From: a virus
IMG/VR virus record: IMGVR_UViG_3300046005_001098
Location: 1 to 38,999 of that record
Length of the DNA stretch: 38,999 bases
Strand: one strand, 5' to 3'
A program made the position numbers and the translations under genes. Positions 1 through 38,999 of the stretch are shown here, one piece after another. The notes below the pieces were generated by a model, which saw only the letters and a list, made by a program, of their open reading frames with translations, ran no database searches and was not told the DNA's origin. Each line of letters starts with the position of its first letter. Positions within the stretch are counted from its first letter, which is position 1.

Positions 1-102
1 GTCCACTGCCAGCGAGAAATTCAGCACGGCCTCGCCGCCTTGGGTGTTTCGCAGAACGGCATCCTTGCCGACTGTGCCTGCGATTGTCAGAATTTGCATC
101 AT
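1..102 (-). CDS. ssb: Single-stranded DNA-binding protein, 5' end only (duplicate of 38579-38974)
   Basis: This is the first 34 codons of ssb, present here only because the terminal overlap is repeated. The full gene is at 38579-38974. Tandem ATG codons lie at 102 and 99, and an AAGG motif lies upstream on the minus strand. The encoded start reads MMQILTIAG, the usual N-terminal strand of the SSB OB fold. It is a fragment of the same gene and not a second locus. Confidence 0.9.
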   Translation of the reverse strand, partial: MMQILTIAGTVGKDAVLRNTQGGEAVLNFSLAVD

Positions 103-127
103 TCCACCTTTTTGATTTTCAAGTTCA
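1..127. repeat. Left copy of 127-bp terminal overlap
   Basis: These 127 bases are identical to 38873-38999. An overlap of exactly 127 bases is what a short-read assembler leaves when it closes a circle with k-mer length 127. I infer a circular or circularly permuted genome of 38,872 bp and not a biological terminal repeat. Gene order supports this, because ssb reads continuously through the join. Confidence 0.9.
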
Positions 128-380
128 GTTCGCCGCCGCGCGGGTTAATCTCCAACTTCACGTGATCTTTCGTCGCGTTCTCTTGTGATGTGGCAAGCCC
201 AAGCGCGACCATCAGGTCCATCATGCCATCAATTTTCAGCCCAGCCTGATAGTCATCCTCGGTGAGCATGTCAGCGCCACACAACGGGCAGGGCTTTCCG
301 ATCATATCGCGCGTGAGGCTGTCAATGCTTTCAATGTGGCCGCATCCTTCGGCGTCACATTGCAAATACTTAATCCCCAT
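99..380 (-). CDS. Zinc-ribbon protein, 93 aa
   Basis: The function is not recognised. The N-terminus carries a CDAEGC pair (Cys8, Cys13) and a CPLC pair (Cys31, Cys34), the spacing of a small zinc ribbon. The rest is a mixed helical domain with a basic C-terminal end. The ATG overlaps the stop of the upstream coiled-coil gene (ATGA), and its own TGA overlaps the start of ssb, so it is translationally coupled inside the leftward recombination operon. A nucleic-acid-binding or protein-contact role beside SSB is inference from position only. Confidence 0.75.
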   Translation of the reverse strand: MGIKYLQCDAEGCGHIESIDSLTRDMIGKPCPLCGADMLTEDDYQAGLKIDGMMDLMVALGLATSQENATKDHVKLEINPRGGELNLKIKKVE

Positions 381-1063
381 CAGTATGCTTCCTTTTCCTG
401 CCAGACTTTCACGCCTGTGATTTGCTTGTCTTTGTGATTTCGCCGCGTGTATTCCTCGATAAACGCGGTCATAGCATCCCGATCATATGCGGAAATCCAG
501 TGCAGCGCCGCGCGGTGATCCTCAATCTGATACCGCGTGACGGTGCGCATACCCTTCACGGTGTCGTTCTTCGCGGCCATAGCGGCCTTCTGTGCAGCCT
601 CAGCCTGAGCCTGTGCGGCTGCGGCTTGGCGCTGTGCCTCGATGTTGCTGGCATTGGCCATGCGCGCGGCTTCCTGTGCCTTGCGGGTGGCTTCCCACGC
701 CTCGGCCTCGGCTTTCTTGCGCGCGGCTTCCTTTTCCGCTGCCAGCTTGCGCTTGAACGTGTCAACAGCCGCGACAAGACCTTTCACGATGCGGTCAAGG
801 TCTGTGATAGTCGGCGCAAACTTGGCCTTTTCCGCTTTCCACTGATCATAGATCGGCTTCGCCGCGCTTTCCTCAGCCGCCTCGATGGCCTTTTTCGCCG
901 CCTTGATTTCTTTGGTCAGCGCGTCAACCGCTTTCATCTGGCCTTCGGTTTCGACGGGCTTGCCGTCCAGCCATCCTTCGGCCTCGGTAATGGTGTCGCC
1001 AAACGGGGCTAGCGCCTCGTCAATCGGGTTTGGCGGGTTGTTGTGAAGTTTGGTCACTTGCAT
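380..1063 (-). CDS. Ala/Lys-rich coiled-coil protein in recombination operon, 227 aa
   Basis: The frame is open up to 1198, but the start is placed at ATG 1063 because GAGGGG lies about 8 bases upstream and the sequence before it looks random. The central part (roughly residues 50-165) is an alanine-, lysine- and glutamate-rich helix that should form a long coiled coil. The last 60 residues are more globular. In many phages a coiled-coil protein of this kind sits beside the annealing protein and SSB, but I cannot name the family. The stop overlaps the next start (ATGA). Confidence 0.75.
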   Translation of the reverse strand: MQVTKLHNNPPNPIDEALAPFGDTITEAEGWLDGKPVETEGQMKAVDALTKEIKAAKKAIEAAEESAAKPIYDQWKAEKAKFAPTITDLDRIVKGLVAAVDTFKRKLAAEKEAARKKAEAEAWEATRKAQEAARMANASNIEAQRQAAAAQAQAEAAQKAAMAAKNDTVKGMRTVTRYQIEDHRAALHWISAYDRDAMTAFIEEYTRRNHKDKQITGVKVWQEKEAY

Positions 1064-1110
1064 GTCATTTCCCCTCAATACGGAAGTTGGTCGCCGCCAA
1101 GATCGGCGTT

Positions 1111-1770
1111 CTATTTCGGTTGCAGTTCGGCCTTGCGCTTGTCTTTCTCGGCAATCACGCGAGTGTCGGCCTGCACGGGTTTTGCCAGCGTGCGCCACAC
1201 GCCTGCCAGATCGTCAAGGCTGTCTGCGCTGGACAGCATGACGCAAGCCGACCCCACGGCCACCTCATGCGTTCCGTCGATAGCGTCTCGCTTCTGGTCC
1301 ATATCATCTTCGGCGTGAAGATCTCCCTTGTGCCACAGGTCAAGCGCTGCCCCGAACCGCATTGCCGCATTCCGTAATGCGTCCCCGATCACTTCCTTGA
1401 TCGCATCCCCGCCTGACTTCCCATCAGCGTGGCCATACCCAAGTCGCGTTACCCCGCACACGGTCAAGGATATCCACATCCCTCCATTTTTATCTAGAGC
1501 AGGAGTTCCGTCCGGCGCATGCGACATTGGCGACCAATTCCACGCAATATCACAATCAAGCAGGCGATGCGTCAGCGCGGCGTGTCCGACGTAATCCAGG
1601 TGAACCACGTCTCGATGGTGCCACTGGCCGCACTCCTTGCAGCGCATTCCCGTTTTGAAGTCCGATTTCAGCGCGTCAGTTTGCGCCTTTGTCGGCTTCG
1701 GAAGTTTTGAGATTTGGCTTTGCGCGAAGGGCTCACGCAGCAAAGCAAGTCCTGTCGGTTTGTCGGTCAT
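1111..1770 (-). CDS. Rad52-like single-strand annealing protein, 219 aa
   Basis: The likely role is annealing complementary single strands in phage recombination. Residues about 70-155 hold the pattern seen in Rad52/Sak-type annealing proteins: a strand segment with W and SLTVCGVTRLGYGH, then GDAIKEVIGDALRNAAMRFG, the helix that follows the beta sheet in this fold. A CKEC pair near residue 44 with a following CGQWHH suggests a small metal site. The gene lies in one operon with SSB and a GapR-like protein, which supports the assignment. The exact Rad52 subfamily cannot be settled by eye. Start ATG 1770 overlaps the preceding TGA. Confidence 0.65.
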   Translation of the reverse strand: MTDKPTGLALLREPFAQSQISKLPKPTKAQTDALKSDFKTGMRCKECGQWHHRDVVHLDYVGHAALTHRLLDCDIAWNWSPMSHAPDGTPALDKNGGMWISLTVCGVTRLGYGHADGKSGGDAIKEVIGDALRNAAMRFGAALDLWHKGDLHAEDDMDQKRDAIDGTHEVAVGSACVMLSSADSLDDLAGVWRTLAKPVQADTRVIAEKDKRKAELQPK

Positions 1771-1907
1771 ACAATGCCCCCCATCGGAACGCCGCGAATG
1801 AGCCGCAGCAACGTGCAGGCCGCGCGGGTGCGATATTCATGATCCGGCGAACCTGCGGGAAAGTTGCGCCGCTCTTGGATCATGCGCTTGAACTCCGAAC
1901 GCGCCAT
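1767..1907 (-). CDS. Small basic protein, 46 aa
   Basis: A short frame between gapR and the annealing gene. Its ATG at 1907 follows the GapR-like stop after two bases, and its TGA overlaps the ATG of the annealing gene. The product is arginine-rich (about 9 Arg in 46 residues) and ends RLIRGVPMGGIV. No family is recognised. The tight coupling on both sides and the absence of any other gene in this stretch are the reasons to accept it. Confidence 0.6.
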   Translation of the reverse strand: MARSEFKRMIQERRNFPAGSPDHEYRTRAACTLLRLIRGVPMGGIV

Positions 1908-1909
1908 GA

Positions 1910-2152
1910 TCACACCATGCCCAGCGCGTTTCGATACATATCCTCGATAGCCTCGAACTCGGCCAGCGCGTCGCGGGCGATCTTGCGGTCGCGGATCACT
2001 TTCCGCATCACCTTCACGTCAAAGCCGCGTCCGCGCGCGACGGCAAACAGGTCTTTTTCCTGCTCTGCAATATCGCGCTTTTCGGAGGCAAGCTGTTCTG
2101 CCATCTCGATAAGTTGGCGCAGTTCTGCACCTGTATCGTTAGTCTCAGTCAT
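1910..2152 (-). CDS. GapR-like DUF2312 DNA-binding protein, 80 aa
   Basis: The product matches the GapR/DUF2312 pattern along its whole length: an N-terminal helix RQLIEMAEQLASEKRDIAEQ, then ARGRGFDVKVMRKVIRDRK, and the closing acidic helix ending YRNALGM. Cellular GapR is an alphaproteobacterial nucleoid protein that binds overtwisted AT-rich DNA ahead of replication forks. ATG 2152 is preferred over 2200 because AAGGAG lies 8 bases upstream. It is the first gene of the leftward early operon. A phage copy might act on replicating phage DNA; that role is inference. Confidence 0.88.
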   Translation of the reverse strand: MTETNDTGAELRQLIEMAEQLASEKRDIAEQEKDLFAVARGRGFDVKVMRKVIRDRKIARDALAEFEAIEDMYRNALGMV

Positions 2153-2174
2153 TGGTTTTGCTCCTTGCTTGGTC

Positions 2175-2203
2175 TTGACACCATACCAAACGTGCGGCAT
2201 TGT
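2175..2203 (+). promoter_or_regulatory. Rightward early promoter (weak -10)
   Basis: A perfect TTGACA (2175-2180) is followed after 17 bases by CATTGT (2198-2203), a poor -10. The sequence GTGCAA occurs at 2202-2207 and again at about 2225-2230, possibly as regulator half-sites. It would drive the XRE gene and the genes behind it. Confidence 0.35.
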
Positions 2204-2207
2204 GCAA
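2180..2207 (-). promoter_or_regulatory. Leftward early promoter
   Basis: On the minus strand TTGCAC (2207-2202) is followed after 16 bases by TATGGT (2185-2180), upstream of the GapR-like gene. The same -35/-10 style is seen at the 35.2-kb switch. It overlaps a rightward TTGACA at 2175-2180, so the two promoters would interfere. The mapping is by motif only. Confidence 0.5.
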
Positions 2208-2232
2208 GGGCAAATAGCAAGGAAAGTGCAAA

Positions 2233-2484
2233 ATGACAGTCGATGAAATCAAGGCGGCGATTGCCGGAATGTCGCCAACGGCGGTTGCTGATGCGTCAGG
2301 CGTTGCCGTGCGGGCGATCTACAATATCAACAACGGGCTTGTGACACCATCGCGCAAAACGCTGGATAAGTTGGCCGCATGGCTGGACGGAGTGAAGCTG
2401 CCACAGACGCAGGAGGAGTTGGAGGCGATCACAACCCGCGCCTTCAATGATGGCGTTGCGTGGGCGCACAAGAGGGGCTTGTGA
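2233..2484 (+). CDS. XRE-type helix-turn-helix regulator, 83 aa
   Basis: Residues about 5-48 form a Cro/CI-type HTH: IKAAIAGMSPTAVADASGV followed by AVRAIYNINNGLVTPSRKTL, with the recognition helix in the second part. The C-terminal 30 residues are a short acidic helix with no dimerisation or cleavage domain. It faces the GapR operon across an 80-bp divergent promoter region, which suits a Cro-like or CI-like control of both directions. AAGGAAA precedes the ATG. Confidence 0.75.
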   Translation: MTVDEIKAAIAGMSPTAVADASGVAVRAIYNINNGLVTPSRKTLDKLAAWLDGVKLPQTQEELEAITTRAFNDGVAWAHKRGL

Positions 2485-2485
2485 T

Positions 2486-2752
2486 GTGGGCAAATGCTAT
2501 CGTTGCGGCGTGGAAACGCCTCTGGCAATCCGACTTCCCGGTCTCTACACCAAACTCGACCAAGACAAGCGCGGTCGCTTGTGGTTCTGCACTTCACATG
2601 AGGCGGATGCAGTTGCGCGGCGAGACGCAGCAACAGGCGTTCCAACGGCTGCAAAGACTAAGGGCGCAGATCGCGGTGACAAACAAATTCAACCCGCGCC
2701 GCGGCGATCTGGAAAGCCAAGCGCGCCAAGCGGTCAGGGTGATCTTTTCTGA
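2486..2752 (+). CDS. Small zinc-finger protein ending in a clamp-type motif, 88 aa
   Basis: A GTG start at 2486 is chosen: it lies two bases after the regulator's stop with GAGGGG upstream, and the protein-like sequence begins there (KCYRCG). An in-frame ATG at 2447 would overlap the regulator. Cys residues near positions 4 and 7 and an FCTSH segment near residue 37 suggest a metal site. The tail is Pro/Lys-rich and ends GQGDLF, which fits the QxxLF pattern of sliding-clamp ligands. A competing frame starts at ATG 2484 and ends at 2768, but it lacks recognisable structure. Function unknown. Confidence 0.6.
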   Translation: MGKCYRCGVETPLAIRLPGLYTKLDQDKRGRLWFCTSHEADAVARRDAATGVPTAAKTKGADRGDKQIQPAPRRSGKPSAPSGQGDLF

Positions 2753-2764
2753 GGGAGTAAAAAA

Positions 2765-3322
2765 ATGACTGCACCGGATCGTATCAGAATTACAAGTTAT
2801 GGGGTTGATGACGTCAGTGGCGCGGCGACGGGCCAAAAATTAGCCATTCATGCCGGAACAGAATACATCCGCGCCGACCTTGCCGCCGTCCCCGCGCAGG
2901 TGAGGGTCAAGCCACTGGTGTGGGAGAATGTGCAAACGGTATACGGCCCTGAGACATATCAAGCATACGGAGCAACTGGATTTTACCAAGTGTTTACCGA
3001 TGAAGACAGTAGTGCAGGGGCCGTGCTTGCTGAGTTTGCTACCAACGAGGGGCAGTTTGGAACAATTCATGCAAGGTCGGTTGCCCGTGTTGGCGGCTTT
3101 ATTGAGGCCCAAGCCGCAGCGCAGGCCGACTACGAAGCCCGCATCCTCGCCGTCCTCGAACCGCAGCCAGACCCCCGTGACGCCGTGATTGCGCGGCTGG
3201 TGGAGGCGCTGCGGAACATAGCAGAGGGCAATCTTGGCGATGCCGCGTGGCAGGCAAACTATGCACGGATCAAAGACGTAGCCCGCGCCGCCCTCGCAGC
3301 GGCCAAGGCGGTGCAGAAATGA
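2765..3322 (+). CDS. Phage protein with VKPLVW module, 185 aa
   Basis: Not recognised as an enzyme. Residues about 45-125 carry a module that begins VKPLVW and ends AAAQADYEARILA, a pattern I know from many uncharacterised prophage proteins of alphaproteobacteria. A second version of the same module lies in the leftward gene at 32468-33646. The last 50 residues (DPRDAVIARLVEALRNIAEG) form helices. GGGAG lies about 9 bases before the ATG, and the end overlaps the nuclease gene by ATGA. Confidence 0.75.
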   Translation: MTAPDRIRITSYGVDDVSGAATGQKLAIHAGTEYIRADLAAVPAQVRVKPLVWENVQTVYGPETYQAYGATGFYQVFTDEDSSAGAVLAEFATNEGQFGTIHARSVARVGGFIEAQAAAQADYEARILAVLEPQPDPRDAVIARLVEALRNIAEGNLGDAAWQANYARIKDVARAALAAAKAVQK

Positions 3323-3630
3323 GACGCGCCGCCAAAGTTGACCGCAATCAGCCCGAAATCGTCCACGCCCTTCGCGCGGCTGGTGCAACCGTACAGCCGC
3401 TACATACGGTTGGTGATGGGTGCCCTGATCTGCTGGTGGGCTATCGCGGAATGAACTACGTGATCGAGGTGAAGGACTGGCAGGCTGCACCATCGGCGCG
3501 CAAGTTGAACCCCGCGCAGGCTGTCTGGCATCACGGGTGGAAAGGGTCCGTCGCTAAGGTCGAGACCGCAGAGGCAGCGCTAGCCGTGATCGGTGCGCGC
3601 GGTATGCACCTTGCGGGGCAGATCACATGA
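3319..3630 (+). CDS. PD-(D/E)XK nuclease-like protein, 103 aa
   Basis: A small nuclease fold of the VRR-NUC/Holliday-resolvase type. The catalytic core is seen as GDGCPDLLVGYRG (Asp near residue 38), then YVIEVKD (Glu near 53, Lys near 55). An upstream QPEIVHALRAAGATV helix-strand unit and a downstream LNPAQAVWHHGW helix complete the usual shape. It may resolve branched replication intermediates or nick DNA. ATG 3319 overlaps the previous stop; an in-frame upstream ATG at 3247 lies inside the previous gene and is not used. The family type is clear, the substrate is not. Confidence 0.78.
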   Translation: MRRAAKVDRNQPEIVHALRAAGATVQPLHTVGDGCPDLLVGYRGMNYVIEVKDWQAAPSARKLNPAQAVWHHGWKGSVAKVETAEAALAVIGARGMHLAGQIT

Positions 3631-3989
3631 CACGCATAATCACCGACGAAACCCACGCGCTGCGGCGGCGTGTGGAGCGACTGGAAGCGCGCGTGCTAGA
3701 CCTGACTGCGGAACTACGGCGGTTGCTTCCCAAGCCCTCGCAGCGCCTGCCAGACGCAGAGACGCACCTAACCGTCATGTCTATAGTTGACGATGTGGCG
3801 GAAACCCACGGGATAACGCAGGCGGAAATATTGGGCAGAAACCGTCAGGCGCATATCGTAAGAGCGCGGCATGAGTGCTTCGGCATAGCCAAGGGCGCTG
3901 GCGTTTCCTACGCGGACATTGGCCGATCAATGGGCCGCGACCACACGGCTATCATGCATGGGGTGAAAAAGTGGAACTCTGGGAACTGA
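3627..3989 (+). CDS. DnaA domain IV-like DNA-binding protein, 120 aa
   Basis: The C-terminal 70 residues match DnaA domain IV, the helix-turn-helix that reads DnaA boxes: a first helix SIVDDVAETHGITQAEILGR, then HIVRARHECFGIAKGAGVSYADIG, then the signature GRDHTAIMHGVKKW. The AAA+ domains of DnaA are absent. The N-terminus (RRRVERLEARVLDLTAELRRLL) is a short coiled coil, perhaps for dimerisation. It lies just before the DUF1376 initiator, so a role in origin recognition or in redirecting host DnaA is plausible. It is coupled to the nuclease gene by ATGA. Confidence 0.85.
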   Translation: MTRIITDETHALRRRVERLEARVLDLTAELRRLLPKPSQRLPDAETHLTVMSIVDDVAETHGITQAEILGRNRQAHIVRARHECFGIAKGAGVSYADIGRSMGRDHTAIMHGVKKWNSGN

Positions 3990-4144
3990 CAGACGCCGTG
4001 GAGGAACGCGCGGCAATCATCGAGGAAGGCGAGAAATGCCGCCGCGAGACTGCCGAGAACCACGCCGCGCGGCTGCATGGGTTTGCGGACTGGGCGGCGT
4101 ATAGAGCGCATGTCAGGGCGACGCAGGCTAAGGCTATGAGATGA
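3971..4144 (+). CDS. Small acidic helical protein, 57 aa
   Basis: Start GTG 3971 gives MELWELTDAVEERAAIIEEG and overlaps the DnaA-like gene by 19 bases; GGGGTGA lies just upstream. An in-frame ATG at 3875 would give a 96-base longer overlap and a non-native-looking N-terminus. The product is helical, acidic at the start and basic at the end. No family recognised. Its TGA overlaps a following ATG (4141). Confidence 0.55.
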   Translation: MELWELTDAVEERAAIIEEGEKCRRETAENHAARLHGFADWAAYRAHVRATQAKAMR

Positions 4145-4278
4145 ACAAAGCCGCGCTTTTCTGGCGCGGCCTTGCTTTTGCCGTGGTGGCGGCGTATAGT
4201 GGCGGTGTGAAACGCAGGGACAGAATACACGGGTGGTGCTGTGTATTCAAGGGCCTTGCCGGAAAAAGGGCAGGCTAG
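4141..4278 (+). CDS. Possible small membrane protein, 45 aa
   Basis: A short frame with an ATGA overlap to the previous gene and a TAGTG overlap to the next one. The product has a hydrophobic stretch at residues 5-20 followed by KRRDR, as in a single-pass membrane peptide. However, a terminator-like hairpin and a promoter lie inside it, so the stretch may instead be a non-coding boundary whose overlaps are accidental. Confidence 0.35.
   Translation: MNKAALFWRGLAFAVVAAYSGGVKRRDRIHGWCCVFKGLAGKRAG
4150..4180 (+). terminator. Rho-independent terminator
   Basis: GCCGCGC (4150-4156) pairs with GCGCGGC (4164-4170) across a TTTTCTG loop, followed by CTTGCTTTTG and preceded by AACAAA. It would end the first rightward early transcript, at least partly. 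Confidence 0.6.
4172..4200 (+). promoter_or_regulatory. Promoter before DUF1376 initiator
   Basis: TTGCTT (4172-4177), a 17-base spacer, and TATAGT (4195-4200). It starts inside the tail of the terminator, a terminator-then-promoter arrangement that would give the replication genes their own transcript. Confidence 0.5.
4223..4248 (+). promoter_or_regulatory. Leader inverted repeat GAATACAC/GTGTATTC
   Basis: A perfect 8-bp inverted repeat (4223-4230 and 4241-4248) with a 10-base centre lies between the promoter at 4172 and the initiator start at 4278. It could be an RNA hairpin or an operator. Function unknown. Confidence 0.5.
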
Positions 4279-5006
4279 TGGCGGGAAACAGAATACCATA
4301 TTTCAGATTTTACCCTACCGATTTCATGCGGGGGGTTCGGGGCATGACGCCGCAAGAGGTTGGCGCATACACCATGCTTTTGTGCGTGATGTATGAGAAC
4401 GATGGTCCGGTTGAATACAACGCCGATCGGCTTGCCGCACAGTGTGGTATGAGGCTTGCGACGTTTTCAAAGGTCATCGATCGGCTGATGGTTTTGCGAA
4501 AGATCATCCTGACGGATGGGATGATAAGCAACGAGCGCGCCGACTTGGAAATTTCAAAGCGTGAAAACGATCTGAAAAATAATTCCAAGGCAGGTAAGGC
4601 CAGTGCCGAAAAAAGGCAACAAAAACAAGGCGCGGCTTCAACGGGCGTTCAACGGGCGTTCAACCATACAGATACAGATACAGATACAGAAAGAGTAGAA
4701 GCTAAAGCTTCTAAGCAAAAACGCAGATGCAGGCTGCCAGACGGATGGGTTCCAAGCCAGAGAAACATGCAGGACGCCGCCGAAAAAGGTTTCACAGAAA
4801 GGGATGCCGAGAATGAAGCCGACAAGTTCCGAGATTACCACATCGCCAAAGGCACCATCTACGCAGACTGGGACGCAGGTTGGCGGACTTGGATTGGCAG
4901 GGCTAGACCTAACGCGGGTGGCAACGCCAGATCAGGCAGCGCACATCAAAACCTATTCGACGGGTTTCAACGGGCAGCACTTCGAGACGAAAGCCGAGCG
5001 GGATGA
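4278..5006 (+). CDS. DUF1376 replication initiator-like protein, 242 aa
   Basis: The start is GTG 4278 (MAGNRIPYFRFYPTDFMRG). Residues about 5-95 are the DUF1376 winged-helix domain common in phage replication proteins: FYPTDFMRGVRGMTPQEVGAY and RLAAQCGMRLATFSKVIDRL. A low-complexity linker (residues about 115-150) follows, then a DnaT-like C-terminal domain with DKFRDYHIAKGTIYADWDAG and WRTWIG. The expected role is origin binding and recruitment of the host helicase with the next gene. The linker DNA holds direct repeats and a palindrome, as in lambda O. The terminal SAHQNLFDGF resembles a clamp-contact motif. Confidence 0.8.
   Translation: MAGNRIPYFRFYPTDFMRGVRGMTPQEVGAYTMLLCVMYENDGPVEYNADRLAAQCGMRLATFSKVIDRLMVLRKIILTDGMISNERADLEISKRENDLKNNSKAGKASAEKRQQKQGAASTGVQRAFNHTDTDTDTERVEAKASKQKRRCRLPDGWVPSQRNMQDAAEKGFTERDAENEADKFRDYHIAKGTIYADWDAGWRTWIGRARPNAGGNARSGSAHQNLFDGFQRAALRDESRAG
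4637..4713 (+). other. Candidate replication origin inside initiator gene
   Basis: TTCAACGGGCG occurs twice in tandem (4637-4658) plus a partial third copy (4659-4664). It is followed by four copies of ATACAG (4666-4689) and then the palindrome TAGAAGCTAAAGCTTCTA (4696-4713) in an AT-richer stretch. The position, between the two domains of the DUF1376 protein, parallels ori-lambda in gene O. The origin role is inferred. Confidence 0.5.
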
Positions 5007-5439
5007 TGGCGCAGCGCTAGCTGATTGGCTGGCGCGTCCTGCGCCGCGTTCGTGGCTTCTGTCGCGCATTGCCGCACTTCTGAGCCACTACTTCACCGCA
5101 TCGACAGACGCGCGGGTTGTGGAGGCTATGGCTGATGATTGGGCCGCGACGCTATCCAGCTATCCGGCATGGGCCGTTGCCGATGCTTGCCGATGGTGGA
5201 TCAGCGCAGAGAATGAACGGCACAGGTTCAAGCCGTTGCCCGGTGAAATCAGCACTAGATGCCTGCATGAGACGGAAAGGCTTCGTCTGGCAAAGCTGTT
5301 GATTGCGCGGTTCGATGCCGCAAACGGCGCGGAATTGCCAGTATTCACGGCACCGGAACAACCCCGCGAGCGCGTCACCGCAGAACGTGCCGCCGACATC
5401 CTGCGCGATGTTGGATTTTCGCCAAAGCGGATGGAATAA
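4918..5439 (+). CDS. Putative helicase-loader-like replication protein, 173 aa
   Basis: The recognisable part runs from AALADWLARP to the end: a helical domain with ARVVEAMADDWAATLSSYPA, WAVADACRWWISAENERHRF and KPLPGEISTRC. This pattern (planned attack helix, W, then PxPGEI) occurs in phage proteins that follow initiators and resemble helicase loaders of the G40P-loader or lambda P type. The start is uncertain: GTG 4918 overlaps the initiator by 89 bases; ATG 4813 has a better ribosome site but adds residues that look out of frame. Assignment rests largely on position. Confidence 0.5.
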   Translation: MATPDQAAHIKTYSTGFNGQHFETKAERDDGAALADWLARPAPRSWLLSRIAALLSHYFTASTDARVVEAMADDWAATLSSYPAWAVADACRWWISAENERHRFKPLPGEISTRCLHETERLRLAKLLIARFDAANGAELPVFTAPEQPRERVTAERAADILRDVGFSPKRME

Positions 5440-5443
5440 CGCT

Positions 5444-5472
5444 TGCAGGCGCAACGGCACTGTGCAAGGATA
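5444..5472 (+). promoter_or_regulatory. Possible promoter before 5497 gene
   Basis: TTGCAG (5444-5449) with a 17-base spacer to AAGGAT (5467-5472). The -35 and the bases after it resemble those of the leftward promoter at 35.26 kb. The -10 is poor. Confidence 0.3.
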
Positions 5473-5496
5473 AATCACCAAGCAAGGAGAACACAC

Positions 5497-5859
5497 ATGG
5501 ACCTGACGAAAATCGACAAGCCCTTCGGGGACCTGGACGACGCCACCAAGGGCGCGCTGCTGCTGGCAGATCATCGTGGTGAGGTGATTGAGGTATCGGA
5601 CGACGGTTTGACATTCATGGATTGTGATAGTCCAATCTGGATTGACGATTTGATCTACCGCGTCCAGCCCAAGCCCGTGATCGGTGAAGTGGTGATGATG
5701 AGCGGTGGGGCTGTCTATCACAGCCTGCATCCTGTTGTGACGGGACATGACTACGACTACAAACTACGCGTCACCTTCCCCACCCGCGACGGACTGCACG
5801 TTCCCGGCGTCTACACCTCACAGGATGGCCTGCAAATCAAGATCGAGGTGGCGAAGTGA
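5497..5859 (+). CDS. Conserved phage hypothetical protein, 120 aa
   Basis: ATG 5497 has AAGGAG 8 bases upstream in the phrase AGCAAGGAG, which recurs before several genes of this phage. The N-terminus is DLDDATKGALLLADHRGEVIE, followed by an aromatic segment ending PIWIDDLIYRVQPKP, a pattern I know from uncharacterised phage proteins. The C-terminal half is predicted beta strand. Function unknown. It starts a chain of five overlapping small genes that ends at 7025. Confidence 0.75.
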   Translation: MDLTKIDKPFGDLDDATKGALLLADHRGEVIEVSDDGLTFMDCDSPIWIDDLIYRVQPKPVIGEVVMMSGGAVYHSLHPVVTGHDYDYKLRVTFPTRDGLHVPGVYTSQDGLQIKIEVAK

Positions 5860-6092
5860 CCCTACGTGAACGCATCGCAGACTGGATCAGCGGCGGGGCG
5901 CTGACATGGATGAAACTTGATATTGAGTTGCGCGAAGAAAACCGCGTTATGTGGCGTGACAGATCATTTGACCGCAATCGAATGATAGGAAAAATGGCCG
6001 TCGCCCTTCGCGCTATCGCCGACTGCGAAACCCCCAGCGCCAACGCCACAGTTCGCCGCATGGCGCGTATCGCACGGGAGGCAACGGAATGA
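5856..6092 (+). CDS. Small conserved phage protein, 78 aa
   Basis: The GTG start at 5856 overlaps the previous TGA (GTGA). The product is basic and helical, with an ending that is typical of a small family in Rhodobacterales phages: PSANATVRRMARIAREA. No catalytic motif is visible. Position among HTH genes of the middle region suggests a regulatory or DNA-linked role, without direct evidence. Confidence 0.65.
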   Translation: MTLRERIADWISGGALTWMKLDIELREENRVMWRDRSFDRNRMIGKMAVALRAIADCETPSANATVRRMARIAREATE

Positions 6093-6460
6093 CCCAAGAT
6101 GAAACCATCATCGCCAACGCCTACCGCCTGCCGTCCTACATGACGCCAAGCCGCGAAATCGCACTGGCCGACGATATGGCCGCGCGGTGCCGCAACGAAG
6201 GCCATCGCCCGCAGATCATCTGCAACAGCCGCCTTACCGCCGAAGCGCAGTCAGAACGCGCGGAAGTAGTAGCGGACCGGATCTACATCATGCTGTGCCG
6301 TGGTCCTCTCTCGATGTTTGATATTCGCAAGCGGACGCAGGTTCACAGGTCCGAGGTTGATGCGGCGCTTGGAATTCTCACTCGTGCGGGCAAGGTGAGG
6401 CGGTGGGAAGTTGATATGTGGAGCAAACGCCAACGCGTCATGTATGGGGCAATCCAATGA
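6089..6460 (+). CDS. Winged-helix protein, 123 aa
   Basis: Residues about 60-115 form a winged helix: VADRIYIMLCRGPLSMFDI, RKRTQVHRSEVDAALGILTR and AGKVRRWEV as the wing. The N-terminal 55 residues include an acidic helix, AADDMAARC-like, which may bind a partner. ATG 6089 overlaps the previous TGA. It is the first of three consecutive HTH-type genes, probably acting in the switch from early to middle or late transcription. Confidence 0.7.
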   Translation: MTQDETIIANAYRLPSYMTPSREIALADDMAARCRNEGHRPQIICNSRLTAEAQSERAEVVADRIYIMLCRGPLSMFDIRKRTQVHRSEVDAALGILTRAGKVRRWEVDMWSKRQRVMYGAIQ

Positions 6461-6774
6461 CCAAACCACGCAACGGACCAGACCCGAAGAAGCTGGCGGC
6501 GTATCAGGACTGCATCGCGCGCGGCCTGACCGTCGATCAAACCGCCGAGGCGATGGGCGTCAAGCGGCATACGGTCAGAAGCTACGCGCGGGATAATGGG
6601 CTTGTGTTCGTGGATTACAACCCGCGCGCCACGTCGAGAACGCCGGACGCCGTGCCAACCCGCGACGTGTGGGTGATCGAAAAGCATGCTGTTGAAGGTA
6701 GCCGCAACCCGATCACCATGCGCGTATCCCTTCCAAAGCCACCCTTTGAAATCGACATCAGGAGAACAGCATGA
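6457..6774 (+). CDS. Helix-turn-helix protein, 105 aa
   Basis: Residues about 14-45 read LAAYQDCIARGLTVDQTAEA then MGVKRHTVRSYARDNGL, a clear HTH of the resolvase or sigma region 4 type. The C-terminal 60 residues are extended and rich in Pro and Arg, with no recognised domain. The start overlaps the upstream stop by ATGA. DNA binding is well supported; the target is unknown. Confidence 0.72.
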   Translation: MTKPRNGPDPKKLAAYQDCIARGLTVDQTAEAMGVKRHTVRSYARDNGLVFVDYNPRATSRTPDAVPTRDVWVIEKHAVEGSRNPITMRVSLPKPPFEIDIRRTA

Positions 6775-7025
6775 CCCCTCACATGGAAGCCTTGGCCTAT
6801 CGCATATGGGCCTACGCAAACCCGCGCGAATGGGATTGCAGCTATGCCGAGATAGCGGACGGGACTGGGATCAGCCTTGGCATGGTGTCGCAGGTCATCA
6901 CGCAGAAAAACTGGGGTGGCCGCGTACCAAATCATACAAACATCACGTCGGCGCACAAATGGCAGCACATGCACGGACAGAACGTAGACCCGAATTTGCT
7001 GGCCGTTGATCAACTAATGCTATGA
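6771..7025 (+). CDS. Helix-turn-helix protein, 84 aa
   Basis: Residues about 9-50 show an HTH: YRIWAYANPREWDCSYAEIA then DGTGISLGMVSQVITQKNW. The rest is a His- and Asn-rich tail. It is coupled to the upstream HTH gene by ATGA. Because it is the last gene of the chain and is followed by a structured leader, it may control the helicase-methyltransferase unit behind it; that link is inferred from position. Confidence 0.7.
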   Translation: MTPHMEALAYRIWAYANPREWDCSYAEIADGTGISLGMVSQVITQKNWGGRVPNHTNITSAHKWQHMHGQNVDPNLLAVDQLML

Positions 7026-7026
7026 T
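7018..7026 (+). promoter_or_regulatory. Extended -10 promoter candidate
   Basis: TGCTATGAT (7018-7026) is an extended -10 element. The nearest -35-like hexamer, TTGCTG at 6996-7001, is 19 bases from the -10. It would start a transcript just before the alternative hairpins at 7025-7079. Confidence 0.35.
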
Positions 7027-7079
7027 CCGCCCGCGCCACATGCTAAACAAAAGGGGCGGATGCCGAAAACACCCGCCCC
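7025..7079 (+). promoter_or_regulatory. Mutually exclusive hairpins in leader of helicase gene
   Basis: GGGGCGG at 7053-7059 can pair either with the upstream ATCCGCCC (7025-7032, extended to 7061) or with the downstream CCGCCCC (7073-7079). The two folds exclude each other, as in attenuators. On the minus strand the second hairpin is followed by TTTTGTTT and would work as a terminator. No sensor domain is recognised. Confidence 0.5.
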
Positions 7080-7113
7080 ACATCAGCGCATAACCAGCAA
7101 GGAGATCGCGCCA

Positions 7114-8541
7114 ATGCCTGACCAGAATTTACACGATGCAGGCACAGCGGGCAAGGGGCTTGCAGAGTATCGAGCGTTCATTGCCGCCCGCGCGCCCGCA
7201 ATGCAGAAATCCGGCTTTAACCCGCGCCCGATCAATGACGAGGCCAAGGCGCACCAAGTCGCCGTCCTGAACTTCGCTCTTGATCGCGGCAAGTCGGCGG
7301 CGTTTCTCGATACTGGCCTTGGCAAGTCGTTCATCGAATTGGAGTTTGCGCGCCAGTGCGCCGAAGAAACTGGCAAGCCATCCCTGATCCTGACGCCGCT
7401 TGCCGTTGCCGCCCAGATGGTGCGCGAAGGCCAAAAGTTTGGCATTGATGCGCGCCAGATCCGCGAACAGTCAGAAGTCGGTTCCGGCGTGATGGTGGCA
7501 AACTATGAGCGACTTTCCAAACTTGATCCATCGTCGTTTGGCGCTGTGATCTTGGACGAAAGCAGCATCCTGAAAAGCTACGCCAGCAAAACCCGCGTCA
7601 TGTTGCAGGATGCGTTTATCGACACACCTTACAAGCTGGCAGCAACCGCAACGCCAAGCCCGAATGACCATACCGAACTTGGCAATCATGCTGAGTTTCT
7701 CGGCATCATGCGGCAGCAGGAAATGCTGTCAAAGTGGTTTATCAATGACACCGCAACCGCGTCGCAAGAATGGAGACTGAAGGGCCATGCGGCTGGTGAC
7801 TTTTGGTCATTTGTCGCGTCATGGTCACGGTGCGCTACATTTCCTTCCGATCTTGGCGGTGATGATACTGGATACGTTTTGCCAGCTATTGATTTGCACA
7901 TGCACACGGTCGCGGCTGACCGCATGGAAAACATCGGCCAAGGCATGCTGTTTCGCATCCCAGAAATGTCAGCGACCAGCTTTCACGAGGAAAAGCGCCT
8001 GACGATCAAGCATCGGTGCGAACTGGCGGCTGAACTGGCAAGACACGATAAGCCCGTCACTGTCTGGTGCGAAACCAACGAAGAAAGCGCCATGCTTTCC
8101 AAAATGATAGACGGCGCGATTGAAGTGCGCGGCGATCTGGACGCCGACGAAAAGGAACGCCGACTGCTTGGATTTGCTGATGGTGAATATCGCGTGATGG
8201 TCACAAAGCCGAAGCTGGCTGGGTTTGGGGTGAACTGGCAGCATTGCGCCCATGCCGTGTTTGCATCGATCAGCTTTAGCTATGAGCAGCACTATCAGGC
8301 CAAGCGCCGCAGCCATCGCTTTGGTCAGTTTGAGACTGTGCGGAACGATATTGTGATCAGCGACACCGAGGCGTCAATCTGGAACATCATTAACGTCAAG
8401 TCCGACAAGCACGATGAAATGAAACGCGCTATGGCCGACGCTATGCGGTCGTTGCAGTCTGAAACATCAACCCGCGTCAAATATGACCGCCCGCTGGATT
8501 TGGCATTCCCGGCATGGATCAAATCGGAGAAATCAGCATGA
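7114..8541 (+). CDS. SNF2-like DEAD-box family ATPase/helicase, 475 aa
   Basis: A two-lobe superfamily 2 ATPase. Motif I is DTGLGKS (66-72), Ia LILTPLAV (91-98), motif II LDESS (147-151, where SNF2 enzymes usually have DEAH or DEAQ), motif III TATPSPN (178-184), and motif VI QAKRRSHRFGQ (395-405). It probably translocates on double-stranded DNA and may remodel protein-DNA complexes or assist the methyltransferase two genes later. ATG 7114 is chosen for its AAGGAG site; the frame is open from ATG 7060, which lies within the leader hairpins. A phage SNF2-type protein of this length is common in siphophages. Confidence 0.85.
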   Translation: MPDQNLHDAGTAGKGLAEYRAFIAARAPAMQKSGFNPRPINDEAKAHQVAVLNFALDRGKSAAFLDTGLGKSFIELEFARQCAEETGKPSLILTPLAVAAQMVREGQKFGIDARQIREQSEVGSGVMVANYERLSKLDPSSFGAVILDESSILKSYASKTRVMLQDAFIDTPYKLAATATPSPNDHTELGNHAEFLGIMRQQEMLSKWFINDTATASQEWRLKGHAAGDFWSFVASWSRCATFPSDLGGDDTGYVLPAIDLHMHTVAADRMENIGQGMLFRIPEMSATSFHEEKRLTIKHRCELAAELARHDKPVTVWCETNEESAMLSKMIDGAIEVRGDLDADEKERRLLGFADGEYRVMVTKPKLAGFGVNWQHCAHAVFASISFSYEQHYQAKRRSHRFGQFETVRNDIVISDTEASIWNIINVKSDKHDEMKRAMADAMRSLQSETSTRVKYDRPLDLAFPAWIKSEKSA

Positions 8542-8867
8542 AAATTGTGACAACGCAGGAACGCGCGCAATCAGCCGCCGCGCGGATTTATCATCAATAC
8601 ATGGCTTTCCCAGAAAACAGAATTCCAAGGTTTACCCATAGGGAGTGGGAAGTAAAGCATGCAAAGATAAAAGCGTTGAGCCATCCTACGCCGCAAGCTG
8701 TCACGGAGATTATGGGCGATTCGAGATGGACAGACATTCAATGCGACGCGTGCGGCTTGATGGTTGAAGCTGCGGCAGAATTTGAGGCGAGCGACTGGCC
8801 AATACTTATTTGCCACTCTTGCCTAATCGAAAATGCCAACGCTATAATTATGGAGACGACACAATGA
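8538..8867 (+). CDS. Small zinc-finger protein, 109 aa
   Basis: It is coupled by ATGA at both ends to the ATPase and the methyltransferase. The C-terminal half holds CDACG (residues about 75-78) and CHSC (about 95-98), the four ligands of a zinc ribbon. The N-terminal half is helical with many aromatic and basic residues. No family recognised. Being wedged between the two enzymes, it could be a DNA-binding partner of either one. Confidence 0.7.
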   Translation: MKIVTTQERAQSAAARIYHQYMAFPENRIPRFTHREWEVKHAKIKALSHPTPQAVTEIMGDSRWTDIQCDACGLMVEAAAEFEASDWPILICHSCLIENANAIIMETTQ

Positions 8868-9853
8868 AACAACCCGAATACCAAGGTGAAGGATGGGCGA
8901 TCCATAACTCGGACTGCATCGATGGCATGTGGGCCATGCCAGAGCAATCGGTTGATTGTTCGGTTTTCAGCCCGCCGTTTGGTGACCTTTTTGTGTATTC
9001 AGATAGCGAACGTGACCTTGGCAATGCCGGAACTGGGCAAACGTTCATCAATCAATACTCGTTTTTCGCGGAGGCTCTGACCAGAGTGATGAAGCCAGGG
9101 CGCATGACGTGCGTTCATTGCACTGATCTGCCAATGCGTAAGGGGCGCGATGGAGCGATTGGCCTGCAAGACTTCTCTGGCGATCTGATCAAGGCTCATA
9201 CCGCGGCAGGCATGATCTATCACGGGCGCGTGACGATCTGGAAAGACCCTGTAGTGGAAATGCAGCGCACCAAGGCGCTGGGCCTGCTATACAAGCAGAT
9301 CCGCAAAGATAGCACCATGAACCGCGTCGGTATGCCTGACTACATGCTGTTTTTCCGCGCGCCGGGTGACAATCCTGACCGCGTGGAGCATTGCGCACCC
9401 GGTGATGCCAAGGAAAGTGTTCGCATCGCAAAGGCATGGCTGCACGAAATGCACCGCAATGGGCTTGCATCCGCAGTTCCTTCCGATGATCAAATCGCCG
9501 CACTCCTGCCGCATGTGGAGTTTGACGTTTACGAGTGGCAAAAACTCGCGTCGCCCGTATGGATGAATATTCAGCAGGGCAACGTCCTGAACCGCATGAA
9601 AGGCGACAACGACGAGCGCCACGTCTGCCCGCTGCAATTGGACACAATCGAGAACTGCCTGCGCCTCTACAGCAAACCCGGCGACGTGGTTATGGACCCG
9701 TTCAATGGCATCGGATCAACGGGCTATCAGGCGGTCAAGATGTTTCGGCGCTATCTCGGGTTCGAGTTGAAGCCGGAATACGCCAAGCAGGCCGACAAGA
9801 ACCTGAAAGAAGCCGAGGCATCTGTGGGTGATCTTTTCGCAGGTGCCGCATGA
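8864..9853 (+). CDS. DNA N4/N6 methyltransferase, beta-class order, 329 aa
   Basis: It transfers methyl groups from S-adenosylmethionine to exocyclic amino groups. The catalytic motif IV comes first (SPPF, 36-39) and the SAM-binding motif I is near the C-terminus (DPFNGIGSTG, 278-287), the beta-class order. SPPF is typical of N4-cytosine but also occurs in some N6-adenine enzymes, so the base is open. The middle segment (residues about 80-260) should hold the target recognition domain. The likely role is protection of phage DNA from restriction. The C-terminus contains VGDLF. Confidence 0.88.
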   Translation: MKQPEYQGEGWAIHNSDCIDGMWAMPEQSVDCSVFSPPFGDLFVYSDSERDLGNAGTGQTFINQYSFFAEALTRVMKPGRMTCVHCTDLPMRKGRDGAIGLQDFSGDLIKAHTAAGMIYHGRVTIWKDPVVEMQRTKALGLLYKQIRKDSTMNRVGMPDYMLFFRAPGDNPDRVEHCAPGDAKESVRIAKAWLHEMHRNGLASAVPSDDQIAALLPHVEFDVYEWQKLASPVWMNIQQGNVLNRMKGDNDERHVCPLQLDTIENCLRLYSKPGDVVMDPFNGIGSTGYQAVKMFRRYLGFELKPEYAKQADKNLKEAEASVGDLFAGAA

Positions 9854-10035
9854 ATATCGAAAAAGAACTATTCTTGGCGGGGTTCACTCCGCCAGAATAT
9901 TGGGTTGGTAGAACAACTTGCCCAGAGTGCAGCCATACGCGATCCAAGCCTGACGAAAAGTGCGTCTCGGTGTATCTGTTTCAAAATCGCGCGCATTGCC
10001 ACCATTGCGCCAAAACATGGGAGTTTGATGCATGA
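9850..10035 (+). CDS. Orphan primase-type zinc-binding domain, 61 aa
   Basis: Residues 24-54 read CPEC, then SHTRSKPDEKCVSVYL, then CHHC. This is the spacing and sequence of the N-terminal zinc-binding domain of T7 gp4 and related phage primase-helicases (CPxC, RxKxxxKCLSV, CHHC). No TOPRIM or helicase part follows; a stop and an unrelated gene come next. It may be a relic of a lost primase-helicase, or a free zinc module that acts with host primase. Start ATG 9850 overlaps the methyltransferase stop. Confidence 0.78.
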   Translation: MNIEKELFLAGFTPPEYWVGRTTCPECSHTRSKPDEKCVSVYLFQNRAHCHHCAKTWEFDA

Positions 10036-10298
10036 GCGCGTATATCGATCCTGTCCTAATTGCGATGGTGTCCAGCGCTGGCATGGGCCGCGAATACACG
10101 GCAGACGACATTGCCGCCCGCGCGCGCCTCAACCGCGCAGAGGCAAAGGAAGGCCTTACAACATGTGTTAAGCGTGGTCTGGCTGCAACTGATATTGTTC
10201 GCGATATGCGCAGCTATCGCCTGACCGATGAAGGCCGCGCGCAGGCATCCCGCCTATTCGCAACGCGCGGTGTATTCAAAACACGGAGGGTATCGTGA
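10032..10298 (+). CDS. Winged-helix protein, 88 aa
   Basis: The ATGA overlap couples it to the zinc module. The sequence gives a helix-turn-helix (REYTADDIAARARLNRAEAK, EGLTTCVKRGLA) and a wing (TDIVRDMRSYRLTDEGRAQA), as in MarR- or DprA-type winged helices. It likely binds DNA. It could be the separated winged-helix part of a former larger replication protein, but nothing proves this. Confidence 0.65.
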   Translation: MSAYIDPVLIAMVSSAGMGREYTADDIAARARLNRAEAKEGLTTCVKRGLAATDIVRDMRSYRLTDEGRAQASRLFATRGVFKTRRVS

Positions 10299-10660
10299 TG
10301 GTTGACATGCCAAAGTTGATATGGGCGACACATCACGACACGATGGGTGCCGTGATGATCGGAAGTTGGGCAGACAGCATCCGACATGCCGGCGGGGCTG
10401 AATATACAAAGTCCGAAGATGTGGCCGGTGAAATCGAGGCATTGCGCATGGAGGCGGAAGAGGCCGAAATGGAAGTCGCGGTTTTGCGTGAGATTAGGTC
10501 TAAACTTGAGGCCGCACTTCGCAAGATAGCATTTAGCGGCACGCAATCATTTCAGCTTGACGTGAAGGTGAACGGGAAATCTGTTGACCACGAGCCGCGA
10601 TATGTCGACGAGGCAGATGTGGTCAGGATCGTAAAAATTGCAGGAGATGCACTTAAATGA
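10295..10660 (+). CDS. Hypothetical coiled-coil protein, 121 aa
   Basis: GTG 10295 overlaps the previous TGA, and an ATG follows directly at 10298; either may be used. Residues about 45-75 are a highly acidic coiled coil (EALRMEAEEAEMEVAVLREI). The C-terminal part has DVKVNGKSVDHEP, predicted strands, then a short helix. Function unknown; coupled to the following 58-aa gene. Confidence 0.6.
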   Translation: MMVDMPKLIWATHHDTMGAVMIGSWADSIRHAGGAEYTKSEDVAGEIEALRMEAEEAEMEVAVLREIRSKLEAALRKIAFSGTQSFQLDVKVNGKSVDHEPRYVDEADVVRIVKIAGDALK

Positions 10661-10833
10661 CATGGCTTCTGATCCTGAAACTGTCCACCATGACCGATCC
10701 TGTCGCAATCGGCATGTTCTATGATCGATCGATGTGCGAACTCGCGGGCAACGGCATGGGCCTGCAAATCCAGCGCGCAGAGCCGCACGTCGAAGTCACA
10801 TACCATTGCGCCTATGTGGGGGATGACGCCTAG
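10657..10833 (+). CDS. Small hypothetical protein, 58 aa
   Basis: A short frame with an ATGA overlap to the upstream stop and a TAG at 10831. The N-terminus (TWLLILKLS) is hydrophobic but too short to be a sure membrane anchor. The rest is mixed, with two cysteines. It is the last gene before a 225-bp stretch without genes, which fits the end of this transcript. Confidence 0.55.
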   Translation: MTWLLILKLSTMTDPVAIGMFYDRSMCELAGNGMGLQIQRAEPHVEVTYHCAYVGDDA

Positions 10834-11058
10834 CCCGACCACGGCTCTAAACTGGCCCTAATCGGATCGAGGGGGCGATGTGGCGTTGCATGCGCGCCAA
10901 TCATCCGAAGCGCGGGAACGGGAATTTGAGGCCACATTACTCCGCCCGAAGCCCGCGCAACTATTTTCTCAATATCTGAATTTTCCCCTTGCATGGATTG
11001 TCAATATTGGCTAATGTGTATGTATGGAAACGGCGAAAGCCACAAACGGAGAACGAAA
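10834..11058. other. Intergenic stretch before 11059
   Basis: No reading frame of note. The first 150 bases are GC-rich with no clear terminator. The last 70 bases are AT-richer and hold the promoter at 10989-11017 and a ribosome site (GGAG) at about 11049. Confidence 0.6.
10989..11017 (+). promoter_or_regulatory. Middle promoter candidate
   Basis: TTGCAT (10989-10994), a 17-base spacer, and TAATGT (11012-11017), with AT-rich DNA around and a small CAATATTG palindrome inside the spacer. It lies 42 bases before the start at 11059. Confidence 0.5.
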
Positions 11059-11208
11059 ATGGAAAAGATGACCCGCGCCCAAGCCAAAGCAGAAGCTGCC
11101 AACCGGGGCGTGAAGTATCGTATCACTAAGGATGGTGATGTGCATTTTTACGGGGTGATGCCGAACGCAAATAAGGTCGGCTGGTATCTTGCCGCGTGGG
11201 CAGCATGA
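11059..11208 (+). CDS. Small basic protein, 49 aa
   Basis: ATG 11059 follows GGAG by 8 bases. The N-terminus is a basic helix (MTRAQAKAEAANRGVKYRIT), and the second half reads DGDVHFYGVMPNANKVGWY, two predicted strands ending in aromatics. This is a compact fold seen in several small phage proteins of unknown role. Coupled to the following XRE gene by a short overlap. Confidence 0.6.
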   Translation: MEKMTRAQAKAEAANRGVKYRITKDGDVHFYGVMPNANKVGWYLAAWAA

Positions 11209-11417
11209 CCCCCGCAGACTGGAACCGCTTCAAAAATCAGCAAGGCATGACATGGCAGCAACTAGCTGCTACTGTCGGCCTTTCGCAAACGCACCTGTCG
11301 GAGTATCGCGCCGGAACTCGCCCCACCCCGCGCAAGGTCGCGCTAGCTGTCGCTGCAATAGCGTTTGGCTTGCCGGAGTATGGCGCAACTTGCCACCACC
11401 TGCAAAATCAGGCATAA
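11205..11417 (+). CDS. XRE-type helix-turn-helix regulator, 70 aa
   Basis: ATG 11205 overlaps the previous TGA. Residues about 5-45 form an HTH: DWNRFKNQQGMTWQQLAATV then GLSQTHLSEYRAGTRPTPRK. The tail is short and ends with CHHLQNQA. As the last regulator before the late genes, with the moron promoter inside and just after its end, it may regulate that promoter or the terminase genes. Confidence 0.7.
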   Translation: MTPADWNRFKNQQGMTWQQLAATVGLSQTHLSEYRAGTRPTPRKVALAVAAIAFGLPEYGATCHHLQNQA

Positions 11418-11419
11418 TC
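11391..11419 (+). promoter_or_regulatory. Promoter of exported-protein cassette
   Basis: TTGCCA (about 11391), a 17-base spacer, and CATAAT ending near 11419. This is one of the best sigma70-type matches in the genome. It overlaps the 3' end of the XRE gene and lies about 45 bases before the ATG at 11465. Confidence 0.55.
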
Positions 11420-11464
11420 CAAATTCCAGCGTCGGGACACGGCGCAAAAGCAAGGAGACCACCC

Positions 11465-11686
11465 ATGAAACATATCTTCGCCGCACTCGCATCGTTTGCA
11501 CTGGCATCGACCGCACTCGCTGACGCGCCCGCCGGGGCCGCATCCGCAAACTGCGACATCACCCAGTTCACGCCGATCATGTCCGCCGATGGGCAGACAG
11601 TCCTTTACTGGAACAACCCGACCTGCAAAAACCCTGCCCCGCGCGCCGCGTGTGAGCATGACGGTTCGTGTGAACTGTCCGAATAA
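11465..11686 (+). CDS. Small exported cysteine-containing protein, 73 aa
   Basis: ATG 11465 has AAGGAG upstream in the recurring AGCAAGGAG phrase. The N-terminus is a clear signal peptide (KH, then a hydrophobic stretch, then TALA before D20), with cleavage expected after Ala19. The mature part of about 54 residues has four cysteines, which suits disulphides in the periplasm. It has its own promoter and terminator, like a moron. It may alter the host envelope (for example superinfection exclusion), but no family is recognised. Confidence 0.72.
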   Translation: MKHIFAALASFALASTALADAPAGAASANCDITQFTPIMSADGQTVLYWNNPTCKNPAPRAACEHDGSCELSE

Positions 11687-11693
11687 CACCATC

Positions 11694-11719
11694 AGGGCGG
11701 TGTAGCAGCCGCCCTTTTG
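11694..11719 (+). terminator. Rho-independent terminator
   Basis: AGGGCGG (11694-11700) pairs with CCGCCCT (11709-11715) across TGTAGCAG and is followed by TTTGA. It closes the exported-protein cassette before the terminase genes. Confidence 0.75.
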
Positions 11720-11750
11720 ACGACACTTAGCACAAGTGGTAAGTTTCCTA

Positions 11751-12146
11751 ATGACGGAAAAAAAGGGAAAGCCAGGAAACCCGAACCCGTCCCCTGCAAC
11801 TCGCTTCGGGGCTGGCAATCGCGCAAACCCGAACGGCAAGACTTCCGAGCAAAAACGCCTTGAAATGTCTACGGCAGAAGCCGCCTTGCGTAACGCCGAG
11901 GCGGCTATTCGCATTCGGGCAAAGCTACTCGCGGCAACTGAAGCGCAGATCGCATCCGCCAAGCCAGACGAGGTGATGGTGATGATCGAAGCTGCGATGT
12001 TGAAACTGCTGACGGACAGCGAAACGCGGGGGCTTGGCGCGCCTGTGCAGCCCGTGGACCATAGCAGCACCGATGGCAGTATGACGCCAAAGCCGAACGT
12101 GATTGAGTTTGTCGCGCCAAAGGCATTAGATGAAAGCGACGATTGA
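11751..12146 (+). CDS. Terminase small subunit-like protein, 131 aa
   Basis: It directly precedes terL and overlaps it by 17 bases, the standard place of TerS. The N-terminus has the TRFGAGNRANPNGKTSEQKR pattern, a basic Gly/Asn motif seen in DUF5681-type small terminase-associated proteins. The middle is helical (AALRNAEAAIRIRAKLLAAT), fitting oligomerisation. ATG 11751 is chosen; GTG 11736 is in frame and neither has a strong ribosome site. It would recognise the packaging site on phage DNA. Confidence 0.65.
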   Translation: MTEKKGKPGNPNPSPATRFGAGNRANPNGKTSEQKRLEMSTAEAALRNAEAAIRIRAKLLAATEAQIASAKPDEVMVMIEAAMLKLLTDSETRGLGAPVQPVDHSSTDGSMTPKPNVIEFVAPKALDESDD

Positions 12147-13359
12147 AGAAATCCCGCGCATCACGGCTAACTTCGCAAAGCCAGCTAGAACCCGCATATT
12201 CAAAGGCGGACGCGGCAGCGGGAAAACCAGAGCCATTGCCAAGCGATCAGCATTGAGAGTTTACCAACTAGCTGAGTTGGGCGTGGAGGGTGTTTTCCTT
12301 GCCAGCCGCGAACACCTCAACAGCCTAGACGAAAGCAGCATGGAGGAGATCAAGGCCGCGATCAGGTCTGAGCCTTGGCTTGCTGACTATTTTGACATTG
12401 GCGAGAAATACATCAGAACGCAGAACCGACGCATTAGCTATGCGTTTGCGGGACTGCGGCATAATCTTGACAGCATTAAGTCAAAAGCGCGGATCATTGG
12501 CAACTGGACTGACGAGGCCGAGAACGCGTCAGAAGTGGCGTGGCGTAAACTCATTCCGACAATCCGCGAGCAAGGCGACGGGTGGCATGCGGAAAACTGG
12601 ATCAGCTATAACCCTGAGAGTTCGGAAAGCGCAGTGCATCGCAGGTTTGTTGCCGATCCGCCGAACGATTGCGTTGTGTCAACAATCAACTGGCGGCATA
12701 ACCCTTGGTTCCCAGATATCCTGAACAAGCAGCGGATTGAGGACCAGCGTTTAAGGCCGGAGATTTACGACCATGTGTGGGAAGGCGCATTCCTTACGCT
12801 GACCGATGCCCAAATCTTCGGAGGAAAGTTTACCGTCGATGAGTTTGAGCCATTGCCAACGTGGTGCGGGCCTTATCATGGTCTTGATTTCGGCTTTGCC
12901 AATGACCCGACAGCAGCCGTGCAGGCGTATGTTGAGAAGAACGTGCTATACATCCGCCGCGAGGCAGGCCGGACCAAACTAGAATTGGATGAAACCGGGC
13001 AGTTCGTCACTGACCGCATTCCGAACGCTGGAAAGCATACAGTCAGGGCCGACAACGCACGACCGGAAAGTATTAGCTTTCTTCGGCGGCACGGCTTGCC
13101 AGGGATTATCGCGGCTGACAAGTGGCCGGGGTGCGTTGAGGATGGGATTGAGCATATCAAATCCTACGAACGCGTTGTGATCCATCCAGATTGCCCAAAC
13201 ACTGCGCGTGAGTTCAGGCTCTATAGCTACAAGGTTGACCGCAACACGGGCGACATTCAGCCTGTAGTCGTTGACGCAAACAACCACTATATCGACGCAC
13301 TGCGCTATGCGATTGGGCCTATGATCAAGTCTAGGCAGGGTGGTTTCTTCGTCCTGTAG
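12130..13359 (+). CDS. terL: Terminase large subunit (PBSX/Terminase_3 type), 409 aa
   Basis: The packaging motor ATPase and nuclease. Walker A is GGRGSGKT (26-33), Walker B ends in DEAE (128-131), and the motor domain closes near residue 200. The RNase H-like nuclease follows: LDFGFANDP with Asp253, RADNARPES with Asp308, and YIDALRYA with Asp389, the three metal-binding acids. The length is normal. ATG 12130 overlaps the small subunit gene. Together with the HK97-type portal it feeds DNA into the prohead. Confidence 0.95.
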   Translation: MKATIEEIPRITANFAKPARTRIFKGGRGSGKTRAIAKRSALRVYQLAELGVEGVFLASREHLNSLDESSMEEIKAAIRSEPWLADYFDIGEKYIRTQNRRISYAFAGLRHNLDSIKSKARIIGNWTDEAENASEVAWRKLIPTIREQGDGWHAENWISYNPESSESAVHRRFVADPPNDCVVSTINWRHNPWFPDILNKQRIEDQRLRPEIYDHVWEGAFLTLTDAQIFGGKFTVDEFEPLPTWCGPYHGLDFGFANDPTAAVQAYVEKNVLYIRREAGRTKLELDETGQFVTDRIPNAGKHTVRADNARPESISFLRRHGLPGIIAADKWPGCVEDGIEHIKSYERVVIHPDCPNTAREFRLYSYKVDRNTGDIQPVVVDANNHYIDALRYAIGPMIKSRQGGFFVL

Positions 13360-13385
13360 CCTTTCACGCCGTTATGGTATAACAT
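13355..13385 (+). promoter_or_regulatory. Late promoter, palindromic -10, copy 1
   Basis: GTTATGGTATAACAT at 13371-13385 contains TATAAC (13378-13383) as -10. The -35 region 17 bases upstream is TGTAGC, a weak match. It lies 27 bases before the portal start and shares the 15-base motif with 15436 and 26994. Confidence 0.6.
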
Positions 13386-13411
13386 GTGGCAAACACATCT
13401 AGGAGCGCCGG

Positions 13412-14611
13412 ATGGCTTGGCCCTTTTCCCGCAAGATCGAAGTCAAAGAGCATCCGACTGGCGCGGCTTTCTTTTCGCCCGGTGGTCCTGCATGGTCGCG
13501 TCAATCCAACCGCATCGCATATGTGGACGAGGGCTATCAGCTTAACGTGGTGGTCTATCGCGCCGTGTGCGAGATCACCCGCTCCGTGTCTGACCTTGAG
13601 TTGGAGGTGGCATCCGGTGGTGATCCTATCGACAATCACCCTGCGCTGGATCTGCTGGCGCGCCCAAACCCGACGCAGGGGTGGGATGGGTTTATCACTG
13701 AGGCGTTCACCAACTACCTGTTGACGGGCGAACTTGCCATTGCCCGTTACCCAGAGACGGGCCGCATTGCCGAGTTGTGGAACCTCAACCCGCTTTACAT
13801 GCAGATCGAACCCGGTCGCGGCGGCATTGCATCGGCCTATGTATATGATCAGAACAACGCCAAAAAAACATTCCCCGTCGATAAGCTGACGGGCCGCAGC
13901 CAAGTCTTTTTCCAGAAGATGTATAACCCGATGGACTACTGGCGCGGTCAATCGCCCCTAATGGCTGCTGGCATTGCCGCCGATACCCACAACGCGGGGA
14001 TGAGGTGGAACTATAGCTTGCTTCGCAACAGCGCCCGCCCGTCGGGCCTGATCAAGCTAGCGGCAGATACTGGCGGGGAAGTTGTCGCGCGGTTGAAGGA
14101 GTGGTTCAAATCGGCTTTCCAAGGCGAGTATAACGCGGGGCAAATTCCCGTTCTTCCGGCTGGCGCAGACTGGCAAGCGATGGATAATAGCCCCAAGGAT
14201 ATGGACTTCACCACGACGCAGAAGGAAGCGGCAAAACTGATTGCATCCGCCTTCGGGGTGCCGTTGCCGCTGATCGATAACGACGCGTCCACATTCAACA
14301 ATCTTGAGCAGGCGAAGGAACGGCTTTATACCGACACCGTGCTGCCGTTATTCAATTCGTTCCTGTCGCAGTTCGGCGCGTGGCTTCTGCCTGCCTTCGG
14401 GAAAGGGCTGTCGCTGCAAGTCAACATGGATCAGATCGGCGCGCTGGAGGGGCTTCGCACCCGCCTGTATGACCGCATGTTGAAGGGCGTTGCCGCTGGC
14501 GTCCTGACCGTGGACGAGGCGCGCGAGGCTATCGGATATGAGCCGCTTGGCGATGACGCGCTGAAAGAGGATATGGTCAAGGCGATGGGGCTGCTGGCCT
14601 ATGGCAAGTGA
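13412..14611 (+). CDS. Portal protein (HK97 family), 399 aa
   Basis: Forms the dodecameric ring through which DNA enters the head. Typical features are NVVVYRAVCEITRSVSDLEL near residue 45, HPALDLLARPNP near 75, the FFQKMYNPMDYWRGQSPL segment near 170, and the RPSGLIK strand near 215. The ending QIGALEGLRTRLYDRM and VDEAREAIGYEPL is also standard. AGGAG lies 8 bases before the ATG. The gene overlaps the Mu F-like gene by 11 bases. Confidence 0.93.
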   Translation: MAWPFSRKIEVKEHPTGAAFFSPGGPAWSRQSNRIAYVDEGYQLNVVVYRAVCEITRSVSDLELEVASGGDPIDNHPALDLLARPNPTQGWDGFITEAFTNYLLTGELAIARYPETGRIAELWNLNPLYMQIEPGRGGIASAYVYDQNNAKKTFPVDKLTGRSQVFFQKMYNPMDYWRGQSPLMAAGIAADTHNAGMRWNYSLLRNSARPSGLIKLAADTGGEVVARLKEWFKSAFQGEYNAGQIPVLPAGADWQAMDNSPKDMDFTTTQKEAAKLIASAFGVPLPLIDNDASTFNNLEQAKERLYTDTVLPLFNSFLSQFGAWLLPAFGKGLSLQVNMDQIGALEGLRTRLYDRMLKGVAAGVLTVDEAREAIGYEPLGDDALKEDMVKAMGLLAYGK

Positions 14612-15419
14612 TCGGGAAATCGCCCGCGCGCAATGGCTAGAGCAAGTCAAGGTGATGCGCCGGAATGAGCGCAGGCTGTCCAAGGTTTTTCCGCGCGTCT
14701 ATGCCGCTGCGATTGATCGGTGGGAAGCAACTGGATCGGCCGCCATACCGATTGAGGCCCAGCGCGATCTAGGGGCCGCGATGGTGCGAATGTGGCGCGA
14801 GGCTATAGCTATCGGCGCAGCCTTCCCCGTGGCGCAAGAAAAGTTGGCTTTCGCGCGGCTTGAAGTCAAGGTTGAGGCTGAGACGCTATTCGAGCAAATA
14901 ATGCGCGAGTTTATCAGCCGATTTGGCGGGTGGAAAATCACGCAGATCATCGAGACGACGCGCGACCAGATCATGCGCGCGATTGACCGAGGCGTGGCGC
15001 AGGGGCAGTCTGTTGACGCCATTGCTAAGGCCATGCGCGAAACTGTGCCAGCCCTAAGCCGGACGCGGGCGCATATCATCGCAAGGACTGAGGTTCACAC
15101 GGCTGCAATGCATGCCGGCGAGGAAGTTGCAAAGACTGCGATTGCGCCAATGAACAAGCGATGGATCAGCGTATTCGATCACCGGACGCGCGACTTTGGC
15201 GAGGGCGGTGACGGGATTGTTGACGAGTTTAACCATCGCGTGATGAATGAAGTGACGGTAGGGCCAGATGAGTTGTTTTCGGTGCCAAGAAAGGGCGGAT
15301 CGTTTGAACTGATGACGGGGCCGGGTGATCCGAATGCGTCGGCGGGGAATGTCGTCAACTGCCGATGCGCGCTTGTTTATCGCCGTGTCGGTCGGCCTTG
15401 GCCTAAATCTGGCGAGTGA
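14601..15419 (+). CDS. Mu F-like minor head protein, 272 aa
   Basis: A head morphogenesis protein of the Mu gpF / SPP1 gp7 type, which sits inside the head near the portal. The conserved part is C-terminal: SRTRAHIIARTEVHTAAMHA, a WISVFDHRTRD segment with acidic residues, and the final SAGNVVNCRCALVYR motif. The N-terminal half is helical. It lies between portal and protease, the usual place. ATG 14601 lies inside the portal gene end. Confidence 0.88.
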   Translation: MASDREIARAQWLEQVKVMRRNERRLSKVFPRVYAAAIDRWEATGSAAIPIEAQRDLGAAMVRMWREAIAIGAAFPVAQEKLAFARLEVKVEAETLFEQIMREFISRFGGWKITQIIETTRDQIMRAIDRGVAQGQSVDAIAKAMRETVPALSRTRAHIIARTEVHTAAMHAGEEVAKTAIAPMNKRWISVFDHRTRDFGEGGDGIVDEFNHRVMNEVTVGPDELFSVPRKGGSFELMTGPGDPNASAGNVVNCRCALVYRRVGRPWPKSGE

Positions 15420-15450
15420 TTGCACGGCTTGTCTAGTTATGGTATAACAT
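15420..15450 (+). promoter_or_regulatory. Late promoter, palindromic -10, copy 2
   Basis: TTGCAC (15420-15425), a 17-base spacer and TATAAC (15443-15448), with the full motif GTTATGGTATAACAT at 15436-15450. This is the best -35 of the three copies. It lies 22 bases before the protease start. Confidence 0.7.
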
Positions 15451-15471
15451 CGCAAACGTATGAGGCGCGGC

Positions 15472-16122
15472 ATGGAATTTAAGTCACTAACGCTTGAACT
15501 GAAAGCCGATGCCGCTGGCGTTGTGTCCGGCTATGGGTCGGTTTTCGGCGGGGTGGACGCATACGGCGATACGGTGATGCCGGGGGCTTTCGTCAAGTCG
15601 CTGGCCAAGCGCAAGCCAAAGATGCTGTGGCAGCATGATATGGATGAGCCTATCGGCGTTTGGGATGATGTCCGAGAGGATGCCAAGGGCTTGTTTGTCC
15701 AAGGGCGTCTGGCGATGAAAACCGAAGGCGGCATGGAGGCGTATGAGTTGCTTTCGATGGGCGCGATTGATGGCCTGTCTATCGGGTTTCGCACCATCGC
15801 GGATGAGGTGGTGCAAGGTGGCACTCGCTTGTTGAAAGAGGTTGATCTGTGGGAAGTGTCATTCGTGACTATTCCGGCAGATCAGGCGGCGGTCGTCCAG
15901 AGCGTCAAGTCTGCAATGACAGAGCGCGCGTTTGAAACGATGCTGCGCGCGCAAGGGTTTTCCCGCTGGGATGCGAAAATCATCACGGCGGATGGGTGGA
16001 AGGCTTGGGCTGAGAAGCGGGACGCTTCGGGCATGGGTCTTGACGGCGCAGATCAGCGGGACGCTGAGGCAGAGGTCAAAAAACAACTGCAACAACTCCT
16101 GAAAGGTCTGACAAATGTCTGA
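15472..16122 (+). CDS. Prohead protease (HK97 family), 216 aa
   Basis: The maturation protease that trims the capsid protein. Visible are the GYGSVFGGVDAYGDTVMPGA strand region, MLWQHDMDEPIG with the catalytic His near residue 50, and the LLSMGAIDGLSIGF segment with Ser near 100. ATG 15472 is preferred to ATG 15460 because GAGG lies 6 bases upstream. The end overlaps the capsid start by 8 bases. The C-terminal tail is charged and helical and may act as scaffold. Confidence 0.92.
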   Translation: MEFKSLTLELKADAAGVVSGYGSVFGGVDAYGDTVMPGAFVKSLAKRKPKMLWQHDMDEPIGVWDDVREDAKGLFVQGRLAMKTEGGMEAYELLSMGAIDGLSIGFRTIADEVVQGGTRLLKEVDLWEVSFVTIPADQAAVVQSVKSAMTERAFETMLRAQGFSRWDAKIITADGWKAWAEKRDASGMGLDGADQRDAEAEVKKQLQQLLKGLTNV

Positions 16123-17347
16123 CATGAATGAAATCAAGGGGCTTGTGGAAAAGGTCAATGAGGCCCTTGTTCCGCTGCGCTCCGAAGTCGATGCAATCAA
16201 GGCTTCGCAACGTGACGTTGTGACTGAAGAGAAGTTCGACAAGATGGCCGCGCAAGTCACCGGCGCGATGGAAAAGCTGCAAGCGGTCGAAGCGAAGGCT
16301 TCGGCGGTTGAGGCCAAAAACGCTGCGATTGAAGCCATGTTCCAGCGTGGCGACATGGGCGCGGGCAAGGGCGCGGCGTCTGAACTTGAGGCTAAAGGCA
16401 TTGCTCAAATCAATGAGCTTCGCACGGCCAAGGGCAACGTCGAGCTTGAAATCCGCGCAATGGCAACCGACACAAATCCGAACGGCGGCTATCTGGTGAT
16501 GCCGGAATTGTCGGCAACCGTCGTGGGCCGCGTGTTCGAGACTTCGCCGCTGCGTCTGGTGGCGAATGTTGAGCAGTCCGGCACCAAGTCGCGCACTTTT
16601 CTGATCGATGACAACGAGGCTTCGGCTGAATGGTCCGGCGAGCGGGCAATGGCGACCGAAGCAACGCCTGCAATCGGTCAAAAGGAAATCACCGCGCATG
16701 ATCTGACCGCCACCATGAAGGCCACTGCCGACATGTTGGAGGATGCCTATCTTGACATCGCGGGATGGCTGCAAAGCAAGGGCGCTGACAAGATCGGTCG
16801 CAGCGAAAACACCGCGTTTTTCACTGGCACTGGCGTCAACAAACCGCGCGGCCTGCTGACCTATTCGGCGTGGGCGGCGGCTGGCACCTATGAGCGCGAC
16901 AAGATCGAGCAACTCGTTTCCGGCGCGGCCACCACCGTGACGGCAGACGGTTTCATCGATTTGCAAGCGTCGCTGAAAGAAGCCTATCAGCCGCAAGCTG
17001 TTTGGCTGATGAAGCGCACCACGTTCGGCGCGACGATCAAACTGAAAGGGGCGGACAACTTCTACTTCGGCCCGATGATGCTGGCCGAGGGCGTCCCGAC
17101 CATGCAGCTTCTTGGCCGTCGCGTGATCTTCTGTGACGACATGCAGGCGATTGGCACGGGCGCGAACCTTGCGGTTGCCTATGGCGACTTCGGGCGCGGC
17201 TATACCATCATGGACCGGATCGGCTTGCAGGTTCTGCGCGACCCCTACAGCGCCAAGCCCTACACTGAGTTTACCTTGCGCAAGCGGACTGGCGGCGATG
17301 TGACGAACTTCGACGCAATTAAGCTCATGCGCTTGGCCGCATCGTAA
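16115..17347 (+). CDS. Major capsid protein (HK97 fold), 410 aa
   Basis: The N-terminal 100 residues are a charged coiled coil (the delta/scaffold domain) ending near EIRAMATD, where the protease would cut. The HK97-type core follows: GGYLVMPELSATVVGRVFET, the E-loop region with SRTFLIDDNEASAEW, and AFFTGTGVNKPRGLLTY, then the P-domain helix. The sequence ends YTEFTLRKRTGGDVTNF. AAAGG lies 7 bases before the ATG. Confidence 0.94.
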   Translation: MSDMNEIKGLVEKVNEALVPLRSEVDAIKASQRDVVTEEKFDKMAAQVTGAMEKLQAVEAKASAVEAKNAAIEAMFQRGDMGAGKGAASELEAKGIAQINELRTAKGNVELEIRAMATDTNPNGGYLVMPELSATVVGRVFETSPLRLVANVEQSGTKSRTFLIDDNEASAEWSGERAMATEATPAIGQKEITAHDLTATMKATADMLEDAYLDIAGWLQSKGADKIGRSENTAFFTGTGVNKPRGLLTYSAWAAAGTYERDKIEQLVSGAATTVTADGFIDLQASLKEAYQPQAVWLMKRTTFGATIKLKGADNFYFGPMMLAEGVPTMQLLGRRVIFCDDMQAIGTGANLAVAYGDFGRGYTIMDRIGLQVLRDPYSAKPYTEFTLRKRTGGDVTNFDAIKLMRLAAS

Positions 17348-17359
17348 GGAGGCCTAGAA

Positions 17360-17812
17360 ATGGCAAAATTCGACACTGTGAACGACGCCTCTTGGGTTCT
17401 GCTTGGCAAGCTGACCCTGAGCGGCACTTCGACCGTCACCACGTCGCTGGTTGACATGCAGGGCTTTGACGCTCTGGATGTCGCCTTCGTCAATGGCACC
17501 GTGACCGATGCGGGCGCTGCGGCTGGTTACACGATCAAGCTGCAAGAGGCTGACGTGACCACTGGCACCAGTTTCACCGATGTTGCGACCACGGACGCCG
17601 TGAATGGCACCGTGACCACCGCGACCACTTCCGACAGCGCTGACGATACGCTGACGGCGGTTCTCGGCTACATCGGCGGCAAGCGTTATGTCCGCGCCTC
17701 GGCCACTGGCACCACCGCATCCGATGCCGTGGTCTATGTTCTGGGCCGTCGTTCGCGCGGCGGTTCGGCCAAGCCTGCGACCATCGTTGGCACCGCCACG
17801 GCTGCGACCTGA
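17360..17812 (+). CDS. Probable head decoration or accessory structural protein, 150 aa
   Basis: Thr-, Ala- and Val-rich beta protein with DALDVAFVNGTVTDAGAAAG and a C-terminal GKRYVRASATGTTASDAVVY segment. The gene directly follows the capsid gene with AGGAGG upstream, a position often taken by decoration proteins in HK97-type phages. Its sequence is low in complexity, as are many outer-capsid proteins. A terminator-like hairpin follows. The role is inferred from place and composition. Confidence 0.6.
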   Translation: MAKFDTVNDASWVLLGKLTLSGTSTVTTSLVDMQGFDALDVAFVNGTVTDAGAAAGYTIKLQEADVTTGTSFTDVATTDAVNGTVTTATTSDSADDTLTAVLGYIGGKRYVRASATGTTASDAVVYVLGRRSRGGSAKPATIVGTATAAT

Positions 17813-17821
17813 TCTTAGCAG

Positions 17822-17843
17822 AGGGGCAGGGCAACTTGCCCCT
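17822..17843 (+). terminator. Weak terminator-like hairpin after capsid genes
   Basis: AGGGGCA (17822-17828) pairs with TGCCCCT (17837-17843), followed by TCACT. The short T tract suggests partial termination, which would give more capsid than connector transcripts. Confidence 0.45.
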
Positions 17844-17864
17844 TCACTAAGCGCAGGAGTTGAC

Positions 17865-18449
17865 ATGCGGCTTTCTGAAATCATCCGATCCTTGCGACCT
17901 GCGACGTTTGCCGAGAAAACATTGGCGCGCGTTGCTGGCGTGTCCGGTGGGATTGACGTATCCCTGCCCTATCTGCAATCTGGCTGGGTCAATGTGGCTG
18001 ATAGCCAATATACTGTCGGATCACCACTGACCATCACGGCAGGAACTCGGACGCGGCTGACAATCAACGGTAATGGCGCTGCGACGAATAGAGCCTTTGC
18101 TAATGGCATGCCTTCCGATGTGTGGTCCGATGACAAATTCAAGCCGTCTGACATTGGCGAGTGCTACAACCTGCGGCTAACCTGCACCGTGACGCAGACG
18201 ACGAGCGGCACCGGAACATATGCCACGTTTGAGGCCGACATTGGCACGGATGGGTCGCCATTCATTGCCGCAACGGAAAGCGTGTCGCTGCTGAAAGGTC
18301 AGGGTGTGGCAACGCAAATGACCATTAGCGCGCCGTTTTTCACGCTGGACACATTCGGGCGCAATGGTGCAAAACTGTATCTAACCCCGAGTGTTGACAT
18401 CACGGCATGGGGCTTTGCGCTGTTTATCCAGAGGACGTTCAAGCCGTGA
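17865..18449 (+). CDS. Structural protein, possible head fibre, 194 aa
   Basis: ATG 17865 has AGGAG 6 bases upstream. The N-terminus is helical (SEIIRSLRPATFAEKTLARV); the rest is predicted beta sandwich with the phrase DIGECYNLRLTCTVTQTTSG and a final WGFALFIQRTFKP. I know similar patterns from siphophage structural genes located before the connector gene, but not a proven function. The GTGA overlap links it to the connector gene. Confidence 0.55.
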   Translation: MRLSEIIRSLRPATFAEKTLARVAGVSGGIDVSLPYLQSGWVNVADSQYTVGSPLTITAGTRTRLTINGNGAATNRAFANGMPSDVWSDDKFKPSDIGECYNLRLTCTVTQTTSGTGTYATFEADIGTDGSPFIAATESVSLLKGQGVATQMTISAPFFTLDTFGRNGAKLYLTPSVDITAWGFALFIQRTFKP

Positions 18450-19078
18450 CATACAATCGCCGCACCGTTTCGATCATCACCGCGCCAGCATCGCTTCCAG
18501 TGTCCGTGGCGGATATGAAATTGTTTCTCAATATCACTGGCACGGCTGACGATGCGCTGATCGAGGCATTCATCTATGCCGCCGCTGATGCTGTGCGCCA
18601 GTATTGCAAGCGGTCTATCGTTGCCGAGACGCTGGAACTGCGGATGGATGGTTTTCCGCAATACAACTCCGACCGTCTGGATCGGCTGGGCGCTGGGGTG
18701 CATGTGGTTTCGGTGCCGTTCATTGAGGGAACGCCGAATGTGATTGATCTGCCATTTGGTCCGGTGGCATCTATCACCTCGATCACCACCTATGCGCGGG
18801 ATAACACATCGTCGGTGTTTTCATCGGCGAACTATGGGTTTGATGCGTCGCGGGTGTATCTTTACGAAGGCGCTTCGTGGCCGTCTGATTTGCGCCGCGT
18901 GGATGCTGTCGCAATCCGCTATGTGTCCGGCACGTCGCCTGTGCCATCGGCTATCCTGCAAGCGATTAAGACGCATGTGGCGGCGATGTATGAGTGCCGC
19001 GAGGGCTGCGACATGCCTGCGGCCTGCAAGGCCATGCTTGGCGCATATCGGCGTCTTGATCAGATGGGGTTCGAATGA
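18446..19078 (+). CDS. Head-tail connector protein (gp6-like), 210 aa
   Basis: The start is GTG 18446 (TYNRRTVSIITAPASLPVS), overlapping the previous stop. It matches the connector family of HK97 gp6 / phiE125 gp8: the N-terminal helix bundle ADDALIEAFIYAAADAVRQY CKRSI, and the C-terminal SAILQAIKTHVAAMYECREG helix. Twelve copies would bind below the portal. Followed by the head closure gene, as expected. Confidence 0.85.
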   Translation: MTYNRRTVSIITAPASLPVSVADMKLFLNITGTADDALIEAFIYAAADAVRQYCKRSIVAETLELRMDGFPQYNSDRLDRLGAGVHVVSVPFIEGTPNVIDLPFGPVASITSITTYARDNTSSVFSSANYGFDASRVYLYEGASWPSDLRRVDAVAIRYVSGTSPVPSAILQAIKTHVAAMYECREGCDMPAACKAMLGAYRRLDQMGFE

Positions 19079-19419
19079 GCTGTGCAAAATACCCCATTGG
19101 CGCGCTGCGGCAGGTTGTCGATATCCAGACCAAAACGCGATCTGCCGATGGTCAGGGCGGATTTACAACGTCTTGGGCTACGCTGACCGGATCAGCCACT
19201 CGCGCGATGATTACGGGCGCGCCGGGGTCTGAGAAGTGGGGCTTTATGCGGCAGGTTCCGGGCAACACGCTCAAGATGGTGACGCGGTATTTTTCCGGCG
19301 CATCGGCGGCGCAAAAGGTGGTATGGAACACCAAGGAATATGCGGTTCTAGGCGTTATCGATCCTGATGGCATGGGGTCATGGCTAGAGTGGCGGCTGTC
19401 GGATGGGGTGGCATCATGA
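19075..19419 (+). CDS. Head closure (head-tail joining) protein, 114 aa
   Basis: Matches the SPP1 gp16 / HK97 head-tail joining family: an N-terminal basic segment (IGALRQVVDIQTKTRSADGQ), GGFTTSWATL, and the strand pair KMVTRYFSGASAAQKVVW with KEYAVLGVIDPDG near the end. It closes the filled head below the connector. ATGA overlaps at both ends fit the standard order connector, closure, HK97 gp10, tail terminator. Confidence 0.85.
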   Translation: MSCAKYPIGALRQVVDIQTKTRSADGQGGFTTSWATLTGSATRAMITGAPGSEKWGFMRQVPGNTLKMVTRYFSGASAAQKVVWNTKEYAVLGVIDPDGMGSWLEWRLSDGVAS

Positions 19420-19862
19420 CGACCATCGGCGTGGAACTGGAAGGCATGGCGCAACTGCTGGCGCAGCTTAAGGCGCTGGGCGCTGATGCGGATGACGTGG
19501 TGCGCGAGGTTGTTACCGATCTGGTGATGGATACGCAGGCTATTGCTATCGCTGGCATCCAGCGTAGCGGTGGCGGTGGGCGCACCTATCAGAAATACAA
19601 CCCGCGTCGGACACACACGGCATCTGCTGCTGGGGGCTATCCTGCGACCGACACAGGGCGTCTGGCATCATCTGTGCGCGTTATCATGCCGACAGCCACA
19701 AGCCTATCTGGCGAGGTCGGAACGGCGGTCAAATATGGCGCATGGCTGGAGTTTGGCACAAGCCGTATGGCCGCGCGGCCTTGGCTGCTACCATCGTTTG
19801 AGCGGGCCAAGGTTGGGGTGGAAAAGGAACTGAAAACGCGCATTGAGGGGATGATGAAATGA
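19416..19862 (+). CDS. HK97 gp10-like neck protein, 148 aa
   Basis: Residues about 1-45 are helical (MAQLLAQLKALGADADDVVR), then AIAGIQRSGGGGRTYQKYNP RRTHTASAAG, and the typical YPATDTGRLASSVRV and VKYGAWLEFGTSRMAARPWL phrases of the HK97 gp10 family. These proteins join head and tail. The ATG at 19416 overlaps the closure stop. Confidence 0.88.
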   Translation: MTTIGVELEGMAQLLAQLKALGADADDVVREVVTDLVMDTQAIAIAGIQRSGGGGRTYQKYNPRRTHTASAAGGYPATDTGRLASSVRVIMPTATSLSGEVGTAVKYGAWLEFGTSRMAARPWLLPSFERAKVGVEKELKTRIEGMMK

Positions 19863-20269
19863 GCTTTCTCAACATCGCGCAACAGATCATCTTTGACCGC
19901 CTGACGGGCAACCTTGGCGTCGGGGTTTCTCTGTTTGATACCGCGCCATATCTGCCGGAAGGCGCACCGTCTACCACATTCCCCTATGTCGTGATGGGCA
20001 ACGATACTGGCGTGTCATGGGATACCGACGATCAGCTTGGCGCTGAAATCACGGTGACGCTGCATTTCTGGTCACGGGCCGAAGGGTTCAACCAAGTCAA
20101 AACGATCATGCAGGCCGCATATGACAGGCTAAATTGCGCGGCGCTTTCCAAAGCGGGCTATTCTGTGCTAGATTGCCTGCATGAGTTTTCCGAGGCTCTG
20201 GACGATCCAGATGGGGTCACAAAGCACGGAATACAACGATACAGATTGACCATTCAGAAGGTGGCTTAA
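19859..20269 (+). CDS. Tail terminator (DUF3168), 136 aa
   Basis: A DUF3168 protein, the ring that stops tail tube growth. Features: a starting helix NIAQQIIFDRL, then FPYVVMGNDTG near residue 42, TVTLHFWSRAEGFNQVKTIM, and the closing YRLTIQKV strand. It is followed by the tail tube genes. The start overlaps the gp10-like stop by ATGA. Confidence 0.85.
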   Translation: MSFLNIAQQIIFDRLTGNLGVGVSLFDTAPYLPEGAPSTTFPYVVMGNDTGVSWDTDDQLGAEITVTLHFWSRAEGFNQVKTIMQAAYDRLNCAALSKAGYSVLDCLHEFSEALDDPDGVTKHGIQRYRLTIQKVA

Positions 20270-20270
20270 A

Positions 20271-20663
20271 ATGGCTGGAACGAACGGGCGTTCACTTACA
20301 ATCGACTGGGCCAGCACAACCTTGGTTGGTGTGCGGTCCAAAGGCTACACGATTACCAACGATTATGTTGACGTTACCACCGATGACGATGGCGGGTGGC
20401 GCACTTTGCTGGCGAACCCCGGATTGCGGTCGGTCGAGGTTACGGTTTCAGGCATCTCATCGGATCAAATCCTGATCGCTGAAATGATGGAGGCGACTGT
20501 GGACAGCGAAACGCTCACTGTTCAGTTGCCCACGACCACAGGGACGCTGGCAGGCGCTTTCCTCTGCTCCAGCTTTGAACAAACGGGCGAACATGATGGC
20601 GCGGTTGAGTTTACCGCCACGTTCATGTCTGCCGGAACTGTAACCTATACGGCGGGGACTTGA
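20271..20663 (+). CDS. Major tail tube protein, copy A, 130 aa
   Basis: A tail tube protein of the TP901-1 / phage_tail_2 type: GVRSKGYTITNDYVDVTTDD, WRTLLANPGLRSVEVTVSGI, and the C-terminal SSFEQTGEHDGAVEFTATFM segment. It forms the hexameric rings of the tube. The next gene encodes a paralogue about 70% identical by eye, so the pair arose by tandem duplication. The start is ATG 20271, one base after the previous TAA. Confidence 0.88.
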   Translation: MAGTNGRSLTIDWASTTLVGVRSKGYTITNDYVDVTTDDDGGWRTLLANPGLRSVEVTVSGISSDQILIAEMMEATVDSETLTVQLPTTTGTLAGAFLCSSFEQTGEHDGAVEFTATFMSAGTVTYTAGT

Positions 20664-20666
20664 TCT

Positions 20667-21068
20667 ATGGCTGGTGCATCAGGGCGCGACCTTACGATTG
20701 AATGGGGCGCTGGGCCGACAACGCTGGTTGGTGTTCGATCCAAGGGGTACACCATCACGAATGACTATGTTGATGTCACGACTGACGACGACGCGGGTTG
20801 GCGCACATTGCTGGCAACTCCTGGGCTTCGGTCTATCGAGACGACAGTGAGCGGCATTTCATCGGATCAGGTGTTGATTGCCGACATCATGGCCGGAAGC
20901 GTTTCCGCGAAAACCATGCACATTGAATTCCCGCTGACGACTGGCAACATCACTGGGTCTTTCCTGTGTTCGTCATTTGAGCAGACTGGCGAGAGTGATG
21001 GGGCTGTGGAGTTCACCGCCACATTCATGTCCACCGGAACGCTGACCTACAACGCTACCAACCCGTAA
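20667..21068 (+). CDS. Major tail tube protein, copy B, 133 aa
   Basis: A paralogue of the protein encoded at 20271-20663. The long identical block GVRSKGYTITNDYVDVTTDD and the SSFEQTGE end are kept; differences concentrate at residues about 73-100, where the inter-ring loops of tube proteins lie, and at the N-terminus (two extra residues). Both copies look intact. It may be a minor or mixed tube component, or a spare. The gap to copy A is only 3 bases. Confidence 0.88.
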   Translation: MAGASGRDLTIEWGAGPTTLVGVRSKGYTITNDYVDVTTDDDAGWRTLLATPGLRSIETTVSGISSDQVLIADIMAGSVSAKTMHIEFPLTTGNITGSFLCSSFEQTGESDGAVEFTATFMSTGTLTYNATNP

Positions 21069-21077
21069 GGAAACCTG

Positions 21078-21455
21078 ATGCGATCAATGACGGCTGAATT
21101 TGGCGGCTTGCGGCTTGAACTGGCGGCGACGTTTGGGGCGGGCAGAGAGATCAGCGATAAGGTCGCTGATCTTTTGGCAATCCACCGCGAGGCTGTGGTG
21201 GAGGGCATGTTCTTGCAGAATAATATGCCATATCAGCCTAAGTTCTCGCTGACGATGAAGAATGTCCCGATGATCCTCCATATTGGCGTCAAGGCCGCTG
21301 GTGGCAAAACGACAATGGCGGAAATCGAAAATGCCATGTTCGAGGCTGGCCTGCATGTCGGCAAGGAAGTCGCGCTAAGATATCTGACGCTGTATTTTGT
21401 ATCGGGGGAAGAAACCCCTGATGCTGGCGAGGGTAAGGACCAAGCGGGGGAGTAA
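21078..21455 (+). CDS. Tail assembly chaperone (gpG-like), 125 aa
   Basis: It follows the tube gene and precedes the tape measure, the place of the gpG/gpGT pair. The sequence has GLRLELAATFGAGREISDK and a helical middle with NVPMILHIGVKAAGGKTTM and EIENAMFEAGLHVGKEVALR, like GTA gp10-type chaperones. The acidic ending runs into a G5 tract before TAA, where a -1 shift would extend the protein into the next frame. Confidence 0.72.
   Translation: MRSMTAEFGGLRLELAATFGAGREISDKVADLLAIHREAVVEGMFLQNNMPYQPKFSLTMKNVPMILHIGVKAAGGKTTMAEIENAMFEAGLHVGKEVALRYLTLYFVSGEETPDAGEGKDQAGE
21446..21455 (+). other. Probable -1 ribosomal frameshift site
   Basis: The run GGGGGA (21446-21451) lies 1-2 codons before the TAA. 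A tRNA on GGG could re-pair perfectly one base back, and the -1 frame then reads into WAAFERSAYQAARSW, which is open up to 21700. There is no canonical X XXY YYZ heptamer. Confidence 0.5.
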
Positions 21456-21505
21456 CGTGGGCGGCTTTTGAGCGATCCGCATATCAAGCCGCCCGTAGTT
21501 GGGAC

Positions 21506-21700
21506 ATGCAGCCGAGTGAGTTTTGGGGGTTGCCGATATATGACTGGTGGGTGGAGCTGGACGCCAAGATTGTCGAAAGCCGCCGGATGGAAGAACTATC
21601 AAGCGGCAAGGCCAAGGATGGCGGTTTCAGCAAGGCCCAATGGGACAAGGCGCGCAAGGAACACAGGGAAAAAATGAATGGCCGAACTGAGCGCGCTTAA
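21506..21700 (+). CDS. Tail assembly chaperone extension (gpT-like), 64 aa or more
   Basis: The first ATG is 21506 (MQPSEFWGLPIYDWWVELDA), but the same frame is open from 21449 and its upstream residues (TWAAFERSAYQAARSW) are protein-like. It is therefore probably made as a -1 frameshift fusion with the upstream chaperone, as gpGT is in lambda. The charged tail (SKAQWDKARKEHREKM) would bind the tape measure. It overlaps the tape measure start by 23 bases. Confidence 0.65.
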   Translation: MQPSEFWGLPIYDWWVELDAKIVESRRMEELSSGKAKDGGFSKAQWDKARKEHREKMNGRTERA

Positions 21701-23327
21701 CATCAAGATTACGGGCGATGCGACTGACCTAAAGGCGGCGGTCGGTTCGGCTACGACTGAACTTGGCAAGATCACGACTGCGGCGGATCGGGCTAACGCT
21801 GGTTCGGCGCGGCTTGCGACGGGGCTTGGCAATACGGGCGCGGCTGCGGCTGGATCATCGCATATGCTTCGCGGTGTGGCGCAGCAGTTGTCGCAGGTCG
21901 GGCAGCAGACGATGGCGACTGGCAACTTTGTGCAGGCGCTGGCAATCCAGTTGCCGGATATTGGCATTGGCTTCGGGGCTATCGGTGCGGCGGCTGGCTT
22001 GCTAGCAGGCATTGCCTTGCCGTTGCTCATGTCTGCTTTTGGCGGGACAAGCGAAAAGGCTGCGGCGCTGGCTGCGGCGACGAAAGAACTGACCGAGGCA
22101 ACGGCGGCGTTTCGGTTGCAGGCGGCAGCGATCACTCTTGGCGTGGATCAAGAGGAAGTCTTGGTAATTCAGGAAATCAATCGGCTAGTGTCTGACCGCA
22201 TTGCGCTTGAGGCGGTGATGGCCGAAACCACGGGCCGCGCGCTGGTGCCGTTGCAGTTGCAGCACAAGGCGATCCAAGATGCCTTGCGGCTTGAGTATGC
22301 GAAACTGGAAGCCTATCGGGCCGCGCGTGGTGAGCTTGAGGCAATCAAGGCCAAGACCGATGCGGTAACGTCTAGTATGGGCGGCATGGTCAAGAATACC
22401 GTCGCAGCCAAGGACGCGGTTATCGCTCTGGTGGCAAACGCACCAAGCGGCGGTTGGCTGTCTGGGGCTATCAGTGATGCTGGCGCGCTTGCGGCAAAGC
22501 TATGGGACGCGGCGGCGGCGCAGGCATCCTTGAAGGCCACAGGATCGGCGCAGGTCGGCAACGCACCGCCGCCAAAGGTCGGCTATACTGGCGGCGGCAC
22601 TGGCGCGGTTGATCTTGGCATGTCATTTGGCGGCGGTGGCGGCGGAACAAACCCGATCATCGGCGAGTTGGAAACGCTGCAAAACAGCCTGATGACGCAA
22701 GAGCAATTGCAGTTGGAAAGCTACACGCGGCAGCAGGAAACCTTGCGCGCGGCGCTGGATCAGCGGCTTATCACGCAAACCGAATATGCGGCGATGATGG
22801 AAGCATCCGAACTGCAGCACGCAAACCAAATGGCGGTTATCAAAACCCAAGAGGCGCAAATGGTTAGCGATGCGTCGCGGTCTATGTATGGCGAGCTTGA
22901 GGGTTTTTTGAATATGTTTGCGGGCAAGTCCAAGGCGGCGGCTATCGCGTCCATTGCTCTGAATAAGGGGCTACGGATTGCCGAGATTATCCAGAACACG
23001 GCGGCGGCTCAAATGAGGGCATATGCCGAGCTTGGGCCTGTCGCTGGTGCGGTTGCGGCCGCTAAGATCGGAATGATGGGAAAGCTGCAAGCTGGCATTG
23101 TCGCGGCGTCTGGATTGATGCAGGCTGGCGGCGCTGGCCGGAGTGGTGGGGGCAGCGCAGCAGGCGCAGGGGCTGGCGCTGTGGCTCAATCAAGCCCAAC
23201 GCAAACGCTGAACTTCACCATCACGAATGACCCATTTGGGTTCGGTGAAAGAGTGATCAGACAGATTGCAGAGCAATTGAACCAAGCGCAGCGGAATGGC
23301 GTCAATATTCGAGCGGTGGTGAACTGA
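21678..23327 (+). CDS. Tape measure protein, 549 aa
   Basis: Sets tail length and enters the host with the DNA. It is Ala/Gly-rich and largely helical, with a hydrophobic segment at residues about 93-116 (IGIGFGAIGAAAGLLAGIAL), a long Gln/Glu-rich helix near 340-400, and a C-terminal DPFGFGERVIRQIAEQLNQA. At about 0.15 nm per residue it predicts a tail of roughly 80 nm. ATG 21678 lies inside the end of the chaperone extension. Confidence 0.88.
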   Translation: MAELSALNIKITGDATDLKAAVGSATTELGKITTAADRANAGSARLATGLGNTGAAAAGSSHMLRGVAQQLSQVGQQTMATGNFVQALAIQLPDIGIGFGAIGAAAGLLAGIALPLLMSAFGGTSEKAAALAAATKELTEATAAFRLQAAAITLGVDQEEVLVIQEINRLVSDRIALEAVMAETTGRALVPLQLQHKAIQDALRLEYAKLEAYRAARGELEAIKAKTDAVTSSMGGMVKNTVAAKDAVIALVANAPSGGWLSGAISDAGALAAKLWDAAAAQASLKATGSAQVGNAPPPKVGYTGGGTGAVDLGMSFGGGGGGTNPIIGELETLQNSLMTQEQLQLESYTRQQETLRAALDQRLITQTEYAAMMEASELQHANQMAVIKTQEAQMVSDASRSMYGELEGFLNMFAGKSKAAAIASIALNKGLRIAEIIQNTAAAQMRAYAELGPVAGAVAAAKIGMMGKLQAGIVAASGLMQAGGAGRSGGGSAAGAGAGAVAQSSPTQTLNFTITNDPFGFGERVIRQIAEQLNQAQRNGVNIRAVVN

Positions 23328-24125
23328 ATGACCCTATCAACATCAGGATACACTGTCGGGGCAAATCAGCCGCTCAATCACGCGCGCATCCTCTATAGCC
23401 CGATCACAGGCACCGTCACGGCAGGTGGCGCCAATGGCGACTATGCCACGAATGATTATACCTTTCAGCGGTGGGCCTGCGGTGCGCTGACCGCGACGTG
23501 GGTGCTTGTCACGGCGGCGGATGCGTCTGTCGATACGGTATTCATCGCGGCTCATAACCTTGGCAGCACGGGCAGCACGGTCGCCATTAGCACGGCGTCA
23601 ACCGTAGGCGGGGCGCATACCACGCGGGCAACGGTTGTTCCGACTGACGACAGCACCATTGCCGTGATGATCAACAATGCAGGCACGGCATACACCATCC
23701 GCGAAATCAAGCTGACCATCACGGGCGCATCGGCCTTGGCAGAGATCGGCATCGTTCGCGCTGGCGTGGCGCTGCAAATGGAGCGGCCTGTCTATGGCGG
23801 TATCCAGCCCATCGGCCTCACGCGGCTGGTGGAAACGCGACACTCGATCAGCGAGACGGGGCAATGGCTTGGCCGCACAATCCAGCGGCAGGCGTCCAGA
23901 ACGTCAATGCCGTGGCAGAACCTCACGGCGGCATGGTATCGCAGCACCTTTGCGCCGTTTGCTCTGACCCTGCCGCAAACTCCATTCGGGCTTATTCAAA
24001 ACCCGTCCAAGATGCCCGAGAGTGTATCGTGGTGCTGGACCGATGAAACCCCACAGCCTGAAAATATGGGGACGCGAGATCTGATGGCGGTATCTTTGGG
24101 CATCACGGGGTTTATGGACACATGA
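23328..24125 (+). CDS. Minor tail protein after tape measure, 265 aa
   Basis: Position suggests a distal tail protein. The N-terminus has NQPLNHARILYSPITG; the middle is a beta sandwich of Thr/Ala strands (VFIAAHNLGSTGSTVAIST), resembling a carbohydrate-binding type fold. The C-terminal half includes RTIQRQASRTSMPWQNLTAA and ends GTRDLMAVSLGITGF. No family name is certain. The ATG directly follows the tape measure stop. Confidence 0.65.
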   Translation: MTLSTSGYTVGANQPLNHARILYSPITGTVTAGGANGDYATNDYTFQRWACGALTATWVLVTAADASVDTVFIAAHNLGSTGSTVAISTASTVGGAHTTRATVVPTDDSTIAVMINNAGTAYTIREIKLTITGASALAEIGIVRAGVALQMERPVYGGIQPIGLTRLVETRHSISETGQWLGRTIQRQASRTSMPWQNLTAAWYRSTFAPFALTLPQTPFGLIQNPSKMPESVSWCWTDETPQPENMGTRDLMAVSLGITGFMDT

Positions 24126-24131
24126 CAGGAC

Positions 24132-24638
24132 TTAAGTCACCCGCCCCCACACCCCATGCATTGATTCGCTTGCTTCACAATAAGCGTCATATGCTTCTTC
24201 AGCAGTGCAAAACAACCCAAGATGCTTGGATACGCCATGCAATTTAATAGTTGCACGCCACTTTTTGCATTGATTGTGCCAAGATACACCTTTAAAACCG
24301 CTAGAGTTTGCAGCGGACCGTCTCTGGTTGCGAAGATTTTCAGATACAGTTGCAAGGCGGAGATTGGACCGCCTATTATCAAGGCCATTTCCGTTTATAT
24401 GGTCAACATGCAGCGAAGAGCCACTAGCAGCAATTACTCTGTGCATATAGGCAAACCTGCGAGGGGATTTAGATATGCCGCAAATGGCATAGCAAATTCC
24501 ATTTCGAACAGATGCCCACCATGTAATTCCTGTTACAAGGCAAATATCATCTACATCAATTATTGCCTCTCTACCCTTGGAAAGTGGCACATAGGCATCA
24601 TTGCCTTCAATGCGGATCTGGCGTATCTTTGCATTCAT
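24132..24638 (-). CDS. HNH-AP2 homing endonuclease, 168 aa
   Basis: An antisense gene within the rightward tail operon. The start ATG 24638 has GGAG upstream on the minus strand. The HNH core is VDHINGNGLDNRRSNLRL (residues about 86-103) followed by ENLRNQRRSAANSSGFKGVSW and the AP2-type DNA-binding part KKWRATIKLHGVSKHLGLF. The DNA is visibly poorer in GC than its neighbours. It is a free-standing mobile endonuclease that has inserted between two tail genes without breaking either. Confidence 0.88.
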   Translation of the reverse strand: MNAKIRQIRIEGNDAYVPLSKGREAIIDVDDICLVTGITWWASVRNGICYAICGISKSPRRFAYMHRVIAASGSSLHVDHINGNGLDNRRSNLRLATVSENLRNQRRSAANSSGFKGVSWHNQCKKWRATIKLHGVSKHLGLFCTAEEAYDAYCEASESMHGVWGRVT

Positions 24639-24662
24639 CTGGCGGCTCCTATCCGCTGGTGT

Positions 24663-24701
24663 GGGCCGGTTGAGGGTGCAACCTCCCGGCCCGTCTTTTA
24701 T
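24663..24701 (+). terminator. Strong terminator-like hairpin inside tail operon
   Basis: GGGCCGG (24663-24669) pairs with CCGGCCC (24686-24692), with an inner GAGG/CCTC stem, followed by GTCTTTTATC. In the rightward direction it should reduce transcription into the tail hub gene at 24728. Confidence 0.6.
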
Positions 24702-24727
24702 CGCACAATAGTGCAAGTGAGGCAAGC

Positions 24728-26458
24728 ATGAGCGCATCAGACTTCGCCAGAGAGCCGCTAGTCGTTGCGGAAATCTCGCAACCCTTGTGCAGTCGGGTTT
24801 TCGGCACGTCGCCTTGCCTTGCCACGGGCGAGAAGTGCTTCAACACAGACGTGACATGCAAATACCTGTCCGCCCTAGATCTGACCGACGAAGTGGTAAT
24901 GCGCTTTGTCGCGCCTGCCGCTAATCGGTGGATCAATGATGCGCTGGCGTTTCAACCATCGTCGGCCATTCCTGCGCTGATGGCGGTCGATACCGCGCCC
25001 ACGGTGCTGAATGTGGGCGCTGGCAATGACGATATTTCACCGCTTGGCCTTCGGGCCGTGGCGACGGTTGCCATTCGTGACTTCCCCTATAACGATGTGG
25101 GGTTTGATCCTTACCTATCGTCTCGGTCATATGATCCGATGGAACGCGGGTCGTTTTGGACAAAGTGGCTTGTGCGAAATCCATATCACACGGGATATGT
25201 GATGCGGATTTACGATGGCTACTTTGGCGATGCGCTTGGCGATATGATCAAGCGCGAATACTCGATTGAAAAGATCGATGCGTCACGGTCGTCTGTGCAG
25301 ATCACGGCAAAGGACATTCTGCGAAAGGTGACAGATACACAGGTGACTTGCCCGCCATTGTCGCCGGGGTCGCTGTCGGCTGCGCTGACAAACGTTGCGA
25401 CCACGTTTGAGGTGGCAGGGGCTGAGGTCGCTGACTATGACGCTTCGGGATGGGTGCGGATTAACTCCGAGATCATGGCCTATACGGCGGTTGCGCTGGT
25501 GGGGTCTAACGTATCGTTTAGCGGCGTCACGCGGGGGCAGTTGAACACCACGGCGGCGGCGCACAGCCAGTTCGACAAGGTGCAGCGGGTGGTGGCCTAT
25601 GTGGTCGAGCCGTTCACCGACATCATCTATGATCTGCTGACGACATGGGGCGGCATTCCCACGGGCTACATCACCAAAGCCGACTGGGATGCTGAATTTG
25701 CGGAATGGCGGTCGATCTACAATTTCACGGCGTATCTGTCCGATCCTGTCGAGGTGCAGCGGCTGGTGGGTGAATTGTGCCAGCAGGGGCTAGCGAATGT
25801 ATGGTGGGATGAGCGGGTGCAGAAAATCCTACTGCGCGCGCAAAGGCCAAACTACAGCGCGGCGACGATTACCGATGCGGCGAACATCATCGCGGATAGC
25901 GCCGTGATCGAGGAAAACCCCAAGGACCGCGCGTCGCAGGTTTATGTCTATTATGGCCTGCGAAACCCGACATTGAACGTCACCGACAAATTCAGCTTTG
26001 CCAATGGCGAGGCTATCATTGACGCGGACAAGGAACGGCAATACGGCGAAAGCAAGGTGAAGGAAATATTCTGCCGATGGGTGAATACATCGGTGATTGC
26101 GTCCACCTTGGGCAACGCCTATTTGCAGCGGTTCAAGGACGTGCGGAAGGCTATCACGTTCAATCTTGACGCCAAGGACATTGCATCGGTCTGGACGGGC
26201 GATGTTCTGCTGATCAATCACTTCCTTGACGTGGATATTTACGGCGCGGCAAAGAGTGGGGCTTGGCTGATTACATCGGCTGAGACTGTGACGCAGGGCG
26301 GGGTGTATCGGTTCGTTGCCGAGGATAACGAAAGCGCGGGCCTGTTGTGGGAATGGGTCGCGGATGGTAATACTGATCCTGTGGCGGACACCGGATGTTG
26401 GGTTGACGCGGACGGGACGGATGGGGCTGGCAATGTGATGCCTTACAGGTGGATTTGA
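24728..26458 (+). CDS. Large minor tail / tail hub protein, 576 aa
   Basis: A structural protein of the tail tip. The N-terminus is rich in cysteine (CSRVFGTSPCLATGEKC, about residues 21-37, and CKY), the pattern seen at the start of GTA-type DUF2163 tail tip proteins. The middle has predicted beta domains (AVATVAIRDFPYNDVGFDPY) and an FSGVTRGQLNTTAAAH loop with an antiparallel neighbourhood; the end is WEWVADGNTDPVADTG. It likely forms the hub and cell-contact base, and carries the fibre genes behind it. Confidence 0.7.
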   Translation: MSASDFAREPLVVAEISQPLCSRVFGTSPCLATGEKCFNTDVTCKYLSALDLTDEVVMRFVAPAANRWINDALAFQPSSAIPALMAVDTAPTVLNVGAGNDDISPLGLRAVATVAIRDFPYNDVGFDPYLSSRSYDPMERGSFWTKWLVRNPYHTGYVMRIYDGYFGDALGDMIKREYSIEKIDASRSSVQITAKDILRKVTDTQVTCPPLSPGSLSAALTNVATTFEVAGAEVADYDASGWVRINSEIMAYTAVALVGSNVSFSGVTRGQLNTTAAAHSQFDKVQRVVAYVVEPFTDIIYDLLTTWGGIPTGYITKADWDAEFAEWRSIYNFTAYLSDPVEVQRLVGELCQQGLANVWWDERVQKILLRAQRPNYSAATITDAANIIADSAVIEENPKDRASQVYVYYGLRNPTLNVTDKFSFANGEAIIDADKERQYGESKVKEIFCRWVNTSVIASTLGNAYLQRFKDVRKAITFNLDAKDIASVWTGDVLLINHFLDVDIYGAAKSGAWLITSAETVTQGGVYRFVAEDNESAGLLWEWVADGNTDPVADTGCWVDADGTDGAGNVMPYRWI

Positions 26459-26459
26459 C

Positions 26460-26981
26460 ATGACGACTTACACGACAATCTCAAATGCGCTTGTTGCTGT
26501 CGGAGCCAAGCCGTTTGCGACGACAATTCAGGCGCTGCGGGATAACACTCTGGCGATTGCTGAGGCTGACGCGAGTGTGGCGGCAAGCCTTTTGCCAACT
26601 GTGCTGCTTGGGACGCTTGCGACAACGAGCGGCACGTCTGTCACGCTGTCCTCGCTGGTGCTGACGCCATTCAAGTTTTTGAAGGTGGTGTTTCGCGGGG
26701 TTGGCACAAGCGACGCGGCTTCAAACTTGCGGATTGCCGGTGATGAATGCAGCGCTCCTCTTGGCAACGCAGGAAACAGGTTTTACGGGATTGCTGAAAT
26801 CGATCTATCCGATGGCACATGGGCCGCGATGATCGGCGTGAACATCTCGGCTGGTGGTTCTGGGCTTGGAACGATGTACGGCGGCAACAGCGGATATACC
26901 ACCGCGACAACATCTGTTGTGTTCTCAATCGACGTTGGCACGTTTGATGCTGGTGACATCCTTGTCTATGGCTGCAAGTGA
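26460..26981 (+). CDS. Tail tip-associated beta protein, 173 aa
   Basis: The N-terminus (TISNALVAVGAKPFATTIQA LRDN) has the form of tail-attachment segments of siphophage tip proteins. The rest is Gly/Ser/Thr-rich with strands (FRGVGTSDAASNLRIAGDEC, GGSGLGTMYGGNSGYTTATT), probably a jelly-roll that binds sugars. It follows the hub gene by one base. No known family assigned. Confidence 0.6.
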   Translation: MTTYTTISNALVAVGAKPFATTIQALRDNTLAIAEADASVAASLLPTVLLGTLATTSGTSVTLSSLVLTPFKFLKVVFRGVGTSDAASNLRIAGDECSAPLGNAGNRFYGIAEIDLSDGTWAAMIGVNISAGGSGLGTMYGGNSGYTTATTSVVFSIDVGTFDAGDILVYGCK

Positions 26982-27008
26982 CAACCGACTGACGTTATGA
27001 TATAACAT
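26978..27008 (+). promoter_or_regulatory. Late promoter, palindromic -10, copy 3
   Basis: GTGACA (26978-26983), a 17-base spacer and TATAAC (27001-27006) inside GTTATGATATAACAT (26994-27008). It lies just before the gene at 27037 and gives the fibre and lysis genes a local start. Confidence 0.6.
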
Positions 27009-27036
27009 GCCTAGCCCTAAATGAATGGAGGCCACA

Positions 27037-27321
27037 ATGGCACAGAATACAGACCTGAACATCGCCGCAAACACTTGGACCATGATCACCGATGCGGACG
27101 TGTCGCAGATCACGTTTCAAAACAAGGGCGGCACTCATGTCATGGTCAAGGCCACGACCGACACTACCACCCCCACGACATTCGACGGATCAATCCGCTA
27201 CAATCCAGGGCAGGGTGAACGCAACGCGCTGCTATCCGACATTTGGCCGGGGCTGACTGGCCGTGATCGCGCGTGGGTCTATGCCTACGGTCCGGTAACG
27301 GTGTTCGTATCCCATGCGTGA
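27037..27321 (+). CDS. Small tail-associated protein, 94 aa
   Basis: ATG 27037 has GGAGG 7 bases upstream; ATG 27025 is in frame but has no site. A beta protein (ITDADVSQITFQNKGGTHVM, TFDGSIRYNPGQGERNAL) that ends in GPVTVFVSHA. This ending is common in small genes next to tail fibres of Rhodobacterales phages. It overlaps the fibre gene start by 8 bases and may be a fibre-tip or anchor protein. Confidence 0.6.
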   Translation: MAQNTDLNIAANTWTMITDADVSQITFQNKGGTHVMVKATTDTTTPTTFDGSIRYNPGQGERNALLSDIWPGLTGRDRAWVYAYGPVTVFVSHA

Positions 27322-28825
27322 CATCGCCAGCCCGCTAGATGGTTTTGCATCGCCGTTTGGCGTGTTTCGGTTCAACATGCAGCGATTGTTCGCAGGCGAC
27401 ACCGCAGGCATCTACCACAACTTTTCCGACCTGACATCGCTCTACACCGATAGCGCGGGCGCGACGCCGCTGACGCTGCCGGATACGACGATTGGCCTTG
27501 TCGCGGATCGGTCACGTGTTCGCAGCCCTGTGACGGTGGCGGCTGGTATTCAGGCCAGTGCCGGATTGCGCCCGAAGTGGGGCCGCGCGCCGAAAGTGCG
27601 GCGGAATTTGCTGACGTATACCGAGCAGTTTGATAATGCGGCTTGGACATTGGTAGGGTCTACTGTTTCTACAAACTCAATCGCGGCACCTGATGGCGCG
27701 ACTACTGCTGATACGGTTACAACCTCTGGGTCAGACCAAGTTTTTCAGGTTGCTACTGTTTCCGCAGGGTCAACGCAAACATTTTCATGCTACGTTAAGC
27801 GGGGAAGCTATGACTGGACCCGGTTTACTATACTAAACAGCGCCAATGAAATAAGGGGCTGGTTCAATGTGGCCAGCGGAACCGCTGGAACTCAGTCTGT
27901 AGCCGGAATAGGCGTAGCTGGGGGCATTTCTATCAGCGATGCCGGTAATGGTTGGTATCGATGCAGCATAACTGGCAGCATTTCAGGTGCAACCGCTTAT
28001 ACCTGCATCATGACAAGCGCATCTGCGGACGCCTCATTCACACGGGTATCTGGAACCCGCCACGTTTGGGGCGCACAACTCGAACTCGGCTCCACCGCCA
28101 CGGCTTACCAGAAAACCGCATCGGCTTTCGATATGACCGAGGCGGGGCTTCCGTCCTACGGCTTCACGCGGCCAGACCGATCCGACGATGTGCTGGCGAC
28201 GACAATCCCTACGGATCAGACGGGTGACGTGGCGATTTTTGGCCGCAACGGATCGTGGATCGAGAACGCCAAGACCTACGCGGCGGCATCGACGTTTTCA
28301 CTCGGCGCGACCACGGCCACGGGGCTTGCCTCTGGGGTGCTGGCGGCGGTTGGCGACATTGTGGGGGTGCTGGCAATCGGCAAGGCTCTGTCTGACGCTG
28401 AAAAGCAGTTGGCGCTGGATTATCACGCGGCGCGTGGTGCTGCGGGCTGGCTGACTGCGGGTGCTGAAATGCTGACCAATGGCGACTTTGCCAGCGATAC
28501 GGTCTGGACCAAAGGCACGGGTTGGACCATCGCGGCGGGGGTGGCAACGAAGGTTGCTGGCGTGGCCTCTGTGCTGGCTCAGGCTGTCGCGCCTACATCT
28601 CTGGTGGCCTATCAACTCGACTTCACCGTAACGCGCACGGCTGGCACTGTGACGCCGCGATTTACAGGCGGCACAACGGTATCCGGCGCTGCGGTTTCCG
28701 CATCCGGCACCTATCGGCAACTGCTGGTGGCGGCATCTGGCAACACGGCGGTTGATTTTTCCGCCGATACGACATTCGCCGGAACGATTGACAACGTATC
28801 ACTCAAGCCTCTGGTGGCAGCATGA
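27314..28825 (+). CDS. Tail fibre / receptor-binding protein, 503 aa
   Basis: Modular. Residues 1-95 form an attachment part (FRFNMQRLFAGDTAGIYHNF). Residues about 98-280 begin RRNLLTYTEQFDNAAWTLVG and read like a sugar-binding jelly-roll; DNA there has lower GC. Residues about 385-503 begin MLTNGDFASDTVWTKGTGW and form a second such domain ending FAGTIDNVSLKPL. It probably binds the host surface. The lower-GC middle hints at swapping between phages. Confidence 0.7.
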   Translation: MRDIASPLDGFASPFGVFRFNMQRLFAGDTAGIYHNFSDLTSLYTDSAGATPLTLPDTTIGLVADRSRVRSPVTVAAGIQASAGLRPKWGRAPKVRRNLLTYTEQFDNAAWTLVGSTVSTNSIAAPDGATTADTVTTSGSDQVFQVATVSAGSTQTFSCYVKRGSYDWTRFTILNSANEIRGWFNVASGTAGTQSVAGIGVAGGISISDAGNGWYRCSITGSISGATAYTCIMTSASADASFTRVSGTRHVWGAQLELGSTATAYQKTASAFDMTEAGLPSYGFTRPDRSDDVLATTIPTDQTGDVAIFGRNGSWIENAKTYAAASTFSLGATTATGLASGVLAAVGDIVGVLAIGKALSDAEKQLALDYHAARGAAGWLTAGAEMLTNGDFASDTVWTKGTGWTIAAGVATKVAGVASVLAQAVAPTSLVAYQLDFTVTRTAGTVTPRFTGGTTVSGAAVSASGTYRQLLVAASGNTAVDFSADTTFAGTIDNVSLKPLVAA

Positions 28826-29196
28826 CAAGCGCAGTCCTGATCATTCCGACCGCCTTGCGAGGCGCGGCAAACGCTGTCGGCGCTGCGATGGGCTGGGGGC
28901 CTGAAAACTACACACTGGCGCTGTCCAACGATGGCGCGACGGTGACGCACTACGCCTGCCGAACCGATGTTGAGCCGACATTCCTAGGCACGATGATAGC
29001 GGCAGGATACGACATGGCGCGGGCTGGCCTGACGCCGGATCAGATCGCGGCAATCCCGCCGATGATCGAGGGGACTGTCATTCCGGCTGGTGTGGCAATA
29101 GTTCTGGCCGCGCTTGATATCGACCTATCGGAAACGCTCTGGGGCGCGGATCACATGGCCGATGCTCTGGCATGGCGGGGGCTGTCCCATGCGTGA
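28822..29196 (+). CDS. Small protein after tail fibre, 124 aa
   Basis: Coupled by ATGA to the fibre gene. The N-terminus (LIIPTALRGAANAVGAAMGW GPENYTLALSNDGATVTHYA) is a strand-rich domain; the C-terminal third is helical. Because of its place it may aid fibre folding or be a minor tip component. I know similar small proteins after fibres in Rhodobacterales phages, with no function assigned. It overlaps the next gene by 8 bases. Confidence 0.55.
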   Translation: MTSAVLIIPTALRGAANAVGAAMGWGPENYTLALSNDGATVTHYACRTDVEPTFLGTMIAAGYDMARAGLTPDQIAAIPPMIEGTVIPAGVAIVLAALDIDLSETLWGADHMADALAWRGLSHA

Positions 29197-29398
29197 CAAG
29201 GCACTCCACTTCATCGCAGGGGCCGCTGTCGCAGCACCAGTGGCATGGCTTGGCTATCCCGTGCATAGCGTCTTGCTGGCTGGATTTTCTGGCATCGCAA
29301 AAGAGGTGTGGGATTATCGCGGCAATGGAACCCCAGAACTCGCCGACTTCATCGCAACGCTGACCGGCGCAATCGCGGGGGCTGTGGCATTGGCATGA
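29189..29398 (+). CDS. Small membrane protein, lysis region, 69 aa
   Basis: Starts MRDKALHFIAGAAVAAPVAW and has a DYRGNGTPELADFIATLTGA segment. Two or three hydrophobic stretches (about 8-24, 27-40, 54-69) suggest an inner-membrane protein. The DKxxHF start with a later DxxAT motif resembles the YfiM-type family. The next genes are also membrane proteins of the lysis block. ATG 29189 lies inside the previous gene. Confidence 0.6.
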   Translation: MRDKALHFIAGAAVAAPVAWLGYPVHSVLLAGFSGIAKEVWDYRGNGTPELADFIATLTGAIAGAVALA

Positions 29399-29805
29399 TC
29401 GACTGGCTGCGGAAATGGTTTGAACAAGATGATTTTGTAGACGACTGGTATGGTTGGCTCACAAATCAGATCGGGCATATCTCGCTTGGCGTCATGTGCG
29501 CCTTGGCCGTTTCCGTGGTGTGGTTTCTTGTCGTGGGCGAATTCCCCGTCAAGGCGGTGATCTGGCCTGCAATCGCGGCGGTGTATATCCTGATCGAGAT
29601 TGCGCGCGGGTGGACATGGGCCGATAGCGCTGAGGATACGGTATTCTTCGCAGGATATGGCTGCGGCGGGGCTTTTCTGGTATTCAGCGAAGTAACGCCG
29701 GGAAGCCCAATGCTGACCGTTTCCGCTTTGGATATGGTGCCAATTCTGGGCATTGCGTGCGTGCATTTGGCTGCGGGTGTATTTGTTAGACTGCCGGGGG
29801 AATGA
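29395..29805 (+). CDS. Polytopic membrane protein, 136 aa
   Basis: Four hydrophobic segments, at about 27-48 (ISLGVMCALAVSVVWFLVVG), 52-70, 82-98 and 112-130. The N-terminus is charged and aromatic (WLRKWFEQDDFVDDWYGWLT). It may be a holin or a membrane partner of one. It is coupled by ATGA to both neighbours, and the lysis enzyme follows two genes later. No family recognised. Confidence 0.6.
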   Translation: MIDWLRKWFEQDDFVDDWYGWLTNQIGHISLGVMCALAVSVVWFLVVGEFPVKAVIWPAIAAVYILIEIARGWTWADSAEDTVFFAGYGCGGAFLVFSEVTPGSPMLTVSALDMVPILGIACVHLAAGVFVRLPGE

Positions 29806-30101
29806 GAATGGCCGTTGAAAATGACGTTGGTTTTCTCATGATCCTGAGGGATTACTGGGGTATTTTCGCGGCGATGGTTACGGGATTTGCGGGGGTCGTC
29901 ATGGGCCGAGAGCGGACGCGGTATCAGGTCGAAAGCGTGTCAGACCGCCTAGGCGCGTTTGAACAACGGCTAAAGTCGGTCGAGGATCAGGGCCACGCGC
30001 AGGCGCTACACATGGCGGCGGTGCAGACGGAACTTGGAATGTTGCCGGAAATGCGGCAAGATATCAAAGATATTCTCATGGCCTTGTCGGGCCGGAAATA
30101 G
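29802..30101 (+). CDS. Membrane-anchored coiled-coil protein, holin-like, 99 aa
   Basis: One hydrophobic segment (about 12-34, LMILRDYWGIFAAMVTGFAG) is followed by a long charged coiled coil (YQVESVSDRLGAFEQRLKSV) to the end. This form is common in holin-like genes before endolysins. The ATG overlaps the preceding TGA; ATG 29808 is a possible alternative. The endolysin gene starts 8 bases after its stop. Confidence 0.55.
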   Translation: MRMAVENDVGFLMILRDYWGIFAAMVTGFAGVVMGRERTRYQVESVSDRLGAFEQRLKSVEDQGHAQALHMAAVQTELGMLPEMRQDIKDILMALSGRK

Positions 30102-30109
30102 GGGCTGCG

Positions 30110-30817
30110 ATGGATGCAAATTTCTGGGATGCGGTCAGGGCTATCTTCGGCGGTCGGCTGACGAAAGGGCAAATGGCGGGGGTGGAAACCATCCTTGCGG
30201 CGTCGGAAGGTCTGCCAATATCGCACCGCGCGTATCTGCTGGCGACTGCGAAGCACGAGACTGCCGACACCATGCAGCCTATCACCGAGTATGGCGGTCG
30301 CAAATACTTCGACAAATACGACACTGGCAAGCTGGCGAAGGCGCTGGGCAACACGCCGGAAAAAGATGGTGACGGATACCTGTATCGCGGGCGGGGCTTT
30401 GTCCAGATCACTGGCCGCGCCAACTATGCCAAGGCATCTGGCAAGTTGGACGTCGATCTGATCGCCAATCCTGATGCGGCGCTAAACCCGACTGTTGCGG
30501 CGAAAATCCTTGTGCGTGGATGTTCGGAAGGGTGGTTCACCGGCAAGAAACTGTCCGACTATCTGCCGGATGACTTCCGCAACGCGCGGCGGGTGGTGAA
30601 TGGAACGGATCGGGCCGACCTGATCGCGGGCTATGCGATTGAGTTCGGAAAGGCGCTGGCAGATGTCAAGCAATCCTTGACGACTGAAACCGAGCCAGAT
30701 CATGTTAAAGAAGCACCGAAAATCGAACACGTCGCGCCTGTCGTGTTACCGAAACCATCATTCTGGGCGCAACTGATCGCCGCTATTCTCGCAATCCTGA
30801 AAGGGCTGAAACGATGA
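30110..30817 (+). CDS. Endolysin, GH19 chitinase-like, 235 aa
   Basis: Degrades peptidoglycan. The GH19 fold shows as AYLLATAKHETADTMQPITE (catalytic Glu in KHET), DGDGYLYRGRGFVQITGRAN near residue 85, and the RRVVNGTDRADLIAGYA helix. After the enzyme domain (about residue 190) comes a charged linker and a C-terminal hydrophobic tail, FWAQLIAAILAILKGLKR. This tail may help it cross or hold the membrane. No signal peptide is visible. Confidence 0.88.
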   Translation: MDANFWDAVRAIFGGRLTKGQMAGVETILAASEGLPISHRAYLLATAKHETADTMQPITEYGGRKYFDKYDTGKLAKALGNTPEKDGDGYLYRGRGFVQITGRANYAKASGKLDVDLIANPDAALNPTVAAKILVRGCSEGWFTGKKLSDYLPDDFRNARRVVNGTDRADLIAGYAIEFGKALADVKQSLTTETEPDHVKEAPKIEHVAPVVLPKPSFWAQLIAAILAILKGLKR

Positions 30818-31020
30818 AATATCTCAAGCCGAAGTCGCTGACTTGGTGGGCTGGCATGGTTCCCCTGATCGGCGGGGTAACTGTCGCTGCGGCGGATACG
30901 ATCCTGCCAACGATGGCACCTATTGCTGATTTCATCAATGCACTGTCTGGCAATATGTCGCCTTCGGTGATGATGGGATGGGGTGCCGGATTGATCGGCC
31001 TGCGCGGTGCTGTGGCATGA
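30814..31020 (+). CDS. Small membrane protein, holin candidate, 68 aa
   Basis: Two hydrophobic stretches (about 11-26 and 52-67) with a short polar link, and a basic N-terminus (KYLKPKSLTWW). This is the size and form of a class II-type holin. It overlaps the endolysin stop by ATGA. Proteins beginning in this way are common after endolysins in Rhodobacterales phages. Confidence 0.65.
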   Translation: MKYLKPKSLTWWAGMVPLIGGVTVAAADTILPTMAPIADFINALSGNMSPSVMMGWGAGLIGLRGAVA

Positions 31021-31147
31021 TTGGCGATCCGTTAGCCTGACCAAATTTGGAGAGCGGTCTGTGACCCCCACGCGCGGGACTTGCTATCCCGCCACGGATC
31101 AACGGACGGGGACGCATTGAATATGACACGAAAGGCAAGGTGACGCA
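31021..31147. other. Non-coding gap with hairpin in lysis region
   Basis: No gene seen. It holds GCGGGA (31074-31079) paired with TCCCGC (31087-31092) across a 7-base loop. The fold resembles a tRNA anticodon arm but no T or D arm accompanies it. No U tract follows. Confidence 0.5.
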
Positions 31148-31393
31148 ATGCTGACACTGATCCTATCACCGCTTCGCAAAGCCGCTGGATGGGCGCTGGC
31201 TGGCCTTCTGGCGTTTCTGGCTGTGTGGGGGCTGGCAAAGCGCGAGGCACGGCGTGAGACGGCTCTGGAGGCGGCAGAACGCATTGCCAAGGCAGAACGG
31301 AAACGCGGAAAGAAGGATGACGACATTGATCAAGACACTGACCTTGTTGGCCGTGCTATGCGGATTAATCTCGTGCGGGGTCCAAGCGAATGA
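31148..31393 (+). CDS. Inner-membrane spanin-like protein (Rz type), 81 aa
   Basis: One hydrophobic segment near the N-terminus (residues 9-31, LRKAAGWALAGLLAFLAVWG) is followed by a charged coiled coil (REARRETALEAAERIAKAER KR). This is the form of an i-spanin. Residue content and the overlap of a lipoprotein gene in the +1 frame (31317) repeat the Rz/Rz1 design. It would join inner and outer membranes during lysis. Confidence 0.72.
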   Translation: MLTLILSPLRKAAGWALAGLLAFLAVWGLAKREARRETALEAAERIAKAERKRGKKDDDIDQDTDLVGRAMRINLVRGPSE

Positions 31394-31523
31394 TGATTGC
31401 GCGGGGTGGCGGTCAATTCGTATCGCGCCTGAGACGCTGGATTATTTGGCCGAGAACGACGAGAACGCGCTCAAGGCGCTGATCGGACATCAAGAGACGG
31501 GGCTTGACCGCAGGTGCTGGTGA
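31317..31523 (+). CDS. Outer-membrane spanin-like lipoprotein (Rz1 type), 68 aa
   Basis: ATG 31317 has GGAAAGAAGG upstream. The signal peptide ends in LISC (Cys20), a lipobox. The mature part of 48 residues contains SIRIAPETLDYLAENDENAL and ends CW. It begins inside the Rz-type gene and overlaps it by 77 bases. The conserved GHQETG phrase is seen in related small phage proteins. It precedes the bidirectional hairpin at 31520. Confidence 0.72.
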   Translation: MTTLIKTLTLLAVLCGLISCGVQANDDCAGWRSIRIAPETLDYLAENDENALKALIGHQETGLDRRCW

Positions 31524-31550
31524 ACCTGTAAGCAATCGTTACAGGTTCAC
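31520..31550. terminator. Bidirectional terminator-type hairpin between converging operons
   Basis: GTGAACCTGTAA (31520-31531) pairs perfectly with TTACAGGTTCAC (31539-31550) across GCAATCG: 12 bp. It lies between the end of the rightward late genes and the end of the leftward accessory operon. There is no long T run on either strand. Confidence 0.65.
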
Positions 31551-31556
31551 CGATGG

Positions 31557-31757
31557 TCATTCGTGGTCGCCAAAGTATTCTTCGCGGTTGCCTTCCTGAA
31601 CATCTAGCGTTGGCCTGCCGCGCTTTCCTGTCGTCACTTGGATCATGCCGGACGCGCTGAGTGGGTTTTTGTTTGCACAGTTGGCGCAGTTGATCGGGTC
31701 AATCACCAGTTCGCGGCATTTTTTGCAGCGGTGATATTTTGTCTTTGGCTTTGTCAT
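31557..31757 (-). CDS. Zinc-ribbon protein, 66 aa
   Basis: ATG 31757 overlaps the preceding stop. Two CxxC pairs, CKKC (11-14) and CANC (25-28), give a zinc ribbon in the first 30 residues. The rest (TGKRGRPTLDVQEGNREEYF) is charged. It is the last gene of the leftward accessory operon. DNA, RNA or protein binding is likely; the target is unknown. Confidence 0.65.
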   Translation of the reverse strand: MTKPKTKYHRCKKCRELVIDPINCANCANKNPLSASGMIQVTTGKRGRPTLDVQEGNREEYFGDHE

Positions 31758-32077
31758 CCCTGCACCTGTGCCAGTGCGCGGATGATAGCTAGTAACAACG
31801 CTCTGGCGGGGTTGTGGTTGAACGCGCTGATAGTTTTCGCACCATCGTAAACAACAGCGCAAAACTGACTGCGCCCGATGTTATCAACAGACCAATCCCA
31901 CCACGGCAGCACAGCCTCATGCAGCGCCTTCGCGGCGTCCAGTGAGCCGTTGTAGGCGCGGATCATCGTTTTTGTCTCGGCTACAGTTCCTGACAGCCCG
32001 TCGCGGAATGTGTAAAACTGGAAGTCGGTAGCCGTCCCCGCCTCCACCGCATCCGCCAGCCGTGTGAGGGCGCTCAT
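31754..32077 (-). CDS. Conserved phage hypothetical protein, 107 aa
   Basis: A member of a family I have seen in many phages, with the phrases LDAAKALHEAVLPWWDWSVD and the ending FNHNPARALLLAIIRALAQV. These sit in accessory regions and have no assigned function. It is coupled at both ends by ATGA. ATG 32077 is the start. Confidence 0.7.
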   Translation of the reverse strand: MSALTRLADAVEAGTATDFQFYTFRDGLSGTVAETKTMIRAYNGSLDAAKALHEAVLPWWDWSVDNIGRSQFCAVVYDGAKTISAFNHNPARALLLAIIRALAQVQG

Positions 32078-32277
32078 GCGTCACCGCCTTTCGCTGCGGT
32101 AAAGAATTGCGCCAGAGCCTTTGCCATGACTTCGCACATGGCTTTTTGCAGGGCCGGGTCGCGCAAGGTATCGGTATTGCACATGATGGCGATCTGGCCC
32201 GCGAACCTGCCATCATCTTCGTGAAGGTGGACGGAGCCGCCGACCACGCTCGAATACGCGCCAACTTTGACCTTCAT
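32074..32277 (-). CDS. Small hypothetical protein, 67 aa
   Basis: ATG 32277 overlaps the preceding TGA. The frame is open upstream to 32307. The N-terminal half is strand-rich (VGAYSSVVGGSVHLHEDDGR), the C-terminal half helical (LQKAMCEVMAKALAQFFTAA). No family recognised. Confidence 0.6.
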   Translation of the reverse strand: MKVKVGAYSSVVGGSVHLHEDDGRFAGQIAIMCNTDTLRDPALQKAMCEVMAKALAQFFTAAKGGDA

Positions 32278-32471
32278 CAGATCAGCCCCTTGTCTAGCGC
32301 AAGCCATTCAGGCAGCGTCACGGTCGCAATCCCAGCTACTCCCGATGGCTCAATCTCGATTTGAGAAAGCGGAAGCCACGCGGCTTCTTCTTTGTTGCCT
32401 GTGTTGACCAGAACCGCCTTTGCCGTTCTGGCCGTCACCTCAACATCAATATCAATGACGTTGGATTTCAT
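32277..32471 (-). CDS. Small phage protein, 64 aa
   Basis: Compact mixed fold: VIDIDVEVTARTAKAVLVNT then EEAAWLPLSQIEIEPSG. The WLPLSQ phrase is frequent in small early phage proteins that I cannot name. ATG 32471 overlaps the stop of the gene before it. It shares the operon of accessory proteins. Confidence 0.6.
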   Translation of the reverse strand: MKSNVIDIDVEVTARTAKAVLVNTGNKEEAAWLPLSQIEIEPSGVAGIATVTLPEWLALDKGLI

Positions 32472-33646
32472 GCGTCACCACCTTTCAACGCGGCAATGGC
32501 GGCGCGCATTGGCGCAATACTGTAGGTATCGTGAGCCAAATACTGCTCTACCGCCTCCACCAGCGCCGCGATCTGCGCGTCACGGGGGTCGGGCTGAACG
32601 TCCGCACTGTCATGTTCGGTTTTCGGCGTTTCGGTGACGTGAGTGGTGCCAAGTTGTGCGCGCCAGAAATCATTTGCTCTGCCAATTTCCGCGCGCAGAT
32701 AATCCTGCCACCACGACACGTTGCCACCACCCCAGTCGTTCAGCAGTCCAGCGTCGTAATCGCTGAGTTCATCTGACAGACTACTGATGTATGCACCCAT
32801 ATCGGCGTAATCTGTGGTATCCCAAACCGCACCAATACCGCCGCACTCGCCGCAACCCACGCCAACGTAGCATTTTAGCACTGGATGGATTGGGCCTGTT
32901 TGGTATCCGTCGATTAACTCATGACACCCGCAACATGGCTTCCAAAAGCCGCGCGGCCCCGAGGATGCTTCGGCAACATGCCATGCATCCGGCCACATCT
33001 CCTTGACGCCAATATCAGCCCCCGCGCTGTCAGCAACATGATCGGCTGGCTGCACGTCGATGGCGGCGAGGACGCGGGCTTCATAGTCGGTTTGGGCTGC
33101 GGCTTTGGCGGCGTCATTGGTAGGAAATTTCTTGAGCCAACCAGCATGGGTCAAATATGAGACGTCGCCGCCAATCCCTGCGCCCCACATTACGGTATAA
33201 ACGCCAAACAGGCTGTTAGCGCGTTCCGCCTCCTTGCCAAACTCACTCCACACCAGCGGCTTGACCGTCACCCGCTGACGGCTATCCGCGTTGGTGACAG
33301 GATCGGCGGGCTGGCTGGCGGCAGCACCACCAGAGCCATTGCAGTCAATGCACAATGCGCCGCTGTCAGGATGCCCACCATAACCGCTACCCATGCAGCG
33401 CCCACACGTTTCAAGGGCAAAAGGCTGGCTGGCGGCGACGGAGGGGAGTTCGACAAACCGCCCGTCAACAAACTCGGATTCAGGGCGCAGCCAAAATAGC
33501 CCGTCAGCCTCACCTTGATAAATCACCACCTCGTCCATGTCGGTAAGTGGCGTGTCACTCTGGACCCGTCCGCGCCCAATGACTTTGTATGTTGAACCTC
33601 GCTTTTTGTGCTGAACACGCCGGATCAGGTCGTTGTCGCTGGTCAT
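32468..33646 (-). CDS. Modular accessory protein with zinc-knuckle and VKPLVW module, 392 aa
   Basis: ATG 33646 has GGAG 6 bases upstream; the frame is open to 33745 but the extra part overlaps the 45-aa gene. Residues about 1-80 (MDEVVIYQGEADGLFWLRPE) form the first domain. Then come CGRCMGSGYGG and CIDCNG, a DnaJ-type zinc pair near residues 80-105, a VKPLVW module ending AAAQTDYEARVLA (about 128-200), a cysteine-rich part (PCCGCHELID, GCGECGG), and a DPRDAQIAALVEAVEQYLA tail. Domains occur elsewhere in this phage, so it looks assembled from cassettes. Function unknown. Confidence 0.65.
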   Translation of the reverse strand: MTSDNDLIRRVQHKKRGSTYKVIGRGRVQSDTPLTDMDEVVIYQGEADGLFWLRPESEFVDGRFVELPSVAASQPFALETCGRCMGSGYGGHPDSGALCIDCNGSGGAAASQPADPVTNADSRQRVTVKPLVWSEFGKEAERANSLFGVYTVMWGAGIGGDVSYLTHAGWLKKFPTNDAAKAAAQTDYEARVLAAIDVQPADHVADSAGADIGVKEMWPDAWHVAEASSGPRGFWKPCCGCHELIDGYQTGPIHPVLKCYVGVGCGECGGIGAVWDTTDYADMGAYISSLSDELSDYDAGLLNDWGGGNVSWWQDYLRAEIGRANDFWRAQLGTTHVTETPKTEHDSADVQPDPRDAQIAALVEAVEQYLAHDTYSIAPMRAAIAALKGGDA

Positions 33647-33647
33647 T

Positions 33648-33785
33648 TCAATCTCCAAATGCTTCATAGTTGAAACCTTCATTCCACTGTTCCCACTCGT
33701 CAGGTTCGACTGTCTGCGAATATGGATTGTCTGACCTTGTTTCATTGTTTGCGAATGCTGCGCGGCCTTCTTCGAATGGGTCCAT
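33648..33785 (-). CDS. Small RMF-like phage protein, 45 aa
   Basis: Short frame not overlapped by another minus-strand gene. The sequence DPFEEGRAAFANNETRSDNP and WEQWNEGF resembles small phage proteins related to ribosome modulation factor (EG...A, DNPY, WxxGF). Its ATG overlaps the previous TGA, and its own TGA lies 2 bases before the next ATG. RMF-like assignment is a motif judgement only. Confidence 0.6.
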   Translation of the reverse strand: MDPFEEGRAAFANNETRSDNPYSQTVEPDEWEQWNEGFNYEAFGD

Positions 33786-34198
33786 CACACCCCACCTTTC
33801 TCAATCTCGGCCAGCACGGCACGGGCTTTGCAACCTGAACAATCCAGTTCCATTGAGGCGTGGTAGGTTCCGCGTTCAGGCAAATCCTTGCAAAAATCTT
33901 CACAGAACGTGTGTTTGTAATGTTTCAGCGCCTCCACCGCTTTCGCCAGTTGCGCCTTGGTGTCACGCGCCTCCCATGCGGCGTTCAGTGCATCTACAAC
34001 CCATTGCTGCATGTCCGCCTGCATCTGCGAGGCTGTAACGTTGTCCAGTCCGAGGGCAGAGTGACCTTTTCCTGTAAGATAACCCCAGCCCCGCTGATCT
34101 AAGACATGGCAAATGTCTCCGTGATGATCCTTGCCGACGATCCAATTCGTCCCTTTCAGGATGCTAAATGGCCCGTCACAAAATGGTTTTGCGGTCAT
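33785..34198 (-). CDS. Accessory protein with KAVEAL tail, 137 aa
   Basis: ATG 34198. The first 80 residues are globular (FCDGPFSILKGTNWIVGKDH), and the last 50 are helical with KAVEALKHYKHTFCEDFC and ARAVLAEIEKGG. This KAVEAL...ARAVLAEIEKG tail also closes the Lar-like protein at 37616-37942, so it is a module used twice in this phage. A CSGC pair may bind metal. Function unknown. Confidence 0.6.
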   Translation of the reverse strand: MTAKPFCDGPFSILKGTNWIVGKDHHGDICHVLDQRGWGYLTGKGHSALGLDNVTASQMQADMQQWVVDALNAAWEARDTKAQLAKAVEALKHYKHTFCEDFCKDLPERGTYHASMELDCSGCKARAVLAEIEKGGV

Positions 34199-34359
34199 CA
34201 CACACCACCCACAATGAACTGATTGAACGCATAGATGATCACGCCAGCCGCAGCGCAGACCGCCACGACTATGCCGAACACCTGCCACAGCAGGCCGTCA
34301 TGCGGCTCTGGCACAAGGTCAAAGCGGTTATCGCGGGAGGGTAGGTCTTGGCGGGTCAT
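34198..34359 (-). CDS. Single-pass membrane protein, 53 aa
   Basis: Short frame filling a gap between two leftward genes. Residues 25-48 are hydrophobic (WQVFGIVVAVCAAAGVIIYA) after a charged, Arg-rich start (TRQDLPSRDNRFD), so the N-terminus is likely cytoplasmic. Its start overlaps the previous stop and its TGA overlaps the next ATG, supporting translation. Function unknown. Confidence 0.62.
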   Translation of the reverse strand: MTRQDLPSRDNRFDLVPEPHDGLLWQVFGIVVAVCAAAGVIIYAFNQFIVGGV

Positions 34360-34574
34360 TGGTTCACTCGCTTTCCGATTGCTTCATATGTTGCCTTCAA
34401 GGCCGTGAGTGCGTCTTGGTCAGGAACGCCGATCATCCGCATCGTGTCGACAAACAACGTTGCCACACATGATGCAATCTCGCGCGGATTTCCGTTCGTG
34501 CCTTTGTGCAATGCCTGATATGCGCGCATCGTTGCGTCGGTCAGCCGTTTGTCCGAAAATGTCTTGTTGCTCAT
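34356..34574 (-). CDS. Small helical phage protein, 72 aa
   Basis: Sequence SDKRLTDATMRAYQALHKGT then GNPREIASCVATLFVDTMRM, a helix bundle. Similar small proteins are found in phage accessory regions; I know no function. ATG 34574 is coupled to the preceding stop and the end overlaps the membrane protein start. Confidence 0.6.
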   Translation of the reverse strand: MSNKTFSDKRLTDATMRAYQALHKGTNGNPREIASCVATLFVDTMRMIGVPDQDALTALKATYEAIGKRVNQ

Positions 34575-34765
34575 TCTTGCGTCTCCTGTGCAATGGGGGT
34601 GAGGGTGTAGCCTGCTGCGATAGCGGCCTCTCTGATGTTTCCGACAAGCCACATTTGCAGAGTTGCGCTAGACGGACTGCGATACATGATAGCGGTGGCG
34701 TAGTTTGCGGCATCACCACACGCCCGCGCTACGGTGGCAAGCTGGGTCTGGGGGATTTTATTCAT
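34571..34765 (-). CDS. Small helical protein, 64 aa
   Basis: ATG 34765 with AAGGA upstream. Helical, with QTQLATVARACGDAANYATA and GNIREAAIAAGYTLTPIAQE; the latter part has the look of a compact DNA- or protein-binding helix pair. It overlaps the preceding gene by 8 bases. No family recognised. Confidence 0.58.
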   Translation of the reverse strand: MNKIPQTQLATVARACGDAANYATAIMYRSPSSATLQMWLVGNIREAAIAAGYTLTPIAQETQE

Positions 34766-34955
34766 CGCGCGCATCCTTCCACTGATCATATTTGCAATCG
34801 CCGTATTCATCGGCAGCGTCTTGCTCGGCCTGCTGCCAGCCTTCGTTGGTCCAGTATGCCTGCGCGGCGTCAATGTCGGCTTCTGGATCGTCGCTATCCA
34901 CGTTGCCATCATCGTCGGCGGTGTAGTCAATGTCGTGATAGGTGAAATAGAACAT
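34758..34955 (-). CDS. Small acidic protein, 65 aa
   Basis: Strongly acidic: YHDIDYTADDDGNVDSDDPE followed by AAQAYWTNEGWQQAEQDAAD. The start ATG 34955 has AAGGAG upstream, again within AGCAAGGAG. Highly acidic small phage proteins sometimes mimic DNA and block host DNA-binding enzymes. That is only a possibility here, based on charge. Confidence 0.62.
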   Translation of the reverse strand: MFYFTYHDIDYTADDDGNVDSDDPEADIDAAQAYWTNEGWQQAEQDAADEYGDCKYDQWKDARDE

Positions 34956-34987
34956 GGTCGGTCTCCTTGCTTGCTGGCCTATGGTGA

Positions 34988-35005
34988 CGCGCCCCGTAAG
35001 GCGCG
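34988..35005 (-). promoter_or_regulatory. GC-rich leader hairpin
   Basis: CGCGCC (34988-34993) pairs with GGCGCG (35000-35005) in the leader of the acidic protein gene. No T run follows, so it is not a typical terminator. It may stop transcripts partly or stabilise the mRNA. Confidence 0.35.
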
Positions 35006-35015
35006 CTGCAATGGG

Positions 35016-35216
35016 TCAGGCTACGGGGTTGCGTAGCATAGCCATAGCGGCAGAAACCTCACGTTCTCCAACAGCAATCCACTCTTTGAAAATAGCAACA
35101 TATTCATCGGAACCAGCCGCCTGTGCCTTTGCCAGCGCTGCGCGGCTATCGCCAAGGCGCTCTTTTGCCTTTTGAACCATAACTGCCTTCATCATTGCGT
35201 CGGTGGTGCGGATCAT
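35016..35216 (-). CDS. Small helical protein, first gene of leftward accessory operon, 66 aa
   Basis: ATG 35216 with AAGGAG upstream (AGCAAGGAG). Helical throughout: TDAMMKAVMVQKAKERLGDS, then AAGSDEYVAIFKEWIAVGER. No known family. It is divergent to the repressor-like gene at 35318 and would be made early in this operon. Confidence 0.6.
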   Translation of the reverse strand: MIRTTDAMMKAVMVQKAKERLGDSRAALAKAQAAGSDEYVAIFKEWIAVGEREVSAAMAMLRNPVA

Positions 35217-35241
35217 GTCATATCTCCTTGCTTGCCAGATC

Positions 35242-35269
35242 ACCCTACACCGATTTTGCGCGCCTGCAA
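35242..35269 (-). promoter_or_regulatory. Leftward promoter of accessory operon
   Basis: On the minus strand TTGCAG (35269-35264), 16 bases, TAGGGT (35247-35242). It is similar in form to the leftward promoter at 2180 and stands back-to-back with the rightward promoter at 35284. Confidence 0.5.
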
Positions 35270-35283
35270 CATAAAAATAACGA

Positions 35284-35311
35284 TTGACCGCACTTTGTTT
35301 CGTGATATGGT
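35284..35311 (+). promoter_or_regulatory. Promoter for leaderless repressor mRNA
   Basis: TTGACC (35284-35289), 16 bases, TATGGT (35306-35311), then six bases and the ATG (35318). Transcription should start at or next to the ATG. No ribosome site precedes the ATG, as in lambda cI transcribed from PRM. Confidence 0.5.
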
Positions 35312-35317
35312 CGGCTC

Positions 35318-35521
35318 ATGGAAAACAAAACCGCACCTGAACTTCTGAACGACTGGCTTAAGCGCGAAGGCCGCAAGGGTCTTTGGCTGGCGTCTGTTCT
35401 CGGCGTAAACAAGGGCGCAATGACGTGCTGGCGTCGCGGTCACAATCCGCCGCTGCCGCCATACCGCCGTGAAATCGAACGCATCACCAATGGCGCTGTG
35501 CCTGCGAGTGCGTGGAAGTAA
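35318..35521 (+). CDS. Repressor-like helix-turn-helix protein, 67 aa
   Basis: An XRE/Cro-type protein: LLNDWLKREGRKGLWLASVL, then GVNKGAMTCWRRGHNPPLPP as the recognition part, and a final IERITNGAVPASAW. It lacks a cleavage domain. It faces the leftward accessory operon across 100 bp and probably acts on both promoters. No ribosome site is seen, and the promoter is so close that a leaderless mRNA is likely. Confidence 0.72.
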   Translation: MENKTAPELLNDWLKREGRKGLWLASVLGVNKGAMTCWRRGHNPPLPPYRREIERITNGAVPASAWK

Positions 35522-35555
35522 CCCGCCGCGTTTCACCTATCGCGCGGCGCAACCT

Positions 35556-35591
35556 GCCGCCTGACATACGCCCCCGGTCAGGCGGCTTTTT
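35556..35591 (+). terminator. Strong rho-independent terminator
   Basis: GCCGCCTGAC (35556-35565) pairs perfectly with GTCAGGCGGC (35577-35586), followed by TTTTT. It ends the repressor transcript just before the C5 methyltransferase gene. Confidence 0.85.
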
Positions 35592-35606
35592 CATTCTGGA
35601 GATGTG

Positions 35607-36470
35607 ATGCAAAAGCTACGCGTCCTTGATCTATTCAGCGGTATAGGCGGGTTCTCGCTTGGACTTGAACGAACTGGAGGGTTCGAAACTGTCGCATTCT
35701 GCGAGATTGAACCGTTTCCCCGCCGTGTATTGGCGAAACATTGGCCGGAGGTGCATTGCTATGAAGATGTCAGAACACTCACAGCAGACGTTTTGGAACG
35801 AGACGGAATTGCCGTTGATGTCATCACTGGAGGGTTCCCGTGCCAAGACCTCAGCACTGCTGGAAAGCAGCGCGGAATGGGCGAAGGGACGCGGTCAGGT
35901 CTCTGGTCTGAAATCGTCCGTCTGGTTGGCGAGTTACGACCACAATTCGTCATCGTGGAGAACGTCGCAGCATTGCTTGCTGGCCCAAGCGAACGGCGAG
36001 GCGGATGGTTTGGCAGAGTTCTCGGAGACTTGGCCGAATGCGGGTATGATGCAGAATGGCAAAACATACCAGCTGCGGCCCTGGGCGCTCCTCACCTTAG
36101 AGAACGGGCGTGGATTATTGCATACCCCACGCAAGAACGACAGCCAGAAACGGGGAAATTTCAATGCGGAAGAATTGCGAAATGGCTTCCCTGCGGCGGT
36201 GAAACGTTTGTTTCTTCCTACAATCGGGAAGTCGGAGCCGAAGGGTGCGAGCCGCAAGAGGTATCTGGGTTCGGATCATTTTCGTGGTGCCAAAATGTCG
36301 GAAGGGTTGAGGACTTGCGAGGACGATCCGACATACCTACACCCCTCTTTCGCGGAAGCCGTGATGGGGTTCCCGATTGGGTGGACAGAGTTGGGGCCTG
36401 TGGAAACGCCGTAATTCCGCAAATACCTGAATTGATTGGCCACGCCATTCTTAAGTCATTAGGGCGATAA
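35607..36470 (+). CDS. DNA cytosine-C5 methyltransferase (Dcm family), 287 aa
   Basis: ATG 35607 has GGAG 5 bases upstream; GTG 35604 is an alternative. All main motifs are present: I FSGIGGFSLGLE (10-21), IV GFPCQDLS with catalytic Cys79, VI ENV (118-120), VIII RERAWIIA (165-172), and IX/X GNAVIPQIPELIGHAI near the C-terminus. The target recognition part (about 175-255) is short. It likely protects phage DNA. A second 217-codon frame lies wholly inside it (35761-36414). No promoter is clear; read-through from the repressor is blocked by the terminator. Confidence 0.92.
   Translation: MQKLRVLDLFSGIGGFSLGLERTGGFETVAFCEIEPFPRRVLAKHWPEVHCYEDVRTLTADVLERDGIAVDVITGGFPCQDLSTAGKQRGMGEGTRSGLWSEIVRLVGELRPQFVIVENVAALLAGPSERRGGWFGRVLGDLAECGYDAEWQNIPAAALGAPHLRERAWIIAYPTQERQPETGKFQCGRIAKWLPCGGETFVSSYNREVGAEGCEPQEVSGFGSFSWCQNVGRVEDLRGRSDIPTPLFRGSRDGVPDWVDRVGACGNAVIPQIPELIGHAILKSLGR
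35761..36414 (+). CDS. Nested +1-frame protein inside C5 methyltransferase gene, 217 aa
   Basis: The frame is +1 to the methyltransferase and open for about 250 codons; ATG 35761 is chosen because GGAGG lies 9 bases upstream. The product looks genuine: SEHSQQTFWNETELPLMSSL at the start, ETWPNAGMMQNGKTYQLRPW (about 89-108), a TP-rich middle, and LHPSFAEAVMGFPIGWTEL near the C-terminus. From memory, phage proteins found beside C5 methyltransferases share the ETWPxxGMM and HPxFxExxMGFPxGWT motifs. Its role may be DNA recognition or control of the methyltransferase. Dual coding needs proof. Confidence 0.6.
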   Translation: MKMSEHSQQTFWNETELPLMSSLEGSRAKTSALLESSAEWAKGRGQVSGLKSSVWLASYDHNSSSWRTSQHCLLAQANGEADGLAEFSETWPNAGMMQNGKTYQLRPWALLTLENGRGLLHTPRKNDSQKRGNFNAEELRNGFPAAVKRLFLPTIGKSEPKGASRKRYLGSDHFRGAKMSEGLRTCEDDPTYLHPSFAEAVMGFPIGWTELGPVETP

Positions 36471-36548
36471 CGCTCAATCCGCCAGGCGTCGGTCACGCGC
36501 AACATGAAAGGTCAAGGCATAGGGCGATTTTGGTTGCCCCAGACAGAC

Positions 36549-36597
36549 AGCCCCCGCCCGCTAACAAATGCGCTACATTCGTCAAAGGCGGGGGCAA
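36549..36597. terminator. Hairpin between converging methyltransferase and HNH genes
   Basis: GCCCCCGCC (about 36550) pairs with GGCGGGGGC (about 36587-36595) across a long loop. It lies between the rightward methyltransferase end and the leftward HNH end. T runs are short on both sides, so its strength is uncertain. Confidence 0.5.
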
Positions 36598-36956
36598 ATC
36601 ATCGCGGCAACGCGGGCCAGCAACTCTGCATCAGAGCCGTGCAGGGCGTTAAACGCGCGTCGGCTGTAGTGATACGCTCCAGCCCCATATTCGCGGCGAT
36701 GGTGCTGCGGGCATAGCGGGATCACTCGCATATCAGATCGAGGGTAAGGCAGGTGATGCACCTCTACTATCCACGCACCGCAAACCAAGCACGGCAATTC
36801 AGCTACACGCGCCATGTGCGCTTTGCCTTCTTCGCGATCCGGTGATGCGAGATATTCTTTGCGCTTGGCTGATTGCTTTGGCAGGCGTTTGCGCGGCTTC
36901 TTCGGTGGCTTGGGTTGCTTTTGTCCGAGTGGGCCGCGCTTTGCTAAGTCAGTCAC
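36582..36956 (-). CDS. HNH nuclease-like (DUF968 type) protein, 124 aa
   Basis: The start is GTG 36956, overlapping the previous gene by 8 bases. The N-terminus is very basic (KQPKPPKKPRKRLPKQSAKR). The nuclease part holds CLVCGAWIVEVHHLPYPRSD, then VIPLCPQHHRREYGAG and a final helix. These are the metal and catalytic residues of the DUF968/HNH family found in phage recombination blocks. It is the last gene of the leftward early operon. Confidence 0.75.
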   Translation of the reverse strand: MTDLAKRGPLGQKQPKPPKKPRKRLPKQSAKRKEYLASPDREEGKAHMARVAELPCLVCGAWIVEVHHLPYPRSDMRVIPLCPQHHRREYGAGAYHYSRRAFNALHGSDAELLARVAAMICPRL

Positions 36957-37194
36957 GAATTTTGGCGACTGATTTGTTATATTGCGCCATTGCGTCGCCG
37001 AGAACGTCCTTAGCAATGTCGGCCCAAAAAATACCGCCCGCCTGTTCGTCAAGCCTGATCAGCGCGCCTTCACCAGTTTCATGGTTTGCCACTGCAATTG
37101 CAAAAAGCTGGAATTTTCCGTTTTTGCCAAAACCCGTATAGTCTACGGCGTTCATCGCTTCTTTGCGCGCCTTCTTTTCCCATTTGTATTCCAT
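36949..37194 (-). CDS. Small hypothetical protein, 81 aa
   Basis: ATG 37194 has AAGGAAG upstream. An N-terminal basic helix (EYKWEKKARKEAMNAVDY) is followed by strands (KFQLFAIAVANHETGEGALI). No family recognised. It lies between the DUF1367-like gene and the HNH gene in the recombination operon. Confidence 0.6.
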   Translation of the reverse strand: MEYKWEKKARKEAMNAVDYTGFGKNGKFQLFAIAVANHETGEGALIRLDEQAGGIFWADIAKDVLGDAMAQYNKSVAKIRD

Positions 37195-37211
37195 GTCGCT
37201 TCCTTTCATTG

Positions 37212-37619
37212 TTATGTGAAGTCCAGAACATCATAGCCCACTGCTTCCGATAGCTCGGCCATAGCCTTGTCGAAATACGTGCGAAACTCCGGCTGCGTCA
37301 TTGCGCCAAACGCGGTGCTGTGCGGCATCATCCCCGTGACATTGCCGCGCAGGTCATAGATCGGCTCCACAAGCCCCATCCGAACCTTTAGCGCCGTGTG
37401 TAGCGCCTCACGCGATTGCCAGCGTCCTGTAGCCTCTACAGCGCGCGTTAGGGCCTGCCAGTATAGGCGGTGATGCGGAAGGCTACGCTTGTTACGCGGC
37501 TTTAAGTCAAACTCTGTGCCGTTTGGATATGCCGCCAATTCTTCGGCGTCGAAAGCGGTGACTGGCAAGAGTTTACCACCCGCCAGCTTGACCATAGGTG
37601 TAGGCGCTTTGTCTTTCAA
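37212..37619 (-). CDS. DUF1367-like phage protein, 135 aa
   Basis: Central phrases RNKRSLPHHRLYWQALTRAV, TGRWQSREALHTALKVRMG and a C-terminal YFDKAMAELSEAVGYDVLDF follow the DUF1367 pattern of phage nin-region proteins, which lie near recombination genes in lambdoid phages. Its biochemical role is unknown. ATG 37619 overlaps the Lar-like stop by ATGA. Confidence 0.65.
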   Translation of the reverse strand: MKDKAPTPMVKLAGGKLLPVTAFDAEELAAYPNGTEFDLKPRNKRSLPHHRLYWQALTRAVEATGRWQSREALHTALKVRMGLVEPIYDLRGNVTGMMPHSTAFGAMTQPEFRTYFDKAMAELSEAVGYDVLDFT

Positions 37620-37942
37620 TTTGCGCCTTTCTCAATCTCGGCCAGCACGGCGCGGGCGGTGTCAGCAGAACCGAGAATAATCCCCAATTCACTCTCGGTA
37701 TTCTCGGCAAAGCGCAGCAACCCACGCAACGCCTCCACCGCCTTCGCCAGCTTGCGCTCGGCGGCGTCGTGCAGGTCGGCGCGGGTGTTCCATGCGGTGA
37801 TGGCTTCGGCGTCTGTGGTATATTCCTTTGAAACTAGCACAACGCACTTTCCCATGCAGGCAACCCATGCTGTGCGGGCAATGGAAGCGCGCCAAATTTC
37901 TGACGCACCGCCACAAAACGGGCAGGGTTTCAGCGCGGTCAT
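37616..37942 (-). CDS. Lar-like restriction alleviation protein, 108 aa
   Basis: Residues 1-53 match the Lar family: LKPCPFCGG (two Cys), a CMGKC pair, and TTDAEAITAWNTRAD. Lar proteins of lambdoid prophages reduce host type I restriction. The C-terminal half (KAVEALRGLLRFAENTESEL, ARAVLAEIEKG) is not part of Lar and repeats the tail of the protein at 33785-34198. It works in the same defence direction as the two methyltransferases. Confidence 0.78.
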   Translation of the reverse strand: MTALKPCPFCGGASEIWRASIARTAWVACMGKCVVLVSKEYTTDAEAITAWNTRADLHDAAERKLAKAVEALRGLLRFAENTESELGIILGSADTARAVLAEIEKGAN

Positions 37943-38400
37943 GATTTGGCTCCTTTAATGGCGGCGAGGATTTGAAACTCTGCGTCATAAGCAACGCTGT
38001 CAGGGTGGTCCTTGAAACCTACGTTTCGGCAGATAACAGCCGCCTCACGCATCCCCTGTTCCCGTGCTTCTGCCCGCACAGCGTCAAGCGCGGCGGATTG
38101 GTCGGCGGTGGCGAGGGCGCTGATGGCGGCGGCAATGGTCGCATGGTGCATATCCATGCCAACAAGCCCAGCCGATACAGGCTCAAGGCTGCGACCATCG
38201 CCGTTGCTGGTGTATGCCGTAGACCGCACCAACTCAGCTGCTCGCTCATACGCCGCAGCGGTTTCGGCGCGGGATTGGGCCAAGGCGGCTTCTGCCCGCT
38301 CAAGACGCTCCACCGCCGCATCCCTGATGTTGCACCCAACGTCAAAGTCACCATCGACAGATACCGTCGCGCGCAGCAACTGCTTCACAAGATCATCCAT
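37939..38400 (-). CDS. Coiled-coil phage protein, 153 aa
   Basis: ATG 38400 is used; a TTG lies directly before it. The first half is a long helix (RDAAVERLERAEAALAQSRA ETAAAYERAAELV), the second half has ADQSAALDAVRAEAREQGMR and ends AEFQILAAIKGAKS. Proteins of this kind are common in phage early regions and have no assigned role. It is coupled to the Lar-like gene by overlap. Confidence 0.62.
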   Translation of the reverse strand: MDDLVKQLLRATVSVDGDFDVGCNIRDAAVERLERAEAALAQSRAETAAAYERAAELVRSTAYTSNGDGRSLEPVSAGLVGMDMHHATIAAAISALATADQSAALDAVRAEAREQGMREAAVICRNVGFKDHPDSVAYDAEFQILAAIKGAKS

Positions 38401-38582
38401 CAATTCGCTCCCATGATTTTGAAGTGCCGGTCAAACACGCGCTGGGCGGTCAGCTTTGCGCCTTCATCGCCGCCCAGCACTTGCGCTGCCGTGTCAACTA
38501 GCAGCGCCTCATCCTGCCAGCCCTGCGCGGTCAGGTTGCGCATGGTATTCAGCGCGCGGGTTTCGTTGTGATTGCGGGTCAA
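38400..38582 (-). CDS. Small helical protein after SSB, 60 aa
   Basis: The start is TTG 38582, which overlaps the ssb stop (TTTTGA), and the stop overlaps the next ATG. Helical throughout: NHNETRALNTMRNLTAQGWQ and VLGGDEGAKLTAQRVFDRHF. No family is known. Its continuous coupling supports translation despite the rare start codon. Confidence 0.6.
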   Translation of the reverse strand: MTRNHNETRALNTMRNLTAQGWQDEALLVDTAAQVLGGDEGAKLTAQRVFDRHFKIMGAN

Positions 38583-38974
38583 AATGGCAAGTCCCCGTCA
38601 TCATCGAACCCACCGCCTGATCCGCTCTGACTGCCGCGCGGTTCGTCGTCCTGCCGCTGCCCATCGGTCTTGCCGCCGCCTTGGAATGACAGATCATTGA
38701 CCGTAATGCCAAGATACGCCTTGCCATCGTGCGCGCGCGCCGTGGGCCTGCCGCTGAGTGTCAACTTGCTTCCCTTGGCAATATGGTTTTGCAGCGACGT
38801 GGCGCGCTTGCCCCAGATTGAGCAATCATACCACGTTGCATCGCGCTTGTTGCCTTGCGCGTCTTTACCGTTGTCCACTGCCAGCGAGAAATTCAGCACG
38901 GCCTCGCCGCCTTGGGTGTTTCGCAGAACGGCATCCTTGCCGACTGTGCCTGCGATTGTCAGAATTTGCATCAT
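38579..38974 (-). CDS. ssb: Single-stranded DNA-binding protein, 131 aa
   Basis: Binds and protects single-stranded phage DNA during replication and recombination. The OB fold covers residues 1-105: MQILTIAGTVGKDAVLRNTQ, WYDCSIWGKRATSLQNHIAK and GRPTARAHDGKAYLGITVND. The tail is Gly-rich and ends in DDDGDLPF, the acidic tip that binds host replication proteins. The start is ATG 38974 or the next ATG, 38971, which has the better spacing to AAGG. It belongs to the operon that begins at 2152 across the join. Confidence 0.95.
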   Translation of the reverse strand: MMQILTIAGTVGKDAVLRNTQGGEAVLNFSLAVDNGKDAQGNKRDATWYDCSIWGKRATSLQNHIAKGSKLTLSGRPTARAHDGKAYLGITVNDLSFQGGGKTDGQRQDDEPRGSQSGSGGGFDDDGDLPF

Positions 38975-38999
38975 TCCACCTTTTTGATTTTCAAGTTCA
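38873..38999. repeat. Right copy of 127-bp terminal overlap
   Basis: Identical to positions 1-127. Removing one copy gives the circular length of 38,872 bp. The overlap covers the start of ssb and its upstream region. Confidence 0.9.

Follow-up and report, generated by a model that had tools for sequence, protein, structure and literature searches.

The closest described systems are two C5-cytosine methyltransferases that are each made of two polypeptides: M.EcoHK31I, which belongs to an E. coli restriction-modification system and recognizes YGGCCR, and M.AquI, which recognizes CYCGRG. In work by Lee, Kam and Shaw in 1995, the beta gene of EcoHK31I was reportedly placed in an alternative frame inside the alpha gene, with both products being needed in vitro. 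To our knowledge, only a few such two-frame methyltransferases have been described, and we are aware of few long same-strand overlaps in bacteria and their phages for which it has been established that both proteins matter. The larger subunit of M.EcoHK31I contains motifs I-VIII and X and the smaller one motif IX, while in M.AquI motifs I-VIII reside in one chain and motifs IX and X in the second; in the review that describes these motif arrangements, the predicted target-recognition domain of EcoHK31I is assigned to the large subunit (PMC3404938). The locus studied here is a C5 methyltransferase gene at positions 35604-36470 of the window, i.e., of the whole stretch of viral DNA that was analyzed (38,999 nt; IMG/VR record IMGVR_UViG_3300046005_001098). 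As judged from its sequence and from that of its relatives, it very probably encodes in two overlapping frames the two subunits, alpha and beta, of one C5-cytosine methyltransferase built like M.EcoHK31I.

The frame 0 product, alpha (35604..36470; this and all other features of the locus are on the plus strand), is 288 amino acids long. It starts from GTG 35604 or, more likely, from ATG 35607, the latter being better placed behind a GGAG (35598-35601), and its stop is at 36470. Residues 6-179 match Pfam PF00145 (E 4.2e-41), the protein matches phrog_363 (E 7.5e-78), and the alpha family profile matches M.HhaI over motifs I-VIII (E 1.7e-36). The motifs by which a C5 methyltransferase is recognized are all present in alpha: motif I (DLFSGIGG, 35628..35651), motif IV with the PCQ and its catalytic Cys (GGFPCQD, 35829..35849), motif VI (ENV, 35958..35966) and motif VIII (RER, 36099..36107). 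In the alignment used to place them (A2), G76, F77, P78 and C79 of motif IV, E118 and N119 of motif VI, and R165 and R167 of motif VIII are invariant. Motif X (GNAVIPQIPELIG, 36402..36440) is also in frame 0, mostly past the beta stop, with G266 and N267 invariant. The linker between motifs VIII and X (36129..36362) appears to be mostly a passive reading of the beta DNA; no IX-like segment was found in it, and motif IX sits in the +1 frame. An earlier note on this DNA had the methyltransferase frame keep all of its catalytic motifs, a claim that has to be amended, as frame 0 contains motif X and the nested frame motif IX. Since it has no motif IX, we classify alpha as a single subunit rather than a complete enzyme. 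The PF00145 match on alpha ends at profile position 166 of 324, and the same endpoint was observed in single-chain controls; because these are also left unmarked over the IX-X part, the silence of Pfam on this part of alpha carries little weight.

The +1 frame within the methyltransferase gene is open from 35659 to 36414 (251 codons), and a GGAGG (35747..35751) lies 9 bases before an ATG at 35761, from which a protein of 217 amino acids, beta (35761..36414), would be translated. The earlier note had already pointed out the GGAGG and an open frame of about 250 codons, and the motifs it quoted, ETWPNAGMM and HPSFAEAVMGFPIGWTEL, do occur in beta. In relatives in which alpha has a Glu at the position that forms the GAGG, its codon is GAG in 32 of 32 cases, Glu codons across these genes being GAG in 39% (730) and GAA in 61% (1145), and in 30 of the 32 a +1 ATG follows the conserved GAG. 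If the loci were independent, the probability of 32/32 would be near 1e-13; as they are related, this value is a guide only. The best reading of these data is that beta is predicted to start from a conserved ribosome-binding site of its own. Searches of both translations against protein families, as suggested in the earlier note, yielded, in addition to the PF00145 and phrog_363 matches of alpha, a match of beta to phrog_1008 (E 6.2e-16); homologues of beta were found in 145 phage records. Neither Pfam nor NCBIfam contained a family for beta, and a PDB sequence search with the nested-family profile returned nothing meaningful (the best match, a glycolipid transfer protein with an E of 0.3, being due to chance). 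AlphaFold modeling of beta alone gave a pLDDT of 58 and a pTM of 0.28; such a poor model is compatible with an obligate partner, but demonstrates nothing.

The probable content of beta emerges from single-chain relatives of the enzyme, which include a Tsukamurella plasmid enzyme (L194) and many actinophage enzymes (among L199-L230). In these single-chain actinophage and actinobacterial proteins, motifs VIII and X are separated by an in-frame segment of the form LPTP...EWMMGWPxGW, and it is to this segment that the C-terminal half of beta (LLHTPRKND...LHPSFAEAVMGFPIGWTEL, 36115..36411) corresponds. Single-chain enzymes match positions 130-233 of the nested profile, many of them with an E of about 1e-8 to 1e-10. 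Of 25 beta proteins, the reciprocal, single-chain profile recovered 14 at E<=10; no alpha protein and not one of 500 shuffled sequences reached this threshold. The beta of 35761..36414 was itself below the reach of this profile at E<=10 and close relatives of it were found; it is therefore linked to the single-chain segment through its family. In the PDB, a profile built from the IX-X segment of single-chain enzymes picks up C5 methyltransferases, the best being of the DRM type (E 4.9e-4), with EWMMGWPxGW aligned on the IX-like LGFP segment and GNGVV on motif X. The model of one single-chain enzyme (L226) superimposes on M.HhaI from end to end (Z 17.9, rmsd 6.0 over 226 residues), its target-recognition part being of low confidence. 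In the beta studied here, motif IX is assigned to residues 193-208 (LHPSFAEAVMGFPIGW, 36337..36384). Taken together, these comparisons indicate that beta comprises the predicted target-recognition region and motif IX and that frame 0 provides the rest, so that alpha would be incomplete alone. The suggestion that the shared part of the two genes covers target recognition thus agrees with the reading of this region in the C-terminal half of beta, and in frame in the single-chain enzymes. The enzyme-plus-partner system envisaged in the same note is close to the alpha/beta pair of M.EcoHK31I; the partner, however, since it carries target recognition and motif IX, seems to be more than a companion, resembling a part that the enzyme would otherwise lack.

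According to the two-subunit explanation, alpha would be the catalytic domain, with the SAM-binding motif I, the catalytic PCQ of motif IV, the ENV of motif VI, motif VIII and the C-terminal motif X, and beta, whose translation would be initiated within the alpha gene, at ATG 35761 and with a GGAGG of its own, would bring target recognition and motif IX. We infer that beta would dock on alpha and complete the DNA-binding small domain, that both chains would be needed for the complex to then methylate a specific sequence, and that the phage would use the enzyme to mark its own DNA against host restriction. The order of the parts in the DNA is colinear with that of a single-chain enzyme, and natural single-chain forms exist; it could thus be imagined that a programmed +1 frameshift after motif VIII generates a single chain of motifs I-VIII, target recognition and motif IX. 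We regard this as improbable, as the product would be without the frame 0 motif X, the junction contains no stop in frame 0, a conserved Shine-Dalgarno sequence and ATG are available to beta itself, and the N-terminal half of beta, opposite motifs II-VIII, is conserved as well. Slightly less probable still is a scenario in which beta has a separate function, such as that of a regulator or a counter-defence factor, and simply shares DNA with the methyltransferase. A short linker and motif X are also found in alpha, which might therefore act alone, and some weak constraint on this linker is left in close relatives, but it is beta that carries motif IX and the VIII-X segment of the single-chain enzymes, alpha being without both, and among the loci retrieved the nested family was essentially never found away from a methyltransferase.

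Any frame that overlaps a conserved gene out of register may appear conserved at no cost of its own, and a null model was therefore built: in each of 25 loci, synonymous codons were permuted 300 times without altering the alpha protein or its codon usage. In its score against the nested family, the +1 product exceeded all 300 permutations in 25 out of 25 loci (z 6.5-14), and no stops were observed in the +1 frame compared to 2-8 expected. At the 35604-36470 locus, the permutations averaged 5.9 stops in the nested interval (the minimum among the 300 being 2) versus none in the real sequence, and a leave-out family profile gave beta 293 bits, versus 87 +/- 16 (maximum 136) for the permutations. 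The motif IX region scored 19-53 bits versus about 0 and was above all permutations in 24 of the 25 loci (in the remaining one, L005, P was 0.03); for the motif IX of the locus studied here, the family test gave 51 versus -2 +/- 8 bits. The N-terminal half of beta, tested as a segment slightly longer than 35761..36114, scored 150 versus 65 +/- 10 bits. In the reverse test, in which the beta protein was kept, the alpha motifs were found to be equally real; in distant relatives the alpha linker barely exceeded the null, and in close ones it displayed some weak constraint. These data show each of the two frames to be genuine and conserved coding sequence.

Differences among five close relatives were also counted for each frame 0 codon position. 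Third positions differed at 0.61 where alpha alone is encoded. Opposite the N-terminal half of beta (35761..36114, facing alpha motifs II-VIII), positions 1, 2 and 3 differed at 0.19, 0.12 and 0.41, and in the linker between VIII and X, opposite the C-terminal half, at 0.34, 0.12 and 0.09; the frame 0 first positions, which reach this 0.34, are the third positions of the nested frame. The substitution pattern from VIII to X is that of the nested frame, and beta is under purifying selection. The leading frame therefore switches from 0 (motifs I-VIII) to +1 (for approximately 80 codons) and to 0 again (motif X). In the same relatives, the amino acid difference in the alpha linker was 0.39 compared to 0.12-0.26 elsewhere in alpha. 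The N-terminal half of beta, over which the alpha frame is dominant, is constrained beyond the null and yet variable: it evolves fast (a difference of 0.44 in the same set), and it harbors most of the 29 changes in a Salmonella-phage/E. coli pair. The comparison of codon-position patterns in both frames, proposed in the earlier note, thus finds the nested frame conserved and leading between VIII and X, and the note's idea of two real proteins sharing about 650 bases is upheld by the conserved family, the permutation null and the purifying selection; of the outcomes it had listed as speaking against that idea (no homologues, or an unconserved nested frame with frequent stops), neither occurred. 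That the nested frame is a shadow, open and seemingly conserved merely through the conserved methyltransferase protein, is refuted by the permutation, region and substitution results given above (all 300 permutations exceeded in every locus, no stops, a nested-frame pattern in the linker), even though the shadow effect is real, permuted +1 products averaging 30-99 bits against the nested profile and single-chain relatives showing a +1 ghost of the beta N-terminal half, and presents a pitfall, as frame-shifted similarity to a conserved gene can alone approach 100 bits.

A search for the nested family in phage records, IMG/VR and a genome set of 84,980 species yielded 193 loci, from phages and many bacterial phyla; in 188 of these a C5 methyltransferase gene contains the nested frame in its +1 register, with an overlap of roughly 500-900 bases. 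As the query was the nested frame, 188/193 expresses how closely the nested family keeps to the overlap, and not the share of methyltransferases that have one. Several of the five remaining loci resemble frame-swapping insertions or deletions, and the E. coli collection contained only four related loci. In the fetched records, mostly one of the two frames was annotated. From these matches, the two-frame layout thus appears to have a wide distribution among phages and bacteria and to be under-annotated, and the specificity-determining half of many phage methyltransferases would be absent from the records. In this one recurrent overlap (188 loci), the two frames would encode complementary parts of one enzyme.

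Several individual loci displayed features of their own. In L019, L038 and L186 a single open frame runs from the N-terminal part of alpha into the C-terminal part of beta, and L019 has the converse as well; these frame swaps are such as an indel would leave, and may be real or assembly errors. In a Streptomyces plasmid (L195:1200-2270) the LPTP part is in the +1 frame and motif IX in frame 0, and the point of the frame switch therefore differs from that at 35604-36470. Five matches of equal score (L131-L135) originate from one Roseovarius metagenome-assembled chromosome, and equal-score matches were likewise obtained from Lihuaxuella thermophila (L163, L165 and L166). The E. coli PCP07014 copy (L232:601-1362) is annotated as a pseudogene, both of its frames being interrupted by a stop at roughly the same point. 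In the window itself, a gene for a Lar-like restriction-alleviation protein (37616-37942, minus strand; phrog_599, E 3.9e-12) lies on the opposite strand, within a few genes of the methyltransferase, and a second methyltransferase-like gene (8810-9850, plus strand; phrog_67, E 1.2e-40), which also matched a helicase family, is directly preceded by a DNA helicase gene (7060-8538).

One possible explanation for the coexistence of these forms, which we put forward tentatively, is that the target-recognition/IX segment is a cassette that moves between frames, the single-chain, interleaved and split forms being states of one family; because both frames stay open, single indels could interconvert these states. 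If this is true, the interleaved state would be ancient and common in phages, with frames 0 and +1 each leading over different parts.

No papers on phage methyltransferase overlaps were found in the open-access literature searched, nor any mention of how broadly the arrangement is distributed, of a leading frame that switches along the gene, or of one family containing single-chain, interleaved and AquI-like forms, REBASE and most subscription papers lying outside this search. The phrog_1008 label is DNA methyltransferase, with no specific function and no mention of an overlap. The single-chain enzymes (L194, L199 and L226) share with the present locus the catalytic motifs, the LPTP...EWMMGWPxGW module and the order of the parts in the DNA, and differ from it in that a single frame encodes every part as one chain. 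As in M.AquI, motifs I-VIII are in one chain and motif IX is in another; an assignment to the M.AquI type, in which the second chain has both IX and X, was nevertheless rejected, as motif X stays here in alpha, in frame 0. An AquI-like appearance, with motif X in the +1 frame, was seen in the loci of mycobacteriophage TiroTheta9 and of Brevibacillus (L007 and L129). Unlike EcoHK31I, which is part of a restriction-modification system, no partner nuclease was recognized among the neighbors examined, and the target-recognition region, placed by the review in the alpha subunit of EcoHK31I, is read here in beta. The small-subunit gene lies in another frame inside the large-subunit gene, as it reportedly also does in EcoHK31I, and, as in M.EcoHK31I (compared by description only), the larger chain has motifs I-VIII and X and the smaller one motif IX. 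The locus is a new member of a kind already known, that of the EcoHK31I and AquI two-polypeptide C5 methyltransferases.
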